Shown in pieces: positions 1 to 64,000 of a stretch of DNA of 64,000 nucleotides. Below the pieces are notes generated by a model, which worked only from the letters and a program-made list of their open reading frames with translations, did no database searches and was not told the DNA's origin. The first letter of the stretch is position 1, and every line of letters starts with the position of its first letter. A program made the position numbers and the translations under genes. This DNA is from Kutzneria viridogrisea (lineage in GTDB: Bacteria > Actinomycetota > Actinomycetes > Mycobacteriales > Pseudonocardiaceae). The stretch is taken from assembly GCA_014138725.1 (NCBI GenBank), contig JACJID010000002.1:1502001-1566000 (forward strand), written 5' to 3'.

Positions 1-2
1 AC

Positions 3-254
3 CCCGAGGTCGTCGCCCAGATCCTCGCCCGCAGCCGCAAACAGGACCCGCTCAGCTCGCTCACCCCGCGCGAGCGCCAGGCCCTGGAGCTGATGGCGCA
101 GGGCAGGTCCAACGCCGGTATCGCCGAGGGCCTGGTCATCACCGAGGGCGCCGTGGAGAAGTACGTGGCCAACATCTTCACCAAGCTCGGACTGCCCAAG
201 GCGGGCACCGAACACCGCCGGGTGCTCGCCGTGCTGCGCTACCTGGAGAGCTGA
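3..254 (+). CDS. LuxR/NarL-type response regulator, C-terminal part
   Basis: The last 83 codons of a gene that begins before the window. The reading frame opens at base 3 and ends at a TGA. The visible part is a GerE/LuxR helix-turn-helix: LTPRERQALELMAQG, then NAGIAEGLVITEGAVEKYV, then NIFTKLGL. These match the NarL/FixJ output domain, which binds promoter DNA after phosphorylation of an N-terminal receiver. The receiver lies outside the window, so its kinase and targets cannot be judged. A long palindrome starts 10 bp after the stop. Confidence 0.9.
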   Translation, partial: PEVVAQILARSRKQDPLSSLTPRERQALELMAQGRSNAGIAEGLVITEGAVEKYVANIFTKLGLPKAGTEHRRVLAVLRYLES

Positions 255-263
255 CGAGATTCG

Positions 264-312
264 CGTGAAGGTGGCTTTCGCTGCGCTGAGCGCAGCGAAA
301 GCCACCTTCACG
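264..312. repeat. Long palindrome, family A1 (GTGAAGGTGGCTTTC type), probable terminator
   Basis: Two perfect 24-bp arms (264-287 and 289-312) surround a single central G. The outer arm reads CGTGAAGGTGGCTTTC. It lies 10 bp after the LuxR-type stop and 23 bp before the next gene. It is the only copy in the window between two genes on the same strand. No T-tract follows, so it would act as a tractless terminator if it is one. A related copy is at 33677-33727. Confidence 0.8.
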
Positions 313-334
313 GCGCCTGTGCGAGGCTTGCGGG

Positions 335-970
335 GTGGCGAGCGTGCAACGGCCGGACCTGGACCTGGAGCTGCTGACCGAGGCGGGCGGCGAGCTGAGC
401 GGCGAGCTGGACCTGGACGAGCAGCGGGTGGTCGGCGGCGGCCAGCGGGGTGGGCACGGGCGGGGCAGGATCGTGTCCTCGCTGGTGGCGCGCACGGATC
501 TGAGCGGGGCGCGGTTCGGCCCGCTGGAGCTGGTCGACTCGGTGCTGGAGGACGTGGACCTGTCGAACGCGGTGCTACAGGGCGTGCAGGTGCGCACGGT
601 GGAGCTGCGCAACTGCCGGGCCATCGGCCTGACCCTGTCGGCGGACCGCAGCTCGGCGCTGTCGGTGCGGGACTGCCAGCTGGATTTCGCCTCGATCCAC
701 CTGGAGCAGTCACGGGGCGGCGCGGCCTTCGTGGGCTGCTCGCTGCGGGAGGCGAGGCTGAGCGGGGACCTGGCCAAGGCGGTGTTCGAGGACTGCGACC
801 TGACCGGCGCGGAGTTCCGGGCGACCGGCGCGAAGGGCTGTGACCTGCGCGGGTCCACGCTGACCGGGGCGCAGGGGCTGGGCGCGATGCGGGGCGCGGT
901 GATCTCGCTGGAGCAGGCGGTGTCGATCGCGGCGGAGCTGGCGGCGGAGCTGGGCCTGGCGGTGCGCTGA
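335..970 (+). CDS. Pentapeptide-repeat protein
   Basis: A 211-residue protein with a GTG start. From about residue 50 it carries degenerate pentapeptide repeats with a central Leu/Phe every five residues: LSGARFGPLELVDSVLEDVD, LREARLSGDLAKAVFEDCDL, TGAEFRATGAKGCDLRGSTL. Such repeats form a right-handed quadrilateral beta-helix. Family members range from gyrase-protecting proteins to structural proteins of unknown role, and nothing here picks one. No signal peptide is visible, so it is probably cytosolic. The first 45 residues are acidic and then Gly/Arg-rich, not repeat-like. The start is uncertain because the Shine-Dalgarno is weak. Confidence 0.8.
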   Translation: MASVQRPDLDLELLTEAGGELSGELDLDEQRVVGGGQRGGHGRGRIVSSLVARTDLSGARFGPLELVDSVLEDVDLSNAVLQGVQVRTVELRNCRAIGLTLSADRSSALSVRDCQLDFASIHLEQSRGGAAFVGCSLREARLSGDLAKAVFEDCDLTGAEFRATGAKGCDLRGSTLTGAQGLGAMRGAVISLEQAVSIAAELAAELGLAVR

Positions 971-1093
971 TCGGGGCGGGGCGGGAGCCAACGCCCACCA
1001 CCGCGCCGATCGGCGGCTGAGCCCGTTGCGCCGATCGTGACAGGGCCGTTCAGCCCGGGCCTCACCGCCGGCGGATCGGGCACACTGTGGGGC

Positions 1094-2458
1094 ATGCGAT
1101 CGTGGGGCCGTCTCAGCGCGGTGCTGGCCGGGCTGCTGCTGGTGACGGCCTGCGCCACGGCGATCCCGGGTGAGCCGATGAGCGCCTCGGGAGCGCTGGT
1201 GGGCTCGGTGGACCCGATCTTCGTGCAGGGCACGGACGGCAAGGACACCGACCAGTTGGCGGCCACGGCAGTGACCGACGTGCAGGAGTTCTGGCGGCAG
1301 ACCTTCCCCGCGGTGTTCGGCAAGCCCTGGAAGGACCTGTCGGGCGGCGTGTTCTCGGTGGACACCAGCGACCAGAAGGCCAAGGCCCCGCCCTGCACCC
1401 AGCAGGCGGCGGACGTGGAGGGCAACGCGTTCTACTGCCCGCAGAGCGACTCGGTGGCCTGGGACAGGGCGGCGCTGCTGCCGGTGCTGAGGGACCGGTT
1501 CGGGGACGCCTCGGTGGTGCTGGTGCTGGCGCACGAGCTGGGCCACGCGGTGCAGAGCCGCTCGGGGCTGACCCCGCAGGCGGAGCGGGCCGATCCGGAG
1601 CGGTACCCGACGATCCTGATCGAGACGATGGCCGACTGCTACGCGGGGGCGTTCGTGCGCTCGGTGGCCGAGGGCAAGGCCCAGCACCTGAGGATCAACC
1701 CGAGACAACTGGACCTGGCGCTGGGCGCGCTGGTGAGTTTCCGCGACCCGGTGGGCACGACCCAGTCGGCGGCGGGCGCGCACGGGGACGCGTTCGACCG
1801 GGTGTCGGCCTTCCAGGACGGCTACGGGCAGGGCGCGAAGCTGTGCGCGGGCATGACCGTGCAGAACCGGACCTTCACCCAGCGCGGGTTCACCAGCCAG
1901 CAGGACCTGGCCACCGGCGGCAACCTCAAGCTGGTGCAACTGGTCAGCCTGCTCACCCCGGACCTGAACAACTTCTTCGGCCAACTGGTGGGCACGGCCT
2001 GGCAGGCGCCCGCGCTCAAGTCGACCGACGTGGACCCGAGCTGTTCCGGCGGGACGCAGGGGCCGGTGGCCTACTGCGTGGACCAGAAGGCCGTGGCGCT
2101 CAACGCGAACGGCACGATCCCCAAGCTGGTGGCCGACATCGGCGACTTCGCCGCGGGCACGCTGATCGCCAGCAGGTACGGGCTGGCGGCGGTGGCGGCG
2201 CTGGGCAAGCCGGTGGACGGGCCGGACGCGGGCAAGCAGGCGGTGTGCCTGGCCGGGGCGTACACCGGCTCGGTGCTGGCCAGGCAGGGCACGGCCGACG
2301 TGGCGCTGTCCCCCGGCGACCTGGACAAGTCGGTGCAGGTGCTGCTCGGTTACGACTACGCGGCGCGCAACAGCGCGGGCAGGGCCGTGCCGACCGGGTT
2401 CGAGCGGGTCGCCGCGTTCCGGGACGGCTTCTCCCGCGGGGCCAAGGTCTGCGTCTGA
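1094..2458 (+). CDS. Secreted neutral zinc metallopeptidase (lipoprotein)
   Basis: 454 residues. ATG 1094 was chosen because it is followed directly by a lipoprotein signal, MRSWGRLSAVLAGLLLVTAC; upstream in-frame codons precede no signal. The zinc motif HELGH is at about residues 147-151, followed by ADCYAG as in the YpfJ-type neutral zinc metallopeptidases. It probably acts on the outer face of the membrane; its substrate is unknown. A second gene of the same family is at 10539-11999 with the same layout (FYCPQSDSVAWDR against FYCNLDNSVSWDR). A 12-bp palindrome, CGCCGATCGGCG (1004-1015), lies in the upstream gap. The trypsin-like protease gene follows 42 bp later. Confidence 0.88.
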   Translation: MRSWGRLSAVLAGLLLVTACATAIPGEPMSASGALVGSVDPIFVQGTDGKDTDQLAATAVTDVQEFWRQTFPAVFGKPWKDLSGGVFSVDTSDQKAKAPPCTQQAADVEGNAFYCPQSDSVAWDRAALLPVLRDRFGDASVVLVLAHELGHAVQSRSGLTPQAERADPERYPTILIETMADCYAGAFVRSVAEGKAQHLRINPRQLDLALGALVSFRDPVGTTQSAAGAHGDAFDRVSAFQDGYGQGAKLCAGMTVQNRTFTQRGFTSQQDLATGGNLKLVQLVSLLTPDLNNFFGQLVGTAWQAPALKSTDVDPSCSGGTQGPVAYCVDQKAVALNANGTIPKLVADIGDFAAGTLIASRYGLAAVAALGKPVDGPDAGKQAVCLAGAYTGSVLARQGTADVALSPGDLDKSVQVLLGYDYAARNSAGRAVPTGFERVAAFRDGFSRGAKVCV

Positions 2459-2500
2459 GGGGCCGGCACAACCTCGGAGCTGCTGGAACGTCTCCCTGGT

Positions 2501-3433
2501 ATGCGACAGGTTCTCGGAAGTTCGCGTCGGGGCGGAATCCGTTCGCTCGCCGTGGTGGCGCTCGCCGCCGCGACGGCACTGGTACTGGCACCGGCCGCCC
2601 AGGCAGGCACCCCCGCCGTGGACACCGTGGTCACCGACTACTCCACGGCCGACCGCGCGGCGGCACTGGAGTACTGGACCCCGGAGCGGATGCGCCAGGT
2701 CGGGGTGGAGTCCTCGGAGCGGGCGGAGGTGATCGCCCAGCCGTGGCGCGGCACGCCCCCACAGGGCACGGGCCGGTTGTTCTTCGTGGAGAACCCGGGC
2801 CAGGACGCCTGGTGCACCGCAACGGCCGTGCACAGCGGCAACAAGGACGTGGTCGTCACCGCCGGGCACTGCGTGTGGCCGGGATTCACCCGCGAGGGCG
2901 TGCAGATCAAGTCGGAGAAGATGGTCTTCGTCCCCGGCTACGACAACGGCGCGCGGCCCGAGGGTGTGTTCGCCGCCAGGGCCACCCTGATCGCCAGGTC
3001 CTACACCGAGCAGAGCTCGCCGGATGTGGCGATGGTGGTGTTCGACCAGTCGGGGGGCAGGCACCTCGCCGACGCGGCCGGGGCCCAGGACATCGCCTTC
3101 GACCGGACCACCGCGGGCCGCAGCGCCCTGTTGGGCTACCCCGGCTCCAAGGGGGCGCACGGGGAGTCCCTGCGCTGGTGCGACATCGAGGTCACCCAGG
3201 ACAGCAACCCGGACCGCTGGCACACCCCCTGCGACATGGCGGGCGGCTCCAGCGGCGGCCCCTGGCTCGCCGACTTCGACCAGGCCACCGGCCACGGCAC
3301 GATCTACTCGGTCACCAGCAAGGGTGCCCTGGACTTGGACCCCACCACCAACGAGGTGGTGACCACCGAACTGGTCGGCCCCAAGCTGGACGGGGTGGCC
3401 CGCTCCCTCTACGAGCAGGCCGGGCAGCGCTGA
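2501..3433 (+). CDS. Secreted trypsin-like serine protease
   Basis: 310 residues with a Sec signal (RSLAVVALAAATALVLAPAAQA). The chymotrypsin-fold triad is visible: His123 in TAGHC, Asp175 in SPDVAMVV and Ser251 in GGSSGGP. Paired cysteines occur near the His and Ser loops (WCTATAV/TAGHC; WCDIEV/TPCDMAG). It belongs to the bacterial trypsin-like secreted proteases. ATG 2501 lies 42 bp after the zinc-peptidase stop, so the two exported proteases may share a transcript. The mature protein starts near residue 36; residues between the signal and the protease domain could be a short propeptide. Confidence 0.9.
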   Translation: MRQVLGSSRRGGIRSLAVVALAAATALVLAPAAQAGTPAVDTVVTDYSTADRAAALEYWTPERMRQVGVESSERAEVIAQPWRGTPPQGTGRLFFVENPGQDAWCTATAVHSGNKDVVVTAGHCVWPGFTREGVQIKSEKMVFVPGYDNGARPEGVFAARATLIARSYTEQSSPDVAMVVFDQSGGRHLADAAGAQDIAFDRTTAGRSALLGYPGSKGAHGESLRWCDIEVTQDSNPDRWHTPCDMAGGSSGGPWLADFDQATGHGTIYSVTSKGALDLDPTTNEVVTTELVGPKLDGVARSLYEQAGQR

Positions 3434-3487
3434 GCCACGTCTGATTCCTCCAAGACCCCACGCCAGGCACTGCCTACGGTGGTGGCC

Positions 3488-3880
3488 ATGACAGCACCGC
3501 GTTTCTCGGCGATCGGACTGGTCGTCGCCGACATGGCCAAGTCCCTGGCCTTCTACCGCGCGCTCGGCCTGGACATCCCGGCCGGGGCGGACAGCGAACC
3601 GCACGTGGAGGTGACGCTGCCCGGCGGCCTGCGGCTGATGTGGGACTCCGTGCAGACGGTGCACAGCTTCAACCCGTCCTGGCAGGCGCCGGTGGGCTCC
3701 TCACGTGCGGCGCTGGCCTTCGACTGCGGCAGCCCGCAGGGCGTGGACGAGGCCTTCGCCAACCTGGTCGGCGCGGGGTACGAGGGCGGCAAGCAGCCGT
3801 GGGACGCGTTCTGGGGTCAGCGCTACGCGACCCTGCACGACCCGGACGGTAACGAGGTCGACCTGTTCGCGGCCGCCTAG
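3488..3880 (+). CDS. VOC/glyoxalase-fold protein
   Basis: 130 residues with paired beta-alpha-beta-beta-beta modules: IGLVVADMAKSLAFYRALGL at the N-terminus and YATLHDPDGNEVDLFA at the end, the signature of glyoxalase/bleomycin-resistance/dioxygenase family proteins. The substrate cannot be read from sequence; many relatives are orphan. ATG 3488 is preferred over GTG 3479 and 3482. Its stop overlaps the end of the convergent azoreductase gene by 4 bp, so this convergent junction has no room for a repeat or terminator. Confidence 0.85.
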   Translation: MTAPRFSAIGLVVADMAKSLAFYRALGLDIPAGADSEPHVEVTLPGGLRLMWDSVQTVHSFNPSWQAPVGSSRAALAFDCGSPQGVDEAFANLVGAGYEGGKQPWDAFWGQRYATLHDPDGNEVDLFAAA

Positions 3881-4512
3881 GGCAGCAGCGCGGCGACCTC
3901 GGCTCGTGCGGCGGCCAGTGAGTTCGCCGCCCGCGGGCGGAGGTCGGCCAGGTGCGGGAGCAGTTCGGCAATGGTGAGTTCGGCGCCGAGCAGGAACAGG
4001 TCCTGCTCGGCCACGCCCTGTTTGCCGAAGTAGGCCCGCAGGTAGGGCGTGTGGAAGTCGGGGCTGCCCGTGCCGCCGCGTGCGGTGACCACCACCACCC
4101 GCGTGCCGCGGAACAGGCTGTCCGCCAAGGGAAAGGTCACGCGGTCGAGCCAGGCCTTCAGCGTGGCGGGCACCGAGAGGTTGTACATCGGGGCGCCGAT
4201 CAGCAGGGTGTCGGCGGCCAGCAGTTCCGCGACGAGCGGACGGGTCAGCGCCCACTCCCGGTCCTCCTCAGGGGTTTCGACCAGCGTGGCCACCTGGTCC
4301 GCGGGCACGAGGCCGTGCCGCTCCAGCCGGCGGCCGAGCACGCAGTAGGCGGTGCCCAGCGGCGGCACCGGGTCGGCGGCCAGGTCCCGGTAGCGGTACC
4401 CGGCCGAGCCGTGCCGGGCGCGCCAGGTGTCGGCGAACAGCGCGGTCAGCTGCCTGCTGACCGACTCGCCGGAACGGTTGGCGCTGGAATCGAGGTGCAG
4501 CAAGGAGGGCAC
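3877..4512 (-). CDS. azoR: FMN-dependent NADH-azoreductase / quinone reductase
   Basis: 211 residues with a flavodoxin-like fold. Visible are SSANRSGESVSRQLTALF (phosphate-binding loop of FMN), IGAPMYNLSVPATLKAWLDR and TARGG, all characteristic of AzoR. These enzymes reduce quinones or azo compounds using NADH. GTG 4512 was chosen over GTG 4527 because AGGAG sits 5-6 bases before it and the protein then begins MPSLLHLDSS, as in the family. It is divergent from the SigJ-like gene at 4586 with a 73-bp gap, which may hold promoters for both. Confidence 0.88.
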   Translation of the reverse strand: MPSLLHLDSSANRSGESVSRQLTALFADTWRARHGSAGYRYRDLAADPVPPLGTAYCVLGRRLERHGLVPADQVATLVETPEEDREWALTRPLVAELLAADTLLIGAPMYNLSVPATLKAWLDRVTFPLADSLFRGTRVVVVTARGGTGSPDFHTPYLRAYFGKQGVAEQDLFLLGAELTIAELLPHLADLRPRAANSLAAARAEVAALLP

Positions 4513-4585
4513 GGGTGCTCCTGTCACTTCGGCTAGGTTGCGTTCGTCATGGGAGGTGACGGACCGCGGCGTGGAGAGGTGACCG

Positions 4586-5458
4586 GTGGACGGCCTGGCG
4601 GAGGGTTTCGAGGCGCAGCGCGATCACCTGCGGGCGGTCGCGCACCGGATACTCGGCTCGCCGAGTGAGGCCGAGGACGCCGTGCAGGAGGCGTGGCTGC
4701 GCCTGAGCCGGGTCGACGCCACCGAGGTGGACAACCTGGCGGGCTGGCTGCGCACGGTGGTGACCCGGATCTGCCTGGACGTGCTGCGGGCTCGCCGGGC
4801 GCGGCGGGAGGACCTGACCGAGCAGGAGGTGTTCGCGCAGGTCTCGGACCCGGCTCGGTGGAGCGCCCCCGAGGACGAGGCGGTGCTGGCCGACTCGGTG
4901 AGCCGCGCGCTGCTGGTGGTGCTGGACACGCTGACCCCGGCCGAACGGGTCGCCTTCGTGCTGCACGACGTGTTCGCGGTGCCGTTCGACCAGATCGCGC
5001 CCATCGTGGAGCGCACGCCCGTCACCACGAAGAAGCTGGCGAGCCGCGCGCGGCAGAAGGTCCGGGGCACACCTGCGGTCCCGGCTGCCGAGCTCGCTCG
5101 CAACCGGCGGGTCGTCACGGCGTTCCTGGCCGCGGCCCGGTCCGGTGACCTCGACGCGGTGTTGGCGGTGCTGGCCCCCGACGTGGTGCGCCGCGCCGAT
5201 CTCGCCGCGGTGCCGCCCGGTGGCGTGGCCGAGGTCCGCGGGGCACGGGCCGTGGCGGAGGGCACGGTGTTGCTGGCGCGCCGGTCCCGGTTCGCCGAGG
5301 TGGCGCTGATCAACGGCGCGGTGGGAGTGGTCGTGGCCCCGCGTGGCCGGTTGGTGTTCGCGCTCACCTTCACCGTCGAGCGGGACAGGATCGCCGCCTA
5401 CGAGGTGATCGCCGACCCGGCACGCCTGCGGCGGCTCGACCTCGCCGTGCTCGACTGA
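4586..5458 (+). CDS. ECF sigma factor, SigJ-like, with C-terminal SnoaL-like domain
   Basis: 290 residues. Region 2 spans about 10-75 (HRILGSPSEAEDAVQEAWLR is the core-binding helix). Region 4 spans about 110-165 (LTPAERVAFVLHDVF, LASRARQKVRG). A C-terminal extension of about 120 residues (FLAAARSGDLDAVLAVLAPD) resembles the SnoaL/NTF2 domain of SigJ-type factors, which usually replaces an anti-sigma factor. No anti-sigma gene is adjacent. GTG 4586 follows GAGAGG. A close paralog is at 15545-16399. Divergent from azoR. The direct repeat GAGGTGACGG/GAGGTGACCGG lies just upstream (about 4552-4583) and could be a promoter or control element. Confidence 0.9.
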   Translation: MDGLAEGFEAQRDHLRAVAHRILGSPSEAEDAVQEAWLRLSRVDATEVDNLAGWLRTVVTRICLDVLRARRARREDLTEQEVFAQVSDPARWSAPEDEAVLADSVSRALLVVLDTLTPAERVAFVLHDVFAVPFDQIAPIVERTPVTTKKLASRARQKVRGTPAVPAAELARNRRVVTAFLAAARSGDLDAVLAVLAPDVVRRADLAAVPPGGVAEVRGARAVAEGTVLLARRSRFAEVALINGAVGVVVAPRGRLVFALTFTVERDRIAAYEVIADPARLRRLDLAVLD

Positions 5459-5461
5459 CGG

Positions 5462-5640
5462 TCACCGGCCGCGGGCCAGGAACTCGTGGTCTGCCAACGG
5501 GTAGCCGTGCGGTTCGCCCGCGCCCAGGGCGGCACGCAGCTCGGCACTCTGTCCAAACGGGACGATGCGGTCCAGATTGCCGAGCTGGAACAGGAAAGGT
5601 GGCGACGCGTCCGGGATCCAGGGCGTCATGCCCGCGTGGT
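5462..5640 (-). pseudogene. C-terminal remnant of an alpha/beta hydrolase
   Basis: A frame of about 60 codons ends at 5462. Its residues resemble the tail of a dienelactone-hydrolase-type protein: PFLFQLGNLDRIVPF with a plausible catalytic Asp, then HGYPLADHEFLARG with a plausible catalytic His. The nucleophile-Ser half is missing, and the residues before about 5640 do not look like the family. A decayed gene fragment, or a misread short ORF, are both possible. It sits in the gap between the convergent sigma-factor and AraC genes. Confidence 0.4.
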
Positions 5641-5671
5641 GCACACCTGGCCGGTGTGCACACAACGGGTG

Positions 5672-6358
5672 CTACCCCAGCAGGATGGTCAGCGGCACGC
5701 CCGCCAGCGCCTTCACGTCCCGGGCCAGGTGCGCCTGGTCCGCGTAGCCGGTGCTGGCCGCGACCTCCGCGTACGGCAGGCCCGCCGTGGCCAGCGCCAG
5801 CGCCCGCTCCAGGCGCAGCACCCTGGCCAGGGTCTTCGGGCCGTAACCGAACCCGGCCAGGCTGCGCCGGTGCAGCTGCCGCTCGCTCAGGCCCACGGCC
5901 CCGGCGACCTCGGCCACCGGCCGTCCCGCGCGCAGCCCGGCGACCACCCCGGCCAGCACGCGGTCCGGCGGCGCGAGCCGGTCGGCCACGGCCTGTTCGA
6001 GCGCCGCCCCGCGATCGGCCGAGTCGCCGACCCGCTCCGCGAGGCGCCGTGCGGCCCGGTCCGGCCACAGCTCGGACAGGTCCAGCCGCTGGTCGGTCAG
6101 CTCGTTGGCGGGTACGCCGAGCACCCCCGGGCCGGTGCCGGGGGCGAACCGGATGCCGACGTAGCTCGTGCCCGGCGCGCTGCTCACCTCGTGCGCCGCG
6201 GTGTCCGGCCCGGCGACGAGGACCCGGCCGTCGACCCAGATCAGGTCCAGGCAGCCGTCGGGCAGGATCCGGTGCCGCAGGGCCTCGCCCGCACGCACCT
6301 CGCGGGTCCACAGCACGGACCCGGCCCGCCCGGCTCGCTCCCGGTACATGCCGGTCAC
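5672..6358 (-). CDS. AraC-family transcriptional regulator
   Basis: 228 residues. The N-terminal half (GCLDLIWVDGRVLVAGPDT, YVGIRFAPGTGPGVLGVPA) matches the DUF6597-type sensor of AraC-like regulators. The C-terminal part has two helix-turn-helix motifs: PVAEVAGAVGLSERQLHRR and PYAEVAASTGYADQAHLARD. The GTG at 6358 lies 1 bp after the LysR stop, so the two regulators are probably cotranscribed; ATG 6349 is an alternative start. Targets are unknown. The family is often an activator of nearby enzyme or export genes, here perhaps the vanished hydrolase downstream. Confidence 0.88.
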   Translation of the reverse strand: MTGMYRERAGRAGSVLWTREVRAGEALRHRILPDGCLDLIWVDGRVLVAGPDTAAHEVSSAPGTSYVGIRFAPGTGPGVLGVPANELTDQRLDLSELWPDRAARRLAERVGDSADRGAALEQAVADRLAPPDRVLAGVVAGLRAGRPVAEVAGAVGLSERQLHRRSLAGFGYGPKTLARVLRLERALALATAGLPYAEVAASTGYADQAHLARDVKALAGVPLTILLG

Positions 6359-6359
6359 G

Positions 6360-7259
6360 CTACGCGTCGACCACCTCCAGGCAAGCGGAGGCGAACTCGG
6401 TCAGCGCCCGGTCGGTGCTGCCCCGCCGCCAGGCCACGACCAGCTCGCTCGGGCTGGCGTCGGTGACCAACCGGTAGGCGATCCCGGGCCGCCGGTGCAC
6501 GCGCGTGGTCGTCTCGGCGAGCATGGCTATGCCGTGACCTGCGGCGATGGCCTCGAAGTAGTCCTCGGCGTTGGCCACCTCGATGCCGATGCGCGGGGCG
6601 CGCGGCACCTGGTCCAGCGCCAGCCAGAAGTCGCGGAACGGCCCGGAGGACGCGGGCAGCGCCACGAAGGTCTCCCCGGCGAGATCACTGAGCCGCACCG
6701 ACTCGCGCGCGACCAGCCGGTGGTCGGCGGCCAGCGCGACCCAGCGCGGGTCCCAGCGCAGGGTCCGGGTCTCCAGCTCGTCCTGTCCGGGCAAAGGAAG
6801 TCGCAGCAGTGCGATGTCGCAGCGGGCGTCGAGCACCGCGCCCGCCGGATCCGTCCAGTCGCACAGCCGCAGTTCCACCCGCCAGCCGGGGCAGCGCCGG
6901 GTGAACCCGTCGATGATCGGTTTGAGCAGCGGGGACCCGATGCTGGAGTGGTAGCCCACCCGCAGCACCCGGGAACCGGCGCGCTGCGCGGCCCGCGCCG
7001 CACGCACCCCCTCGGCGAGTTCGGCCAGCGCGGCGCGGGCCGCGGGCACCATGGCCTGGCCCGCCACGGTCAGCGCCACGCCCTGCCGGTTGCGGATGAA
7101 CAGCGGGAAGCCCAGTTCCCGCTCCAGTCTGCGGATCGCCTTGGACAACGCGGGCTGCGCGATGAACAGCCGTTCGGCCGCGTGCGTGAAGTGCAGTTCC
7201 TCGGCCACCGCGAGGAAGTAGCGCAGCAATCGCGAGGAGATGTCCAGCACGCCGACCAC
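6360..7259 (-). CDS. LysR-family transcriptional regulator
   Basis: 299 residues. The N-terminal winged HTH reads LLRYFLAVAEELHFTHAAER, then QPALSKAIRRLERELGFPLF. A type-2 periplasmic-binding effector domain follows (VLRVGYHSSIGSPLLKPII; ALPASSGPFRDFW). GTG 7259 is preferred because AGGG is 6 bases upstream; ATG 7286 would put the start inside the CATGCCTGTCAGGCATG palindrome. The gene is divergent from an MFS transporter at 7335, the usual layout for a LysR regulator controlling its neighbour. Its stop is 1 bp from the AraC gene start. Confidence 0.9.
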   Translation of the reverse strand: MVGVLDISSRLLRYFLAVAEELHFTHAAERLFIAQPALSKAIRRLERELGFPLFIRNRQGVALTVAGQAMVPAARAALAELAEGVRAARAAQRAGSRVLRVGYHSSIGSPLLKPIIDGFTRRCPGWRVELRLCDWTDPAGAVLDARCDIALLRLPLPGQDELETRTLRWDPRWVALAADHRLVARESVRLSDLAGETFVALPASSGPFRDFWLALDQVPRAPRIGIEVANAEDYFEAIAAGHGIAMLAETTTRVHRRPGIAYRLVTDASPSELVVAWRRGSTDRALTEFASACLEVVDA

Positions 7260-7270
7260 GGTAGCCCTGT

Positions 7271-7287
7271 CATGCCTGTCAGGCATG
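7271..7287. promoter_or_regulatory. 17-bp perfect palindrome, candidate LysR operator
   Basis: CATGCCTGTCAGGCATG: perfect 8-bp arms around one T, in the LysR/MFS divergent gap. A looser echo, CATGCTCGGGGCATG, abuts the MFS start (7324-7338). LysR regulators bind dyads in such gaps. Assignment to this LysR is inference. Confidence 0.5.
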
Positions 7288-7334
7288 GACTTTGGTCTTG
7301 GTGGCCGGGCCCGTGACGCGATCATGCTCGGGGC

Positions 7335-8501
7335 ATGACTCCCGCGATGACCACCGCCCGCACCCTGACCACCAGCCCGTGGCCCGGCATGGGCGCCGTG
7401 GTGGCCACGTTCATCGCCGCGATGACCCCCGCGTTCGCGATCTCCGCGCTGGCCACGCCGATCGAGCGGGCCCTGCACCTGAGCGGAACCGGGTTCGGCC
7501 TCGCACTGAGCGGGTTCTTCGCCATGACCGCGCTCGGCTCGCCGGTGGCCCGCAGGGTGGCCGTCCGCCTGCCCGTGCCGGTGCTGCTCGCCCTGGTGTG
7601 CGGCACCGCCGCGCTCTGCCTGCCACTGGCCACGACCGGCACCGCGGGACTGGCCCTCGCGCTGCTGCTGGCCGGTGCGGGCAACGCGCTCACCCAGCCC
7701 GCCGCCGCCCGCTACATCGCGGGACGTGTTCCCGCACAACGGCTCTCGCTGGCCACCGGGCTCACCGGCGCGGCGCTGGGCGCGGCCCCGATGCTGCCGG
7801 GACTGCTCGCCGGGCAGGTGGCCGAGCCGTTGGGCTGGCGCCTCACCCTGCTGCTCGCCGCCGGATTCCCCTTGCTGGCACTGGCTTTCACACCGCTGGC
7901 CCGCACACAGGGGCACCCGGTGGCCGCCAGCGGCGAAGCCGCACCCCTGAGCCGCACGCTGGTCCTGTGGACGGTCGGCGCCGCACTGGCCACGATCGGT
8001 TCCAACGCCACGGCCTCGTTCTTCGTGCAGCTGGGCACCGGTTCCGGCTTGTCCACGACGGTCGCGGGCACGATGTTGTCCCTGGCCAGCCTGCTCGCCG
8101 TGGCGGTGCGCCTGGTCGCCGGGGTGCGCGCGGACCGTGCGCCGCAACACAATCCGCTCGTCGTGGCCGCGATGATGCTCAGCGGGGCCCTCGGCCTGGT
8201 GCTGATCGCGCTCGGTACGCCGGTGACGTTCGTGCTGGGCGCGGTGCTCGTCGTGGCGGGCGGCTGGGGCTGGACCGGTCTGCTGCTGTCCGCGGTGCTG
8301 CGGCTGCTGCCCGGTCAGGCCGCCCGCGCGGGCGCCACCGTGCAGATCGGACTGTTCGGCGGCGCCGCCCTGGCCCCGTTCGCGTTCGGCGCCCTGTCCA
8401 GCTCGGTCGGCACCTCGACCGCCGTGCTGCTGGCCGCGGGCTGCGCGCTGGCCGGTGCGCTCGCGGTGCGGGTGGGCGCCGCCCTGACCCGCGTGGAATG
8501 A
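7335..8501 (+). CDS. MFS transporter
   Basis: 388 residues with about 12 hydrophobic segments separated by short Arg-containing loops, for example AVVATFIAAMTPAFAISALA, LPVPVLLALVCGTAALCLPL, and LVAGVRADR between helices. Layout and length fit the major facilitator superfamily of drug or small-molecule exporters related to the cyanate-permease-like group. The substrate is unknown. It is divergent from a LysR gene that probably controls it. Its TGA ends 1 bp before the palindrome at 8503. Confidence 0.88.
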   Translation: MTPAMTTARTLTTSPWPGMGAVVATFIAAMTPAFAISALATPIERALHLSGTGFGLALSGFFAMTALGSPVARRVAVRLPVPVLLALVCGTAALCLPLATTGTAGLALALLLAGAGNALTQPAAARYIAGRVPAQRLSLATGLTGAALGAAPMLPGLLAGQVAEPLGWRLTLLLAAGFPLLALAFTPLARTQGHPVAASGEAAPLSRTLVLWTVGAALATIGSNATASFFVQLGTGSGLSTTVAGTMLSLASLLAVAVRLVAGVRADRAPQHNPLVVAAMMLSGALGLVLIALGTPVTFVLGAVLVVAGGWGWTGLLLSAVLRLLPGQAARAGATVQIGLFGGAALAPFAFGALSSSVGTSTAVLLAAGCALAGALAVRVGAALTRVE

Positions 8502-8502
8502 C

Positions 8503-8555
8503 GCCATGAAAGTGCCGTTCACTGCGTTGAGCGCAGTGAACGGCACTTTCATGGC
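8503..8555. repeat. Long palindrome, family A2 (ATGAAAGTGCCGTT type), probable bidirectional terminator
   Basis: Perfect 24-bp arms (8503-8526, 8532-8555) with loop TTGAG. The outer arm is GCCATGAAAGTGCCGTT and the inner arm CACTGCG. It sits in the gap between the convergent MFS and DUF6114 genes, 1 bp after the MFS stop. No T-tract. Confidence 0.85.
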
Positions 8556-8569
8556 GCTTCCGGGCCCGG

Positions 8570-9610
8570 TCAGCTGGCGACGATCTTGGCCCCGGGGATG
8601 CGCAGCACGCCGCCGCGCAGGTCGGTGTTGGTCACCGTGACCTCGGTGAAGGTCACCAGCGGGATGGTCAGCGGGGGCGGGCTGGCCGCCGAGTAGTCCA
8701 CCGGGATCTTGATGCCCAGCAGGTTCAGGTTTCCCTTGAGCCGCTGGGTGAGCAGGGTGACCCGGCTGCCTGGGCTGACCGTGGAGGTGCTGCCCGGGGC
8801 CGCCGAGGTGACGATCTTGTGCCCGTTGCCGAAGTCCGCGGTCTGCACCAGGTTGGTGATCTCCAGGTCGCTGGCGGTGAACTGGAGCACCTTGACCACC
8901 TGGCCGCTGAGCACCGCGTCCACCACTCCCCCGAAGTTCAGCCCGCTCATCCTCAACCGGCTCGCGTTCAGCGTCCACGCCCTGCTGCCCGCGGGCGGTG
9001 CGGGCGGCGGCGCAACCGTGGTCCTGGTCGTCGGCTTCGCGGAAGTCGTTGTGCTGGCGGGAGTTGTGCTGGAAGGGGTTGTACTGACGGCTGTCGTGCT
9101 GGTCGTGGTCGAACTGACCGGTGCCGCCGCGCTGGCGGTCACCGGCGAGGGGCCGCCGTTGCCCAGCAACAGCCCGGCGAGCAGCGCGCCCGCGAGCACC
9201 ACGGCGGCCGGGGGCAGCGCCTGCGCGGTGCGAGGGCGCCTGCGGGGCCTGGTGGTCCAGGACATGGCCAGCGCGGAGCCGACCACACCGAGCAGGGTGC
9301 CCAGCAGGAAGCCGCCCAGGTTCGAGGTCACCAGCGCGATCAGCGACAGGATCATCGCGGTGATCGCCGCCGCGGCGCGGAACTGGGGCCGCAGCAGCAG
9401 ACTGAGCGCGCACACCTCCAGCAGCACCCCGATCAGCAGCCCGGACACCCCGCCCAGGGTGCTGATCGAGATGGCCAGGTCGCCCAGCTTCAGCGAGGCG
9501 AACGGCGGGAAGACGATCACCAACCCGCCCAGGGCCAGGAAGATCCCCGCCCAGAACGGGCGACCGCGCCGCCAGCCGCCGAACCGCTGCCACACACCTG
9601 CCACGAGCAC
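8570..9610 (-). CDS. DUF6114 membrane protein with Ser/Thr linker and extra C-terminal domain
   Basis: 346 residues. The first 130 hold about four membrane segments (PFWAGIFLALGGLVIVFPPF, ISTLGGVSGLLIGVLLEVCA and others), typical of DUF6114. A fifth hydrophobic stretch is followed by a low-complexity TTSTT/TTPAS linker (about 165-200) and a beta-rich exported domain (SRAWTLNASRLRMSGLNFGG onward) that resembles DUF6230. Simple DUF6114 proteins are usually much shorter, so the extension is unusual. GTG 9610 follows AGGAGG. The DUF6230 gene lies 78 bp upstream on the same strand. The function of the pair is not established. Confidence 0.82.
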   Translation of the reverse strand: MLVAGVWQRFGGWRRGRPFWAGIFLALGGLVIVFPPFASLKLGDLAISISTLGGVSGLLIGVLLEVCALSLLLRPQFRAAAAITAMILSLIALVTSNLGGFLLGTLLGVVGSALAMSWTTRPRRRPRTAQALPPAAVVLAGALLAGLLLGNGGPSPVTASAAAPVSSTTTSTTAVSTTPSSTTPASTTTSAKPTTRTTVAPPPAPPAGSRAWTLNASRLRMSGLNFGGVVDAVLSGQVVKVLQFTASDLEITNLVQTADFGNGHKIVTSAAPGSTSTVSPGSRVTLLTQRLKGNLNLLGIKIPVDYSAASPPPLTIPLVTFTEVTVTNTDLRGGVLRIPGAKIVAS

Positions 9611-9688
9611 CGCCTCCTTCTCGCCCCGAACAGGACGCGGGCCCCGCCACCGCCGCCACGGGGTCGGCGGGGCCCGCGAGCTCTCACC

Positions 9689-10312
9689 TCAGCCGCCGCA
9701 CTCCTGCTGGCCGGGCACGATGCGCAGGCTCATGCCCTTGAAGGCGATGGTCTGCGCGCTGGTGCCCCAGGCGGTCTGGCGCACCTTGTCGATGCTGACC
9801 TTGTCGGCCTGCATGCCGAAGTCACCCGGCCTGCCGACCACCCCGGCCGGGCCGCCGCTGACCTGGCTGGCGTCCACGCCGATCTGCGGGTTGGTCAGCG
9901 TGAAGTCGCCGTCCACCTGGGCCACGTCCACGACCAGGTCGCTGGCCTGCATGCCGCCCGGTCCGGCGGCGGTGATGCGCATCGTGAGGTCACCGAGGAT
10001 GGGCAGCTTGGGCAGGAACACCGACTGGCAGAAGTTGTCCAGGGTGGCCTTGCGGAAACCGTTGCGCGCCACCGGGTGTGGCGCGTCCGTGCTCGCCGCC
10101 AGCGAGCCGAACTGCACGAAGCCGTCGCCCTGGAGGTGATCGGCGGAGACCTTGAAGCTGCTGCCCGACACCGTGAACGAGGCGGCCAGCGCGCCCTGGG
10201 ACAGGCCGACCAGCAGCACGCCCGCGCCCACCCCGCCCACGGCGAGCGTGGCCGCGAACCGCGTCCACCTGGTCCTGCCACGCTCCTGCTCGGGCTCCTC
10301 GCCTTCGGTCAT
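9689..10312 (-). CDS. DUF6230 family exported protein
   Basis: 207 residues. ATG 10312 was chosen because AAGGGAG lies 6-7 bases upstream; an upstream frame exists but lacks a ribosome site. A charged N-terminus (MTEGEEPEQERGRTRW) precedes one membrane/signal segment (LAVGGVGAGVLLVGLSQGAL), then a secreted beta-rich domain with two distant cysteines. This matches actinobacterial DUF6230, nearly always encoded beside DUF6114 as here. Role unknown, probably cell-envelope. The 226-bp upstream gap contains an AT-rich palindrome pair that may control it. Confidence 0.85.
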   Translation of the reverse strand: MTEGEEPEQERGRTRWTRFAATLAVGGVGAGVLLVGLSQGALAASFTVSGSSFKVSADHLQGDGFVQFGSLAASTDAPHPVARNGFRKATLDNFCQSVFLPKLPILGDLTMRITAAGPGGMQASDLVVDVAQVDGDFTLTNPQIGVDASQVSGGPAGVVGRPGDFGMQADKVSIDKVRQTAWGTSAQTIAFKGMSLRIVPGQQECGG

Positions 10313-10414
10313 GCGCGACTCCCTTCCCGCTAAGTAACCCACCGGTAACTTCACGGCGAGACTCACCCGCTTGGCACCGCGAGCACAAGAAACGGCACCG
10401 ACCAGGACCGGAAA

Positions 10415-10441
10415 TCACTCCCGAGAGTGAAATATTTTCAC
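10415..10441. promoter_or_regulatory. AT-rich double palindrome in divergent promoter region
   Basis: CACTCCCGAGAGTG-type dyad (about 10416-10429) overlaps GTGAAATATTTTCAC (10427-10441). It lies between the divergent DUF6230 (start 10312) and zinc-peptidase (start 10539) genes. The AATATTTT island stands out in such GC-rich DNA and is a likely promoter/operator. The regulator is unknown. Confidence 0.5.
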
Positions 10442-10538
10442 GTTCCGATCACGGCGTGCCCCGTCAGCGCGTTCCCACCACAGCGGCCGTACTGGGCCAG
10501 TAGGGTGCACCCGGCGTCGCAGACGGCGGCCTGGTCTG

Positions 10539-11999
10539 ATGGGGCGGGAGCGGATGAACACGGGAAGTCGTCGCCGGGTGGCGATGCTGGTTGCCATGGC
10601 GGCGTCGGTCGGACTGGTCACGGGCTGTTCCACCAAGGTGGCCGGGGTGGCCTCCCCGCTCGGCCAGCTCGACGCGGGCTCGGTGGCTGGGCTGCCGGTC
10701 ACCAACGGGGCCAGCGGACCGCGCTCGGGCATCGCCGACGCGACCCTGCCGGTCACCGGTTCGGACGGCGGGGAGATGGACAAGCTCGCGCTGAACACCC
10801 TCGCCGACGTCAACGACTACTGGACCCAGCAGCTGCCCGCGGTCTTCAACAAGCAGTTCCGCCCGGTGAGCAAGCTGACCTCCTACGACTCCGACGGCCC
10901 CAACCAGAGGGTCTGCGCGGGCAAGGTCGACACCAAGGGCGTGGCCAACGCCTTCTACTGCAACCTGGACAACAGCGTGTCCTGGGACCGCGGCCAGCTG
11001 CTGCCCCTGCTCACCCAGAAGTTCGGGCCGCTGGCCGTGACCATGGTGCTGGCACACGAGATGGGCCACGCCATCCAGTACCAGCTGGGGCCGCTCAGCG
11101 GGGTCAACCAGGGCACGCCCAGCATCGTGCTGGAGCAGCAGGCCGACTGCTACGCGGGCGGTTTCATGCGGTTCGTGGCCGAGGGCAAGGCCAAGCACTT
11201 CGAGATGTCCACCGGGGACGGGCTGAACAAGGTGCTGGCCACGACCTTCTTCGTGCGCGACACCCCGGGTGGTTCGTTCACCGACGAGTCCGCGCACGGC
11301 AGCGCCTTCGACCGGGTCTTCGCCTTCCAGGCCGGTTTCGCCGACGGCCCCAAGCGCTGCTCGCAGATCAGCCCCAGCGAGATCAAGAGCCGGGTCACCG
11401 AGACCGGGTTCGTCGACGCCAAGGACTCCGCCAAGGGCGGCAACGCCACCATCGACGACAAGAGCCTCGGACACGTGCAGGACGCGCTCAAGCAGGTGTT
11501 CAGCAAGCAGGCGCCGAACGCGCCGAGCTTCAGCTCCAGCGGGGCCACCTGCTCGGACGCCAAGCCCACCTCGCCGGTGGCCTACTGCCCGTCCAGCAAC
11601 GTGATCTCACTGGACCTGGCCAAGCTCAAGGAGATCGGCACCCCCGCCAAGAAGGGGCAGGGCAAGGGCATCGGGGACTTCGCCGCCTTCGGCGAGGTCG
11701 CCTCCCGCTACGCCCTGGCCGTGCAGAAGGCCAACAACCTGCCGCTGGAGGGCACCGAGGCCGCGCTGCGCACCTCCTGCCTGGTCGGTTACTGGGGCGC
11801 CGCGATGAAGACCCCGACCGCCGGGGTCCGGCTCACCGCCGGTGACCTGGACAAGGCCATCGCCGAGCTGCTCACCGCCACCAGCCTCATCGCCGCCGAC
11901 GTCAACGGCACCCCCGCCGCCGCCGGCTTCACCCGCGTCGAGGCCTTCCGCATCGGCTTCCTCCAGGGCGCCAACACCTGCACCCAGCAGTTCTCCTGA
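10539..11999 (+). CDS. Secreted neutral zinc metallopeptidase (lipoprotein), paralog
   Basis: 486 residues with lipobox VGLVTGC after a short basic N-terminus. HEMGH is at about 173-177, followed by QADCYAGGFMRF, the YpfJ-type neutral zinc peptidase signature. It shares layout and many motifs with the gene at 1094-2458: WDR...LLP, TAGDLDKA, and a C-terminal FRIGFLQGANTC against FRDGFSRGAKVC. Two conserved cysteine pairs suggest disulfides outside the cell. Start ATG 10539 is uncertain; ATG 10554, after GGGAG, is also possible. The region downstream holds a four-copy palindrome array. Confidence 0.88.
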   Translation: MGRERMNTGSRRRVAMLVAMAASVGLVTGCSTKVAGVASPLGQLDAGSVAGLPVTNGASGPRSGIADATLPVTGSDGGEMDKLALNTLADVNDYWTQQLPAVFNKQFRPVSKLTSYDSDGPNQRVCAGKVDTKGVANAFYCNLDNSVSWDRGQLLPLLTQKFGPLAVTMVLAHEMGHAIQYQLGPLSGVNQGTPSIVLEQQADCYAGGFMRFVAEGKAKHFEMSTGDGLNKVLATTFFVRDTPGGSFTDESAHGSAFDRVFAFQAGFADGPKRCSQISPSEIKSRVTETGFVDAKDSAKGGNATIDDKSLGHVQDALKQVFSKQAPNAPSFSSSGATCSDAKPTSPVAYCPSSNVISLDLAKLKEIGTPAKKGQGKGIGDFAAFGEVASRYALAVQKANNLPLEGTEAALRTSCLVGYWGAAMKTPTAGVRLTAGDLDKAIAELLTATSLIAADVNGTPAAAGFTRVEAFRIGFLQGANTCTQQFS

Positions 12000-12032
12000 C
12001 CGCTGGCGCGGGCACGCCGCCGACCAACAAAC

Positions 12033-12320
12033 GCCATGAAGGTGCCCTTTGAGACGCTGAATGTCCCAAACGGCACCTTCATGGCACGGCGGCGCAGCCC
12101 CACGAACGGCCCCACAACGCCACAAAGGTGCCGTTCAAGACACTGAACGTCCCAAACGGCACCTTCACGACACCTGGTACCGAGCCGCCACCCCACCCCA
12201 ACACGTCACAAAGGTGCCGTTCAGGACGCTGAATGTCCCAAACGGCACCTTCATGGCACGGCCAAGACACGCTACGAAAGGACCATTCGCTGCGTCCAGC
12301 GCAGCGAAAGCCACCTTCGC
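12033..12320. repeat. Array of four family A palindromes
   Basis: Copies at about 12033-12085 (arms GCCATGAAGGTGCC/GGCACCTTCATGGC), 12121-12170, 12205-12255 (arms AAGGTGCCGTT/AACGGCACCTT) and 12275-12320 (inner arms TTCGCTGCG/CGCAGCGAA). The first three share the centre GCTGAATGTCCCAAA or a near copy and are imperfect inside. The fourth looks like a hybrid of subfamilies A1 and A2. The array fills most of the 371-bp gap between the convergent zinc-peptidase and thioredoxin genes. I see no gene there. Confidence 0.8.
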
Positions 12321-12370
12321 GGCGGCCGGGGCGGGCGCACAACCTCGCCAACGACACCAAACCGCGTGGG

Positions 12371-13357
12371 TCAGAACAGGGCGCTGGCCAGGTTGCGGCG
12401 GGCGGCGGCCACGCGCTGGTCGTCCACGGGGAACAGCTCGAACAGGCCCACCAGGTGCTCGCGGGCCTTGTTGCGGTCCTCGCCGGCGCTGCGGCGCACG
12501 GTCTCGACCAGCCGGTGGAACGCCTCGGTCACCAACTGCTGGGCGATCTCGGCGTCCGCGGCGGTCAGTTGGGCGGCGACGTCGTCCGGGTTGGCGTCGG
12601 CCGCGGCGATGGCGGAGGGGTCGGCGGCCTCGGCGCGGGCGGTGAAGCGGACCTGGGCCAGCGCGGCCTTGGCCTCCTCGTTGCCCGGCTCGGCGTCGAG
12701 GATCTGCTGGTAGGCGGCCTCGGCGGCGGGGAAGTCCCCGCGCTCGAACGCCTCCTCGGCGGCGACGAAGCGCGGGTCCTCGGGCTCCTCGGCGGGCAGC
12801 TCACCGCTGTCCACGGCGGCGCGCTCGGCGGCGGCGATGCCGGGCAGCTTGTCGCGCAGGGCGTCGATGAGCGAGTCGATCCACTTGCGGATCTCCGGCT
12901 CGGGCAGCGCACCGGCGAAGGCGTCCACCGGCTGACCGCCCGCGATGGCCACGACCGTGGGCACCGACTGCACGCCGAACACCTGCGCGATGCGCGGGTT
13001 GGCGTCCACGTCCACCTTGGCCAGGATCCAGGTGCCGCCACCGGCCTCGGCCAGCCGCTCCAGCACCGGGGACAGCTGCTTGCACGGGCCGCACCAGGTG
13101 GCCCACAGGTCGACGATCACCGGCACCTGTAGGGACCGCTCGACGACCTCGGTCTGGAAGGTGGCCTCGGTGACCTCGATGATCCACGGGCCGCCCGCGG
13201 CCTGCTGCTCGGCGGGCTGCCCCTGCTGACCTGCTGCGGGACGGGCTGCTGGTTGGCGGGCCGCCGCGTCGGCCTTGGCCTTGAGGGCCGACAGGTCGAC
13301 GGCACCGGCCAGCGCTGCGGACAGTGCTGCGCTCTGGCGGGGGTTGGGCCTTGTCAC
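12371..13357 (-). CDS. Thioredoxin-TPR protein, YbbN/CnoX-like
   Basis: 328 residues. An N-terminal Ala/Gln/Pro-rich stretch (about 1-55) precedes a thioredoxin domain with active site W88-C-G-P-C92 and [11 protein letters not shown]-terminal TPR-like helices follow ([43 protein letters not shown]). This is the YbbN/CnoX layout. In the best-studied homologs it acts as a holdase and redox partner for protein folding. Both cysteines are present here, so redox activity is possible. Cytosolic: no signal sequence. Confidence 0.9.
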
Positions 13358-13545
13358 GCCTCCATCCTGACACGCCGCTCGAAGGCGCGGCCGGGGAGTC
13401 CACCAGGTGGGTCAGCGGGGCTCATGGCCGCTCGGCGAGCAGGCCGCCGACGGTGCGGCCCGCAGCGATCCACGGGCCGGTTGTGCACCGGCTGGTGGCG
13501 GGCGCCACCAGTTCCTCGTTCGTCGCGATCGAGCGGTGCGCGGGG

Positions 13546-13845
13546 TCAGTCCAGGTAGCGCTCCACCCGCTCCACCTTGGCGTGCAGCTGATCGGTGTGC
13601 CCCGGACGGATGTCGGCCTTCAGCACCAGTGACACCCTCGGCGCGTGTGCCTGCACGGCCTGCACCGCGCGCTTGACCACGTCCATCACCTCGTCCCAGT
13701 CCTCGCCCTCGACGGTGGTGAACATGCTCGTGGTCTCGTTGGGCAGCCCCGATTCGCGGACCACGCGCACCGCGTCGGCCACCGCCTCGGCCACACTGTC
13801 GGACTCCCCGCCGAGCGGGGACACGCTGAATGCGACGAGCACCAC
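13546..13845 (-). CDS. MTH1187/YkoF-type thiamine-binding protein
   Basis: 99 residues, a single DUF77 ferredoxin-like module: [20 protein letters not shown] at the N-terminus, [20 protein letters not shown] in the middle, [14 protein letters not shown] near the end. The family forms tetramers that bind thiamine or hydroxymethylpyrimidine-like compounds; the biological role is unsettled. GTG 13845 start. The 188-bp gap towards the thioredoxin gene shows nothing clear. Divergent from the MarR gene with 65 bp between starts. Confidence 0.85.
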
Positions 13846-13910
13846 GCCTCCCGATGGTTTCCGGCCTCGTTCGACCAGCCTAGGTGGTGGAACTGCTAGC
13901 GTCGCCGGTC

Positions 13911-14414
13911 ATGGGCACCCAACCGCTGCCGTTCGACCCCATTGCCCGCGCGGCGGCGCTGTGGGAGGAACGCGTCGGCCCTTCCGGGGCGATGGCCGCG
14001 GTGACCAGCGTGATGCGGGTGCAGCAGATCCTGCAGTCCACCGTGGACGGTGCACTGCGCCCGCACGGGTTGACCTTCGCCCGCTACGAGGCGCTGGTGC
14101 TGCTGACCTTCTCCCGGCGGGGCAGCCTGCCGATGCGCGTCATGGGCGAACGGCTGCAACTGCACCCCACCAGCGTCACCAACATCGTGGACCGACTGGA
14201 GGCCGACGGTCTGGTCAAGCGTGTCCCGCACCCCTCGGACCGGCGCACCACGCTGGTGGAGATCACCGAGGCGGGCAGGCAGCGCCGCGAGGAGGCGACC
14301 GCCTCGATCACCGCGGTGAACCTGGGCCTGCGCGGGCTCACCGAGCGGCAGACCGAGCAGCTGACCGACCTGTTGTCCAAGGTGCGCAAGGCAGCGGGCG
14401 ACTTCGGCGACTAA
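13911..14414 (+). CDS. MarR-family transcriptional regulator
   Basis: 167 residues from ATG 13911; an in-frame GTG lies further upstream but the protein would then be unusually long. The winged helix-turn-helix is clear: FARYEALVLLTFSRRGSLPM, LHPTSVTNIVDRLEADGLVK, then the wing RVPHPSDRRTTLVEITEAG. N- and C-terminal helices for dimerisation flank it. MarR proteins usually repress nearby genes and release on binding small aromatic ligands. The target may be the kinase gene 31 bp downstream. No obvious operator was identified. Confidence 0.9.
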   Translation: MGTQPLPFDPIARAAALWEERVGPSGAMAAVTSVMRVQQILQSTVDGALRPHGLTFARYEALVLLTFSRRGSLPMRVMGERLQLHPTSVTNIVDRLEADGLVKRVPHPSDRRTTLVEITEAGRQRREEATASITAVNLGLRGLTERQTEQLTDLLSKVRKAAGDFGD

Positions 14415-14445
14415 TTCGCTTGGCCCGCACTGACACGCTGGCGGG

Positions 14446-15507
14446 GTGAGCAGAACCGTCAGCGTGCCGGGGCACGAGCCGTTCGCCGTGGCCAGCCCGT
14501 GGTGGGCGCACGTGGAGCCGGTGGCCCAGCGGCTGGGCCCGGACCGGCCCGTGCTGCGGCTGGTCTCGGTCAGCGGCGGGGAGGGCGGCCGGGACGGGCT
14601 GGTGCGCTACCAGGTGGAGCCGGGCGAGCCGGTCGCCGACCACCCGCTGCGGGCGCCGTGGGCGCGGCCGGGCGGGCCGGGGGCCCTGCTGGACTGGGCG
14701 GGCCGCGAGCTGGACGGCCTGCTGCGCGGTGACCCGGTGCAGGTGAAGACCTGGAACCTGTCCTGCGTGTACCGGCTGGACACGGTTCGGGGCACGGCCT
14801 GGCTGAAGGCGAGCCCGGCCTGGGCCGCCGACGAGGCCGCGGCGATCTGCCTGGTGCGGCGGCACGCGCCGGAACTGGTGCCCGAGCCGCTGGCGACGGC
14901 CCCGTACCGCACGGTGACGCTGGGTGCGAACGGCGTGTCGTGGCGGGAACTCGGCGCACGGGGCGCCAGCGCGGTCGTGCGGGACTGGGTGGCCGTGCAG
15001 GCGGCGCTGGCGGGATCGGTGCCCGGTGCGCCGCTGGACGTGCGCCGGGAGTTCCGCCGGTTCGACGGGTTCGCGGTGGAGGGCCTGCCGGAGCTGGCGG
15101 CCCGGCTGCCGGAGCTGCTGGCGGAACTGGCCGGGGCGGGCCTGCCGGACACGCTGGTGCACGGGGACCTGCACCCGGGCAACTGGGTCTCCGACGGCAC
15201 CCGGCACGCGGTGATCGACTGGTCGGACCACTACCAGGGCAACCCGGCCGCCGACATCACCCGGCTGACCGGCTGGCTGCCGGAGGACCAGGTGGAGGAG
15301 GTCGCCGACACCTGGGTGCGGGCCTGGCGCGAGCGCTGGCCGGGCAGCAGGCCGGAGCGGGCGCTGGCGCCGATGCGCGTGCTGGGGCCGGTCCTGGACG
15401 CCATCACCTACCAGCGGTTCCTGGACAACATCGAACCCTCCGAGCGGGTGTACCACGAGAACGACCCGGTGGACGAGCTCACCCGCGCGGTGGCCGAACT
15501 GGTGTAG
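14446..15507 (+). CDS. Aminoglycoside-phosphotransferase-fold kinase
   Basis: 353 residues. The catalytic loop LVHGDLHPGNW is at about residue 239, with the metal-binding AVIDWSDHYQGNPAADI after it. An N-lobe segment (WLKASPAWAADEAA) could carry the ATP-binding Lys. This is the APH/choline-kinase fold. Many actinobacterial members are not resistance enzymes, and no resistance can be assigned. GTG 14446 start, close behind the MarR gene, so the two may be cotranscribed. The next gene, a sigma factor, starts 37 bp later. Confidence 0.85.
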   Translation: MSRTVSVPGHEPFAVASPWWAHVEPVAQRLGPDRPVLRLVSVSGGEGGRDGLVRYQVEPGEPVADHPLRAPWARPGGPGALLDWAGRELDGLLRGDPVQVKTWNLSCVYRLDTVRGTAWLKASPAWAADEAAAICLVRRHAPELVPEPLATAPYRTVTLGANGVSWRELGARGASAVVRDWVAVQAALAGSVPGAPLDVRREFRRFDGFAVEGLPELAARLPELLAELAGAGLPDTLVHGDLHPGNWVSDGTRHAVIDWSDHYQGNPAADITRLTGWLPEDQVEEVADTWVRAWRERWPGSRPERALAPMRVLGPVLDAITYQRFLDNIEPSERVYHENDPVDELTRAVAELV

Positions 15508-15551
15508 CCGTCACATCCGCGGGCCGCGATCCGTCAGTGAGGATGTGACGG
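15508..15551 (+). promoter_or_regulatory. Hairpin overlapping a start codon (SigJ-like gene)
   Basis: CCGTCACATCC (15508-15518) and GGATGTGACGG (15541-15551) are perfect 11-bp inverted arms with a 22-nt loop. The right arm contains the GTG start at 15545 and overlaps the GAGG ribosome site. An RNA hairpin here would block initiation; as DNA it could be an operator. Translational control is inference. Confidence 0.5.
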
Positions 15552-16399
15552 TGGAGCAGAACGAGGTCCTGGCCCGGCAGTTCCAGGAGCACGGCGCGCA
15601 CCTGCGGGCGGTGGCGTACCGGATGCTCGGCTCGCTGAGCGAGGCCGAGGACGCGGTGCAGGAGGCGTGGCTGCGGCTGAACCGCTCGGACACCAGTGAG
15701 GTGGCCAACCTGGCCGGGTGGCTGACCACGGTGGTGGGGCGGGTCTGCCTGGACATGCTGCGCACGCGCAGGTCCCGGCGCGAGGAGCCGATCGAGCACG
15801 CCCCGGGCGCGGCGGACCCGGTCGACCCCGAGCAGGAGGCGGTGCTGGCCGACTCGGTCGGACTCGCCCTGCTGGTGGTGCTGGACACGCTGGACCCGGC
15901 GGAACGGCTCGCCTTCGTGCTGCACGACCTGTTCGCCATGCCCTTCACGGAGATCGCGGAGGTGGTGGGCCGCTCCCCCGCGGCGACCCGGCAGCTGGCT
16001 AGCCGCGCGCGACGCCGGGTGCGGGGCACCGACACGGTGCCCGAGGCCGACCTGTCCCGGCAGCGCGAGGTGGTGGAGGCGTTCCTGACGGCGGCCCGGG
16101 GTGGGGACCTGGAAGCGCTGCTCGTGGTGCTGGACCCGGACGTGGTGGTCCGCGGTGGCGCCGGTGGCCAGACGCGCGGTGCCGAGGCCGTGGCCCGCGG
16201 CGCGAGCGCCTTCGCGGAGCGGGCGCGCAACTCCCGGCTCGCGCTGGTGAACGGTTCCGTTGGCCTGGTCGTGGCGCCCCGGGGACGGCTCGCGCTCGCG
16301 CTGGTGTTCAGCATCACCGGGAACCGGATCGCCGAGGTCGAGGTGATCTCCGACCGGGAACGGCTGGACGGCCTGCGGCTCGCGGTGCTGGCGGGCTGA
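15545..16399 (+). CDS. ECF sigma factor, SigJ-like, paralog
   Basis: 284 residues. Region 2 (YRMLGSLSEAEDAVQEAWLR) and region 4 (LDPAERLAFVLHDLF, LASRARRRVRGTD) are clear, followed by a SnoaL-like C-terminal domain (FLTAARGGDLEALLVVLDPD). It is closely related along its length to the gene at 4586-5458, so the two are paralogs about 11 kb apart. Neither has an anti-sigma gene beside it, consistent with the C-terminal domain serving that role in SigJ-type factors. GTG 15545 sits inside a perfect inverted repeat that may limit translation. Confidence 0.9.
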   Translation: MTVEQNEVLARQFQEHGAHLRAVAYRMLGSLSEAEDAVQEAWLRLNRSDTSEVANLAGWLTTVVGRVCLDMLRTRRSRREEPIEHAPGAADPVDPEQEAVLADSVGLALLVVLDTLDPAERLAFVLHDLFAMPFTEIAEVVGRSPAATRQLASRARRRVRGTDTVPEADLSRQREVVEAFLTAARGGDLEALLVVLDPDVVVRGGAGGQTRGAEAVARGASAFAERARNSRLALVNGSVGLVVAPRGRLALALVFSITGNRIAEVEVISDRERLDGLRLAVLAG

Positions 16400-16423
16400 G
16401 CGCGCAACAGGACGCAGATCACG

Positions 16424-16453
16424 GTCCCACCAGTCGGACGACCCTGGTGGGAC
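16424..16453 (+). terminator. Hairpin between sigma factor and sulfatase genes
   Basis: GTCCCACCAG (16424-16433) and CTGGTGGGAC (16444-16453) form a perfect 10-bp stem with a 10-nt loop, 25 bp after the sigma stop and 28 bp before the sulfatase start. No T-tract. It could instead be an operator for the sulfatase. Confidence 0.5.
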
Positions 16454-16480
16454 GGTTCGGTCGGCTGGCAGGTTGCAGCC

Positions 16481-17881
16481 ATGTCCTCCCCGAAGCTGAC
16501 CCGGCGTGGCGCGGGCGCACTGCTGGGCGCCGCCGTGGCCGGTACCGCACTCGCCGGACGAGCCGAGGCTTCCTCTTCCGGTGAAAGGGAATTCGCCGCC
16601 CAACCGGAGGCGGGCCGGGTCCGGCGCCCGAACCTGCTGGTGATCCTCGGCGACGACCTGGGCTGGGGCGACCTCGGCTGCTACGGCGCACCGGAGATCC
16701 GCACGCCCAACCTGGATGCCCTGGCACGACAGGGAGTTCGTTTCACCGACGGCTACTCGGCCGCCTCGGTCTGTTCACCGACCCGGTTCGGGCTCTACAC
16801 CGGGCGCTACCCGGGTCGGTTGCGAGGCGGGCTCGAGGAACCCATCGACCTGCCCGACGAGCAGTACGGCATCCCGCCGGGGCACCCGACCCTGGCCTCG
16901 CTGCTGGCCGCCTCGGGCTACACCACCGCCCTGTACGGCAAGTGGCACTGCGGCTACCTGCCCTGGTTCAGCCCGATCAAGTCCGGCTGGCAGGAGTTCT
17001 TCGGCAACTTCTCCGGCGGCATGGACTACTACTCCAAGCTGAGCTACTTCGGCGTGCACGACCTGTACGAGGACGAGGTCCCCGTGGAGTCGCTGGAGTA
17101 CTACACCGACACGCTGGCCGACCGGGCCCGGCACTTCCTGCGGCGGCCGCACACCCAGCCCTGGCTGCTCAACCTGAACTTCACCACCCCGCACTGGCCC
17201 TGGGAGGCACCGGGCGACACCGCGACCAGCCGCGAGCTGACCGCGCGGCTGCGCGCGGGCGAGAAGCAGGTGCTGCAACACCACGACGGCGGTTCGCTCG
17301 CGACGTACCGGAAGATGGTGGAGAGCCTGGACGGGGCGATCGGCAGCGTGCTGCGGGCCCTGCGCGAGACCGGGCAGGAGCGCGACACGCTGGTGCTGTT
17401 CGCCAGCGACAACGGCGGGGAGCGGTTCTCCTACACCTGGCCGTTCAGCGGGGGCAAGGGCGACCTGTACGAGGGCGGCATCCGCGTGCCCACGGTGCTG
17501 CGCTGGCCCGCGCGGATCGGCGGCGGCCAGGTCAGCTCGGTGCCGGTGGTGACCCAGGACTGGACGGCCACCCTGCTGGAACTGGCTGGGGCGCAACCGG
17601 ATCCGGCTCACCCGCTGGACGGGCGCAGCCTCGCGGGCTACCTGCTGCGCGGCGAGCGCCTCGGCGAGGCGGACCTGTTCTGGCGCACCAGGCAGTACCG
17701 GGCGCTGCGCCGCGGCACGTGGAAGTACCTGCGCAAGCCCGGTCCGGTGGACGCCCTGTTCGACCTCACCGCGGACCCGCACGAGCAGGCCAACCTGGCG
17801 AGCAGGCGGCCCGAGGTGCTGACCGACCTGCGCGCCCGGTGGGAGCGGATCAACTCGACCCTGCTGGCTTACCCGGCATGA
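16481..17881 (+). CDS. Exported sulfatase (Cys-type)
   Basis: 466 residues. The N-terminus is Tat-like: TRRGAGALLGAAVAGTALAG. The sulfatase signature begins at Cys98, CSPTRFGLYTGR; the Cys is converted to formylglycine by a maturase not found in this window. Metal ligands are visible in LGDDLGWGD and ASDNGG, and GKWHCG and TTPHWPWE complete the active-site pattern. It hydrolyses a sulfate ester of unknown identity, probably outside the membrane. ATG 16481 follows a sigma-factor gene by 81 bp with a hairpin between. Its stop is 2 bp before a family A palindrome. Confidence 0.92.
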   Translation: MSSPKLTRRGAGALLGAAVAGTALAGRAEASSSGEREFAAQPEAGRVRRPNLLVILGDDLGWGDLGCYGAPEIRTPNLDALARQGVRFTDGYSAASVCSPTRFGLYTGRYPGRLRGGLEEPIDLPDEQYGIPPGHPTLASLLAASGYTTALYGKWHCGYLPWFSPIKSGWQEFFGNFSGGMDYYSKLSYFGVHDLYEDEVPVESLEYYTDTLADRARHFLRRPHTQPWLLNLNFTTPHWPWEAPGDTATSRELTARLRAGEKQVLQHHDGGSLATYRKMVESLDGAIGSVLRALRETGQERDTLVLFASDNGGERFSYTWPFSGGKGDLYEGGIRVPTVLRWPARIGGGQVSSVPVVTQDWTATLLELAGAQPDPAHPLDGRSLAGYLLRGERLGEADLFWRTRQYRALRRGTWKYLRKPGPVDALFDLTADPHEQANLASRRPEVLTDLRARWERINSTLLAYPA

Positions 17882-17883
17882 GT

Positions 17884-17936
17884 GCCATGAAAGTGCCGTT
17901 CCTGGCGTTGAACGCCAGGAACGGCACTTTCATGGC
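17884..17936. repeat. Long palindrome, family A2, probable bidirectional terminator
   Basis: Perfect 26-bp arms (17884-17909, 17911-17936) around one G. Outer arm GCCATGAAAGTGCCGTT, inner arm CCTGGCGTT. It fills the gap between the convergent sulfatase and DUF3817 genes. Confidence 0.85.
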
Positions 17937-17944
17937 GACCGTGC

Positions 17945-18265
17945 TCAGGTGATCGCGACGGCGCGCTGCTCCAGGCGGCCCGTGCGGGTGGCCCAGCGCT
18001 CGAACACGACGGAGCCGAACGGCGGGATGCTGGCCACCAGCGCCCAGGTGGTGGTGGCCCCGCTCCAGCCCAGCGGCTTGCGCGCCAGCAGGGCGAGCAC
18101 CACGTAGGCGACGAACACCACGCCGTGGATCGGGCCGAACAGGTGCACCCCCGCCTCGCTGCCCACCACGACGTACTTGAAGAACATGCCGATGAGCAGT
18201 CCAGCCCAGGAGATCGCCTCGACGATCGCGATGGCGCGGAACCGGCCTGCTGGTGTCTCGAACAT
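17945..18265 (-). CDS. DUF3817 small membrane protein
   Basis: 106 residues with three membrane segments: RAIAIVEAISWAGLLIGMFF, the GPIHGVVFVAYVVLALLA block with the family's conserved H-G, and TTTWALVASIPPFGSVVF. Function of the family is unknown. ATG 18265 gives the usual length. GTG 18295 is an alternative that overlaps the TetR stop as GTGA and adds ten residues. Being directly downstream of TetR suggests an operon, with the membrane protein as a possible target of that regulator. Confidence 0.82.
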   Translation of the reverse strand: MFETPAGRFRAIAIVEAISWAGLLIGMFFKYVVVGSEAGVHLFGPIHGVVFVAYVVLALLARKPLGWSGATTTWALVASIPPFGSVVFERWATRTGRLEQRAVAIT

Positions 18266-18291
18266 GGCACCAGTGTGGGCCGTGAGCCCAG

Positions 18292-18879
18292 TCACCCCGC
18301 AGCCACCCCGCGCACGAGCAGGTCCGCGAGCTGATCCAGGTAGTTCGGGGTGACGAGGCCACCCTGCGTGGTCAGCCGCCAGAAGACCGGTGCGGCGAGC
18401 AGGTCGAGCAGCACCTCGCGATCGGCCCGCGCGGGCAGTTCCCCGCGCAGCACGGCCCGCTCCAGCGCGGGCACCGCCCACTGCCGCCGGGGCTTGCCGA
18501 TGTGCTCGTCCGAGGCGGCGGCCAGCTCCGGGTTGCGCGCGGACTCGGCCACCAGGTCGGGCAGGATGCGCCGGAGCCTGGGCTCGGTCATCCACTCCAC
18601 CACGGCGTCGAGCATCGCCCGCAGGTCCCCGCGCAGCGAGCCGGTGTCCGGCGGCACGCCCACCGGCACGCTCAGCCGGGACAGCACGTCCACGACCATC
18701 GCCGACTTGGCGGGCCAGCGCCGGTAGAGCGCGCTCTTGCCGACCCCGGCGCGGCGGGCCACCCGCTCCATGGACAACCGCCCGAAGCCCTGCTCGCACA
18801 GCTCGTCCAGCACCGCCTCGGCGATCGCCTCGGTGACCTCGGGCCGCAGCACCGCGGCACCGCTGGGAGTCCGGCTCAT
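18292..18879 (-). CDS. TetR-family regulator
   Basis: 195 residues. N-terminal HTH: VLDELCEQGFGRLSMERVAR, then AGVGKSALYRRWPAKSAMVV. A ligand domain of the TetR_C_33 type follows (LPDLVAESARNPELAAAS, LLDLLAAPVFWRL). ATG 18879 is preferred over the TTG 9 bases upstream. It starts 31 bp from the end of the GNAT gene and reads into DUF3817. The ligand is unknown. Confidence 0.88.
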   Translation of the reverse strand: MSRTPSGAAVLRPEVTEAIAEAVLDELCEQGFGRLSMERVARRAGVGKSALYRRWPAKSAMVVDVLSRLSVPVGVPPDTGSLRGDLRAMLDAVVEWMTEPRLRRILPDLVAESARNPELAAASDEHIGKPRRQWAVPALERAVLRGELPARADREVLLDLLAAPVFWRLTTQGGLVTPNYLDQLADLLVRGVAAG

Positions 18880-18909
18880 GACCGGCAACGGTACCGCCCT
18901 GGTGGGCGC

Positions 18910-19512
18910 TCAGCGCGGCTCGCGCCACATCCTCGGCACGGCCAGGTCCTCGCCGAGCCGCACGTGCCCGATCGTCACGAAGCCGAACCGCTCGTAGTAG
19001 CCAGTGTTGGCCGGGTCGCTGCTCTCCAGGTAGGCCGGGGTGCCGGTGGCGTCGCAGCGCGCCAGCCCCTTGCGCAGCAAGGCGCTGCCCGCTCCCCTGC
19101 CCTGCGCACCGGGCACCGTGCCCAGGTAGGTCAGGTACCAGTGCGGTTCGCTCGGGTGCTCGGCGCCGAGCAGCTCACCGAGGTCGGCGAGCCGCTTGAA
19201 CCTCGTGCCGATCGCCAGCAGGAGGCCGGGCACCAGACGCAACGTGGCGAACTGGCCCTTGCCGGACCAGCCGGGCGGGTCCCACACCGCCGCGGCGGAC
19301 GGCCGCCCGTCCAGGTGCGCCAGGTCGGTGCCGCCCGGCACGGGGTGCAGGTTCCGCAGCATGGTCGCGAACATCGGGGTGAGGCCCCTGCGCCGCCGCT
19401 CGGGCTCGGGCAGCAGCCAGCGGTGCACCGGGTCCTCCTGGAAGGCGGCCCCGAGCACGGCGGCCACCTGCCCGATGTCGGCGCTGCCCGCCGCGTGGGT
19501 GGTCACCGCCAT
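18910..19512 (-). CDS. GNAT N-acetyltransferase
   Basis: 200 residues. The acetyl-CoA pocket motif is YLTYLGTVPGAQGRGAGSAL followed by YLESSDPANTGYYERFGF, the classic GNAT motifs A and B. The substrate cannot be assigned. Its ATG shares one base with the stop of the ABC permease (TGATG), so it is translationally coupled to the exporter genes. Such coupling suggests it may modify the exported compound or its analog, for example in self-protection. That is inference. Confidence 0.88.
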   Translation of the reverse strand: MAVTTHAAGSADIGQVAAVLGAAFQEDPVHRWLLPEPERRRRGLTPMFATMLRNLHPVPGGTDLAHLDGRPSAAAVWDPPGWSGKGQFATLRLVPGLLLAIGTRFKRLADLGELLGAEHPSEPHWYLTYLGTVPGAQGRGAGSALLRKGLARCDATGTPAYLESSDPANTGYYERFGFVTIGHVRLGEDLAVPRMWREPR

Positions 19513-20558
19513 CAGCTGTCCTCCCAGCTGAACACCCGCGAGGCGGCGAAGCCGACCACGAGCGTGAAGCCGATCAGCACCGCCGAGGGCAGCGCGAGCG
19601 CCTCGATTCCCTTGCCGCGCACCAGGACGTCCACCATGCCGTCGTTGAGGTGCCGCAGCGGCAGCACCTGGGAGACCGCCTGCAACCAGCCCGGCGCGTT
19701 CTGCAGCGGGAAGAAGGTGCCGGACAGGAAGGCCATCGGCAGCACGATCACGTTGGTGATGCCGGTGGCCGCCTCCTCGGTCTTGGCGAAGGAGCCGACC
19801 AGCACGCCGATGGAGAAGAAGGACAGCGAGCCGAGGACCAGCAGCGGCAGGGCGAGCCACCACTGCCCGGCCAGCTTCAGCCCGAACACCGGGGTCATCG
19901 CCACCGCCACGAACAGCACCGCCTGCAACACCGACACCCCGACCGTGACCAGCAACCGCGAACTGATCACCGTGCCGGTCCCCACCGGGGCCAGCCGGAT
20001 CCGGCGCAGCACCTGCTTCTTGCGCCAGTTCACCAGGGTCAGCGCAGCACCGAAGATCGCCGAGGTGGCCAGGCCCCAGGACAGGATGCCGGGCGTGAGG
20101 TACTGGATCGCCGACAGCGAGGAGTCCTCGACCTGCCCGCTGTCCAGCCTGATCAGCGGCGGGCGGCCGGTCGCGGCCAGGTTGGCCTTGTCCACCACGG
20201 CGCCGACCACGCCCTGCACGGTGCCCGCCGCGACCGTGTCGCTGGCCGCGTAGCGCAGCTCGATCTCGTTGCCCCGCACGGCGAGCGCGGCGGGCAGGTC
20301 CCCGCCCCGGACCTTCTGCAGCGCGGCGTCGAAGGAGTCGTAGCGCTGCACGTCCAGCGCGCCGGACTGGCTGAGCGCGGTCACGACCGGGCCGTCCCCG
20401 ACCACGCCGATCTTGGTCTTGTTGCCGGAGCTGTTGCCGAAGATCAACCCGAAGATGACCAGGAACATCAGCGGCATCAGGAAGGCGAAGAACAGGGCCG
20501 TGCGCTCCCGGAAGAAGCCCTTGAACATGGCCGTGGACAGGCTGCGGAACGCGGTCAT
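19512..20558 (-). CDS. ABC-2 type exporter permease
   Basis: 348 residues. One membrane segment near the N-terminus (ALFFAFLMPLMFLVIFGLIF), then a large external domain of about 130 residues (KTKIGVVGDGPVVTALSQSG), then five more membrane segments with GILSWGLATSAIFGAALTLV and LPMAFLSGTFFPL. This is the ABC-2/YhaP-type layout. Its ATG overlaps the ATPase stop as ATGA. Together they form a drug- or lipid-type exporter; substrate unknown. Confidence 0.88.
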   Translation of the reverse strand: MTAFRSLSTAMFKGFFRERTALFFAFLMPLMFLVIFGLIFGNSSGNKTKIGVVGDGPVVTALSQSGALDVQRYDSFDAALQKVRGGDLPAALAVRGNEIELRYAASDTVAAGTVQGVVGAVVDKANLAATGRPPLIRLDSGQVEDSSLSAIQYLTPGILSWGLATSAIFGAALTLVNWRKKQVLRRIRLAPVGTGTVISSRLLVTVGVSVLQAVLFVAVAMTPVFGLKLAGQWWLALPLLVLGSLSFFSIGVLVGSFAKTEEAATGITNVIVLPMAFLSGTFFPLQNAPGWLQAVSQVLPLRHLNDGMVDVLVRGKGIEALALPSAVLIGFTLVVGFAASRVFSWEDS

Positions 20559-21460
20559 GCCCGGTACTCCCTTCCGGTCAGCTCCAGGAAGACGTCCTCC
20601 AGGGTCGCCCCGCGCACCTGCAAGCCGTCCAACGCGCCCCGTTCGGCCAAAGTGGACAGTACGACTGCGGGCCTGCGAGTGGACAGGGTCAGCGAGACCC
20701 CGTCGTCCCGGGCCTCGTCCACCCCGGGCAGCTCGGTGGCCTGCGCGACCGTGAGCAGGCCCCGCTCCACCATGACGTGCGTCGGCGCGTCCAGCCCGCG
20801 CACCAGGGTCGCGGGCGGGTCCATCGCGAGGATCCTGCCCCGGTCCATGATCGCCACCCGGTCGCAGAGGACCTCCGCCTCGTCCAGGTGGTGTGTCGTG
20901 TAGACGATCGTCTTGCCGCGCTCGCGGATCGCGCGCAGCACGTCCCACAGGTTGCGGCGGGCCTGCGGGTCCAGCGCCGCGGTCGGCTCGTCCAGGAACA
21001 CGATGTCCGGGTCGTGGATCAGCGCGCACGCGATGGACAGCCGCTGCCGCTGGCCGCCGGAGAGCTTGTTCTCGCGGGTGTTCGCCTTGTCCGCGAGCCC
21101 GACCAGCTCCAGCATGTCGGCCGCGGTGCCCCGGCTCACCCCGTACAGGGAGGCGAAGGTCTCCAGCTGTTCGCGCGCGGTGAGCCGCTCGAAGAAGGAG
21201 GACGCCTGCAACTGCACGCCGATGCGGGGCAGCAGCTTCGGGTTGCGCGGCCACGGGCTCTCGCCCAGCAGCAGCACGGTTCCCTCGTCCGGCCTGCGCA
21301 GGCCCTCGACGATCTCCAGCGTGGTGGTCTTGCCCGCGCCGTTGGGCCCGAGTATGCCGAAGAACTCGCCCTCGCCGACGGTGAAGGACACCCCGTCGAC
21401 CGCCCACAGGTCGCCGTACCGCTTGCGCAGTCCGTCGGCGACGATCGTGCTCCCGCTCAT
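20555..21460 (-). CDS. ABC exporter ATP-binding protein
   Basis: 301 residues. Walker A GPNGAGKTTT, Q-loop QLQASSFFERLTA, signature LSGGQRQRLSIA, Walker B DIVFLDEPTAALDP and the switch His in TTHHLDEAE are intact. The C-terminal extension of about 80 residues (GVDEARDDGVSLTLSTRRPA, ATLEDVFLELTG) is typical of DrrA/CcmA-type exporters. ATG 21460 is the first start giving the family N-terminus (MSGSTIVADGLRKRYG). First gene of an ATPase-permease-GNAT set, all overlapping by 1-4 bp. Confidence 0.92.
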   Translation of the reverse strand: MSGSTIVADGLRKRYGDLWAVDGVSFTVGEGEFFGILGPNGAGKTTTLEIVEGLRRPDEGTVLLLGESPWPRNPKLLPRIGVQLQASSFFERLTAREQLETFASLYGVSRGTAADMLELVGLADKANTRENKLSGGQRQRLSIACALIHDPDIVFLDEPTAALDPQARRNLWDVLRAIRERGKTIVYTTHHLDEAEVLCDRVAIMDRGRILAMDPPATLVRGLDAPTHVMVERGLLTVAQATELPGVDEARDDGVSLTLSTRRPAVVLSTLAERGALDGLQVRGATLEDVFLELTGREYRA

Positions 21461-21557
21461 GGCCGGGAACGCTAGGCCAGTCGCCCACGGAAATCCCGCG
21501 ACCACGCGCAAACCAGGAGAGAAGTCAGGCCGACCACTAGCCCGTTCGGCCCACCCC

Positions 21558-21665
21558 GCGTGTCGGCGCTTCACGCACCGCGTGTCGGCGCTTCCGGTGC
21601 GTCGTGTCCGTCCAACACACCGCACGGGGACGTCCGACACGCGGTACCGGAAGCGCCGACACGCG
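21558..21665. repeat. Compound inverted repeat, GTGTCGGCGCTTC type (family C)
   Basis: Perfect 20-bp arms at 21579-21598 and 21646-21665 (CGCGTGTCGGCGCTTCCGGT and complement) flank 47 bp with a further imperfect dyad (GTGTCCG/CGGACAC-like). An extra direct copy of GTGTCGGCGCTTC starts at 21560. It lies between the GH92 end and the ABC ATPase start. The 300-bp gap holds no gene. Probably a dispersed intergenic repeat. Confidence 0.65.
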
Positions 21666-21720
21666 CGGGAACAGCACAACGGGCGACGAGGGGGAAGGGG
21701 TCCCTCGCCGCCCGCTGCTG

Positions 21721-21754
21721 GCTCACCGGGCCGCCGCCACGGTGTCCGGTGAGC
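21721..21754 (-). terminator. Hairpin after the GH92 gene
   Basis: GCTCACCGG (21721-21729) and CCGGTGAGC (21746-21754) form a perfect 9-bp stem with a 16-nt loop, starting 6 bp beyond the GH92 stop on the minus strand. No T-tract. Probable rho-independent-like terminator. Confidence 0.55.
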
Positions 21755-21760
21755 GGTCTG

Positions 21761-24700
21761 TCAGGCCGCAGCGATGGCGAACACGTGGAACGTGCCGCCC
21801 TTGACCTCGCTGGGCACCGTAATGGACTTGATCTTCTTGTTCGGGTCCAGCGCGACGGGCGCCGTGGCGAACAGGTACACCGTGAGCTGCTGCGAGGTGC
21901 CGCCGCTGGTGTTGCGGTACGGGGTCGAGGCCACGACCCGGTTGCCGTACGAGGGCTGCGTGTTGCCGTTGCCGCCCAGCGCCCAGTCGGAGAAGCCCAC
22001 CGAGGCGGTGGCCGTGCTGCCGTCGGTGTAGGTGACCGTCAGCGTGCCGGTGGTGTTGCCGTTGCCCGCGCTGCCCAGCAGGGACAGCTTGGTCGCACCG
22101 GCCGGGGCGTCCACGTTGATGGTCTGCCCGGCGGAGTTGACGTTGTCGAACTCGCCAACGGGCACGCTGGGCCAGGTGAACTTCAGCCCGTCCGAGCTCG
22201 TCACGGTGCCACCGGGGGTGATCCCGGCCGCGGCGAGCGCGGTGGCCGAGTAGCTCCAGCCGCCCCCGTCGAAGTTGCCGACCTGCTGGTTGCCGTCCGG
22301 CGAGGTGCCCACGTTGTTCAGCGCGGCGCGCAGGCTGCCCGGCGCGGCGACCAGGATGGACAGCGTGGCGCCCTGCACGGCGGTGCCGTCGGCGGCCGTG
22401 TAGTTGACCGGCACCTTGTACGTGCCCTCCGGGGTACCGGCCGCGATCGACACCGTCACCTGGGTGCCCGCCTTGCCCGCGGGCGCCGCCGTGACGTCAC
22501 CGGAGGCGGGGCTGACCGTGATGCCGCTGGGCGGGGTGGCGGTCCAGTGCACCTTGGTGCCCTTGCCGGACAGGTCCTGCACGCCGAAGGTGGCCGTGGT
22601 GGAACCGCCCGCGCCGACCACGAGCCGGTTCGGGTCCACGAAGCTGCGCTGGTTGACCGCGCCCTCGGTGAACGAGGGTGGCGCGTCGGCCGGGGCGGCG
22701 CCCCAGCTGGTGTTCGGCGTGTCCTGCACGGAGAAGTCCAGGGTGCCGCCGGTGTTGACGAAGCTCTCCGGCAGCCAGGGCTTGGTCCAGTTCTGGCCGT
22801 TGACCTTCAGCGAGCCGATGTAGCTGCCCTTGGTGGACACGCCGGGCGCGTTGATGGTGATCTTCTGACCGCCCGGGCGGGTCACCACGGCGCTGGTGAA
22901 CTGCGGGGTGTTCAGGGTCATCTCGGCGCGGCCGGGGATCTCCGGGTACATGCCCAGCGAGGCCCACACGTACCAGGAGGACATCTCACCGAGGTCGTCG
23001 TTACCGACCAGCCCGTCGGGGCCGGGCTTCCAGATCTCGCGCAGCACCCGGTTGACGATGGACTGTGTCTTGTACGGGGCGCCGGTGTAGTCGTAGATCC
23101 ACGGGGTCTGCAGGTTCGGCTCGTTGCCCAGGAAGGCGTAGGGCTCCTTGGTGCCCGCGTTGAGCTTGGTGAAGAACGTGTCCAGGCGCTTGTTGGTCGC
23201 CTCGTTGCCGCCCAGAGCCGTGATCAGCCCGCTGAAGTTGTACGGCACCATCCACACGTACTGCGCACCGTTGCCCTCGGTGTAGCCCTCCGAGGAGGAC
23301 GGGTTGAACGGGCTGTTGAACGAGCCGTCTGCGTTGCGCGGCTGGAGGTAGCCCGAGGCCGGGTTGAACAGGTTCTGCCAGTTCTGCGCGCGCTTGATGA
23401 ACGCGTCGTGGGTGGCCGAGTCCCCCAGCCGCCTGGCCAGCTGCGCCACGGCGAAGTCGGCGCTGGTGTACTCCAGCGTGTCCGAGGCGATGCCGGGCAC
23501 GTAGCCCAGCTTCAGGTAGCTGTCCAGACCGGGCCGCTCCTCGTAGCCCTTGGTGGGCTGCGTCGCCCCGCGCTCCATCAGCAGCAGGGCCTTGTTCGCG
23601 TCGAAGTCCTTGGCACCGAAGGCATACGCGGTGGACACGATGATGTGGTACGGGTCCCCGTTCATGACCCCGGTGTAGTCGCCGGCCACCGTCCAGCGGT
23701 CCCAGGACCCGCCCTGCGCGGCGAACTCCACCATCGAGGTGGCGATGTCCGAGGTCTCCTTGGGCGCCAGCAGGGCAAGCAGCTGGGCCTCCGAGCGGTA
23801 GATGTCCCAGCCGGAGAAGTTGGTGTAGATCGCGTGCCCCTTGGCGGCGGTGTGCACCTGGCCGTCGAACCCGGTGTAGCGACCGTCCACATCGGAGTAG
23901 ACGTTGGGCTGCAACAGGGAGTGGTACAGCGCGGTGTAGAAGATCTTCTTCTGGGCGTCCGTGCCGCCGGTGACCTGGATCTGGTTCAGCCGGTCGTTCC
24001 ACGCCTTGCGCGCTGCGGTGGCCACCTGGTCGAAGCTCTTGTTGCTGTTCTCCGACTTCAGGTTGGCCTTCGCACCGTCCACCGACACGAAGGACACGCC
24101 GACCTTCACGTTGACCGTGGCCGACTTGAGCGTGTCGAAGGTGACGTAGGCGCCGCTGCCGGGACCGGACACCGTGGTGTCCTGCGGGGCGACCGAACGC
24201 GAGGCGGAAGCCGACTTGGCCTGCTTGGCGGCACTGGGGGTCTTCGCGGGCGCACCGCCGCGCTCGCTGTTCTTGCCCGGGGTCACCGCCCCGTTCTTCC
24301 AGGTGCCGGTGCTGGCGAAGTCCTGGTCGAACTGCGCGTAGAAGTAGACCCGGTAGTGGTCGTCGGCCCCGCAGAAGTGGCCGCTGGCGGCGTAGCCGTA
24401 GATCGTGTTCTTGCCGATGGACACCTGGGCGTCGTCGGTGCCGGAGATGGAGCCGGAGGTGTTCACCAGCAGGGTCGCCGGGTCACCGGCCGGGTAGGTG
24501 AACCGGCCGGACCCGGTGCGCTGCGTGGTGGACAGCTCCACCTTGGCCCCGTTGTCCAGGTTCACGCTGTACGCGCCCGCGGTGACCTTCTCGTTGCTGT
24601 GCGAGAAGGTGGAGACGTACTTCTTGGGGTTGGTGGCCGGTGAGTCGGTGATCTCCCCGACCACGGGCATGAACGGGACGTCCTGGTAGGTGTCGCAGCC

Positions 24701-25036
24701 CGCGCCGGACAGGTGGGTCAGGCTGAAGCCCTTGATCCGGTTGTCCTGGTAGTAGTACCCGCCGTGTTGCAGGGTCACCGTGTCCGGGCTCCACTGCACC
24801 ATGCCGAAGGGCACGTCGGCGCCGGGGAAGGTGTTGGCCGCACCACCGCCGGTGCCCATGTCGGCGTCGCCGGGCTGGGTGCCGATGTAGGGGTCCACCC
24901 ACTGCGCCAGGTCCTGCGCCTTGGGTGCGGCTGGTGCCGCGGTCGCCGTGCTCACCACCAGGGGCGAGACCACCAGTGCCACGGCAGTGCCCATCACCGC
25001 TACAGCGCGCCAGCGCCGTCTGGGTGGGTTCTTCAT
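21761..25036 (-). CDS. Secreted GH92 alpha-mannosidase
   Basis: 1091 residues with a Sec signal (AVAVMGTAVALVVSPLVVST). The GH92 N-terminal beta-sandwich begins WVDPYIGTQPGDADMGTGGG and NTFPGADVPFGMVQWSPD. The (alpha/alpha)6 barrel has FSGWDIYRSE, the putative acid region SEGYTEGNGAQYVWMVP, and the conserved GNDDLGEMSSWYVW. GH92 enzymes are calcium-dependent exo-mannosidases, most often alpha-1,2. After about residue 800 come two beta-rich modules, the first NEW3-like, that could bind sugar. An Ala/Lys/Ser-rich insert lies at about 260-290. ATG 25036 follows GGAGG and precedes the signal; longer frames upstream do not. A LacI-type site lies 46 bp upstream. Confidence 0.92.
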   Translation of the reverse strand: MKNPPRRRWRAVAVMGTAVALVVSPLVVSTATAAPAAPKAQDLAQWVDPYIGTQPGDADMGTGGGAANTFPGADVPFGMVQWSPDTVTLQHGGYYYQDNRIKGFSLTHLSGAGCDTYQDVPFMPVVGEITDSPATNPKKYVSTFSHSNEKVTAGAYSVNLDNGAKVELSTTQRTGSGRFTYPAGDPATLLVNTSGSISGTDDAQVSIGKNTIYGYAASGHFCGADDHYRVYFYAQFDQDFASTGTWKNGAVTPGKNSERGGAPAKTPSAAKQAKSASASRSVAPQDTTVSGPGSGAYVTFDTLKSATVNVKVGVSFVSVDGAKANLKSENSNKSFDQVATAARKAWNDRLNQIQVTGGTDAQKKIFYTALYHSLLQPNVYSDVDGRYTGFDGQVHTAAKGHAIYTNFSGWDIYRSEAQLLALLAPKETSDIATSMVEFAAQGGSWDRWTVAGDYTGVMNGDPYHIIVSTAYAFGAKDFDANKALLLMERGATQPTKGYEERPGLDSYLKLGYVPGIASDTLEYTSADFAVAQLARRLGDSATHDAFIKRAQNWQNLFNPASGYLQPRNADGSFNSPFNPSSSEGYTEGNGAQYVWMVPYNFSGLITALGGNEATNKRLDTFFTKLNAGTKEPYAFLGNEPNLQTPWIYDYTGAPYKTQSIVNRVLREIWKPGPDGLVGNDDLGEMSSWYVWASLGMYPEIPGRAEMTLNTPQFTSAVVTRPGGQKITINAPGVSTKGSYIGSLKVNGQNWTKPWLPESFVNTGGTLDFSVQDTPNTSWGAAPADAPPSFTEGAVNQRSFVDPNRLVVGAGGSTTATFGVQDLSGKGTKVHWTATPPSGITVSPASGDVTAAPAGKAGTQVTVSIAAGTPEGTYKVPVNYTAADGTAVQGATLSILVAAPGSLRAALNNVGTSPDGNQQVGNFDGGGWSYSATALAAAGITPGGTVTSSDGLKFTWPSVPVGEFDNVNSAGQTINVDAPAGATKLSLLGSAGNGNTTGTLTVTYTDGSTATASVGFSDWALGGNGNTQPSYGNRVVASTPYRNTSGGTSQQLTVYLFATAPVALDPNKKIKSITVPSEVKGGTFHVFAIAAA

Positions 25037-25081
25037 CGTCCGGTCGCCTCCCCAGGCTGGTTCGCGTCGGACAGCAGGCGT

Positions 25082-25093
25082 GACAACCTTGTC
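25082..25093. promoter_or_regulatory. LacI-type operator before GH92
   Basis: GACAACCTTGTC, one central mismatch from the perfect palindrome GACAACGTTGTC at 25363. The flanks also match: TGACAAC.TTGTCCAC in both. It lies 46 bp upstream of the GH92 start and is probably bound by the LacI protein encoded at 25361. Confidence 0.65.
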
Positions 25094-25309
25094 CACCGCC
25101 CGGGCGGCACTGCCCGACTTGCCCCGCCACGCTGCGGTGCGCGTGAGGTACGCGTCAAGTGCTGACCGCCGACCCTGTCCGGTTCCAGACAACGATCATC
25201 GCCCATCCGCACCAAAAGCGGCCTATCCCCAGCGAGATCGGGCACGGGAGGTGCTTCTGCGCCACCTGACCGTGTGACGGGCGCCATCTGTCGCAATTCT
25301 GTCCTTGAC

Positions 25310-25322
25310 CGGTTCTGAACCG
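25310..25322. promoter_or_regulatory. 13-bp palindrome abutting the lacI -35 box
   Basis: CGGTTCTGAACCG, perfect 6-bp arms around one T, ends right before TTGACA at 25323. A possible site for a second regulator. The remaining gap 25037-25309 holds the GH92-side promoter region and no gene. Confidence 0.4.
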
Positions 25323-25351
25323 TTGACAAGCGCGGGGACCGGGGGTGGAAT
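25323..25351 (+). promoter_or_regulatory. Housekeeping-type promoter for lacI
   Basis: TTGACA (25323-25328), a 17-bp spacer, then TGGAAT (25346-25351; 4 of 6 matches to TATAAT). Transcription would start around 25358-25361, at or next to the ATG, so the mRNA may be leaderless, and the operator at 25363 would overlap the start site. Confidence 0.5.
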
Positions 25352-25360
25352 CTGGCAGTC

Positions 25361-26407
25361 ATGACAACGTTGTCCACTGCCGGGCCACAGCCGCTCGGAC
25401 CGCGAAGGGTTCGCCGCGCCACGATGAGCGACGTCGCGCGCCTGGCCGGGGTGAGCATCAAGACGGTGTCCCGCGTGGTCAACGACGAGCCCGGGGTGCA
25501 CCCGGCCACCGCCGAGCGCGTGCTGGCCGCGATCGACCAGCTCGGGTTCCGCCGCAACCTGGGCGCGCGCAACCTGCGCCGCGGCTCGTCCACCGGCACG
25601 ATCGGCATGGTGCTGGAGGACGTGGGCAACCCGTTCTACTCGGGCATCACCCGCGCAGTCGAGGAAGTCTCACGTCAGCACGGCAGACAGGTGCTGACCG
25701 GTTCCTCCGACGAGGACCCGAACCGGGAACGCGAGCTGGCGCTGGAGTTCTGCGCCCGCCGGGTGGACGGCATGCTGGTGGTGCCGGCGGGCATGCAGCA
25801 CGGCTACCTGGTGCCGGAGATGCGCGCGGGCATGCCGGTGGTCTTCCTGGACCGGCCCGCGGGCGACGTCGTGGCCGACACCGTGCTGGTGGACAACATC
25901 GGCGGCACCGTGCTCGCGGTGCGCCACCTGGCCTCGCACGGGCACAGCCGGATCGCCTTCCTCGGTGACGCCCCGGACATCTTCACCGCCACCGAGCGGT
26001 TGCGCGGGTTCCGCGAGGGCTGCGTGCGCGCGGGCATCCGCTACGACGAGGAACTGGTCTCCATGGGCCCGCACGACGAGCGCAGCGTGGCCGACGCCCT
26101 GCGCCGGGTGCTGGGCAACCGCCAACCGGCCACCGCCGTGGTCAGCGGCAACAACCGGATCACCGTGCACCTGCTGCGGGTGCTCGCGGGCAGGACCGAC
26201 CGGCCCGCGCTGGTCGGCTTCGACGACTTCGAGCTGGCCGACCTGCTCAACCCACCGATCACCGTCATCGCGCACGACGCCAGTGCCATCGGCAAGGCCG
26301 CCGCCGAGCTGCTGTTCTCCCGCCTGGACGGGGACGGCTCGCCGCCTCGCCGGGTGGTGCTCCCGGTGCGTTTGGTACCTCGTGGATCAGGAGAAGTGCG
26401 ACCTTGA
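25361..26407 (+). CDS. LacI-family repressor of the mannoside locus
   Basis: 348 residues. The DNA-binding head reads ATMSDVARLAGVSIKTVSRV, with VRRA before it. A periplasmic-binding-like effector domain follows (STGTIGMVLEDVGNPFYSGI; HGHSRIAFLGD; PALVGFDDFELADLL). ATG 25361 overlaps a perfect palindromic operator, suggesting autorepression; ATG 25424 is an alternative start. It heads an operon with mannose-6-phosphate isomerase and an ABC importer and is divergent from GH92. Matching sites before GH92 and the binding-protein gene suggest it controls the whole locus. The inducer is probably a mannose-containing sugar (inference). Confidence 0.9.
   Translation: MTTLSTAGPQPLGPRRVRRATMSDVARLAGVSIKTVSRVVNDEPGVHPATAERVLAAIDQLGFRRNLGARNLRRGSSTGTIGMVLEDVGNPFYSGITRAVEEVSRQHGRQVLTGSSDEDPNRERELALEFCARRVDGMLVVPAGMQHGYLVPEMRAGMPVVFLDRPAGDVVADTVLVDNIGGTVLAVRHLASHGHSRIAFLGDAPDIFTATERLRGFREGCVRAGIRYDEELVSMGPHDERSVADALRRVLGNRQPATAVVSGNNRITVHLLRVLAGRTDRPALVGFDDFELADLLNPPITVIAHDASAIGKAAAELLFSRLDGDGSPPRRVVLPVRLVPRGSGEVRP
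25363..25374. promoter_or_regulatory. LacI-type operator at the lacI start
   Basis: GACAACGTTGTC, a perfect 12-bp palindrome with the CG centre typical of LacI-family sites, inside codons 2-5 and at the predicted transcription start. Confidence 0.7.
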
Positions 26408-27432
26408 GCCAACAGTTGACGCCCGTCCGGCTGCCCGCAAACCAGCCGAGGCAGTTCTACCGTGGTGGCGCGGCCATCGCGGAGCTGCGCGGGCTGCCCG
26501 CCACCGCCGAGTTCGGGCCGGAGGACTGGGTCGGTTCGACCACGACCCGGTTCGGCCAGCAGGCGGCGGGCCTGTCCCCGCTGCCCGACGGCGGGCTGCT
26601 GCGCGACGCCGTGGCCGCCGACCCGGCCGCCTGGCTGGGCGCCGAGCACGTGGCGGAGTTCGGTTCCGACACCGCGCTGCTGGTCAAGCTGCTCGACGCG
26701 GGCCAGCGGCTGCCGGTGCACTGCCACCCCTCCGACGCCTTCGCCAGGGACCACCTGGACTGCCGCCATGGCAAGACCGAGGCGTGGATCGTGGTCGGCA
26801 CCTCGGGTCCGAACCCGACCGTCCACATCGGATTCCGCGAGGACGTGGACCCCTCGGTGCTCGACGCCTGGGTCACCGGCCAGGACCGGGCGGCGATGCT
26901 GGACTCGCTCAACGCCATCCCGGTACGCGCGGGCGACACCGTGTTCATCCCCGCCGGGCTGCCGCACGCGATCGGCGCGGGCGTGTTCATCGTGGAGTTG
27001 CAGCAGCCCACCGACTTCTCGGTGACCCTGGAGTGGCAGGGCTTCCTGGACGACCCGCAGGCCTGGCATCTCGGCATGGGCCAGGCCACCGCCCTGGGTT
27101 GCGTGGACCGCTCGGGCTGGTCGGCGCAGCGGCTGACCTCGCTGGTGCGGCACACCGCCGACCGGCACGACCCGGTGGTGCAACTGCTGGGCGACAACGA
27201 GTTCTTCCGCGCGGATCGGCTGCACGCCGACTCGCCGGTGGAGTTGGACCCGTCGTTCTCGGTGCTCGTGGTGCTGGAGGGCACCGGGCGGTTGCGCACC
27301 GAGCACGGCGGCGACGCGCCGCTGCGCAGGGGAGACACCTTCGTGCTGCCCCACAGCGCCGGAGCGGCCACAGTGGACGGAGGAGCCGTGGCGGTCAGGT
27401 GCCGCCCGCCGGCCCCGGGAGGAAACGGATGA
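26404..27432 (+). CDS. manA: Class I mannose-6-phosphate isomerase
   Basis: 342 residues of the cupin-type PMI family. Zinc ligands are visible in LPVHCHPSDAF and GKTEAWIVVG, with the last in GLPHAIGAGVFIVELQQPT. It interconverts mannose-6-P and fructose-6-P, feeding mannose to glycolysis. The start is TTG 26404, eight bases after AGGAGAAG, overlapping the lacI stop as TTGA; the protein then begins MSQQLTPVRLP. Its stop overlaps the next ATG. Position between lacI and a sugar importer supports mannose as the imported sugar or a product of it. No sugar kinase is in the operon. Confidence 0.88.
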   Translation: MSQQLTPVRLPANQPRQFYRGGAAIAELRGLPATAEFGPEDWVGSTTTRFGQQAAGLSPLPDGGLLRDAVAADPAAWLGAEHVAEFGSDTALLVKLLDAGQRLPVHCHPSDAFARDHLDCRHGKTEAWIVVGTSGPNPTVHIGFREDVDPSVLDAWVTGQDRAAMLDSLNAIPVRAGDTVFIPAGLPHAIGAGVFIVELQQPTDFSVTLEWQGFLDDPQAWHLGMGQATALGCVDRSGWSAQRLTSLVRHTADRHDPVVQLLGDNEFFRADRLHADSPVELDPSFSVLVVLEGTGRLRTEHGGDAPLRRGDTFVLPHSAGAATVDGGAVAVRCRPPAPGGNG

Positions 27433-28193
27433 GCAGCCCACTGCTGCAAGCACGGTCACTGGTCAAGCACTACGGCAGCGTGGAGGCGCTGCGCGGAGCG
27501 TCGTTCGAGGTCAGCGCGGGCGAGGTCGTCTCGCTGATCGGGGACAACGGCGCGGGCAAGTCCACGTTCATCAAGTGCCTGTCGGGGGCCGAGCAGCCCG
27601 ACAGCGGCGAGATCCTGCTCGGCGGCGAACAGGTGCGGCTGGACTCGCCGACCACCGCCAGGGCACTGGGCATCGAGACCGTCTACCAGGACCTGGCCGT
27701 GGCGCCGGACCTGGACCCCGCGGCGAACCTGTTCCTGGGGCGGGAGCTCAAGCGCAGGGGCCTGCTCGGCGCGCTGGGCATGCTGGACAAGGCGGAGATG
27801 CGGCGCAGGGCGCGCGCGGAGTTCAGCCGCCTCGGGGTGAACCTGCAGAGCCTGGACGTGCCGATCGGCGCGCTGTCCGGTGGCCAGCGGCAGAGCGTGG
27901 CGGTGGCCAGGTCGGTGGTGTGGGCCAGCAAGGTCGTGTTCATGGACGAGCCGACCGCGGCGCTGGGCGTGGTGCAGCGCGAGCGGGTGCTCGACGTGAT
28001 CCGCAAGGTGCGCGACCAGGGCATCGCGGTGGTGCTGATCAGCCACAACATGCCCGAGGTGCTGTCGGTCTCCGACCGGGTGGAGGTGCTGCGGCTGGGC
28101 AGGCGGGTGGCGCGCTTCAAGGCCGCGGAGACCTCGTTGGAGGAACTGGTCGGCGCGATGACCGGTGCGCTGGTGCAGGAGGACGCGGCATGA
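27429..28193 (+). CDS. Sugar ABC importer ATP-binding protein (single domain)
   Basis: 254 residues. Walker A GDNGAGKSTF, Q-loop VYQDLAVAP, signature LSGGQRQSVAVARS, Walker B VVFMDEPTAALG and switch His in ISHNMPE. One nucleotide-binding domain only, like FrcA, whereas ribose-type RbsA has two fused. ATG 27429 overlaps the isomerase stop (ATGA) and follows GGAGG. It works with the permease and binding protein encoded next. Confidence 0.92.
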   Translation: MSSPLLQARSLVKHYGSVEALRGASFEVSAGEVVSLIGDNGAGKSTFIKCLSGAEQPDSGEILLGGEQVRLDSPTTARALGIETVYQDLAVAPDLDPAANLFLGRELKRRGLLGALGMLDKAEMRRRARAEFSRLGVNLQSLDVPIGALSGGQRQSVAVARSVVWASKVVFMDEPTAALGVVQRERVLDVIRKVRDQGIAVVLISHNMPEVLSVSDRVEVLRLGRRVARFKAAETSLEELVGAMTGALVQEDAA

Positions 28194-29233
28194 CCTCGAC
28201 GGTGGCCGAGAAGCCCACTGAGGACGACACCCCGCGGCGCAGGCCGTTGCGGCTGCGGCTGGCCAGCGCCAACACGCTGTGGATCTCGCTGGTGCTGCTG
28301 GCGCTGATCGCCGTGTTCGCCGCGATCAACCCCGGCGCGGTGCTGACCCTGTTCAACCTGCAGACCACGCTGATCGAGACCTCGGTGCTGCTGGTGCTCG
28401 CGGTCGGCATGACGTTCGTGATCATCACCTCCGGCATCGACCTGTCGGTGGGCTCGGTACTGGTGTTCTCGGGCATCACCTCGGCACTGGTCATGAACGC
28501 CATGAGCCCGGGCGGGGACTCCACCGGGGCGGGCTGGGGCGTGATCACCGTCGGCCTGCTGGTGGCTCTGGTCAGCGGCGCCGCGTGGGGCCTGCTCAAC
28601 GGGATCCTCGTGGCCAAGGCGAAGATCCCGCCGCTGATCGTCACGCTGGGGTCCTTCGGGGCGGCCCTGGGCGCGGGTGAACTGCTCACCGGCGGCTCGG
28701 ACGTGCGCACCGTGCCCGACGCGCTGGCCACCACCCTGGGCTCGGGCACCTCCTTCGGCGTGGTGCCCAACCTGGTGATCCTGGCGGCGGTCGTGACCGC
28801 AGTCGGTGCGTGGCTGCTGGGCACGACCAAGTTCGGCCGCTACACCTACGCAGTGGGCTCCAACGAGGTGGCCGCTCGGCGCACCGGCATCGCGGTGACC
28901 CGGCACCTGGTGCTGGTGTACCTGCTGACCGGGGTGCTCGCGGGGCTGGCCGGGTTCATGTCACTGGCCTACTTCCGCACCACCACGCTGACCAGCCACA
29001 GCACGGACAACCTCAACGCGATCGCCGGTGTGGTGCTGGGCGGCACCAGCCTGTTCGGCGGCGTCGGGTCGATCATCGGCACGGTGGTCGGCGTGTTCAT
29101 CCCCGCGGTCCTGCAGAAGGGCTTCGTGATCATCGGGGTGAACGTGTACTGGCAGCCCATCGCGGTGGCCATCGTGCTCGTCGCCGCCGTCTGGTTCGAC
29201 CAGGCCCGGCGCAGAGCGCGCAACTCCCGTTAG
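28190..29233 (+). CDS. Sugar ABC importer permease
   Basis: 347 residues with about ten membrane segments of the RbsC/FrcB family. The conserved block VGMTFVIITSGIDLSVGSVL and GVVLGGTSLFGGVGSIIGTV are diagnostic. ATG 28190 overlaps the ATPase stop (ATGA), with AGGAGG upstream. One permease gene suggests a homodimer in the membrane, as in this family. Confidence 0.92.
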   Translation: MTSTVAEKPTEDDTPRRRPLRLRLASANTLWISLVLLALIAVFAAINPGAVLTLFNLQTTLIETSVLLVLAVGMTFVIITSGIDLSVGSVLVFSGITSALVMNAMSPGGDSTGAGWGVITVGLLVALVSGAAWGLLNGILVAKAKIPPLIVTLGSFGAALGAGELLTGGSDVRTVPDALATTLGSGTSFGVVPNLVILAAVVTAVGAWLLGTTKFGRYTYAVGSNEVAARRTGIAVTRHLVLVYLLTGVLAGLAGFMSLAYFRTTTLTSHSTDNLNAIAGVVLGGTSLFGGVGSIIGTVVGVFIPAVLQKGFVIIGVNVYWQPIAVAIVLVAAVWFDQARRRARNSR

Positions 29234-29240
29234 ACGTCGA

Positions 29241-29252
29241 CACAACGCTGTG
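29241..29252. promoter_or_regulatory. LacI-like half-conserved operator before the binding-protein gene
   Basis: CACAACGCTGTG: its core ACAACGCTGT differs at one base from ACAACGTTGT in the two upstream operators. It sits in the 34-bp gap between the permease stop and the SBP start, which may mark an internal regulated promoter. Confidence 0.45.
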
Positions 29253-29267
29253 CGAAAGGTCAACACC

Positions 29268-30257
29268 ATGGCAGTCACCAGGAGAATCGTGGTCGGGGGC
29301 GTGCTGGCCGCCGCGTCCCTGCTCGTCACCGCCTGCGGCGGCGGGCAGATCGGGCAGTCCGGCGGCGGGGACGTCAACAAGAAGAGCATGGTGCTCATCC
29401 CCGGCGTCGCGGCCGAGCCGTTCTACATCTCCATGCAGTGCGGGGCCGAGGCCGAGGCGAAGGCCAAGGGCTACGAGCTCAAGACCCAGGCCCCGGCCAA
29501 GTTCGACGCCAGCCAGCAGACCCCGATCGTCACCGGTGTGCTGGCGAACAAGCCGGGTGCGGTGCTGATCGCGCCCACCGACGACAAGGCCATGGCCGGC
29601 CCGATGAAGCAGCTCAAGGACGCGGGCATCAAGGTGGTCGAGGTGGACACCAAGCTCCAGGACACCTCGGTGGCCCTGTCCTCGATCTCCTCCAACAACG
29701 AACAGGGCGGGCAGCTGGCCGCCGACACGCTCGCGAAGCTGGTCGGTGCCAAGTCCGGTTCGGTGCTGGTGCTCAACACCAAGGCGGGCACCTCCACCAC
29801 CGACGCCCGGGAGAAGGGCTTCGCCGAGCAGATCAAGAAGTACCCGAACATCAAGTACATCGGGCAGCAGTACACCGAGGACGACGCCGCCCAGGCCGCG
29901 TCCAAGGTGACCGCCACCCTGTCCAGCAACCCGGACCTGATCGGGGTGTTCGCCACCAACCTCAACACCGGTGAGGGCGCCGCGACCGGTCTGCGCACCG
30001 CGGGCAGGACCGGGCAGGTCAACCTGGTGGGCTTCGACGCCAGCCCCAAGGAGGTCGACGGCCTCAAGGACGGCAGCTTCCAGGCGCTGATCGCCCAGGA
30101 CCCGGCCACGATCGGCAAGCTGGGCGTGGACCAGGCCGACGACGCGCTCAACGGCAAGACCCCGACCAGGGAGATCCCGACCAACCTGGTCGCGATCACC
30201 AAGGCCGACATGGACAAGAACTCGCAGTACTTCTACAAGAGCAGCTGCTCGGGCTGA
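29268..30257 (+). CDS. Sugar-binding lipoprotein of ABC importer
   Basis: 329 residues. Lipobox LLVTAC follows a basic N-terminus (MAVTRRIVVGG). The mature part is a type-1 periplasmic-binding fold (SMVLIPGVAAEPFYISMQCG; GAVLIAPTDDKAMAGPMKQL; VNLVGFDASPKEVDGL), as in ribose/fructose-type systems. ATG 29268 has GAAAGG upstream. Last importer gene; a weak terminator follows. The context of a mannosidase and isomerase suggests mannose or a mannoside as ligand (inference). Confidence 0.92.
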   Translation: MAVTRRIVVGGVLAAASLLVTACGGGQIGQSGGGDVNKKSMVLIPGVAAEPFYISMQCGAEAEAKAKGYELKTQAPAKFDASQQTPIVTGVLANKPGAVLIAPTDDKAMAGPMKQLKDAGIKVVEVDTKLQDTSVALSSISSNNEQGGQLAADTLAKLVGAKSGSVLVLNTKAGTSTTDAREKGFAEQIKKYPNIKYIGQQYTEDDAAQAASKVTATLSSNPDLIGVFATNLNTGEGAATGLRTAGRTGQVNLVGFDASPKEVDGLKDGSFQALIAQDPATIGKLGVDQADDALNGKTPTREIPTNLVAITKADMDKNSQYFYKSSCSG

Positions 30258-30276
30258 GTCGGGAGAAGGCCCCGAC
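30258..30276 (+). terminator. Short hairpin after the importer operon
   Basis: GTCGGG (30258-30263) and CCCGAC (30271-30276) with a 7-nt loop, directly after the stop region of the binding-protein gene. Weak stem. Further down, CTGCTCG (30319-30325) and CGAGCAG (30340-30346) form another dyad just upstream of the GH35 ribosome site. Confidence 0.35.
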
Positions 30277-30366
30277 CCGACGATCGACCCCTGGCGCGGT
30301 CACGCTTCTTGCGCAAAACTGCTCGAAGAAAGGGCTTACCGAGCAGATTCGCCAAGGAGGTCGTGG

Positions 30367-32199
30367 GTGAACGCCATCAGCCGACGAGGGTTCCTGGGCA
30401 GCATCGCCGCGGGCGGAGCCGCCGCGATGCTGCCCAGGACCGTGCTCGCCCAGGCCGGGAGCACCCGTGGGCTCACCGTGCACGGGGACCAGTTCCTGCT
30501 GGACGGCAAGCCGTTCCAGATCATCTCCGGCGCGATCCACTACTTCCGGATCCACCCCGACCAGTGGCGTGACCGGCTGTCCCGGCTGCGCGCGCTCGGC
30601 CTGAACACCGTCGAGACCTACGTGGCGTGGAACTTCCACGAGGGCCACGAGTTCACCGGTTGGCGCGACCTGCGCCGGTTCATCACCACCGCGGGCGAGC
30701 TGGGCCTGAAGGTGGTCGTGCGGCCCGGCCCCTACATCTGCGCGGAGTGGGACTTCGGCGGCTTCCCGGCCCGCCTGCTCGCCGACCGCGACCTGCACCT
30801 GCGCTGCTCGGACCCGGCCTACACCAAGGAGGTCGACGCCTGGTTCGGCCGCCTGCTGCCGCAACTGGTGCCGCTACAGGCCACCAGGGGCGGGCCGGTG
30901 ATCGCCGTGCAGGTGGAGAACGAGTACGGCAGCTTCGGCAACGACCAGGACCACCTGCGCCACCTCGCCGACCTGCTGCGCGGGCACGGCATCGACAGCT
31001 TGTTGTTCTGCTCCAACGGAACCGCCGACTACATGCTGCGCGGCGGCACGCTGCCCGGTGTGCTGTCCACGGCGAACTTCGACGGGGACCCGACCGGCCC
31101 GCTGGCCGACCTGCGCCGGTTCCAGCCGCAGGGACCGTTGTGGTGCACCGAGTACTGGGACGGCTGGTTCGACCACTGGGGCGAGCACCACCACACCACC
31201 GACCCGGCGAACACCACGGCCATGGTGGACAAGATGCTGGCCGCGGGCGCCTCGGTGAACCTCTACATGGCCGCGGGCGGCACGAACTTCGAGTGGTACG
31301 CCGGGGCCAACTACGACGAGGGGCACGCCAGCTACCAACCCACGGTCACCAGCTACGACTACGACTCCCCGGTCAGCGAGTCCGGCGAGCTCACCGCCAA
31401 GTTCACCGCACTGCGCTCGGTCATCGGCAAGTACGCTCCCCTGCCTACCGGCCCGCTTCCCGTTGCCCCGCAACGACTTTCGCCACAGTCCTTCCACACC
31501 AACGGATCCGCTGGCCTGCTCGACTCGCTCGACCGTCTCAGCAGGCCCGCGCGCCGTGCCGCGCCCGTGCCCATGGAGGACCTCGGCCAGTCCTTCGGCC
31601 TGGTCCACTACCGCGCGCGGGTGCAGGGCCCGCGCTCCACCGCCACCCTGCGCGTCACCGGGCTCGCCGACCGCGCGCTGGTCTTCCTGGACGGCAAGCC
31701 GGTGGGCGTGCTGGACCGCAACACGCCCAAGCAGGGCGTGGCCGTCACGATCGGGGGCAGCTCCGCCGTGCTGGACCTGCTCGTGGACACCGGCGGGCGG
31801 GTCAACTTCGGCCAGCAGCTCGCCGACCGCAAGGGCATCAGCGGCCCGGTCATGCTCGGCGGGCAGGCCCTGTACGGCTGGGAGATCCGCCCGCTGCCCC
31901 TGGACGACCTGGACCACCTGCGCTTCTCGACCGGCGCCGCACCCACCGGCCCCGCCTTCCACCGCGCCTCGGTCCACGTCGACTCCCCCGCCGACGGCTT
32001 CCTCGCGCTGCCCGGTTGGCAGAAGGGCCTGGTGTGGCTCAACGGGTTCCTGCTCGGCCGGTACTGGGAGGTCGGGCCGCAGCGCACCCTGTACGCGCCA
32101 GCACCGTTGTGGCGCAAGGGAAGCAACGAGGTCCTCGTGCTCGAACTGCACCGCCCCGGCGACCACCTCGAACTGCGCGACCACCCCGACCTGGGCTAA
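30367..32199 (+). CDS. Tat-exported GH35 beta-galactosidase
   Basis: 610 residues. Twin-arginine signal SRRGFLGSIAAGGAAAMLP. The GH35 barrel has FQIISGAIHYFRIHPDQW, TVETYVAWNFHEG, RPGPYICAEWDFGG, the acid/base Glu in VQVENEYG and the nucleophile Glu in WCTEYWDGWFDHWG. C-terminal jelly-roll domains (FLDGKPVGVLDRN; VWLNGFLLGRYWEVGPQ) follow. GTG 30367 has AAGGAGG upstream. It removes terminal beta-galactose outside the membrane. It lies next to a mannosidase/importer locus, so the target may be a mixed galacto/manno glycan. No GACAACGTTGTC-like site is seen before it. Confidence 0.92.
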   Translation: MNAISRRGFLGSIAAGGAAAMLPRTVLAQAGSTRGLTVHGDQFLLDGKPFQIISGAIHYFRIHPDQWRDRLSRLRALGLNTVETYVAWNFHEGHEFTGWRDLRRFITTAGELGLKVVVRPGPYICAEWDFGGFPARLLADRDLHLRCSDPAYTKEVDAWFGRLLPQLVPLQATRGGPVIAVQVENEYGSFGNDQDHLRHLADLLRGHGIDSLLFCSNGTADYMLRGGTLPGVLSTANFDGDPTGPLADLRRFQPQGPLWCTEYWDGWFDHWGEHHHTTDPANTTAMVDKMLAAGASVNLYMAAGGTNFEWYAGANYDEGHASYQPTVTSYDYDSPVSESGELTAKFTALRSVIGKYAPLPTGPLPVAPQRLSPQSFHTNGSAGLLDSLDRLSRPARRAAPVPMEDLGQSFGLVHYRARVQGPRSTATLRVTGLADRALVFLDGKPVGVLDRNTPKQGVAVTIGGSSAVLDLLVDTGGRVNFGQQLADRKGISGPVMLGGQALYGWEIRPLPLDDLDHLRFSTGAAPTGPAFHRASVHVDSPADGFLALPGWQKGLVWLNGFLLGRYWEVGPQRTLYAPAPLWRKGSNEVLVLELHRPGDHLELRDHPDLG

Positions 32200-32202
32200 G
32201 GC

Positions 32203-32259
32203 GTGTCATGAAAGTGCCGTTGCTTGCGTTGAACGCAAGCAACGGCACTTTCATGACAC
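32203..32259. repeat. Long palindrome, family A2, overlapping a stop codon
   Basis: Perfect 28-bp arms (32203-32230, 32232-32259) around one G. Outer GTGTCATGAAAGTGCCGTT, inner GCTTGCGTT. It lies 3 bp after the GH35 stop. Its right arm contains the TGA (32253-32251) of the convergent hydrolase gene. Confidence 0.85.
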
Positions 32260-33093
32260 CAGGGCCACCAGCTGGTCGTGGAAGGACGGCGCGAACATGT
32301 GGCCCAGCTCGGGCACCTCGACGAGCTTCGCGCCGGGGATGGCCGCCGCCAGCGCGCGGCCGTGCTCCGGGGGCAGCACGACGTCGTGCCCGCCGTGGAC
32401 GACCAGCGTGGGCACGGTGAGGCTGGCGAGTCGCTCGGTGCGCGGCGGGGCGGCGTCGACGGCCGGGCCCTGGTGCACCCCGGGCGCCGGGTTCTCCGGC
32501 AGGGCGAGGGTGCGCTGGACCAGCCCGGTCCAGTAGTCCAGGTCGAACGGCACGGCCGGGCCCACGGTGATCCGCCAGGCGTGCAGGTAGGCGGCCACCG
32601 GGTCGGCGGGCAGGTTCGGCACCAGCTCGACCCACTCGCGGCCCGGCAGCGGCAGGCCGGTCACCGGCGGCTTGCTGGGGTCGACGTTGTAGTCCGGTGA
32701 GGTGGCGATCAGCACCAGGCCGCTGACCAGCTCGGCGTGGTCCAGGGCCAGCAGCTGGGCCACCGCGCCACCGGTGGACACGCCGAGGACCCGGGCCGGG
32801 CCCAGCCCCAGCTCGGTGAGCACGTCGGCGGCGTCCTCGGCGAGCTCGTCCAGGCCGTACGCCTGCGCCGGCCAGTCCACCGGCGAGGAGTGGCCCGCGC
32901 CCCGGTGGTCGTAGCGCACCACGTGGTTGCCGCGCTGGGCCAGGGCCGTGCACAGCTGCTCGGAGTAGGCGAAGCACGGGGCGTTGCCACCCATGATCAT
33001 CAGCAGTGCGGGGTCCTCCGGCGAGCCGAAGCTGTCGAAGTGCAACCGGTACCCGGAACGCGCGGTGACAAAGCCAGTCGTGTGAGCGTGCAC
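32251..33093 (-). CDS. Alpha/beta hydrolase
   Basis: 280 residues. Oxyanion region MIMGGNAPCFAYS, nucleophile elbow GVSTGGAVAQLLA, catalytic Asp in VVHGGHDVVLPPEHG and His in PELGHMFAPSF. Typical of proline-iminopeptidase/haloalkane-dehalogenase-like hydrolases; substrate unknown. ATG 33093 start. The stop codon lies inside the palindrome shared with the convergent GH35 gene. Confidence 0.88.
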   Translation of the reverse strand: MHAHTTGFVTARSGYRLHFDSFGSPEDPALLMIMGGNAPCFAYSEQLCTALAQRGNHVVRYDHRGAGHSSPVDWPAQAYGLDELAEDAADVLTELGLGPARVLGVSTGGAVAQLLALDHAELVSGLVLIATSPDYNVDPSKPPVTGLPLPGREWVELVPNLPADPVAAYLHAWRITVGPAVPFDLDYWTGLVQRTLALPENPAPGVHQGPAVDAAPPRTERLASLTVPTLVVHGGHDVVLPPEHGRALAAAIPGAKLVEVPELGHMFAPSFHDQLVALVS

Positions 33094-33158
33094 GGGGCCA
33101 CGCTACCCAGGGTTCGGGGTGTAGACCTGGGGTATCCACGAATCAGGAGGAGATGCGC

Positions 33159-33668
33159 ATGGGTGTCGGTGAGGTGCTGGCCGATGGCTTCGACCGGATC
33201 CGCGAGGTGGTGCACGAGGCGGTGGACGGCCTCACGACCGAGCAGCTGCACTGGCGGGCCGACGCGGAGGCGAACTCCATCGCCTGGCTGGTGTGGCACC
33301 TGACCCGCGTGCAGGACGACCACGTCGCGGGCGTGGCGGGCACCGAGCAGGTGTGGACCGAGCAGGGCTGGCACAAGCGCTTCGACCTGCCCTTCGCGGA
33401 CGGGGAGATCGGCTACGGCCAGTCCAGCGCGGAGGTGGCGCAGGTCCGGGTCGGCGAGGTCCAACTGCTGACCGACTACCACGACGCCGTGCACGAGCGC
33501 AGCAGGCAGTACGTGTCCGGGCTGCGCGATGCGGACCTGGACCGCGTGGTGGACGAGAACTGGGACCCGCCGGTGACCCTGGCGGTGCGGCTGGTGAGCG
33601 TGCTCTCCGACGACCTGCAACACGCCGGCCAGGCCGCCTACCTGCGCGGGCTCGTGCTGCGCCGGTGA
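33159..33668 (+). CDS. DinB/DUF664-type metal-binding protein
   Basis: 169 residues of the four-helix DinB-like fold. The putative metal-binding His residues are in SIAWLVWHLTRVQDDH and near the end in SDDLQHAGQAAYLRGL. The family includes mycothiol- and bacillithiol-dependent enzymes; a thiol role is plausible in an actinomycete but not shown. ATG 33159 is preferred over 33153: AGGAGG ends 8 bases before it, but only 2 before the other. Confidence 0.85.
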   Translation: MGVGEVLADGFDRIREVVHEAVDGLTTEQLHWRADAEANSIAWLVWHLTRVQDDHVAGVAGTEQVWTEQGWHKRFDLPFADGEIGYGQSSAEVAQVRVGEVQLLTDYHDAVHERSRQYVSGLRDADLDRVVDENWDPPVTLAVRLVSVLSDDLQHAGQAAYLRGLVLRR

Positions 33669-33676
33669 CGACGGTG

Positions 33677-33727
33677 GCGTGAAGGTGGCTTTCACTGCGT
33701 TGAGCGCAGTGAAAGCCACCTTCACGC
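33677..33727. repeat. Long palindrome, family A1, probable bidirectional terminator
   Basis: Perfect 23-bp arms (33677-33699, 33705-33727) with loop TTGAG. Outer GCGTGAAGGTGGCTTTC, inner ACTGCG. Between the convergent DinB-like gene and the small gene at 33733. Confidence 0.85.
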
Positions 33728-33732
33728 GACGG

Positions 33733-33996
33733 TCAGGCCGCTACCCTGGTCGCGGTGGCGGCGAGCACGGCGTGGCCCAGGTCGGTCAGCTCGGCGGCGA
33801 CCAGCTGCCCGACCGCCCCGGCGAACACCGGGCGGATCAGGCCGCCGACCACGAGTGTTCGGGCGGCGCCGTGGCCGCACCACGCGCCGTCCACGGCCAG
33901 GTCGGGCTCACAGCCGCACAGCAGCTCGGCCCGTCCGTCGGCCACCGCGCGCAGCAGTGCCAGTTCTCGCCGATTCAGTTCCCCGCCGTCGCTCAT
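33733..33996 (-). CDS. Small conserved-looking hypothetical protein
   Basis: 87 residues from ATG 33996 with GGGGG about 6 bases upstream. Not recognised. It starts MSDGGELNRRELALLRAVAD, helical and charged, then LLCGCEPDLAVDGAWCGH with three cysteines and a His, then a hydrophobic half (TLVVGGLIRPVFAGAVGQLV) that could be helix or a weak membrane segment. The Cys/His pattern could bind metal. Codon use fits a real gene. Placed between a palindrome and meaB, on the same strand as meaB and 110 bp from it. Confidence 0.6.
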   Translation of the reverse strand: MSDGGELNRRELALLRAVADGRAELLCGCEPDLAVDGAWCGHGAARTLVVGGLIRPVFAGAVGQLVAAELTDLGHAVLAATATRVAA

Positions 33997-34105
33997 CGTG
34001 GACCCCCAAAGTCCGGTACTACCAAGATGACCGCATGGACCGATTGGGGGTGTCAAGGCAGTTCCAGGTGGTGTGCACGAGTTTCCGCGCAATTCCACTA
34101 ATCGT

Positions 34106-35080
34106 TCAGGGGCTTTCGTGCAAACCCGCAACGAGCTGGTCGGCTGCTTGGTAGGGATCCAACTCGCCGACGAGCACCCGCTTGGCGAGCGTGTCCAGCG
34201 CGGCGCCGCCACGCAGGTCGCCGATGCGGGCGCGGACCTGCTGGAGCGCGATCGCCTCGATCTCGGCGGCGGCCCGCCGGGCGCGGCGCCGCTCCAGCTC
34301 GCCGTGCGCGAGCATCCACTGCCGGTGCTCGTCCACGGCGGTGACGATCTCCTCGATGCCCTCACCGCGGGCGGCCACGGCGCGCACGATCGGCGGGCGC
34401 CAGCGCGCACCGCGGATCTCCCGGCGACCCAGCGAGATCATGTGCTTGAGGTCGCGAATGGTCTGCTCGGCCCCGTCCCGGTCGGCCTTGTTCACCACGA
34501 AGGCGTCGGCGATCTCCAGGATGCCCGCCTTGGCCGCCTGGATGCCGTCCCCCATGCCGGGGGCGAGCAGCACCACGGTGGTGTCGGCCAGGGACACGAC
34601 CTCCACTTCGGACTGTCCAACCCCGACGGTCTCGATGAGCACGACCTCGCAGCCCGCGGCGTCCAGCACCCGCAGGGCCTGCGGGGTGGACCAGGACAGG
34701 CCGCCGAGGTGCCCGCGGGTGGCCATGGAGCGGATGAACACCCCGGGGTCGGTGGCGTGCTCCTGCATCCGCACCCGGTCACCGAGCAGCGCGCCGCCGG
34801 AGAACGGCGAGGTCGGGTCCACGGCCAGCACCCCGACCCGCCTGCCCTGCCCGCGCAGGGCCGAGATGAGCGCGGAGGTGGTGGTCGACTTGCCCACCCC
34901 CGGCGAGCCAGTGAGGCCGATCACCTGGGCGTTGCCGGTGAAGGGCGCCAGCGCCGCAGCGACTTCACGCAGCTGCGGGCTGGCGTCCTCCACCAGTGAG
35001 ATCAGCCGGGCGACCGCCCTGGGTTGCCCCGCACGCGCACGGGCGACCAGGTCGGCGACGTCGGCGGAGCGGGCGGGCAC
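34106..35080 (-). CDS. meaB: MeaB-type GTPase, methylmalonyl-CoA mutase chaperone
   Basis: 324 residues of the MeaB/ArgK G3E GTPase family. Walker A GLTGSPGVGKSTTTSAL, VLAVDPTSPFSGGALLGDRV, VLIETVGVGQSEVEV and the base-specificity motif NKADRDGA are intact. MeaB loads and protects the B12-dependent methylmalonyl-CoA mutase. No mutase gene is in the window. GTG 35080 overlaps the thiolase stop by one base (TAGTG), so the two are coupled. C-terminal helices (LAKRVLVGELDPYQAADQL) form the dimerisation arm. Confidence 0.93.
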   Translation of the reverse strand: MPARSADVADLVARARAGQPRAVARLISLVEDASPQLREVAAALAPFTGNAQVIGLTGSPGVGKSTTTSALISALRGQGRRVGVLAVDPTSPFSGGALLGDRVRMQEHATDPGVFIRSMATRGHLGGLSWSTPQALRVLDAAGCEVVLIETVGVGQSEVEVVSLADTTVVLLAPGMGDGIQAAKAGILEIADAFVVNKADRDGAEQTIRDLKHMISLGRREIRGARWRPPIVRAVAARGEGIEEIVTAVDEHRQWMLAHGELERRRARRAAAEIEAIALQQVRARIGDLRGGAALDTLAKRVLVGELDPYQAADQLVAGLHESP

Positions 35081-36267
35081 TAGCTCTTGGGGACCCGCAC
35101 GATCAGGGCGTCACCCTGGCCGCCGCCACCGCACAGCGCGGCGGCACCGACGCCACCGCCGCGGCGCTTGAGCTCCAGCGCCAGGTGCAGCGCGATGCGC
35201 GCGCCGGACATGCCGATCGGGTGCCCCAGCGCGATGGCCCCGCCGTTGACGTTGACCTTGTCCTCGCTGATGCCCAGCTTGCGCGCGGACACCACGCCCA
35301 CCGCGGCGAACGCCTCGTTGATCTCGACCAGGTCGAGCTCGGCGGGCTCGATGCCCTCCTTGGCGCAGGCCTTGATGATCGCGTTGGAGGGCTGCTCGTG
35401 CAGGCTGGCGTCCGGACCGGCCACCACGCCGTGCGCGCCGATCTCGGCCAGCCAGCTCAGGCCCAGCTCCTCGGCCTTGGCCTTGCTCATCACGACCACC
35501 GCGGCGGCGCCGTCGGAGATCTGCGAGGCCGAGCCCGCGGTGATGGTGCCGTCGGCGGAGAAGGCCGGGCGCAGCTTGGCCAGGCTCTCCGCGGTGGTGT
35601 CCCCGCGCACGCCCTCGTCGGTGCTGAACAGCACCGGGTCGCCCTTGCGCTGCGGGATGGCCACCGGAACGATCTCGTCCGCGAACAGTCCGGACTCGAT
35701 GGCCGCGGCGGCGCGCTGGTGCGAGCGCGCGGAGAAGGCGTCCTGCTCCTCGCGGGTCAGGCCGTAGCGGGAGTTGTACTTCTCCGTGGACACGCCCATC
35801 GCGACCTGGTCGAAGGCGCAGAACAGGCCGTCGTAGGCCATGTGGTCCTGCAACTGCACGTCGCCGTACTTGAAGCCGGAACGGGACTTGGGCAGCAGGT
35901 GCGGGGCCTGGGTCATGGACTCCTGGCCGCCCGCGACCACGATGTCGAACTCACCGGCGCGGATCAGCTGGTCGGCCAGTGCGATCGCGTCGACACCGGA
36001 GAGGCAGACCTTGTTGATGGTCAGCGCGGGCACGTCCATCGGGATGCCCGCGGCCGCGGCGGCCTGGCGGGCGGGGATCTGGCCGGCGCCCGCGGTGAGC
36101 ACCTGACCCATGATCACGTACTGGACCTGCTCCGGGCTCACCCCAGCGCGCTCCAGGGCGCCCTTGATGGCTACCCCGCCGAGCTGGGCCCCGGAGAAGT
36201 CCTTGAGCGAGCCGAGCAGTCGTCCCATCGGGGTGCGAGCCCCAGCGACGATCACGGAACCGGACAC
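35080..36267 (-). CDS. Acetyl-CoA C-acetyltransferase (thiolase)
   Basis: 395 residues. Nucleophile Cys88 in INKVCLSG, then [19 protein letters not shown] with the catalytic His, and the second Cys in [11 protein letters not shown]. It condenses two acetyl-CoA to acetoacetyl-CoA or cleaves the reverse. GTG 36267 is chosen because GGAGG lies just upstream and the product begins like the family ([13 protein letters not shown]); longer frames lack this. Coupled to meaB downstream and divergent from the epimerase gene. With the ccr and dehydrogenase genes further right it could form acetyl-CoA to butyryl/ethylmalonyl-CoA. Confidence 0.93.
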
Positions 36268-36318
36268 GACATCCTCCAGCGACGGTGCGGGCAGGTGGCC
36301 TTTCGGACCATACCGGCC

Positions 36319-36348
36319 AGTAGGGGTTGCGTACGGTGTGCCCCTACT
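36319..36348. promoter_or_regulatory. Inverted repeat in the thiolase/epimerase divergent promoter
   Basis: AGTAGGGG (36319-36326) and CCCCTACT (36341-36348), perfect 8-bp arms separated by 14 bp, in the 135-bp gap between the divergent genes. A likely operator controlling both directions; the regulator is unknown and this is not the ccr-type element. Confidence 0.5.
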
Positions 36349-36402
36349 CACAGGCTGGTCTGCTAGGCCAAGGCTACCTCCAGCCCCTTACCCTCGGCGT
36401 TC

Positions 36403-36852
36403 ATGAACGTGCGTGAGCAGCTCAGGGGCTTCGTCACGGCAATCGACCACGTGGGCCTCGCGGTGCCCGACATGGACGCGGCCATCGAGTTCCACCGCGA
36501 GGCGTTCGGCCTGGAGTTGACCCACGAGGAGGTCAACGACGAGCAGGGCGTCCGGGAGGCGATGATGCGCGCGCCCGGGGACATCGGCGGGGCGCAGATC
36601 CAGCTGCTGGCGCCCTCGCGACCGGACTCCACGGTGGCCAAGTTCCTGGACCGCAACGGTCCCGGCATGCAGCAGCTCGCCTTCCGGGTGACCGACGTGA
36701 CGGCGGCGGGCGAGGCACTCAGGGCCCTCGGCCTGCGCGTGCTCTACGAGCAGCCGCGCCGGGGCACCGCGGGCAGCCTGGTCAACTTCGTGCACCCCAA
36801 GGACGCCGGTGGCGTGCTGATCGAACTGGTGCAACCGGCACCCGCTCACTGA
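36403..36852 (+). CDS. mce: Methylmalonyl-CoA epimerase
   Basis: 149 residues of the VOC fold: TAIDHVGLAVPDMDAAIEFH (metal-binding His), EVNDEQGVREAMMRA, PGMQQLAFRVTDVTAAGEAL and the last strand GGVLIELVQPA. It converts (S)- to (R)-methylmalonyl-CoA for the B12 mutase. Pairing with meaB across the divergent promoter supports this assignment. The length fits the family. Confidence 0.92.
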   Translation: MNVREQLRGFVTAIDHVGLAVPDMDAAIEFHREAFGLELTHEEVNDEQGVREAMMRAPGDIGGAQIQLLAPSRPDSTVAKFLDRNGPGMQQLAFRVTDVTAAGEALRALGLRVLYEQPRRGTAGSLVNFVHPKDAGGVLIELVQPAPAH

Positions 36853-36875
36853 GCCGCGCCGGTAGCCTCGGCCCG

Positions 36876-38723
36876 GTGCCACTGTCCTTCGACACCACCG
36901 GATTCCGCCAGCACGACCAGACGCACTGGCTGCACCCGGGCACCGGCGACCAGGTCAGCCTGAACTACTTCGACCTCGTGCCGGACCTGCCCAGATCGCT
37001 GTCGGACCTGCCCGGGCTGCGCCAGGACCTGACCGGCTTCACCGCCGAGTCCGGCTGCCTGATCGAGGCGCACGTGGTGCAGTTGCAGGGCGTTCCCGCG
37101 CTGCTGCAAATCGTCAAGATCCCGCGACCCGGGCAGCAGCACGGCCAGGTGTTCATCGCCGCGTTCACCGTGCCGAAGGCGACGTGCAGCGCCGTGTTGC
37201 GCATCCAGTGCGAGGAGACCGGCACCACCGGAGTGCGCGAGGCCGTGCTGATGGCCGAACTCGGTCCCCAGAACTGGTTCCGCGCCCACCCGTACGCCCC
37301 GAACGTGATCAGCAAGCTGCCGTACCACGCGGGCGACGACATGCACTGGGACCCGCGCTTCCCACAGCACCCGCTGAGCCGGGCGCGCGCCTGGGTACAC
37401 CACGTGGTGCGCACCGCCCAGGTGGACCCGCGCTTCGCCGCCCTGCCGCCATTCCCCGGACCGGGCCCCGTCGGCCCGGCGCCGGGTTCGGTACCGGGTT
37501 CGGCGCCGCCACACGCGCCCGCTGGTGGGGCGCAAGCTGCTGTGCCGGTTCCGCAACCCGGTTCGCCCGCTGCCCAGCCGCCCACTGCTGGGCCGCAAGC
37601 TGCTGTGCCGCCCGCTGGTGGGGCAGCCCCCGGTGTGCCGCCACACGCGCCCGCCGCTGGAGCGCCTGCTGGTGGGCCAGTTCCGCAGCTCGGTTCGCCC
37701 GCTGCCCAGCCGCCCGCCGCCGGGGCACCTGCCGCCGCGTCGCTGCCGCAACCCGGTGCACCCACCGCTGCGGCAGCCCCCGGCGTGCCGCCTGGGCCGC
37801 CGCTCGGTGCACCGCCGTTCGGTACGCAACCCGCTGCCGCACAACCCGGCGCGCCCACCGCCCAGCCGCCCGCCGCTGGGGCGCAAGCTGCTGTGCCGCC
37901 CGCCGCCGGACCGCTGCCCGATTCGCCCGCTCCCGCGCCACTCGGCACGCAACCCGCTGCGGCACAAGCGGTCCCGCAGCCCAACCCGGTTCCGCAACCC
38001 GACGCGGCACCGTCCGTGCCGCCGCAACCCGTTGCGCCGCAACCAGGTGTGCCGCAGCTGCCCGGTGCGGGCTCACGCATGCACTCGCTGGTGACCGGCC
38101 TGCCGATCGGCGGCTACCTGCCGATCTGGCTGAGCAACCAGGACGTGGGCTACCTGCGTCTGGTCGATCCCGAGGCGGCACTGGCCCTGTTCGGCGCGGG
38201 CGAGGTGGGCCGCGCCGACCTGAACGGCGGCTGGGTGCGCGAGACGGTCATGTACGAGTGGGGCAGCAACACGGTCTTCCTGCCCGGCCGGTTCCGCGGC
38301 GAGAGCGGCGGCATCGAGGCGAAGATGCTCGAAGTCGCACCGGCCAAGCCGGAGGAGGCCAAACAGGCGGCGACGCCCGAGGCGGTGCTGGCGGCGTTCC
38401 GCTGGCTGGGCGGCGTGGCGCTGGCGGCCACCCGTCGCGGCGAGTCGGTCGCGCTGGTGCCCGGCGGGGTGCAGATGTGGGGCCGCCCCTCGGTGGTGAT
38501 CAAGGTCGCGGCGGGCAAGTCTCTGGTCTGCGCCGCGCCGGTCCCGGTCGGCGCCCCGATCTGGAGCGAGCAGATCCCGCCCGGGCCCGAGCCGGAGGAG
38601 CTGTGGCTGGACGGGGAGGCCACCGAGGAGATCATCCGGGCGAGTGGTCTGCTGGCGATGTACGCCAGCCAGACCTGGACCGTGCACCCCACCGAGTTGG
38701 CGCTCTCCTTCAGCACGTCATGA
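36876..38723 (+). CDS. Hypothetical protein with long Pro/Ala-rich repeat linker
   Basis: 615 residues, not recognised. An N-terminal globular domain (about 1-195; THWLHPGTGDQVSLNYFDLV, AVLMAELGPQNWFRAHPYAP) and a C-terminal one (about 400-615; TGLPIGGYLPIWLSNQDVGY, LPGRFRGESGGIEAKMLEVA) are joined by about 200 residues of imperfect repeats such as GSPAAQPPTAGPQAAVPPA. No signal peptide or membrane segment. GTG 36876 lies 24 bp after mce. The repeat DNA (about 37470-38060) leaves several frames open; this frame is chosen because both end domains lie in it. The stop TGA sits inside a palindrome. Possibly a scaffold or secretion-linked protein, but that is a guess. Confidence 0.75.
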   Translation: MPLSFDTTGFRQHDQTHWLHPGTGDQVSLNYFDLVPDLPRSLSDLPGLRQDLTGFTAESGCLIEAHVVQLQGVPALLQIVKIPRPGQQHGQVFIAAFTVPKATCSAVLRIQCEETGTTGVREAVLMAELGPQNWFRAHPYAPNVISKLPYHAGDDMHWDPRFPQHPLSRARAWVHHVVRTAQVDPRFAALPPFPGPGPVGPAPGSVPGSAPPHAPAGGAQAAVPVPQPGSPAAQPPTAGPQAAVPPAGGAAPGVPPHAPAAGAPAGGPVPQLGSPAAQPPAAGAPAAASLPQPGAPTAAAAPGVPPGPPLGAPPFGTQPAAAQPGAPTAQPPAAGAQAAVPPAAGPLPDSPAPAPLGTQPAAAQAVPQPNPVPQPDAAPSVPPQPVAPQPGVPQLPGAGSRMHSLVTGLPIGGYLPIWLSNQDVGYLRLVDPEAALALFGAGEVGRADLNGGWVRETVMYEWGSNTVFLPGRFRGESGGIEAKMLEVAPAKPEEAKQAATPEAVLAAFRWLGGVALAATRRGESVALVPGGVQMWGRPSVVIKVAAGKSLVCAAPVPVGAPIWSEQIPPGPEPEELWLDGEATEEIIRASGLLAMYASQTWTVHPTELALSFSTS

Positions 38724-38769
38724 AAGTGCCGTATGCGACATCTGATGTCGCATACGGCACTTTCATGAC
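38717..38769. repeat. Long palindrome, family A2, supplying both flanking stop codons
   Basis: Perfect 26-bp arms (38717-38742, 38744-38769) around one T. Outer GTCATGAAAGTGCCGTAT, inner GCGACATC. TGA at 38721-38723 ends the plus-strand gene; TGA at 38765-38763 ends the minus-strand lacI-type gene. Confidence 0.88.
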
Positions 38770-39740
38770 ACCGGTGGGCCGGTGCTGCCGCGTTCCACCA
38801 GGCAGGGCGGGCCGAAGGTGCGGTCCGGCGGCCGGTCACCGGCCAGCAGGCAGCGCAGGGTCTCGGCGGCGGCCGCCCCGTAGCTGTGCAGGTCGACCCG
38901 CACGGCGGTCAGCGCGGGGTGCGGCAGCAGGCACAGCGGGGAGTCCTCACCGGCGAGCACGGACAGCTCGCCGGGCACGCGGATGCCCAGCTGTGCCGCC
39001 ACACCGAGCGCGCCCAGCGCCATCACGTCGGTGTCGCACACCAGGGCGGTGGGCCGCGGGCGGGCGGCCAGCAGCCGGCGGACCGCCTCGGCGGCGTCGG
39101 GCTCGGCGGTGACGCACACCGCCGACTCCATGGCCATGGCGCGCGCGGCGTCCAGGAAGGCCGCGGTGTGCTCGGCGGTGTGCACCAGTTCGGGTGATCT
39201 CCCGATGCGGGCGATCCTGCGGTGCCCCAACCTGGCGAGGTGTCCCACCGCCGTGCGCATGGCCGTCTCGGCGTCCAGGCTGACCGAGGGCAGCGCCGAG
39301 CGGCCCAGGGTCACCGCGGGCAGCCCGAGTTCCCCCAGCAGCGCGATTCGTGGGTCGCTCACCCGCACATCGACCACGAGCACCCCGTCCACCCGCCGCT
39401 GGTGCCACCAGCTGTGGTAGACGGCCAGTTCGGTGCGGGGCGCGAACTGCAGCAGCAGCCCGACCTCGCGCGGCCCGAACACCGACTCGAAGCCCGCGAC
39501 CAGCCGCATCAGCGCGGGGTCGGCGGTCTCGCAGGCCAGCACCAGCCCGACCGCGCCCGCCTGCGCCGAGGACAGCGAGCGGGCCACGCTGCTGGGCCGC
39601 CAGCCCAGCTCGTCGGCCACGCCGAGGATGCGCCGCCTGGTCGACTCGGACACGCCCGGCTGGCCGTTGAGCGCGAACGAGACGGTGCTCTTGGCCACCC
39701 CGGCGCGGCGCGCGATGTCGTGGATCGTCGGCCGCCTCAC
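38763..39740 (-). CDS. LacI-family regulator of a sugar importer
   Basis: 325 residues. HTH head: PTIHDIARRAGVAKSTVSFA then LNGQPGVSESTRRRI. Effector domain: AGAVGLVLACETADPALMRL, RRVDGVLVVDVRVSDPRI, TALVCDTDVMALGALG. GTG 39740 puts GGGGGA five bases upstream; GTG 39743 and TTG 39764 are alternatives. Divergent from the importer at 39872 with a palindromic operator between, so it probably represses that operon and itself. Confidence 0.88.
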   Translation of the reverse strand: MRRPTIHDIARRAGVAKSTVSFALNGQPGVSESTRRRILGVADELGWRPSSVARSLSSAQAGAVGLVLACETADPALMRLVAGFESVFGPREVGLLLQFAPRTELAVYHSWWHQRRVDGVLVVDVRVSDPRIALLGELGLPAVTLGRSALPSVSLDAETAMRTAVGHLARLGHRRIARIGRSPELVHTAEHTAAFLDAARAMAMESAVCVTAEPDAAEAVRRLLAARPRPTALVCDTDVMALGALGVAAQLGIRVPGELSVLAGEDSPLCLLPHPALTAVRVDLHSYGAAAAETLRCLLAGDRPPDRTFGPPCLVERGSTGPPVS

Positions 39741-39764
39741 CACGGTCCCCCAATTCGCGGGCAA

Positions 39765-39786
39765 CGAACAAAACCGGTTTTGCTCG
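39765..39786. promoter_or_regulatory. LacI-type operator between lacI-like gene and importer
   Basis: The core CAAAACCGGTTTTG (39769-39782) is a perfect 14-bp palindrome with a CG centre. Flanks CGA and TCG extend it to 22 bp with one mismatched pair. A second dyad, TAGGCA (39803-39808) and TGCCTA (39821-39826), lies between it and the importer start, next to TATATC, a possible -10. Confidence 0.65.
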
Positions 39787-39871
39787 AATCAGGGTAAGCC
39801 TCTAGGCAACCGCACCGAGCTGCCTATATCTTGCGCGGGCACCAGATCCCGGAACGGATTGGTACGCGCTG

Positions 39872-41170
39872 ATGAACAAATTGGGTGTGGCCCTGGCCGC
39901 CGCGTTGCTGTTGAGCGCGGGATGCACGGGGCAGTCGGGCAACGGCAGTTCACCGACCACGCTGACCTACTGGGCCAGCAATCAGGGTTCCAGCCTGGAC
40001 AACGACAGGCAGGTGCTGCAACCCGAACTGGAGGAGTTCACCAAGCAGACCGGGATCACCGTGAAGCTGGAGGTCGTGCCCTGGCCCGACCTGCTGAACC
40101 GGATCCTGGCCGCGGCCACCTCGGGCCAGGGTCCCGATGTGATCAACATCGGCAACACCTGGGCGGCCTCGTTGCAGGCCACCGGCGCGTTCGCCCCGTT
40201 CGACGACTCCGCGCTGAACGGGCTCGGCGGGGCACAGCGATTCCTGGCGGGCAGTCTCGCGGCCACCGGTGCGGCCGGGCAGACCCGCACCTCGGTACCG
40301 CTGTACGGCCTGGCGTACGGGCTGTTCTACAACAAGAAACTGTTCAGGGAAGCCGGAATCGGACAGCCACCGACCACCTGGGAGGAGCTCACCGCCGACG
40401 CCAAACGGCTGACCCACGGGGACCAGTGGGGCCTGGCGGTGGAGGGCTCGAGCATCACCGAGAACGCCCACCACGCGTTCATCCTCGGCCAGCAGTACGG
40501 CTCGGACCTGTTCGACGCCTCGGGCAAGCCGCAGTTCGACACCCCGCAGCAGGTGGCGGCGGTCCGCCAGTACCTGGAGTTCATGGGCACCGACAAGGTG
40601 GTCAACCCCAGCAACGCCGAGTACGGCAACGGCACGCAGGCCCTGCACGACCTGGCCACGGGCAAGGCGGGCATGGTGCTGTGGCAGGGCAATGCCGAGA
40701 CCGTGCTCAAGGCCAACGGCATGAGCCCCGAGGACTACGGGGTCGCGCCGATGCCGTTCCCCCAGCCGACCCCGGCGGACGGCAAGCACATCAACAGCCT
40801 GGTCGCGGGCATCAACCTGGCCGTGTTCGCCAACAGCGGCAACAAGGACGGGGCGATGAGGTTCGTCAAGTTCCTCACCTCCGCCGAGGAGCAGCGCAAG
40901 CTGAACAAGTCCTTCGGCACGCTGCCCGTGGTGCAGGACGCCTACCAGGACCCGGCCTTCCAGAGCCCGGCGATCAAGAGCTTCCAACAGGTGCTGGCCG
41001 GCAGCGCGGCCCCGCTGCCGCAGATCGCGCAGGAGAGCCAGTTCGAGACCACCGTGGGCGGGGCGATCAAGGACCTGTTCGCGCAGATCGCCGGGGGCAA
41101 GCCGGTGGGTGACGCGGAGATCAGGGCCGCGCTCTCGGCAGCGCAGCAGAAGATGGCAACCGGTGGCTGA
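39872..41170 (+). CDS. Sugar-binding lipoprotein (SBP_bac_1) of ABC importer
   Basis: 432 residues. Lipoprotein signal MNKLGVALAAALLLSAGC. The mature protein has the extracellular carbohydrate-binding pattern: EFTKQTGITVKLEVVPWPDL, GPDVINIGNTWAASL, YGLAYGLFYNKKLFREAGI, AGINLAVFANSGNKDGAMRF. It delivers an oligosaccharide to the two permeases encoded downstream. The ligand is unknown: no glycosidase is next to it. The stop overlaps the next gene by 8 bp. Confidence 0.92.
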   Translation: MNKLGVALAAALLLSAGCTGQSGNGSSPTTLTYWASNQGSSLDNDRQVLQPELEEFTKQTGITVKLEVVPWPDLLNRILAAATSGQGPDVINIGNTWAASLQATGAFAPFDDSALNGLGGAQRFLAGSLAATGAAGQTRTSVPLYGLAYGLFYNKKLFREAGIGQPPTTWEELTADAKRLTHGDQWGLAVEGSSITENAHHAFILGQQYGSDLFDASGKPQFDTPQQVAAVRQYLEFMGTDKVVNPSNAEYGNGTQALHDLATGKAGMVLWQGNAETVLKANGMSPEDYGVAPMPFPQPTPADGKHINSLVAGINLAVFANSGNKDGAMRFVKFLTSAEEQRKLNKSFGTLPVVQDAYQDPAFQSPAIKSFQQVLAGSAAPLPQIAQESQFETTVGGAIKDLFAQIAGGKPVGDAEIRAALSAAQQKMATGG

Positions 41171-42071
41171 ACGCGGCAGGGTCAGCGGCAAGGCGCTGCC
41201 CTACCTGTTCCTGCTGCCCGCACTGCTGCTGGAACTGCTCGTGCACGTGCTGCCGATGCTGGTCGGCGTGGGCATGAGCCTACTCAAGCTGACCCAGTTC
41301 TTCCTGCGCAACTGGTCGGCGGCCCCCTTCGCCGGGCTGTCGAACTACACCGTGGCGCTGGACTTCAACGGCGCGGTCGGCGGCGCGCTGCTGCACTCCT
41401 TCGCCGTCACCCTGGCGTTCACGGTGCTGGTGGTCGCCGGGTCCTGGCTGCTCGGGTTCACCGCCGCCTTCCTGGTCCAGGGCCAGCGCCGAGGCCGCGG
41501 CCTGCTGCGCACCCTGTTCCTCGTGCCCTACGCCCTGCCCGCGTACGCCGCCGTGATCACCTGGAGCTTCCTGTTCCAGCGGGACACCGGCCTGGTCAAC
41601 GGGGTGCTCGCCGACCTGCACCTGGTGGGCGCCGGGGACAGGCCGTTCTGGTTGCTCGGCGGCAACAGCTTCCTCGCGGTGCTGGTCGTCGCGCTGTGGC
41701 GCACCTGGCCGTTCGCCTTCCTGGTGCTGACCTCTGGCATGCAGGCAATCCCGCACGACCTGTACGAGGCCGCGGCCCTGGACGGCGCCACGATGCGCCA
41801 GCAGGTGCGCCGCGTGATGCTGCCACTGCTGCGCCCGGTCAACCAGGTGCTGCTCGTCGTGCTGTTCCTGTGGACCTTCAACGACTTCAACACCCCGTAC
41901 GTACTGTTCGGCGCTGGGGCGCCCGCCGAGGCGGACCTGCTGTCCGTGCACATCTACCAGAACTCGTTCCTCACCTGGAACTTCGGACTGGGCTCGGCGA
42001 TGTCGGTGCTGCTGCTGGTCTTCCTGTCCCTGGCCACCGGTCTGTACCTGAGGAGCCGCCGTGTTCGGTGA
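41163..42071 (+). CDS. Sugar ABC importer permease, MalF type
   Basis: 302 residues with six membrane segments (LPYLFLLPALLLELLVHVLP and others). The ATPase-docking EAA loop is DLYEAAALDGATMRQQVRRVMLP with the usual EAA-like motif. GTG 41163 is chosen: it overlaps the SBP stop by 8 bp and gives a short cytosolic N-terminus; the frame is open further upstream inside the SBP gene. Confidence 0.9.
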   Translation: MAERGRVSGKALPYLFLLPALLLELLVHVLPMLVGVGMSLLKLTQFFLRNWSAAPFAGLSNYTVALDFNGAVGGALLHSFAVTLAFTVLVVAGSWLLGFTAAFLVQGQRRGRGLLRTLFLVPYALPAYAAVITWSFLFQRDTGLVNGVLADLHLVGAGDRPFWLLGGNSFLAVLVVALWRTWPFAFLVLTSGMQAIPHDLYEAAALDGATMRQQVRRVMLPLLRPVNQVLLVVLFLWTFNDFNTPYVLFGAGAPAEADLLSVHIYQNSFLTWNFGLGSAMSVLLLVFLSLATGLYLRSRRVR

Positions 42072-42903
42072 ACCGCACTGGTTCCGCTGGGTCCGCCGGG
42101 CCGGTCTGGCGGTGTTCGCGCTGATCGTGCTGGTGCCCCTGTGGGTCATGATCACCTCGGCCCTCAAGCCGCTGCGGGACGTGCAGGCGCAGTTCCGCTG
42201 GCTGCCCACCGAGTGGACGCTGAGCCCGTTCGTGGACATCTGGAGCACGATCCCGCTCGGCCGGTACTTCGTGAACAGCCTCGTCGTGGCGCTGGGCGCC
42301 ACCCTGCTGTCCCTGCTCGTGGCCGTGTCCGCCGCCTACGCCATCAGCCGGTACCGGTTCCGGGGCAGGCGGCTGTTCTCGCTGGCGATCCTGTCCACGC
42401 AGATGTTCCCCGGCATCCTGTTCCTGCTGCCGCTGTTCCTGATCTACGTGAACATCGCGCAGACCACCGGCATCGTGCTGGTCGGCACCCTGCCCGGGTT
42501 GGTCATCACCTACCTGACGTTCTCGCTGCCGTTCTCGGTGTGGATGCTCGTCGGCTACTTCGAGTCGATCCCCCGCGAACTGGACGAGGCCGCGCTGGTC
42601 GACGGCACCGGCCCGCTCGGCGCCCTGCTCCGCGTGGTCGTGCCCGCCGCGCTGCCCGGCATCGTCGCCGTCGCCGTCTACGCGTTCATGACGGCCTGGG
42701 GCGAGGTGCTGTTCGCCTCCGTGCTGACCAGCGACTCGACCCGCACCCTCGCGATCGGGCTGCCCGCCTACTCCACCCAGTCCGGGGTCTACTGGAACCA
42801 GGTCATGGCGGCCGGGCTCGTCGTGAGCGTGCCCGTGGTCGCGGGCTTCCTGCTGTTGCAGCGCTACCTCGTCCAGGGCCTGACCAGCGGCGCCGTCAAA
42901 TAG
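42061..42903 (+). CDS. Sugar ABC importer permease, MalG type
   Basis: 280 residues with six membrane segments. EAA loop: PRELDEAALVDGTGPLGALL. Conserved SRYRFRGRRLFSLAIL and MFPGILFLLPLFLIYVNIA. GTG 42061 overlaps the partner permease by 11 bp. No ATP-binding gene follows, so the transporter probably borrows a shared MsiK-type ATPase, as known for many actinobacterial sugar importers. Confidence 0.92.
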   Translation: MFGEPHWFRWVRRAGLAVFALIVLVPLWVMITSALKPLRDVQAQFRWLPTEWTLSPFVDIWSTIPLGRYFVNSLVVALGATLLSLLVAVSAAYAISRYRFRGRRLFSLAILSTQMFPGILFLLPLFLIYVNIAQTTGIVLVGTLPGLVITYLTFSLPFSVWMLVGYFESIPRELDEAALVDGTGPLGALLRVVVPAALPGIVAVAVYAFMTAWGEVLFASVLTSDSTRTLAIGLPAYSTQSGVYWNQVMAAGLVVSVPVVAGFLLLQRYLVQGLTSGAVK

Positions 42904-42959
42904 CCCGCGAGTCCCGCCCACCAGCACGCGAGTCCCGCTCAGGTGCGGCCGAGTCCCGC
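42904..42959. repeat. Three CGAGTCCCG repeat units (family B)
   Basis: The whole 56-bp gap between the convergent permease and TetR genes consists of GCGAGTCCCGC-type units at about 42907, 42927 and 42948. The same core forms the large array at 46921-47773. Confidence 0.75.
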
Positions 42960-43538
42960 TCAGTCGGCCCCGGCACCCAGCGCCAGGGCGTCCGCGATGA
43001 AGGCCAGCTCACGTTCCATGGCGGCACCGGACTGCTCCGACTCGGTGGTGTGCCGCGCCATCGAGTGCTGGTAGCTGACGGCGAGCGCGAGCAGCTCGGC
43101 CGCGCTGTCCACGTCGGCACGGCGCGACACCTGGGCGCGAGCCGCCACGATCACCGCCCGGATCAGGTCGACGAGCTGGCGGAACCGCGCCTGCAGCGCG
43201 TCGCGCACGGCGTTGTGCGTGTCGGCCTCGCGGTAGAGCAGGCTGCTCAGCAGCAGTGAGGAGTCCTGCCGCCGGTCCAGCTCGGTGAGCAGCTGCCGCA
43301 GGCTCTTGGCCACGTCCCCGGCCACGACGACCTCGTTCGGGTCGATGTGCTCGTCGGGCAGCCGGTCAACCAGGGCCACCAGCAGGTCCGGCTTGCGGCG
43401 GAAGTAGTAGTGCACCAGCCCCTTCGGCACGCGGGCTCTCTCCGCGATCTTCGAAGTGGGCGTGGCGTCGAACCCGTGTTCGGCGAACAGCTCCTCGGCC
43501 GCCGTGAGAATGCGCTCGCGTGCCGAGGCGTCTTCCAC
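42960..43538 (-). CDS. TetR-family regulator
   Basis: 192 residues. HTH: RILTAAEELFAEHGFDATPT, IAERARVPKGLVHYYFRRKP. The C-terminal ligand domain is helical (LLTELDRRQDSSLLLSSLLY). GTG 43538 has GGAGGG upstream. The SPW-protein gene is 63 bp upstream on the same strand. No operator recognised. Confidence 0.88.
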   Translation of the reverse strand: MEDASARERILTAAEELFAEHGFDATPTSKIAERARVPKGLVHYYFRRKPDLLVALVDRLPDEHIDPNEVVVAGDVAKSLRQLLTELDRRQDSSLLLSSLLYREADTHNAVRDALQARFRQLVDLIRAVIVAARAQVSRRADVDSAAELLALAVSYQHSMARHTTESEQSGAAMERELAFIADALALGAGAD

Positions 43539-43601
43539 CCGTGATCCCTCCAGCTGCGTGGTCGATGGCCCACGGCCGCGGCCGTGGGCCAGAGGACTTC
43601 G

Positions 43602-43961
43602 TCAGTGGGATCCGGCCATGCCCTTGTGCGCCAGGTTCGCCACGGGCAGGGCGATCGCGCCGAGCACGACGGTCAGCACGCCACCTACCCAGGACGTCCA
43701 CGCGGCGCCGTTCATGGCGGTGTAGCCCATCACCCACGGGGCGATGAACAGCAGCACACCGAGCACCAGCTGGATCCACTCACCGGCCACCATGCCCGGA
43801 GCCGCCAGCGACCACAACCCGTCCAGGGCGACCAGCACGCCCAGCACAGCCATCGTCCACGCCGCCGCCGTAGATGTCGACACCACCAGCGTCGACAGCG
43901 CGATGACCACACCCAGCACCACTTCAGCCCAGTCCTGCCACCGCGTCCAAGCCTTGGCCAT
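43602..43961 (-). CDS. SPW-type small membrane protein
   Basis: 119 residues from ATG 43961 (GGAGG upstream), with four membrane segments in two related pairs: WAEVVLGVVIALSTLVV with TMAVLGVLVALDGLWSLAAP, then WIQLVLGVLLFIAPWVMGYT with WVGGVLTVVLGAIALP. The second pair carries the APWVMGY motif of SPW-repeat proteins. Function unknown; common in actinobacteria. Confidence 0.85.
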   Translation of the reverse strand: MAKAWTRWQDWAEVVLGVVIALSTLVVSTSTAAAWTMAVLGVLVALDGLWSLAAPGMVAGEWIQLVLGVLLFIAPWVMGYTAMNGAAWTSWVGGVLTVVLGAIALPVANLAHKGMAGSH

Positions 43962-44116
43962 CCTGACCACCTCCCGAACCACACCCTTGTGGGACGCCTC
44001 CATGGTGCGCCTTGGTTGGCCGCCCGGTCAAACAGCGGAAACCACTAGACATCGGGCCGCAGCTCCCCCGCACCGATAAACTCGGGTGCCCTGGCTCACA
44101 TCGCTGGACCTGTATC

Positions 44117-44132
44117 GTTACTCGTCGGTAAC
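44117..44132. promoter_or_regulatory. Operator-like element before ccr
   Basis: GTTACTCGTCGGTAAC: 5-bp inverted arms GTTAC/GTAAC around six bases, 46 bp before the ccr start. A 14-of-16 match occurs before the 3-hydroxyacyl-CoA dehydrogenase gene (54143-54158). A TetR-type acyl-CoA regulator is plausible (inference). The rest of the gap 43962-44178 shows no gene. Confidence 0.6.
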
Positions 44133-44178
44133 CTGCCCCCACCTGCGCATTGACCACAGGGGCATAGGAGGACACACC

Positions 44179-45510
44179 GTGCAGAAGATCCTCGACGCGA
44201 TCCTGGCCGGCGAGCGAGAAGCAGTCGGCTCACTGCCCGTCCCGGAGTCCTACCGAGGCGTCACGGTGCACGAGGACGAGGCCGGCCTCTTCGAGGGCGT
44301 GGCGACCAGGGACAAGGATCCCCGCAAGTCGCTGCACCTGGACGAGGTGCCCACCCCCGAGCTGGGCCCCGGTGAGGCCCTGGTCGCCGTGATGGCCAGC
44401 GCCATCAACTACAACACCGTCTGGACCTCGATCTTCGAGCCGATGTCCACCTTCGGCTTCCTCAAGCGCTACGGGCGCACCTCCCCGCTGGCCTCCCGGC
44501 ACGACCTGCCCTACCACGTGGTCGGCTCCGACCTCGCGGGCGTCGTGCTGCGCACCGGTCCCGGCGTGCAGGCGTGGAAGCCCGGCGACGAGGTCGTCGC
44601 GCACTGCCTGAGCGTGGAGCTGGAGAGCTCCGACGGGCACAACGACACGATGCTCGACCCCGAGCAGCGCATCTGGGGCTTCGAGACGAACTTCGGCGGC
44701 CTCGCGGAGGTCGCGCTGGTCAAGTCCAACCAGCTGATGCCCAAGCCCAAGCACCTGAGCTGGGAGGAGGCCGCCTCCCCCGGCCTGGTCAACTCCACCG
44801 CGTACCGGCAGCTGGTGTCCACCAACGGCGCCAACATGAAGCAGGGCGACGTGGTGCTGATCTGGGGCGCCTCCGGCGGCCTTGGCTCCTACGCCACGCA
44901 GTTCGCGCTCAACGGCGGGGCGATCCCGGTGTGCGTCGTGTCCAGCGACGAGAAGGCGGACATCTGCCGCAAGATGGGCGCCGAGCTGATCATCAACCGG
45001 TCCTCCGAGGGCTACAAGTTCTGGAAGGACGACAACGAGCAGGACCCGCGCGAATGGAAGCGGTTCGGCGCGCGCATCCGCGAGCTGACCGGCGGCGAGG
45101 ACCCGGACATCGTGTTCGAGCACCCCGGCCGGGAGACCTTCGGCGCCAGCGTCTACGTGGCCCGCAAGGGCGGCACCATCGTGACCTGCGCCTCTACCAG
45201 CGGCTACATGCACAGCTACGACAACCGCTACCTGTGGATGAACCTCAAGCGCATCATCGGCTCGCACTTCGCGAACTACCGCGAGGCGTGGGAGGCCAAC
45301 CGCCTGATCGCCAAGGGCAAGATCCACCCCACACTGTCCAAGGTGTACTCCCTGGAGGAGACCGGGCAGGCCGCGCACGACGTGCACCGCAACGCGCACC
45401 AGGGAAAGGTCGGCGTGCTGTGCCTGGCGCCCGAGCCCGGTCTCGGCGTCACCGACCCGGAACTGCGCGCCGCGCACCTCACCGCGATCAACCACTTCCG
45501 GGGCGTGTGA
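44179..45510 (+). CDS. ccr: Crotonyl-CoA carboxylase/reductase
   Basis: 443 residues, the usual CCR length. Medium-chain reductase fold with NADPH loop IWGASGGLGSYATQFALNGG and family blocks INYNTVWTSIFEPMSTFGFL, WGFETNFGGLAEVALVKSNQ, TSGYMHSYDNRYLWMNLKRI. It reductively carboxylates crotonyl-CoA to ethylmalonyl-CoA, for the ethylmalonyl-CoA pathway or polyketide extender supply. GTG 44179 follows AGGAGG by about 7 bases; longer upstream frames lack a ribosome site. Its partner enzymes are not adjacent, but a shared operator links it to the dehydrogenase at 52309. Confidence 0.95.
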   Translation: MQKILDAILAGEREAVGSLPVPESYRGVTVHEDEAGLFEGVATRDKDPRKSLHLDEVPTPELGPGEALVAVMASAINYNTVWTSIFEPMSTFGFLKRYGRTSPLASRHDLPYHVVGSDLAGVVLRTGPGVQAWKPGDEVVAHCLSVELESSDGHNDTMLDPEQRIWGFETNFGGLAEVALVKSNQLMPKPKHLSWEEAASPGLVNSTAYRQLVSTNGANMKQGDVVLIWGASGGLGSYATQFALNGGAIPVCVVSSDEKADICRKMGAELIINRSSEGYKFWKDDNEQDPREWKRFGARIRELTGGEDPDIVFEHPGRETFGASVYVARKGGTIVTCASTSGYMHSYDNRYLWMNLKRIIGSHFANYREAWEANRLIAKGKIHPTLSKVYSLEETGQAAHDVHRNAHQGKVGVLCLAPEPGLGVTDPELRAAHLTAINHFRGV

Positions 45511-45527
45511 GCGCGGGCATGAGCAGA

Positions 45528-45540
45528 CGGGTGTCACCCG
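45528..45540. promoter_or_regulatory. 13-bp palindrome before the DivIVA-like gene
   Basis: CGGGTGTCACCCG, perfect arms around one T, in the 48-bp gap between ccr and the DivIVA-like gene. Possible operator or short terminator. Confidence 0.35.
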
Positions 45541-45558
45541 TACCGGTAGCGTGGTGAC

Positions 45559-46920
45559 ATGGCCCTTGGCAGTGACCGCGACCTCGTCCCGTTGGGAACC
45601 GGCTTCGACGTCGTCAAGCGCGGCTACGACCGGGCTCAGGTCGAAGACCACCTGGAACGGCTGGACTCCGACCTGAAGCTGCTGGCCGCCGACCGGGACG
45701 CGGCGGTGTCCCAGGCCAACGACCTGGCCAGGCAGCTGGAGAAGGCGCGCACCGAGATCGACGACCTGCGCGGGCAGGTCGACCGGCTCTCGCTGCCGCC
45801 GACCACGCTGGAGGGCCTGAGCGAGCGGCTGCAGCGCATGCTGCGGCTCGCCCAGGAGGAGGCCAACGAGACGAAGGCGCGCGCCGAGGCCGAGGCCGGG
45901 CACATCCGGGCCAAGGCCGAGGAGGAGGGCGCCGCGCTGCGCCAGCGCTACGAGAAGATGCTGCGCGAACTCGACCAGCGCCGTGCCGAGATGGAGGCCG
46001 AGCACCGCGGCGTGCTCGACACGGCGCGGGGCGAGGCCACGCGCATCACCACCGAGGCCGACCAGCGCCGTCAGCAGCTGGACAGCGAGGCCGAGCAGGC
46101 GCGCACCACCGCCGACGCGGACTCGCTGGCCCGCCGCACCCAGGTGGAGGAGGACTTCGAGATCGCCATGGCCTCGCGGCGCTCGGAGTCCATGCGCAAC
46201 CTCGCCGAGCAGGAGGCCAGCAGCAAGGCCGAGGCCGAACGACGCGTGCGGGAGGCCACCGAGGAGGCCAACCGGCGCAGGCACGACTCGATCGCGGAAG
46301 CCACTGCCCGCCTGCAGGAGGCCACCGACGAGGCGCACCGCCGCGTCACCGAGGCCACCACCGAGTCGGCCCGCCGGGTGGGTGAGGCCACGGCCCGGGT
46401 CGAGCAGCTGCGGCTGCTGCGCAACCAGATCGCCGAGCAGCTGCGCAACGCCCGCAGCGCGATCGTCGAGGCCGCGCCGCTGCTCAACCAGCTGCCCGAG
46501 GAGCGGCCCGCCGACATCGACGCGCCGACCCTGGAGGTCAAGGTCCCCCCGGCCACCGCGCCCCTGGCCCCGGCCCAGCCGCAAGCGCAGGCCCAGGGCC
46601 AGGGCCAGGCGGCGGCCCAGGCTCCGGCGCAGGGTCAGGGCCAGGCGGCGGCCCAGGCGCAGGCTCAAGCTCCGGCCCAAGGCCAGGCGGCGGCCCCCGC
46701 ACAGCCGCAGGACCAGGCGCGGGCAGCAGCTCAGGGCCAGGGCCAGCCGCAGGCCAAGCCCGCGCCCAAGCAGCCGGTGCGCCAACCCGCGACCCCCGGC
46801 AAGAAGCCCGAGCAGGCCGCCGCCAAGGACCCCGAGGCCACCAAGAAGATCCAGCGGCCCACCCCGCCCGAGAGCAAGCACCCGCTGGCCTCCGCACCGA
46901 GCAGGCCCACCAAGCGCTGA
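45559..46920 (+). CDS. DivIVA-like coiled-coil protein
   Basis: 453 residues. The N-terminus matches DivIVA/Wag31: FDVVKRGYDRAQVEDHLERL. A long coiled coil runs from about 30 to 320 (QRYEKMLRELDQRRAEMEAE, EATEEANRRRHDSIAEATAR). The last 120 residues are low-complexity Ala/Gln/Pro (QAQGQGQAAAQAPAQGQGQ) ending in basic KKIQRPTPPESKH. DivIVA proteins sense membrane curvature and organise polar growth or division. The coil here is longer than in Wag31, so a cytoskeletal relative such as FilP/Scy-type is also possible. ATG 45559. Confidence 0.85.
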   Translation: MALGSDRDLVPLGTGFDVVKRGYDRAQVEDHLERLDSDLKLLAADRDAAVSQANDLARQLEKARTEIDDLRGQVDRLSLPPTTLEGLSERLQRMLRLAQEEANETKARAEAEAGHIRAKAEEEGAALRQRYEKMLRELDQRRAEMEAEHRGVLDTARGEATRITTEADQRRQQLDSEAEQARTTADADSLARRTQVEEDFEIAMASRRSESMRNLAEQEASSKAEAERRVREATEEANRRRHDSIAEATARLQEATDEAHRRVTEATTESARRVGEATARVEQLRLLRNQIAEQLRNARSAIVEAAPLLNQLPEERPADIDAPTLEVKVPPATAPLAPAQPQAQAQGQGQAAAQAPAQGQGQAAAQAQAQAPAQGQAAAPAQPQDQARAAAQGQGQPQAKPAPKQPVRQPATPGKKPEQAAAKDPEATKKIQRPTPPESKHPLASAPSRPTKR

Positions 46921-47773
46921 CCCCACCCGCGAGTCCCGGTCACCGGTCGGCGAGTCCCGCCCACCAGTCGGCGAACCCCGACCGCAAGCACGCGAGTCCC
47001 GGCCGCCGACGCACGAGTCCCGCCCACCGGGACACGAGTCCCGTGCACCGGTCGGCGAACCCCGCTCACCGGCAACTGCGTCCCGCCCGCCGACGCGCGA
47101 CACACGCCCACCTGTGAGCTACCCGCCCACCAGTCGGCGAGTCCCGCCCACCGGGGCGCGAGTGCCGCGCACCAGTCAGCGAACACCGCCCACCGGCAGC
47201 CGCGTCCCGGCTCCCGTCGGCGAGTCCCGTCCTCCGGTGGGCGAGTCCCGCCCACAGGCACCCGAGTCCCGCGTGCCGGTCGGCAAACCCCGCTCAGAGG
47301 AGCACGAGTCCCGCCTACCGGTCCGCGAACCCCGACGCAAGCACGCGGGTCCCGGTCACCAGTCAACGAGTCCCGCCTGCGGGCACGCGACTCCCGGTCT
47401 CCTGCGCGCGAGTCCCGCCCACTAGGCACGAGTCCCGCTGACCAGTTGGCAAACCCCGCCCCGCCAGCAACCGAGTCCCGCCCGCAGGAGCACGAGTCCC
47501 GCGCACCGGCACGCGAGTCCCACCCAGGGGAGCACGGGTCCCACCCACAGGCACCCGAGTCCCGCGTGCCAGTCGGCAAACCCCGCTCAGAGGAGCACGA
47601 GTCCCGCCCACCGGTCGGCGAACCCCGCCCCACCGGCAGCCGCGTCCCGCCCAGCAACCCGCGACACACGCCCACCTGTGAGCTACCCGCGCACCGGTCA
47701 GGCCTCACGCCTGCCTGCGCGCCCCTCGCACGCCGGTCAGGGACTCACCGGCGAGTCCCGTCCGGGCGCAGCG
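46921..47773. repeat. Satellite-like array of about 40 units, 21-bp period, core CGAGTCCCG (family B)
   Basis: Degenerate CGAGTCCCG cores (also CGAACCCCG, CAAACCCCG, CGCGTCCCG) recur every 21 bp with 12-bp spacers often like CCCACCGGTCGG. It fills the whole gap between the convergent DivIVA-like and hydrolase genes. Larger duplications: 47097-47126 equals 47661-47690, and 47251-47315 matches 47544-47608 with one mismatch. Frames stay open because 21 is a multiple of three, but I see no gene. Confidence 0.85.
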
Positions 47774-48535
47774 CTAGCCGGGCAGCCAGTCCAGCACGGT
47801 CCGGGCGAACGCCGCCGGGTCCTCCAGCGGCGGCAGGTGCCCGCAGCCGGGCAGCACCGCGAACGTGGCTCCGGGCACCAGCCCGCCCACAACCTCGGGG
47901 CTCATCAGCGCGTCCTCGGCGCCGACCACGGCCAGCACCGGCACGTCCACGGCGGCGAGCAGTTCCGTGGAGTCGGGCCGGGCGGCCATCGCGCGCTGCG
48001 CCCAGGCCACTCCGCTCGGCGGTTGCGACTCGATCAACTCGCGCAGCGCCGACACCACCTCCGGGCGCTGCTCGGCCGTGGTGGTGCCGACCCCGTTGGG
48101 CAGGAACGAGTCCGCCAGCCAGCCCGCCGTGCCCTCCGACTCGGCCCGCTCCGCGACGGCGAGCCGCCCGGCACGCGCCTGCTCGGTGTCCGCCACCGCC
48201 TTGGTGTCAGCCAGCACCAGACCTGTCACCCTCTCCGCCGCACGGCGCAGCACGGCCATCGCCACGTAGCCGCCCATCGAACAGCCACCCAGGACGAACC
48301 GTTGCACACCAAGGCGATCCAGGTCGCGCAGCAGGTCCTCGGCCACCACGTCCAGGTCCGGCGTGGCCTGGCCGAGCGGGCTGCGGCCCAGCCCGCGCTG
48401 GTCCGGGGTGATCAGCCTGACCCGTTCCGCCAGCGGCCCGCGCACGCCGTCCCACATGCGCGAGTCCACCGGGTACGCGTGCAGCAGCACGAGCGGGATT
48501 CCCGAACCTTGTTCAGTGAGGTGCACGTCCCCCAT
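47774..48535 (-). CDS. Alpha/beta hydrolase
   Basis: 253 residues. PLVLLHAYPVDSRMWDGV, PDQRGLGRSPL, nucleophile elbow LGGCSMGGYVAMAVL, Asp in AVVGAEDALMSPE and His in PGCGHLPPLEDP. Similar to 3-oxoadipate enol-lactonase-type hydrolases, but the substrate is unproven. ATG 48535. Divergent from the kinase gene at 48601; convergent with the DivIVA-like gene across the family B array. Confidence 0.88.
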   Translation of the reverse strand: MGDVHLTEQGSGIPLVLLHAYPVDSRMWDGVRGPLAERVRLITPDQRGLGRSPLGQATPDLDVVAEDLLRDLDRLGVQRFVLGGCSMGGYVAMAVLRRAAERVTGLVLADTKAVADTEQARAGRLAVAERAESEGTAGWLADSFLPNGVGTTTAEQRPEVVSALRELIESQPPSGVAWAQRAMAARPDSTELLAAVDVPVLAVVGAEDALMSPEVVGGLVPGATFAVLPGCGHLPPLEDPAAFARTVLDWLPG

Positions 48536-48600
48536 CCTGCCCCCTCACCCCGACAAGTCACCGCCTTGACCGGCGGCGCAATTGCACGAGACTGTCATCC

Positions 48601-49173
48601 GTGATCCATCCCAGCGAGGGCGGCACGCCACTCATCGTGCTCACCGGGGCCTCGGCCGCGGGCAAGACGACGGTCGGTCGGCTGCTGGCCGACAGGTTCC
48701 CCCGGGGCGCGTTCGTCGAGGGCGACGCGGTGCGCACGATGGTCCGCACCGGACGGGTCGACATGACCCCGCGGGACACGACCCCGGAAGCGGTCCTCCA
48801 GCTGCAACTGCGGTACCGGCAGCTCGCGGCGCTGGCCGACTCCTTCCATGAGGCGGGCTTCGCCACCGTCGTGGAGGACGTGATCGTCGGCAGGCACCTC
48901 ACCGAGTTCGTGCGCTCGCTGCGGGCCAGCCCGCTGCACCTGGTGGTGCTGGTGCCCGACGAGGAGTCGATGGCCAGCCGTGAGTCGGCGCGGGACAAGT
49001 GCGCCTACGACGAGGTGTGGAGCATCGCGGCGCTCAACGCGGTGGTGCACAGGGAGACGCCGAGGCTGGGCCTGTGGCTGGACTCCAGCGGCCTGACCGC
49101 GGAGCAGACCGTGGACGAGGTGCTGTCGACCCTGCCGCAAAGTCTGTTGCGAGCGGGCGAAACCGGCTCCTAG
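48601..49173 (+). CDS. P-loop small-molecule kinase-like protein
   Basis: 190 residues. Walker A LTGASAAGKTTVGRLLADRF, then FVEGDAVRTMVRTG and an Arg-containing lid region (SRESARDKCAYDEVW). It resembles chloramphenicol phosphotransferase/zeta-toxin/AAA_33 kinases. No antitoxin gene is adjacent, so a toxin role is unlikely. GTG 48601. It is followed closely by two GNAT genes on the same strand and could share their transcript. Confidence 0.8.
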   Translation: MIHPSEGGTPLIVLTGASAAGKTTVGRLLADRFPRGAFVEGDAVRTMVRTGRVDMTPRDTTPEAVLQLQLRYRQLAALADSFHEAGFATVVEDVIVGRHLTEFVRSLRASPLHLVVLVPDEESMASRESARDKCAYDEVWSIAALNAVVHRETPRLGLWLDSSGLTAEQTVDEVLSTLPQSLLRAGETGS

Positions 49174-49182
49174 CGTGCGGGC

Positions 49183-49707
49183 ATGACCGAACTGCGCACC
49201 GAACGGCTCCAGCTGCGCCGGATGGTGGCCGAGGACCTGCCCACCCTGCTGGAGATCGAGTGCGAGCCCGCGGGCTACCGCTACGAGCTGACCGGCCCGC
49301 CCGGCCACGAGCACGTGCGGTCGCTGCTGGACCGCATGGTCGTGCACTGGGCGGAGCACGGCTTCGGCTACTGCGTGGTCGAGCTCGCCGAGACCGGTGC
49401 GGCGATCGGGCTCGGCGGGGTCCGGCTGTTCGAGGTGGACGGCGAGGCCGTGCTCAACCTCGCCTACCGGTTCCTCGAGCGCCACTGGGGCAAGGGCTAC
49501 GCCAGCGAGATGGCCTCCGCCGTGGTGGACTGGGCCGAGCGCGAGCTGCCGCAGTACCCGGTGGTCGTGTCCATGTCGCCAATCAACACGCCCTCGCGTC
49601 GGCTGGCCGAGAAGCTCGGCTTCCGCGAGTACACCACCCAGGACATCGGCTACGGCCCGGAGCCGGTTCTGCGCAGGTCAGAGCCACTTGTCAGGGGTAG
49701 GTCCTAG
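49183..49707 (+). CDS. GNAT N-acetyltransferase (RimJ/RimL-like)
   Basis: 174 residues. Begins LRTERLQLRRMVAEDLPTLL, typical of Acetyltransf_3; acetyl-CoA motif FLERHWGKGYASEMASAVVD; INTPSRRLAEKLGF. Family members acetylate protein N-termini or small molecules. A paralog follows 9 bp later (TRTERLRLSRPVPEDLAAV), so this is a tandem duplication. Confidence 0.88.
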   Translation: MTELRTERLQLRRMVAEDLPTLLEIECEPAGYRYELTGPPGHEHVRSLLDRMVVHWAEHGFGYCVVELAETGAAIGLGGVRLFEVDGEAVLNLAYRFLERHWGKGYASEMASAVVDWAERELPQYPVVVSMSPINTPSRRLAEKLGFREYTTQDIGYGPEPVLRRSEPLVRGRS

Positions 49708-49716
49708 CTTGGGGGC

Positions 49717-50235
49717 ATGACCGAGACACGCACCGAACGGCTCCGGTTGAGCCGACCGGTGCCCGAGGACCTGGCCGCGGTCGCCGAGCTGCACGGCGAT
49801 CCGGAGACCAACCTGCACAACCCCTCGGGCGCCAGGACCCCGGATGAGTCCGCCCAGCTGCTGGGTTCCTGGCTGGACGACTGGGCAACGCACGGCATCG
49901 GCTACTGGACCGCCCGCGAGCTGGTCAGCGGCGAGGTGGTCGGCTTCGGTGGCCTGCGCCCGCACGAGCTGGACGGCGCGCTGGCGCTGAACCTCTACTA
50001 CCGGTTCCGGCCCGCCGTGTGGGGCCGGGGTTACGCCACCGAGCTGGCCAGGGCCGGTGCGGCCTGGGCCCGCCGGGTGCGGCCCGAGTTACCCGTGGTC
50101 ATCGTGACCAGGCAGGACAACCACCAGTCGGTACGGGTGGCCGAGAAGATCGGCTTCGTGCTGTCCGGCACCACGCGCGCCTACGGCGGCGAGTCCCTGG
50201 TCTACCGGGCCGCGAGCACCACGGTCCCCTCATAG
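49717..50235 (+). CDS. GNAT N-acetyltransferase, tandem paralog
   Basis: 172 residues. TETRTERLRLSRPVPEDLAA, YYRFRPAVWGRGYATELARA (acetyl-CoA loop), QDNHQSVRVAEKIGF. Related to the gene just upstream but clearly diverged, so the duplication is not recent. Its last 34 bp overlap the convergent hydrolase gene. Confidence 0.88.
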   Translation: MTETRTERLRLSRPVPEDLAAVAELHGDPETNLHNPSGARTPDESAQLLGSWLDDWATHGIGYWTARELVSGEVVGFGGLRPHELDGALALNLYYRFRPAVWGRGYATELARAGAAWARRVRPELPVVIVTRQDNHQSVRVAEKIGFVLSGTTRAYGGESLVYRAASTTVPS

Positions 50236-50939
50236 CGGTCCGGCAGCGGGGTTGCCACCTCAGGTGCGACCGCGGCCACGATCGCGTCCAGCACCTGCTC
50301 GGTGTAACCGACGAACAGGTGCTTGGCCCCGGGGAAGTCCAGCACGCGCGCCTGCGGCACCGGGGCGAACCGCTCGCGCGCCTGCTCGGGACGCAGGTAG
50401 TCGTCCAGTTCGGGCACCAGGCACACCACCGGCTTGCCGGACTCGGCCCAGGCGGCCAGGTGCCGCTCGGTGCTCCAGCGGAGGGGAGGTGAGATCAGCA
50501 CGGCACCGCGCACCAGCGGGTCGCAGCCGTGCACCAGGGCCACGTCGGTGCCGAAGGACCAGCCGAGCAGCCACACCTCGGGCAGGTCGTGGAACTCGGC
50601 GTACTCCAGGGCGGCGGCCAGGTCGAAGCGCTCGCCCCGGCACTGGTCGAAGGTGCCCTCGCTCTGCCCGGCCTCACTCGCGGTGCCACGCGTGTTGAAG
50701 CGCAGCACGGCGATGTCGGCCAACGCCGGTAGACGCCACGCGGCCTTGCGGTACAGGTGCGACTCCATGGAGCCGCCGTGCGTGGGCAGCGGGTGCAGGC
50801 AGATGAGGGTGGCCCTGGGTGGCCGACCCGACTCGGGCAGCGCCAGCTCCCCGACCAGCCGCAGGCCGTCGGCGGTGGTCATGCTGATCGGCTGCCGGTC
50901 GGCGGGCAGCACGGTCTTGGCTCGGATCTCGGTGCTCAT
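50202..50939 (-). CDS. Alpha/beta hydrolase (DUF1749/serine aminopeptidase-like)
   Basis: 245 residues. LICLHPLPTHGGSMESHLYR, VLRFNTRGTASEAGQSEGTF, elbow LLGWSFGTDVALVHG (S in GWSFG), Asp in VPELDDYLRPEQ and His in PGAKHLFVGYTEQV. Resembles the short alpha/beta hydrolases with an N-R-G loop. ATG 50939. It overlaps the convergent GNAT gene by 34 bp, leaving no space for a terminator. Confidence 0.85.
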   Translation of the reverse strand: MSTEIRAKTVLPADRQPISMTTADGLRLVGELALPESGRPPRATLICLHPLPTHGGSMESHLYRKAAWRLPALADIAVLRFNTRGTASEAGQSEGTFDQCRGERFDLAAALEYAEFHDLPEVWLLGWSFGTDVALVHGCDPLVRGAVLISPPLRWSTERHLAAWAESGKPVVCLVPELDDYLRPEQARERFAPVPQARVLDFPGAKHLFVGYTEQVLDAIVAAVAPEVATPLPDRYEGTVVLAAR

Positions 50940-51043
50940 CGCTGGCGATCCTGCCACCTGGCAAGGGAAATCCGCTTGTCCGCGCGGTAAAGGATGGAGG
51001 TGTTCAACGACAACCTGATCGGGCTGATCGAGGGCGAGCCGAG

Positions 51044-51358
51044 TCACCAGCGGCGCGAGGTGGGTCCGCGACGGCCGCGACTGGACCAGCAGTGGTTGTG
51101 CCAGTGCCTGCGGTCCTCGATCCCGCCGAGGTCGTCGGCGGGCCAGGCCACCACATGTGCCGTGCCGGGGCGGATCTCGTGGTCGCAGCCGGGGCAGCGG
51201 TAGGTCTTGGCGTCCTGTGCCCCCGGCACGGCCCGGACGTTCCAGTCCCCGTCCGGCCCCGACTCGACGCGGGCCCAGCCCAGACCGCGGCCGAGGGAGC
51301 GCGGCTCCTCACTGCCTGAGGGCAGACCGTGACGTCGGGGTTTGTTGCGGCGTGGCAC
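51044..51358 (-). CDS. Small zinc-finger-like conserved actinobacterial protein
   Basis: 104 residues from GTG 51358. Basic N-terminus (MPRRNKPRRHGLPSGSEEPR), then YRCPGCDHEIRPGTAHVVAW and RHWHNHCW: a CxxC plus His/His/Cys set that could bind one zinc, similar to HNH-like or ribbon proteins. Often annotated as an ATP/GTP-binding protein in actinomycetes, but no P-loop is seen. Function unknown. Divergent from fmdB-like 51431. Confidence 0.75.
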   Translation of the reverse strand: MPRRNKPRRHGLPSGSEEPRSLGRGLGWARVESGPDGDWNVRAVPGAQDAKTYRCPGCDHEIRPGTAHVVAWPADDLGGIEDRRHWHNHCWSSRGRRGPTSRRW

Positions 51359-51430
51359 AGGCGACCACGGTAATGGCGGACCCTACCCGGGGCGTCGCCA
51401 AGGGGGTCGTGCATGGCGGACAATGGGGCC

Positions 51431-51637
51431 ATGCCGATCTACGAGTTCCGCTGCCGCGAGTGCGGGGACACCTTCGAGGTGAACCGCCCGATGAGCGGTG
51501 CCGGTGACCCCGCGCACTGCCCGGAGGGCCACCAGGACACCGTGAAGCTGCTGACCACGGTCGGCGTGAGCACCGGCGCCGCGGCACCGGCCGGTGGTGG
51601 TGGCGGCGGTTGCTGCGGTGGCGGTTGCTGCGGCTAG
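51431..51637 (+). CDS. FmdB-type zinc-ribbon protein
   Basis: 68 residues from ATG 51431, since MPIYEFRCRECGDTFEV is the family N-terminus; GTG/ATG codons upstream give a non-family extension. The zinc ribbon uses CRECG and a second site CPEGH, where the usual second CxxC is C-x-x-x-H. The tail is GGGGGGCCGGGCCG, a Gly/Cys cluster. Function of the family is unclear. Its stop overlaps the convergent PIN-toxin gene by 4 bp. Confidence 0.85.
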   Translation: MPIYEFRCRECGDTFEVNRPMSGAGDPAHCPEGHQDTVKLLTTVGVSTGAAAPAGGGGGGCCGGGCCG

Positions 51638-52032
51638 ACCAGTTCGACCTGGCAGGGCAGTCCGGGTGCCCGGCTCAACCGGGCGTCGCCGGTGACCAGC
51701 GGGGAGCCGAGTGAGGCCGCGAGTACCACGTAGAGCGCGTCGTAGAACGTGACCGCCCCGCGCAGTCGCCAGGCCGCCTCCGCCAGCGGACCCACCGCCG
51801 GGTACCGCTCGGAGATCAGGTGCTTGACCGCGCGCAGCGAGACCAGGGCCACGTTCGCGGTGATCTGCCCGGCCAGTTCCTTGCGCCTGAGTACGTTGCC
51901 CACCTCGGCGTCGAACAGGTGCGGGGCGTGACAGGTGGCGGTCCGGATCCGGTCGAGCAACTGCCGAGCACGCGGCTCGGTCGAGGTCGAGGCGTAGATG
52001 TACACGGACGCGTCGACGACCAGGTCGTTCAC
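51634..52032 (-). CDS. vapC: VapC-type PIN-domain toxin
   Basis: 132 residues. Acidic PIN-domain residues are visible: Asp7 in MNDLVVDASVYIYA, Glu in DAEVGNVLRR, Asp in VTFYDALYVVLA and Asp in LVTGDARLS. VapC toxins are Mg-dependent RNases. GTG 52032 overlaps the antitoxin stop as GTGA, the usual coupling. The pair is transcribed leftwards. Confidence 0.9.
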   Translation of the reverse strand: MNDLVVDASVYIYASTSTEPRARQLLDRIRTATCHAPHLFDAEVGNVLRRKELAGQITANVALVSLRAVKHLISERYPAVGPLAEAAWRLRGAVTFYDALYVVLAASLGSPLVTGDARLSRAPGLPCQVELV

Positions 52033-52262
52033 CTGCGGTCAGCCGCCAGGTCGGTGACGATGCTGTCCATGGTGATCGCCGTGCCCTCGTTCAGCAGGGT
52101 CATGTCGATCGCCGCCACCACCTCCTCCTTGGTGCGCTGCGAGGCCAGCGCGATGATCTGGTCGCGCATGTACGCCTGGATGGACTGCCCGGCGGCGCGG
52201 GCGCGCTTGCGGAGCGTCTCGTACGCGTCTTCCGGGATGTCCCGAACCTGGATGGTCGCCAC
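52029..52262 (-). CDS. vapB: VapB-type antitoxin (FitA-like ribbon-helix-helix)
   Basis: 77 residues. MATIQVRDIPEDAYETLRKR is a ribbon-helix-helix N-terminus as in FitA/VapB; the helical tail (SQRTKEEVVAAIDMTLLNEG) probably wraps the toxin. GTG 52262 lies inside a perfect palindrome that should be the autorepression operator. Confidence 0.88.
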   Translation of the reverse strand: MATIQVRDIPEDAYETLRKRARAAGQSIQAYMRDQIIALASQRTKEEVVAAIDMTLLNEGTAITMDSIVTDLAADRR

Positions 52263-52290
52263 AGCGCTAGTTTAGCGCACTAGCGCTGTG
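52260..52290. promoter_or_regulatory. VapB operator palindrome overlapping its start codon
   Basis: CACAGCGCTAGT (52260-52271) and ACTAGCGCTGTG (52279-52290), perfect 12-bp arms around TTAGCGC, a third TAGCGC-type half site. The left arm includes the antitoxin GTG. This spacing suits cooperative RHH binding and a leaderless or very short leader transcript. Confidence 0.65.
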
Positions 52291-52308
52291 GCGCCACTTC
52301 AGCGCGGA

Positions 52309-54090
52309 TCAACCCGTGTAGTCACGGAAGCCCTTGCCGGTCTTGCGGCCGAGTCGACCGGCGGTGACCAGGTGCTCCAGCAGGGGCGCGGGCGCGAACC
52401 CGGCCTCGCGGAACTCCAGGTACAGGGTGCGCTGGATGGCCAGGGACACGTCGAGCCCGACCACGTCGAGCAGCTCGAACGGCCCCATCGGCAGCCCGCA
52501 GCCGACCTTCATCGCGGTGTCGATGTCCTCGGCCTCGGCGTAGTGGGCCTCGAGCATCTTGACCGCGTCGTTGAGGTACGGGAACAGCAGCGCGTTGACG
52601 ATGAACCCGGCGCGGTCCCCGCAGTGCACGGGCTGCTTGCGCAATCGCTTGCACACCGCGTGGGCGGTCGCCACGACCTCGGGCGAGGTGGCGATGGTGT
52701 CGACGATCTCGACCAGCTTCATGACCTGGGCCGGGTTGAAGAAGTGCAGGCCGAGCACGTCACCGGGACGGGAGGTGGCGGCGGCGCACTCGATCACCGG
52801 CAGCGAGGAGGTGGTGGTGGCCAGCACGGCGCCGGGCTTGCACACCTCGTCCAGCGCGGCGAACACCTCGCGCTTGATCGACAACTCCTCGGCGACGGCC
52901 TCGACCACCAGGTCGCAGTCGGCCAGCGCCTCGAACTCGACGGCGGGCTGGATCCTGGCCAGCGCGGCGTCCCGGTCGGCCTCGGCGAGCCTGCCCTTGG
53001 CCACGGCCTTGTCCAGCGAGCGGCGCACCTTGCCCAGCGCGGCCTCGGCCTTGTCCAGCGACCGGGCGCGCAGCACCACGTCGTTACCCGCCTTGGCGAA
53101 CACCTCCACGATCCCGGTGGCCATGGTGCCGGTGCCGATCACGCCGACCCGGTGCACCTCGCGCGGGGCCACCCCGGCGGCACCTCCCGCGGCGGGCGTG
53201 TGCAGGTCGTCCACCACGACCGGGGAGTCTGGGCCGTCGTAGGTGTAGAAGCCGCGACCGCTCTTGCGGCCCAACAGCCCCGCGGTGATCATCTGCTTGA
53301 GGATCGGCGCCGGGGCGTGCAACCGGTTGCGGGACTGGTGGTACATCGTGTCGAGGATCTCGTAGGCCGTGTCCAGCCCGATCAGGTCGAGCAGTTGCAG
53401 CGGTCCCATCGGGTAGCCGCAGCCGTAGCGCATGGCGGCGTCGAGGTCCTCGCGGCTGGCGTAGCGGCTCTCGTACATGCGGGCCGCGTGGTTGAGGTAG
53501 CCGAACAGCAGGGCGTTGGCGATGAAACCGGCCCGGTCGCCGATCACCACCGGGGTCTTGCCCAGCCGGGAGATGAAGCCGACGACGTCCTCGACCACCG
53601 GCGGCTCGGTGACCACCGTGCGGACCACCTCGACCAGCTTCTGCACCGGCGCGGGGTTGAAGAAGTGCAGTCCGACGACCTTGCCGGGACGCCCAGTGTG
53701 CACCCCGATCTCAGTCACCGACAGTGACGAGGTGTTGGAGGCGAGCACCACCTCGGGACGGCACACCTTGTCCAGTTCGGCGAAGATCTCCGCCTTGAGT
53801 TCGAGCTGCTCCGGCACCGCCTCGACGACCAGGTCGCAGTCGGCCAGGTCGGACAGGCTGGTGCCGTAGCTGATCCTGCCGAGCAGCTCGGCGCGGGCGG
53901 CGTCGTCGATCTTTCCGCCGCGCAGCGCGCGTTCCGTGGAGTGCTCGATGTGCCCACGGCCCCGGGCGACGCCGTCCTGGTCGACCTCCACGGCCACCAC
54001 GCGGAGCCCGGTGCGGGCGCACACCTCCGCGATGCCCGCACCCATGGTGCCCAGTCCGACAACTCCGATGGTGTGGAACTCGCGCGTCAC
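52309..54090 (-). CDS. Two-module 3-hydroxyacyl-CoA dehydrogenase
   Basis: 593 residues made of two full dehydrogenase modules in tandem. Each has a Rossmann loop (GVVGLGTMGAGIAEV near residue 9; GVIGTGTMATGIVEV near 317), LASNTSSLSVTEI or LATTTSSLPVIEC, GLHFFNPA, GDRAGFIANALLF or GDRAGFIVNALLF, and GYPMGPLQLLDLIGL or GLPMGPFELLDVVGL. It probably interconverts acetoacetyl- and 3-hydroxybutyryl-CoA. Similar long forms occur beside ccr in other actinomycetes. GTG 54090 with GGAGG upstream. A ccr-like operator lies 53 bp upstream. Confidence 0.9.
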   Translation of the reverse strand: MTREFHTIGVVGLGTMGAGIAEVCARTGLRVVAVEVDQDGVARGRGHIEHSTERALRGGKIDDAARAELLGRISYGTSLSDLADCDLVVEAVPEQLELKAEIFAELDKVCRPEVVLASNTSSLSVTEIGVHTGRPGKVVGLHFFNPAPVQKLVEVVRTVVTEPPVVEDVVGFISRLGKTPVVIGDRAGFIANALLFGYLNHAARMYESRYASREDLDAAMRYGCGYPMGPLQLLDLIGLDTAYEILDTMYHQSRNRLHAPAPILKQMITAGLLGRKSGRGFYTYDGPDSPVVVDDLHTPAAGGAAGVAPREVHRVGVIGTGTMATGIVEVFAKAGNDVVLRARSLDKAEAALGKVRRSLDKAVAKGRLAEADRDAALARIQPAVEFEALADCDLVVEAVAEELSIKREVFAALDEVCKPGAVLATTTSSLPVIECAAATSRPGDVLGLHFFNPAQVMKLVEIVDTIATSPEVVATAHAVCKRLRKQPVHCGDRAGFIVNALLFPYLNDAVKMLEAHYAEAEDIDTAMKVGCGLPMGPFELLDVVGLDVSLAIQRTLYLEFREAGFAPAPLLEHLVTAGRLGRKTGKGFRDYTG

Positions 54091-54142
54091 GGGAAACCTC
54101 CGGCGCTCGTCGACAAGGGCTCACGGGCTCCGACACCACCAC

Positions 54143-54158
54143 GCTACGCGTCGGTAAC
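54143..54158. promoter_or_regulatory. ccr-like operator before the dehydrogenase gene
   Basis: GCTACGCGTCGGTAAC matches 14 of 16 bases of the element before ccr (GTTACTCGTCGGTAAC, 44117-44132), in the same orientation on the plus strand. It lies 53 bp upstream of the dehydrogenase start. Confidence 0.55.
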
Positions 54159-54243
54159 ATCGAGCTTGGCGCAGATACTGCCACGTGGGCACGAATGCGC
54201 TGGGTGAGCTTCGCCACCGAATCGTGCAAGTTGGACGGCGCGA

Positions 54244-54939
54244 TCAGGAGGTCAGCACGGCGGAGACGATCACGTTGTCGGCGAACCTGCGGGTCGCCGG
54301 GTCGAACCGGCCGCCACAGGTGATCAGCTTGAGCTCGCGCTGGGCGGAGGGCCCGTAGACCTGCTGGGTGGGGAAGCTGGTCTTGGGGATCTGCTGGACC
54401 TGCTGCACCGTGAAGCGCAGCACGCTGCCGTCCTGCCGGGTGATGCGCGCGGTGTCCCCAGGCCGCAGCGCGGCGAGCCGGGCGAAGATCCCGGGCTGCC
54501 CGTTGCCGTCCACGTGCCCGAGCACCACGGCCCGGCCCAGATCCCCTGGCCGCACACCGAAGCGGTACCAGCCCGCCTGCAACGGCTGCTCGATCGGCGG
54601 CACCTGGACCGTGCGATCACCGTTGAGCCCCAACGGGATCAGTGAGGAGTGCGCGTCGACCCCGTCGATGTCCACGCGCACCGGCACAGTCGGGTCGGCG
54701 GGCGCGGTGGGCGTGGTCGTGCCGGGCGCGGGCGGCGGCAACTGGAAGGCGATGCCGTTGTCGCTCAGGCCCAGCGCACTGGTCATGCCCACCCCGCCGC
54801 TGCGCAGGATGCCGATCACCACACCGGCCAGTGCGAAGGCGGTGATCAGTGCGGCGATGCCCAGGGCGTTGCCCCGCTTGCTCTCGCCAGGGTTCACCGG
54901 CCGCCGAGGTCGGCGCAGGTGCGCCACGGGGTGCATCAT
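54244..54939 (-). CDS. Class F sortase
   Basis: 231 residues. One membrane anchor (ALGIAALITAFALAGVVIGI), a Pro/Thr linker (APGTTTPTAPADPTVP), then the sortase domain with His in VVLGHVDGNG, catalytic Cys in KLITCGGRFDPATR and a following Arg. Class F sortases are common in actinobacteria; they join sorting-signal proteins to the wall. ATG 54939 overlaps the upstream gene stop (ATGA), so it is coupled to the putative substrate. Confidence 0.9.
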   Translation of the reverse strand: MMHPVAHLRRPRRPVNPGESKRGNALGIAALITAFALAGVVIGILRSGGVGMTSALGLSDNGIAFQLPPPAPGTTTPTAPADPTVPVRVDIDGVDAHSSLIPLGLNGDRTVQVPPIEQPLQAGWYRFGVRPGDLGRAVVLGHVDGNGQPGIFARLAALRPGDTARITRQDGSVLRFTVQQVQQIPKTSFPTQQVYGPSAQRELKLITCGGRFDPATRRFADNVIVSAVLTS

Positions 54940-55499
54940 CGCGCGGCGATCCGTCGCCGGGAGGCCACCGTCACGGCGGCGCCCGCGCCCGCGATCATCA
55001 CCACCCCGCTCAACTCGGCCAGCCCGAGCAGGTCGGGACCGCTGTCCAGCGGCGGTGGCGCGCCCCCGGTCTCCGGCGCGCCGACGGGGATGATCATCGT
55101 GCTGGTCGGTGCCCCGCTCGCGGGTGGCTGCGCCTGGTTGGTCACGGCGATCTGGGTGCTGACCAGTTGCCTGCCGCAGTGGAACGCCGCGTCGAACACG
55201 CCCGAGCGCACGTCGGTGCGGACCGTCGCGGCGCTCTCCAGCAGCCCCTCACGCCGGTTGGTGCGCACGAACTGGCGCACCTCGGTCAGCGCGCCGGAGG
55301 CAACGAGGTCGACCTGGTCGGAGCCGCAGCGGGCCTCGATGCGCACGGTCTGACCGCCACGCACCGAGGCGGGGTCGATCCGCAGCGCGTTCTGGTCCCC
55401 GCGACGGCCCAGGTCGTCCGAGCGGGCGTAGGGGGCCGCGGCGATCAGCACGAAGGCAGCGAGCACCACTCCGGCCAGGAGTATGCGGGTGACCATCAT
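54936..55499 (-). CDS. Exported protein with sorting-signal-like tail, candidate sortase substrate
   Basis: 187 residues from ATG 55499 (AAGGG upstream). Signal segment ILLAGVVLAAFVLIAAAPYA; a beta-rich domain with two cysteines (RIEARCGSDQVDLV; AAFHCGRQLV); a Pro/Ala-rich linker; then PETGG, a hydrophobic stretch (LAELSGVVMIAGAGAAVTVA) and SRRRIAAR. This is the order of a sorting signal, although about 20 residues separate PETG from the hydrophobic part and the motif is not canonical LPXTG. Coupled by overlap to the class F sortase. Function otherwise unknown. Confidence 0.78.
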   Translation of the reverse strand: MMVTRILLAGVVLAAFVLIAAAPYARSDDLGRRGDQNALRIDPASVRGGQTVRIEARCGSDQVDLVASGALTEVRQFVRTNRREGLLESAATVRTDVRSGVFDAAFHCGRQLVSTQIAVTNQAQPPASGAPTSTMIIPVGAPETGGAPPPLDSGPDLLGLAELSGVVMIAGAGAAVTVASRRRIAAR

Positions 55500-55580
55500 G
55501 AGCAAGCCCTTCCAGGTCAGGGGCCGGTCCCTCCGACACGCTCTACGCGTGCCCGGTGGGACCGGTTCACCCCGACCGGC

Positions 55581-56252
55581 TCACTCCTCGAAGCCGCGCT
55601 CCACCAGTGCCTGCACGCGTGCGATCGCCTCGCGCGCGTCGGGACCGCTCGCCACGACCTCGATGGTGTCCCCGTCGCGCGCGGCCAACCCCATCAGCGC
55701 CAGCACGCTGCGCGCGTCGGCCTGCTGCTCGCCGTGCCGCACAGCGACCTCGGCCCGCAGTCCGCCCATAGCCCTGGCCAGCAGCGCCGCGGGCCGCGCG
55801 TGCAGGCCAACCTCGTTGTGCAGCACCATCTCCGCCCGGTACGCGGTGGGCTTGTCGTCCACGACGAAGTCCACCGGCGCCTCGGCCGCCGAACTCGCGG
55901 CCCGGCTCACCCCGTCGATGTCCGCCCCGGACTGGGCCGCCACCGCGGCGGCCACGGCGCCCTCCACCAGCGGGGCCTCCACCACGAACGCCTCGCCCGC
56001 CCCGGAGTGCCCCTCCACGGCCAGTTCCGCGATCATCTGGGCACTGCCCAGGTCGTAGAGCAGCACCACCCCGCCGCCCCGGTCCACCCGGTCCAGCGCG
56101 GCGCAGACCCGGTCGTAGTCGGTGCCCAGTTCGCCGTCCGCCGTGCCGCCCGCGGGTGCGATCAGCACCTCCGGCGCCATCTGCTGGGCCAGTTCGGCCA
56201 CGCCCTCGGCCAGCTTCGCGCTGTGCGAGACGATCACCAGTCCGACGGTCAC
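55581..56252 (-). CDS. dhaM: Dihydroxyacetone kinase phosphotransfer subunit DhaM (EIIA-HPr)
   Basis: 223 residues. N-terminal EIIA-Man fold with the phospho-His in GLVIVSHSAKLAEGV; C-terminal HPr domain with NEVGLHARPAALLARA. The EI-like domain of the E. coli form is absent. It receives phosphate from the general PTS and passes it to DhaL-ADP. GTG 56252 overlaps the dhaL stop as GTGA. Last gene of dhaKLM. Confidence 0.92.
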   Translation of the reverse strand: MTVGLVIVSHSAKLAEGVAELAQQMAPEVLIAPAGGTADGELGTDYDRVCAALDRVDRGGGVVLLYDLGSAQMIAELAVEGHSGAGEAFVVEAPLVEGAVAAAVAAQSGADIDGVSRAASSAAEAPVDFVVDDKPTAYRAEMVLHNEVGLHARPAALLARAMGGLRAEVAVRHGEQQADARSVLALMGLAARDGDTIEVVASGPDAREAIARVQALVERGFEE

Positions 56253-56878
56253 CGCGCACCTGCCGAGTTCGCCAGCGACCGCAGCAGCAGGGCGGTGGAC
56301 CGCGCGCCGGGGTCCAGGTGGCCCGCGCTGCGCTCGCCGAGGTAGGAGGCCCGCCCCTTGCGCGCCACCAACGGGATCGTGGACTCGGCGCCCTGCTCGG
56401 CGGCGCTCGCGGCGGCGGCCAGCACGGCGGCCACCGACTCGCCCGCGGCCTCGGTGGCGGCCTGCACGGCCGGCGCCAGCACGTCGACCATCGTCTTGTC
56501 GCCGACCTCGGCCTTACCCCTGGCCACGACCCCGTCCAGCGCCGCCTTGAGCGCCGCGGCCACGGCGGCACCGTCCAGTTCGGACTGACCTGCGGTGGCC
56601 GTCGCGGCGCGCAGGAATGCCGTACCGAGCAGCGGTCCGGACGCGCCGCCGACCTTGGAGATCAGCGTGGTGGCAACGAGTTTGAGCATCGCGCTGGGAC
56701 TGTCCGGAGTGGAGCTGTCCAAAGCGGACAGCACAGCGGTGAAGCCCCGGTTGAGGTTCTCGCCGTGGTCGGCGTCGCCGATGGCGCGGTCGAGGTCGAT
56801 CAACTCGGTGCGGTGCTCGGCGACGACCCCGGCCAGTCCGCGCACGGCGGCCACGAGGGTCTCGGTGGTGCAGGTCAT
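56249..56878 (-). CDS. dhaL: Dihydroxyacetone kinase ADP-binding subunit DhaL
   Basis: 209 residues. Mg-ADP ligands in IDLDRAIGDADHGENLNRGF; GGASGPLLGTAFL and GDKTMVDVLAPA are family motifs. It holds ADP as a fixed cofactor that is rephosphorylated by DhaM and then phosphorylates DHA on DhaK. ATG 56878, 2 bp after dhaK. Confidence 0.93.
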   Translation of the reverse strand: MTCTTETLVAAVRGLAGVVAEHRTELIDLDRAIGDADHGENLNRGFTAVLSALDSSTPDSPSAMLKLVATTLISKVGGASGPLLGTAFLRAATATAGQSELDGAAVAAALKAALDGVVARGKAEVGDKTMVDVLAPAVQAATEAAGESVAAVLAAAASAAEQGAESTIPLVARKGRASYLGERSAGHLDPGARSTALLLRSLANSAGAR

Positions 56879-56880
56879 GC

Positions 56881-57882
56881 TCAGATCCCCCAACGCAGTG
56901 CCGCGGTGTTGACCGGCTCGTCCCACAGCTCGGTCAGTTCCTCGTCCAGTTTGAGCAGGGTCAGGCTCATACCCTGCATCTCCAGGCTTGTCACGTACGA
57001 GCCGACGAGTCGGCGCTCCACGACGATCCCCTTGTCCGCCAACAACTTCTCGGCGATGCCGTGCGCGAGGTAGAGCTCCACCAACGGGGTGCCGCCCATA
57101 CCGTTGGTGAGCAGCAACACCCGGTCGCCCTCGGCGAAGGGCAGGTCCTCCAGCACGGGGCCGAGCAGCCGCGCGACGAGCTGGTCCGCGGGCTCCATGG
57201 GCAGTCGCTGGCGGCCCGGCTCGCCGTGGATGCCAACGCCCAGTTCGAACTCGTCCTCGGCAAGGGTGAAGCTCGGTTCACCGGCGTGCGGCACGGTGCA
57301 GGCGGTCAGCGCCAGTCCGAGCGAACGGAGGTTGGCCACGACCCGGCGGGCCAACTCCTCGCAGCCGTCCAGGTCCGTGCCGCGCTCAGCCGCCGCGCCG
57401 ACGATCTTCTCCAGCAGCATCGTGCCCGCGACCCCGCGCCGGCCCGCCGTGTAGAGCGAGTCCTTGACGGCCACGTCGTCGTCGATGACCACGGTGCGCA
57501 CGTCCACGCCCTCGGCGGCGGCCAGTTCCGCGCCGGTCTCGAAGTTCAGCACGTCGCCGGTGTAGTTCTTGACGATCAGCAGCACCCCGGCGCCACCGTG
57601 CACCTGCTCGACGGCGGCGCTGATCTGGTCGGGGGTGGGCGAGGTGAACACCGCGCCGGGGCAGGCCGCGTCGAGCATGCCCCTGCCGACGAAGCCGCCG
57701 TGCAGCGGCTCGTGGCCGGAACCGCCGCCGGAGACCAGCGCCACCTTGCCCGCGACCGGGGCGTCGGCGCGGACCACGACGGCCGGGTCGGGCCGCACCC
57801 TGATCAGCTCCGGGTGGGCCAGCGCCATGCCGCGCAACGCCTCGGCGACCACTGCGGACGGATCGTTGATGATCTTCTTCAC
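56881..57882 (-). CDS. dhaK: Dihydroxyacetone kinase substrate-binding subunit DhaK
   Basis: 333 residues. VSGGGSGHEPLHGGFVGRGM, LLIVKNYTGDVLNFETGAEL, and the covalent substrate His in GVGIHGEPGRQR. GTG 57882 follows GGAGG and gives the family N-terminus (MKKIINDP); a longer frame lacks support. First gene of dhaKLM, making DHA-phosphate from dihydroxyacetone using PTS phosphate. Divergent from an iron-regulated binding protein, 102 bp apart. No DhaR/DhaS regulator is nearby. Confidence 0.94.
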   Translation of the reverse strand: MKKIINDPSAVVAEALRGMALAHPELIRVRPDPAVVVRADAPVAGKVALVSGGGSGHEPLHGGFVGRGMLDAACPGAVFTSPTPDQISAAVEQVHGGAGVLLIVKNYTGDVLNFETGAELAAAEGVDVRTVVIDDDVAVKDSLYTAGRRGVAGTMLLEKIVGAAAERGTDLDGCEELARRVVANLRSLGLALTACTVPHAGEPSFTLAEDEFELGVGIHGEPGRQRLPMEPADQLVARLLGPVLEDLPFAEGDRVLLLTNGMGGTPLVELYLAHGIAEKLLADKGIVVERRLVGSYVTSLEMQGMSLTLLKLDEELTELWDEPVNTAALRWGI

Positions 57883-57946
57883 TGGAGACCTCCGCTCACG
57901 GCCCCTTCCTACCCCGGTGCCCGGCCCGACGCCAGTGATCAATAAG

Positions 57947-57965
57947 TAAAGGTAGGCTCACCTAA
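57947..57965. promoter_or_regulatory. DtxR/IdeR-type iron box
   Basis: TAAAGGTAGGCTCACCTAA matches 15 of 19 positions of the consensus TTAGGTTAGGCTAACCTAA. It lies 20 bp before the start of a siderophore-binding lipoprotein gene, the expected place for iron-dependent repression. Confidence 0.75.
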
Positions 57966-57984
57966 AAGAGTGAAGGGGTGCCGA

Positions 57985-58989
57985 GTGAAGAGGATCATCC
58001 TCGCCATGACCGCGGCCGCGTTGCTGGTCGGTGCGACCGCGTGCGGCCAGGCGGCGACCGATGCCAAGTCCGAGGTGGCCCAGGGCGGCTCCGCGTTCCA
58101 GTCCGCCGGCGAGCGCACCGCGAAGTACGGCACCGACGCGCTGCCCGGCCAGTTCCCGCGCACGATCAAGCACGCGATGGGCGAGACCACGCTCAAGGCC
58201 AAGCCGGAGCGGGTGGTCGTGCTGGACGTGGGCGAACTGGACAACGTGGTGGCGCTGGGCGTGCAGCCGGTGGGCGTGGCCTACACCGAGGGCTCGCCGA
58301 CCATGCCCGGCTACATCGGCGCCAAGGGCGGCACCCCGACCAGCGTCGGCACGATCAACAGCCTGAACCTGGAGACGATCGCCAAGCTGAAGCCCGACCT
58401 GATCCTGGGCTCCAAGCTGCGCGCGGAGAAGTCCTACGAGAAGCTGTCCAAGATCGCGCCGACGGTGTTCTCGGAGCGACCCGGCTACACCTGGAAGGCC
58501 AACTTCCTGCTCAACTCCGCCGCGCTGGACCGCACCGACCAGGCCGACAAGCTGCTGGCCGACTACCAGTCGGAGGCCAAGGCGGTGGGCGAGGCGGTGC
58601 AGGCCAAGCTGGGCCGCAAGCCGACGATCTCCCCGCTGCGGTTCATGCCGAACATGACCCGGGTCTACGCGCGCAAGTCGTTCATCGGCACGATCCTGGC
58701 CGACACCGGGCTGCCCACCAACGCCTCGGGCCAGGTGGACGACCTGGCCGTGCAGGTGGGCGCGGAGCAGATCGACCGGGCCGACGCCGACTGGATCTTC
58801 GTCGGCAGCTACGGGGACCCGAGCAAGACCCAGCAGAACTCGTTCCAGACCAACCCGCTGTGGCAGACCCTGGGCGCGGTCAAGGCCGGTCACGCCAAGA
58901 CCGTGGCCGACGAGACCTGGTACCTGGGCCTGGGTGTGCTGGCCGCCAACCAGGTGCTGACCGAGCTCCGCGCCCAGCTCACCTCCTGA
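57985..58989 (+). CDS. Iron-siderophore-binding lipoprotein
   Basis: 334 residues from GTG 57985 (AAGGGG upstream; GTG 57970 is an alternative). Lipobox LLVGATAC. FecB/FepB-type fold: PERVVVLDVGELDNVVALGV, LNLETIAKLKPDLILGSKLR, KIAPTVFSE, GLGVLAANQVLTEL. It binds a ferric siderophore for ABC import; permease and ATPase genes are not adjacent. The iron box upstream supports iron control. Confidence 0.93.
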   Translation: MKRIILAMTAAALLVGATACGQAATDAKSEVAQGGSAFQSAGERTAKYGTDALPGQFPRTIKHAMGETTLKAKPERVVVLDVGELDNVVALGVQPVGVAYTEGSPTMPGYIGAKGGTPTSVGTINSLNLETIAKLKPDLILGSKLRAEKSYEKLSKIAPTVFSERPGYTWKANFLLNSAALDRTDQADKLLADYQSEAKAVGEAVQAKLGRKPTISPLRFMPNMTRVYARKSFIGTILADTGLPTNASGQVDDLAVQVGAEQIDRADADWIFVGSYGDPSKTQQNSFQTNPLWQTLGAVKAGHAKTVADETWYLGLGVLAANQVLTELRAQLTS

Positions 58990-58993
58990 ACCG

Positions 58994-59065
58994 GCGAGTC
59001 CCGCTCTCCCGCACGCGAGTCCCGCCCACCGGGCCGTGACTCACGCGCCCCAGAGCGGGACTCGC
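58994..59065. repeat. Family B units forming a hairpin between convergent genes
   Basis: GCGAGTCCCGCTCT (58994-59007) and AGAGCGGGACTCGC (59052-59065) are perfect 14-bp inverted arms; another direct CGAGTCCCG lies between them at about 59016. It starts 4 bp after the siderophore-protein stop and ends 6 bp before the aldehyde dehydrogenase stop. Here family B can also act as a terminator stem. Confidence 0.75.
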
Positions 59066-59071
59066 GGTGGG

Positions 59072-60589
59072 TCAGCGGCCGTAGCGGGCCTTGACGATGG
59101 CCATGAGCCTGCCGACGACACCGCCGCCCCGCGAGAACGACATCGGGTTGAGCACCGGCTTGAAGCGCTTGCGGGTGACCGACTGCACGCGGGTGAACTC
59201 GCGCAGCCCGTCCTCACCGTGGATGCGCCCGAACCCGGAGTCGCCGACCCCGCCGAAGGGCAGCGCGGGCACGGCCGCGAACGCGATCACGGAGTTGACC
59301 GCCACCATGCCGGTGCGCAGCCTGCGGGCCACCTGCTCCCCGCGCGACTTGGAGAACACGGTGCCGCCCAGCCCGTACTTGCCCGCGTTGGCCAGCCGCA
59401 CGGCCTCGTCCACGTCGCGCACCCGGTTCACGGTGACGGTCGGCCCGAAGGTCTCCTCGGTGATCGCCAGCGAGTCCTCGGGCACGTCGACCAGCACGAC
59501 CGGCTCCACGAAGGGCGGCCGCACCGACTCTGTGCCGCCGACCACCGCGCGCCCGCCCTTGTCCAGCGCGTCCTGCACGTGCGAGCGGATCACCTCAACC
59601 TGGGAGGGCATGGTGATCGGCCCGAAGTCCGCGGACGGCTGGCCGCCGGGCCGCAACTTGGCCGCCCGCTTGGTGATCTGCTCCACGAACTCCTCGGCCA
59701 CGTCCTCGACCACGTAGACCCGCTCCACGCCGATGCAGGTCTGGCCCGCGTTGGACATGGCGCCCCACAGCGCGGCGTCGGCCGCGGCGGCCACGTCGGC
59801 GTCGTAGTCCACGATCAGCACGTCCTTGCCGCCGCACTCCAGCAGCACCGGGGTCAGCGACTCGGCGCAGGAGGCCATCACGCGCTTGCCGGTGGCGGTG
59901 GAGCCGGTGAACGCGAGCTTGTCCACCCCCGAGCGGCACAGCGCGGCACCGGTCTCGCCGAAGCCGGTGACCACGCTGAGCACCGGGTGCTCGGGTACGA
60001 CCTCGGCCAGGGTGTCGGCCAGCCACACGCCGACGCCGGGGGTCAGCTCGGAGGGCTTGAAGACCACGGTGTTGCCCGCGGCCAGCGCGTAGGCGATGGA
60101 GCCCATCGGGGTGAAGATCGGGTAGTTCCACGGGCCGATCACGCCGACCACGCCCAGCGGGCGGTACTCCACGGTCGCGGCCTGGTTGAGCATGAGCAGC
60201 CCGGAGGCCACCCGGCGCCTGCGCAGCACCCGCTCGGCGTTGCGCGCCGCCCAGTGCAGGTGGTCGATGACCAGGGCCAGTTCCAGCTTGGCGTCGGCGT
60301 TGGGCTTGCCGGTCTCCGCGCTGACCAGGTTCGCGATCTCGTCCAGGCGTTTCACGATCAGCCTGCGCCAGGCGTCCAGCCGCTGCTTGCGGCCGTCGAA
60401 GCCCAGTTCGGCCCACCAGGTCGCGGCCCGGCGCGCGGTGGCCACCGCCTCGGTGACCTCCTGGGCGCTGTGCACCGGGTGGTGGGCGACCACCTCGCCG
60501 GTGCGGGGATCCAACGAGGCGAACCGCTTGGGATGCTCGTCCGATCCGGCCGCGCCCACCGCGCTGCTCTCCGGGGCTGTCTGAGTCAT
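59072..60589 (-). CDS. Aldehyde dehydrogenase (succinate-semialdehyde dehydrogenase-like)
   Basis: 505 residues. PLGVVGVIGPWNYPIFTPMG, FTGSTATGKRVM, general-base Glu in LLECGGKDVLIV, nucleophile Cys in SNAGQTCIGVERVY, EETFGPTV and PFGGVGDSGFGR. NAD(P)-dependent oxidation of an aldehyde. Close to the actinobacterial succinic-semialdehyde group with a C-terminal extension, but substrate is not certain. ATG 60589. Confidence 0.9.
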   Translation of the reverse strand: MTQTAPESSAVGAAGSDEHPKRFASLDPRTGEVVAHHPVHSAQEVTEAVATARRAATWWAELGFDGRKQRLDAWRRLIVKRLDEIANLVSAETGKPNADAKLELALVIDHLHWAARNAERVLRRRRVASGLLMLNQAATVEYRPLGVVGVIGPWNYPIFTPMGSIAYALAAGNTVVFKPSELTPGVGVWLADTLAEVVPEHPVLSVVTGFGETGAALCRSGVDKLAFTGSTATGKRVMASCAESLTPVLLECGGKDVLIVDYDADVAAAADAALWGAMSNAGQTCIGVERVYVVEDVAEEFVEQITKRAAKLRPGGQPSADFGPITMPSQVEVIRSHVQDALDKGGRAVVGGTESVRPPFVEPVVLVDVPEDSLAITEETFGPTVTVNRVRDVDEAVRLANAGKYGLGGTVFSKSRGEQVARRLRTGMVAVNSVIAFAAVPALPFGGVGDSGFGRIHGEDGLREFTRVQSVTRKRFKPVLNPMSFSRGGGVVGRLMAIVKARYGR

Positions 60590-60623
60590 CGACCCTCCCA
60601 GCTGGTACCGCTCACCTCGTTGT

Positions 60624-60652
60624 TACTGAAGAGTACGACAGAATTCCGTCGT
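60624..60652. promoter_or_regulatory. Overlapping palindromes before the aldehyde dehydrogenase gene
   Basis: TACTGAAGAGTA (60624-60635) and ACGACAGAATTCCGTCGT (60635-60652, one mismatched pair, GAATTC centre) share a base in the 89-bp gap before the gene. Probably a regulator site and promoter; which protein binds is unknown. Confidence 0.5.
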
Positions 60653-60678
60653 GTGACGAGGTGATCTGAGCCGACCGC

Positions 60679-61629
60679 TCAGGACCTGGGAAGTTTGCCC
60701 GCGACAACTTTCGCCGCCGCGACGGCCTTCGCGCAGCTGTCGCCCTCGGCGTCGTAGCGGATCACCACCGTCTCGCTGGCGGCGGCGGTGGCGCGCGGCC
60801 ACCAGGACACCGAGCAACCGGCCAGGGTGGAGATGTTGGGCAGCTGGTAGGCGGTCAGCCCGCCGAGGTCCACCGGGGTGGTCTTGTGTTCCAGCACCGG
60901 CATCGACGGGTCACCCGACATCCGGAAGGTCACGTACAGCAGCACGCCGGGCTGCCGCCACAGGCACTCGTGCAGCTGCTGCGGCTGGGCGGTGGCCGAG
61001 GTGCCGACCAGGCTGTCGACCGTGGCTTTGTCGACAAGTGCACACGGGTCGACCACCGCGAGCGTGCCCTTGGGGTTGTTCATCGCGGGCGGGGCGGTGC
61101 GCAGCCTGCCGAGCACAGCGGTGACCAGCTTGCGGGCCACCTCGCACGGGTCGGTGCCGCCCTTGGCGTCCACCCGCAGCACCAGCCCGAGGCCGGGCGT
61201 GTCCTGGGTGATCGCCTTGTCCATGCAGCCGGAACCCTGCCTGGTCTCCAGCACGCGTGTGCCAGCCAGCTCGGTCGTGGCGTCCTTCTTGACCTCGCTG
61301 ATCGGGCTGCCCAGGTCCAGGCTGAGCTGCATGGCCTGACCGGAGCCGTCCTTCATCGAGACCTGGCAGCCGGTGAACGGGTTGCCCGCCGCCTCACCCG
61401 GGGTGCCCACCAGGGCCTGGGTCTTCTTGTCCAGCAGCCCGCACGGGTCCACCGCGCGCAGCCTGTCCGCGGCGAAGGCCGGGTCGGTCGGCCCCTTGTT
61501 GATCGCCACGCCGGTGGCGGTCGCCTGGACGGCGGTCCTCGGCGAGACCGATCTGGCCTGGTCGGCACCGGGGGTGCAGGCGGTGAGCGCCACGGCGGCC
61601 AGGACCGCGCAGCTGACGAGACGGAGCAC
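60679..61629 (-). CDS. DUF3558-type lipoprotein
   Basis: 316 residues from GTG 61629. Lipobox AALTAC (LAAVALTACTPGADQARSV). Two similar halves, each with a Cys in VDPCGLLDKKTQALVG or VDPCALVDKATVDSLV, as in DUF3558. Several further cysteines suggest disulfides. Function unknown; cell-surface protein common in Pseudonocardiales and mycobacteria. Confidence 0.85.
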   Translation of the reverse strand: MLRLVSCAVLAAVALTACTPGADQARSVSPRTAVQATATGVAINKGPTDPAFAADRLRAVDPCGLLDKKTQALVGTPGEAAGNPFTGCQVSMKDGSGQAMQLSLDLGSPISEVKKDATTELAGTRVLETRQGSGCMDKAITQDTPGLGLVLRVDAKGGTDPCEVARKLVTAVLGRLRTAPPAMNNPKGTLAVVDPCALVDKATVDSLVGTSATAQPQQLHECLWRQPGVLLYVTFRMSGDPSMPVLEHKTTPVDLGGLTAYQLPNISTLAGCSVSWWPRATAAASETVVIRYDAEGDSCAKAVAAAKVVAGKLPRS

Positions 61630-61800
61630 GGGTGCACGGTAGCGACCAGCGCCGATCCGCGTGCGCCGAACCCGAAACCCGGGCTCACACCGTGATAACA
61701 CGGAGGGTGACAGGGCTCACGGACAGCTTCGGGAACGATACAGAAGATCGGAACGATGTACTGGGTGCAAGGGTTCGAACGACTGTCAGGAGGACACCCA

Positions 61801-61941
61801 GTGACGAAGACCCGCACCTCTGCTCTGCGTGCGCAGGCTCGGCGCGGACGGGCCGGACTCGGCCGCGCGGTCCGCTGGATCGACGCGTGGACCGTGGAGG
61901 CCTTCAACCCGGTGTACCCGCACCGCAACGGCCGGCGCTGA
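61801..61941 (+). CDS. Small basic protein (46 aa)
   Basis: GTG 61801 follows a strong AGGAGG by 7 bases. The product starts MTKTRTSALRAQARRGRAGL, is strongly basic, and ends WIDAWTVEAFNPVYPHRNGRR-like with several aromatic residues. Not recognised. The upstream DNA has a repeated GGAACGAT (61732 and 61751), possibly an ECF-type promoter (GGAAC). The ribosome site and start make a real gene likely. Confidence 0.55.
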   Translation: MTKTRTSALRAQARRGRAGLGRAVRWIDAWTVEAFNPVYPHRNGRR

Positions 61942-61991
61942 GGCGCAGTGCCCCGGCAACCGGCCGTCGCGGTAGCGATGAGCTAGTGCTG

Positions 61992-62258
61992 TCAGCCCTC
62001 GCCGGCGCCAGTGGCGTCGCCGGCATCCGGCAGCACGATCGGGCGCAGCCTCGCCCAGGCGGTGAAGGCGATGCCCGCGAGGAGCATCACGATCCCGCCC
62101 CACAGGTTGATGTTGACGCCACCGGCCTTCTCCAGGCCCTCCGGCTTGGTGAACCACAGGCCCATCACGGTGAGGACCAGGCCGTACACCCCGAACAGCA
62201 ACGCCAGGATGTAGCGCAGGTCGAACAGACCCGCACTCTTGTTTCCTTGCTCGGACAC
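61992..62258 (-). CDS. Small membrane partner of the sodium:solute symporter
   Basis: 88 residues from GTG 62258, five bases after GGAGG; GTG 62273, overlapping the symporter stop as GTGA, is an alternative. Two membrane segments: YILALLFGVYGLVLTVMGLW and INLWGGIVMLLAGIAFTAWA. Coupled to the symporter, so it is probably an accessory subunit. Function not established. Confidence 0.75.
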   Translation of the reverse strand: MSEQGNKSAGLFDLRYILALLFGVYGLVLTVMGLWFTKPEGLEKAGGVNINLWGGIVMLLAGIAFTAWARLRPIVLPDAGDATGAGEG

Positions 62259-62269
62259 GGTTTCCTCCC

Positions 62270-63964
62270 TCACCAGAAGATGACGTTGAGCACGGCGGCC
62301 AGCACGAGCACGCCGACACCCAGCACGACCGGCTTGCGGTACCAGCCCGCGTTCTCACCGGTCTCGGAGTGCTTGAGCGTGTCGCGCGGGGTCAGCGACC
62401 AGACCAGGCCGACCAGTTCGGAGTCGGGCTTGGGCTTGGTCACCAGCGTGACCAGCACGCTGACCACGATGTCCATCAGGAACGCGACGCTGGCGGCCAC
62501 GAAGCTGGCGCCCTGGCCGGACAGGTCCAGCACCCCGTTGCGGCTGAGGATGTCCACGGTGACCGCGGAGCCGGTGCCCACGATCAGGCCGATGCCACCG
62601 GCCAGCGGGGACATCCGCTTCCAGAACATGCCCAGGATGAACGTGGCGAACAGCGGGGCGTTGAAGAAGCCGAACAACGTCTGGAGGTAGTCCATGATGT
62701 TGTTGAAGGTGCCCGCGATGAACGCCGTGCCGATGGCGATCAGGCAGCCGATCACGGTGATCCAGCGACCGGTGCGCAGGTAGTACTCGTCCGGCTTGTT
62801 CTTGACCACGTAGGTCTGCCAGAGGTCGTAGGTGAACACCGTGTTGAACGAGCTGACGCTGGCCGCCATGCCCGCCATGAACGCCGCCACCAGACCGGTG
62901 ATCGCGATGCCCAGCATGCCGTTGGGCAGCAGGTCGCGGATCAGCACCTCGATCGTGTTGTTGTAGGTGATCTCGGCGCCCTTGGGTGCCCCGGCCGCCT
63001 TGTACGCGGCCAGGTCCGGGGACAGCACCGCGGCGAGCATGCCCGGGATGACGATGATCAGCACGATCAGGGTCTTCGGGTACGCGCCGATCAGCGGGGT
63101 GCGCCGGGCGGCCGACATGCTCTTGGCCGACAGCGCGCGCTGCACCTCGGCGAAGTTGGTCGTCCAGTAGCCGAAGGACAGCACGAAGCCAAGGCCGAAC
63201 ACCAGGCCGATGACCGAGAGCACCGGGTTGGCGATGCCGGTCAGGTTGCTGCCCGGCCAGGAGCTCAGCTGCGCGGAGGCGTCGGCGTTCGCGGCGGTGA
63301 TCTTCTCGACCAGGCCGTTCCAGCCGCCGACCTTGTACAGGCCGACGATGGTCAGCGGCAGCAGCATCGCCACGATCACGAAGAACTGCATGACCTCGTT
63401 GTAGATGGCCGCCGACAGGCCGCCCAGGGTGGTGTAGGCCAGCACGATCGCCGCCGAGATGACGATCGACACCCACAGCGGCCAGCCCAGCAGCAGGTTG
63501 ATCACGGTGGCCAGCGCGAACAGGTTCACGCCCGCGATCAGCACCTGGGCCAGCGCGAAGCTGAGGCTGTTGACCAGGTGGGCGAAGGGCCCGAACCGGC
63601 GCAGCAGGAACTCGGGCACGCTGCGCACCTTGGAGCCGTAGTAGAACGGCATCATCACCAGGCCGAGGAACACCATGGCCGGGATCGCGCCGATCCAGTA
63701 GTAGTGCACCGTCGGGATGCCGTACTGGGCCCCGTTGGCGGTCATGCCGAAGATCTCGACCGCGCCGAGGTTGGCGGAGATGAAGGCCAGGCCGGTCACC
63801 CAGGCGGGCAGCGATCGGCCGGACAGGAAGAAGTCGAGGCTGGAGGACACCGAGCGCCGTGCCAGCGCGCCGATGCCCAGTACCAGCAGGAAATAGAACC
63901 CGAGCAGGGCGTAGTCCACAGGTCCGGCGTCTAGCCGGAGGCTCCCGTCCGCAATGACGGTCAC
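62270..63964 (-). CDS. Sodium:solute symporter (SSS family)
   Basis: 564 residues from GTG 63964 (GGAGG seven bases upstream; the frame is open to the window edge). About 13-14 membrane segments. SSS features: DFFLSGRSLPAWVTGLAFIS, GMTANGAQYGIPTVHYYWIG, GLSAAIYNEVMQFFVIVAML, AFMAGMAASVSSFNTVFTYD. Related to SGLT-type sugar carriers; the true solute is unknown. Its stop region couples to the small membrane gene downstream. Confidence 0.92.
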   Translation of the reverse strand: MTVIADGSLRLDAGPVDYALLGFYFLLVLGIGALARRSVSSSLDFFLSGRSLPAWVTGLAFISANLGAVEIFGMTANGAQYGIPTVHYYWIGAIPAMVFLGLVMMPFYYGSKVRSVPEFLLRRFGPFAHLVNSLSFALAQVLIAGVNLFALATVINLLLGWPLWVSIVISAAIVLAYTTLGGLSAAIYNEVMQFFVIVAMLLPLTIVGLYKVGGWNGLVEKITAANADASAQLSSWPGSNLTGIANPVLSVIGLVFGLGFVLSFGYWTTNFAEVQRALSAKSMSAARRTPLIGAYPKTLIVLIIVIPGMLAAVLSPDLAAYKAAGAPKGAEITYNNTIEVLIRDLLPNGMLGIAITGLVAAFMAGMAASVSSFNTVFTYDLWQTYVVKNKPDEYYLRTGRWITVIGCLIAIGTAFIAGTFNNIMDYLQTLFGFFNAPLFATFILGMFWKRMSPLAGGIGLIVGTGSAVTVDILSRNGVLDLSGQGASFVAASVAFLMDIVVSVLVTLVTKPKPDSELVGLVWSLTPRDTLKHSETGENAGWYRKPVVLGVGVLVLAAVLNVIFW

Positions 63965-64000
63965 CAGCCCACCTCCACATCCAACATAACCAAACAGCAC

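Follow-up and report, generated by a model that had tools for sequence, protein, structure and literature searches.

A gene-end repeat family with a 9-bp core and a fixed spacing in Kutzneria, and its possible role in ending convergent transcription

An 853-bp array of 21-bp units fills the gap between two convergent genes of a Kutzneria strain and belongs to a dispersed repeat, here called family B, that lies mostly at the 3' ends of genes. Judging from sequence and placement, we tentatively read family B as a gene-3'-end element that terminates or insulates transcription, chiefly where genes converge, and hold that reading with somewhat less than even confidence. The placement, the orientation bias, the conservation of core and spacing, the inverted repeats at two homologous junctions and the hairpin potential of the dyads were all observed. 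Family B probably marks gene ends in a new way and does not organise the chromosome.

Family B in the analysed window

The window is the whole stretch of DNA analysed (64 kb). G000 denotes the genome of the source strain (Kutzneria, 10.25 Mb), G005 that of a sister species and G014 that of a member of another genus. The three family B sites of the window and the genes that border them are as follows.

42061..42903, + strand: gene for an ABC-transporter permease, which runs up to the 42904 array
42904..42959, + strand: three exact family B units (42908, 42929, 42950) that take up a 56-bp convergent gap
42960..43538, - strand: gene for a TetR-family regulator, convergent on the 42904 array
45559..46920, + strand: gene for a DivIVA-like coiled-coil protein, upstream of the large array (PF05103, exactly at the cut-off)
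46921..47773, + strand: family B array, about 38 units in a 21-bp register, with 18 exact CGAGTCCCG cores
47774..48535, - strand: alpha/beta hydrolase gene (PF12697), convergent on the large array
57985..58989, + strand: periplasmic-binding-protein gene ending at the 58990 dyad
58990..59071, no single strand: family B dyad with + cores at 58995 and 59016 and a - core at 59056, filling an 82-bp convergent gap
59072..60589, - strand: gene for an aldehyde dehydrogenase, converging on the 58990 dyad

The large array takes up its convergent gap completely, with the stop codon of the upstream gene at 46918-46920 and that of the opposing gene at 47774, which bears out the position between convergent genes given in the initial annotation. 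All 18 exact CGAGTCCCG cores are on the + strand; under a first-order Markov model fitted to that stretch the mean was 0.075 and the maximum 2 in 2000. Autocorrelation at lag 21 was 0.538, compared with 0.331 +/- 0.017. Chance origin of the cores and of the 21-bp periodicity is excluded. A register walk of 40 steps, 31 of 39 of them exactly 21, found 34 units with at most two and 37 with at most three mismatches to CGAGTCCCG or CGAACCCCG, and a variant, CGAACCCCG/CAAACCCCG, recurs inside the array. By this count there are about 37-39 units, and the first estimate of about 40 degenerate units was a fair one.

The array does not look translated. Mean codon log-odds were -0.23 to -0.37 in all six of its frames, as against +0.47 and +0.43 for the flanking genes, which rules out a coding repeat. 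Three other identities were rejected: a catalogued structured RNA, because the whole 64-kb window had no Rfam match above the gathering score; a tRNA-derived repeat, because ARAGORN found no tRNA in the array, although we take the CGAGTCCCG core to resemble the T-arm of tRNAs; and, on anatomy alone, a CRISPR, the spacers being 12 bp.

The two smaller sites had also been picked out initially, as three copies at 42904-42959 and a hairpin at 58994-59065. Both are real and both lie in convergent gaps. The copies occupy 42908-42958, the first core 4 nt past a stop codon, and the dyad spans 58995-59064, its gap (58990-59071) folding into a long hairpin with a z of -5.54.

The DivIVA-like protein encoded upstream of the large array has a P/Q/A-rich C-terminal repeat, which at window 46562-46770 is a tandem repeat with periods of 6, 24, 30, 36 and 42, and frame lengths among its relatives vary widely. 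Its best matches in named genomes were in Kutzneria sp. CA-103260 (76%, best segment) and a Kutzneria MAG (80%, 315 residues). DivIVA-like genes in records titled Rhodococcus rhodnii NRRL B-16535 (L115) and Nocardia sp. NRRL S-836 (L124) match the query about as closely as the genes of Kibdelosporangium and Lentzea do, and the two strains are possibly misnamed.

Copy number, conservation and spacing across genomes

Exact core pairs 10-14 bp apart numbered 340 and 354 on the two strands of G000, 694 together, and the reversed pattern 0. The other six Kutzneria genomes had 0-11 such pairs. At least one was present in 24 of 200 genomes of the taxonomic family (G000 included) and in 10 of 46 genera, with 176 genomes lacking any; G014 had 107 and G106 had 34. 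An order-wide draw of 249 genomes yielded 8 with a match, and outside the taxonomic family 3 of 207 genomes had 1-2 pairs each, two of which look like short-period repeats. The 11-base word GCGAGTCCCGC outnumbered its reversed form 724 to 17 in G000, 160 to 16 in G002, 266 to 14 in G014 and 96 to 26 in G020, and over much of the rest of the 120 genomes examined its count was close to that of the control or modestly higher.

Enriched intergenic 9-mers were ranked by copy number, a list built without reference to the array finding. CGAGTCCCG came first in G000 (225 copies), tied at the top with an overlapping word in G005 (21 copies) and stood fourth in G014 (42 copies), behind the overlapping words GAGTCCCGC, AGTCCCGCG and GTCCCGCGC; family B words led the ranking in all 3 sampled genomes, which represent two genera.

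Contig C1 of G000 has no exact pair at 462 kb-1.30 Mb (838 kb) or at 1.58-2.06 Mb. Cores per 20 kb did not track the number of convergent gaps (Spearman 0.09). Six 20-kb samples from C1:600-1120 kb (L061-L066) were nearly devoid of family B and of two further families, A and C, described below, and had a slightly lower GC content (0.67-0.70). Four of these six held none of the words of the three families, compared with 14 of 83 samples overall, a difference noticed post hoc. Possibly this is an accessory region that the elements have yet to colonise.

Conservation was scored in 68 distinct middle units of G000, picked solely for exact cores in both neighbouring units. Core positions were 90-99% conserved and 47 of the 68 units were exact at all nine, while nine of the twelve spacer positions stood at 44-60% and the other three (unit positions 12, 17 and 21) at 78-94%. 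Selecting units in this way, with exact cores 42 bp apart, fixes their summed length, a condition from which the spacing counts are free: among G000 core pairs spaced 20-23 bp, 126 of 130 were exactly 21 bp apart, and wider spacings were mostly multiples of 21. The proposed period of two helical turns is thereby supported within G000. Spacers lying between two exact cores were distinct in 117 of 126 cases, and recent simple tandem duplication of whole units was rejected on that count. We read the retention of core and length beside a varying spacer sequence as constraint on a repeated site at a fixed distance, to which unit copying contributes.

The period differs elsewhere. All 21 near pairs in G014 were spaced 22, the spacing in genus g4 was mostly 22 and that in G020 was 19 or 21, with a range of 19-23 across lineages; the exact phase is fixed per lineage and is not universal. 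The idea that a bound protein would meet every core on the same face of the DNA would suit G000, at 21 bp, and is general only in part, since two further genera mostly space the core at 22 bp and a third at 19-21.

Family B could instead be a neutral satellite: slippage or unequal recombination would have duplicated a terminator arm, gene conversion would have spread it, and the arrays, having no function, would be tolerated in promoter-free convergent gaps. Segments are indeed duplicated within the 853-bp array (for example, 47251-47315 is copied at offset 293 and 47096-47126 at offset 564), the distribution of the family is species-specific, RNA structure at B ends is weak, and distant arrays share spacers more often than in a column-shuffled null (7 identical pairs versus 1.5, and 44 within one mismatch versus 19.9). 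Yet decay should not leave such well-kept cores beside spacer positions at about 50%; the near-invariant 21-bp spacing would be unexpected given an ordinary indel rate, which the spacing argument presupposes; the diversity of spacers argues against recent whole-unit copying; and the same core is in excess and arrayed in other genera. We regard a neutral origin as rather unlikely.

Placement at gene ends, folding and turnover between species

Outside coding DNA the core is enriched: of its 247 copies in 1.264 Mb of G000, 225 lay in gene gaps, which make up about 11% of the sequence, compared with 1 of 16 copies of the reversed 9-mer. About 16% of G000 was read as sequence. In a G000 sample that is not random (the window, its flanks, L067 and L068, chosen for known arrays, and C1:1-400000) and in gap classes that contain errors because genes were called by a codon-usage script, cores occupied 22 of 150 convergent, 20 of 479 tandem and 3 of 189 divergent gaps (Fisher 3.8e-5 and 3.6e-6).

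Cores also tend to follow the direction of the gene they adjoin. Where a gene end faced an occupied gap, the nearest core was in sense at 39 of 64 ends in G000, 13 of 19 in G005 and 16 of 20 in G014 (some G014 stretches were picked around known array places), and antisense at 35 of 103 ends in the three genomes. In G000 the distance past the stop codon was 3-23 nt for 29 of the 39 sense cores (of 64 ends) and 1-22 nt for 12 of the 25 antisense cores. Among the 27 tandem gaps occupied in the three genomes, 22 had their first core at most 46 nt from the upstream stop, 19 had it in sense, and 26 had their last core at least 35 bp ahead of the next start. Where convergent gaps held both orientations, the + block lay left of the - block in 8 of 11 in G000, 4 of 5 in G005 and 5 of 6 in G014. 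When cores with at most one mismatch were counted, a single orientation was seen in 11 of the 22 convergent B gaps of G000, in 3 of 8 in G005 and in 2 of 8 in G014. The initial annotation was right about convergent junctions and overlooked that the cores mostly follow the orientation of the upstream gene and often start just past its stop codon. Arrays also lie in gaps at eight loci from four further genera and at three genus g4 loci, with stop-codon distance and core orientation more variable; one of them, L096, spans a short called frame.

A DNA-uptake-type signal, similar to the DUS or USS and forming terminators as inverted pairs, would likewise be a 9-bp word with hundreds of copies and inverted pairs at gene ends, and the genomic excess of GCGAGTCCCGC in G000 is of the kind such signals have. 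Uptake signals of Neisseria and Pasteurellaceae frequently form terminator hairpins, and these resemble family B as short conserved words in many copies with inverted terminator pairs (PMC1852404). Family B differs in its fixed-spacing tandem arrays, its location mostly outside genes and its occurrence in a family of Actinomycetes. Most copies are tandem and seldom paired, only 22 of 247 lie in coding DNA or at sample edges, and through much of the taxonomic family the 11-base word occurs at close to its control count; an uptake signal is barely credible here.

A role in nucleoid structure or segregation, the other function initially proposed, would suit the two-turn period and a spread over many contigs. 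It found no support: copies are biased to 3' ends and rare in divergent gaps (3/189), exact pairs fall near-equally on the two strands (340/354), none occurs in C1 at 462 kb-1.30 Mb, 176 of 200 genomes of the taxonomic family have no exact pair, and the six other genomes of the genus have few or none. We consider such a role very improbable.

Other repeats share the slot. Family A, unrelated in sequence and said at the outset to fill the same niche, does so, with 20 convergent, 18 tandem and 0 divergent gaps occupied in the G000 sample. It has no two-turn period there, and convergent gaps with family A alone had a stem of at least 15 bp in 15 of 21 cases. A third family, C, was found in G000 with a core, CGTGTCGG, unrelated to that of B; its near pairs were exactly 22 bp apart in 29 of 29 cases, and together with the longer word CGCGTGTCGG it occupied 12 convergent, 7 tandem and 1 divergent gap. 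Among gaps of at least 20 bp, A, B and C jointly occupied 47 convergent, 40 tandem and 3 divergent ones (P = 4e-11 against all 150 convergent and 479 tandem gaps).

In the window, family A hairpins (TGAA[AG]GTGCC ... GGCAC[CT]TTCA) lie at 8507-8551, 12037-12253, 17888-17932, 32209-32253 and 38721-38765, and a family C dyad lies at 21559-21663, with CGTGTCGG units 22 bp apart, two + then two -. The G014 sample (L222-L237) contains yet another repeat, with words such as CGGGGAATC and CGCAATGGA in about 22-25 copies; several of its words are confined to a single tandem gap.

The outer arms of family B dyads matched beyond the core in G005 and sisters (0.667 versus 0.471 expected, n=15, P 0.0004), more weakly in G000 (0.574 versus 0.447, n=9, P 0.013), and showed no match in G014 (0.472 versus 0.609, n=6). 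Five loci were dropped from this comparison: L078, L082 and L084, each overlapping a kept locus; L079, which overlaps the kept L075, a short-period repeat; and L089, which overlaps the G005 stretch used. Short-loop stems of at least 12 bp occurred in 12 of 22 convergent B gaps and 62 of 102 others in G000 (44 of 75 in gaps without A, B or C), in 6 of 8 versus 26 of 40 in G005 and in 5 of 8 versus 2 of 14 in G014. B gaps are thus about as stem-rich as other G000 convergent gaps, which fits a hairpin role.

Fold strength and U-tracts give a different picture. In G000 the median z, from 60 mononucleotide shuffles, was -1.44 for B ends (n=44) and -3.46 for other convergent ends (n=204), and two 300-nt pieces of the 853-bp array gave -2.57 (sense) and -1.65 (antisense). 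A U-tract (at least 5 T in 8 nt) followed 1 of 44 B ends and 17 of 204 others in G000, 0 of 16 and 5 of 28 in G014, and 5 of 16 and 18 of 80 in G005. A scan of 46000-48700 for U-tract terminators returned one site, within the upstream gene. With half of the convergent B gaps in one orientation, weak folds and rare U-tracts, a hairpin would not be the whole mechanism. Within the termination reading, the dyads would act by hairpin.

Weakly folded, C-rich RNA after a stop codon could also serve as a loading site bound by Rho. Read in core direction, the 853-bp array has a C-G skew of +0.22, and C exceeds G in 21 of 27 G000 arrays with at least 3 exact cores and in 6 of 6 G014 arrays; the weak folding of B ends in G000 points the same way. 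As a class, B ends are not clearly C-skewed, with median skews, against other 3' ends, of 0.041 versus 0.009 in G000 (P 0.10), 0.000 versus 0.013 in G005 (P 0.86) and 0.090 versus 0.011 in G014 (P 0.09), and Rho was therefore kept as a minor rival. It leaves the conserved 9-bp core and the fixed period unexplained, and we rate it as very improbable.

On the model of TTF-I at mammalian rDNA, the arrays may be homotypic binding-site arrays, with a putative protein on each core, on nearly the same helix face, forming a direction-dependent stop for RNA polymerase. The core is non-palindromic, common to several genera and mostly gene-oriented, spacer length is fixed though its sequence varies, many arrays keep to one orientation, and folding at B ends is weak. 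The unrelated core of C at exactly 22 bp in G000, and B itself at 22 bp in G014, also speak for it. Set against these are the differences in period among lineages (19-23), a period conservation that copying between units would also explain, and the antisense nearest core at 35 of 103 gene ends. We consider a bound array unlikely on balance, though a serious possibility.

Homologous junctions in sister species suggest that terminator families turn over within the genus Kutzneria. Between G000 and a 400-kb stretch of G005, 157 gene pairs are adjacent in both, 19 of them convergent. Seven of these 19 convergent gaps contained exact cores in G000; in G005 all of the same seven lacked them, and there one gap held a one-mismatch core and one was 0 bp long. 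One tandem pair had B in G000 only, and one convergent gap held B in G005 and family C in G000.

At the large-array junction the gap measured 56, 82, 52 and 76 bp in four other Kutzneria genomes, as against 853 bp in G000; G003 had no gap there, and neither junction gene found a match in G006. Five sister genomes had gaps of 41-151 bp at the 58990 junction. All 9 non-empty gaps at these two junctions, in five sister species, contained inverted repeats of 12-24 bp (at most 2 mismatches), with 0-4 of 200 shuffles reaching equal stems, and the CGAGTCCCG core was absent from all nine. At these two junctions, then, family B occupies the place that bidirectional hairpins of differing sequence have in the sister species. 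The sister species have convergent-junction hairpins of their own, some of them recurrent: GAACGGACCATTCC...GG.A.GGTCCGTTC in G002 and G004, and AAGGGGGCATTCCTGGCGTTGAACGCC... at two G005 convergent junctions.

Known systems and the proposed role

By analogy, family B would work most like a bidirectional terminator and partly like uptake-signal terminators, REP elements or TTF-I clusters. Bidirectional intrinsic (Rho-independent) terminators occupy the same slot, the B dyads fold strongly, and the sister species have inverted repeats at the two junctions; unlike such terminators, family B has a conserved core, tandem arrays, rare U-tracts and a single orientation in half of its convergent gaps. 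At the terminator boxes of mammalian rDNA, TTF-I acts in a direction-dependent manner. Termination is specified by TTF-I sites clustered downstream of the pre-rRNA region (PMC3772059). These resemble family B as a homotypic cluster of short sites past a gene and differ in belonging to a eukaryotic Pol I system.

REP or BIME-like mobile repeats spread by a transposase are likewise extragenic, near stop codons, present in many copies and found as inverted pairs, and the positions of family B differ between G000 and G005. A significant share of E. coli REPs had earlier been reported 1-20 nt from the nearest ORF end, and a newer count gives 446 of 4,072 within 15 nt (PMC12306157). REPs are described as 20-40-bp palindromes tagged GTAG or CGTC, with RAYT genes tied to the GTAG-tagged ones (PMC3733652). 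The B unit is non-palindromic: among 105 distinct units a perfect internal stem of at least 5 occurred in 8, compared with 7 in shuffles, and GTAG occurred in 1 and CGTC in 4. The RAYT-type transposase PF01797 had 0 matches in G000 and was found in 5 of 14 control genomes by the same search. REP/RAYT identity was rejected on these two counts, and a REP-like mobile origin in the broader sense is improbable. As the U-tract test for terminators and the palindrome and transposase tests for REPs all failed in G000, family B was filed under none of these systems.

The dispersed intergenic stem-loop families of Cozzuto et al. 2008, possibly acting at the RNA level, are hairpin families (PMC2267715), from which the B unit, a non-palindromic 21-mer, differs. 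In the Kutzneria albida genome paper, the passages in which 'repeat' or 'intergenic' occurs make no mention of such repeats (PMC4210621). Among the results examined from text searches of openly accessible literature, by the literal core and by convergent-gene repeats in bacteria, there was no description.

Termination or insulation at convergent gene ends, the latter also suggested in the initial annotation, is supported as the likeliest role. Counting against it are the antisense cores nearest to 35 of 103 gene ends, the looser tie to stop codons in other genera, the unmatched outer arms in G014, the weak folds, single orientations and rare U-tracts of many B gaps, and a core density that does not follow the number of convergent gaps. 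In the mechanism we propose, the conserved part is the 9-bp non-palindromic core CGAGTCCCG, placed mostly in sense, often a few nt past the stop codon. In G005 the element comes chiefly in dyads that give each convergent gene one core arm, and their transcript can form a hairpin usable both ways. In G000 the dyad arms may have grown into tandem arrays of 21-bp units, in which selection would have held the core and the spacing and much less of the spacer. The 853-bp array would be the extreme case, in a slot that an ordinary inverted repeat fills in four other Kutzneria species. One-orientation arrays would presumably still terminate, their repeated cores causing RNA polymerase to pause or stop, and family B would in this way have displaced hairpin terminators.

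A bolder version of the same scheme, which we think unlikely at present, is that oriented, helically phased arrays of 9-bp sites, bound by a putative sequence-specific factor, form polar terminators or insulators at 3' ends in a bacterial family, and that cores and periods (B at 21 bp, C at 22 bp) evolved in parallel, displacing hairpin terminators from species to species. Were a factor to bind the core, bacteria would have a sequence-specific terminator.

To our knowledge, how convergent transcripts end in high-GC actinomycetes is not well settled. The large-array junction offers a natural experiment, the same two genes being split by an inverted-repeat gap of 52-82 bp in four sister species or by an 853-bp array in G000, so that hairpin and array termination are directly comparable. 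Within one genus, species differ in their gene-end elements, and one such element has turned into a strictly spaced array that keeps mainly its core and spacing.
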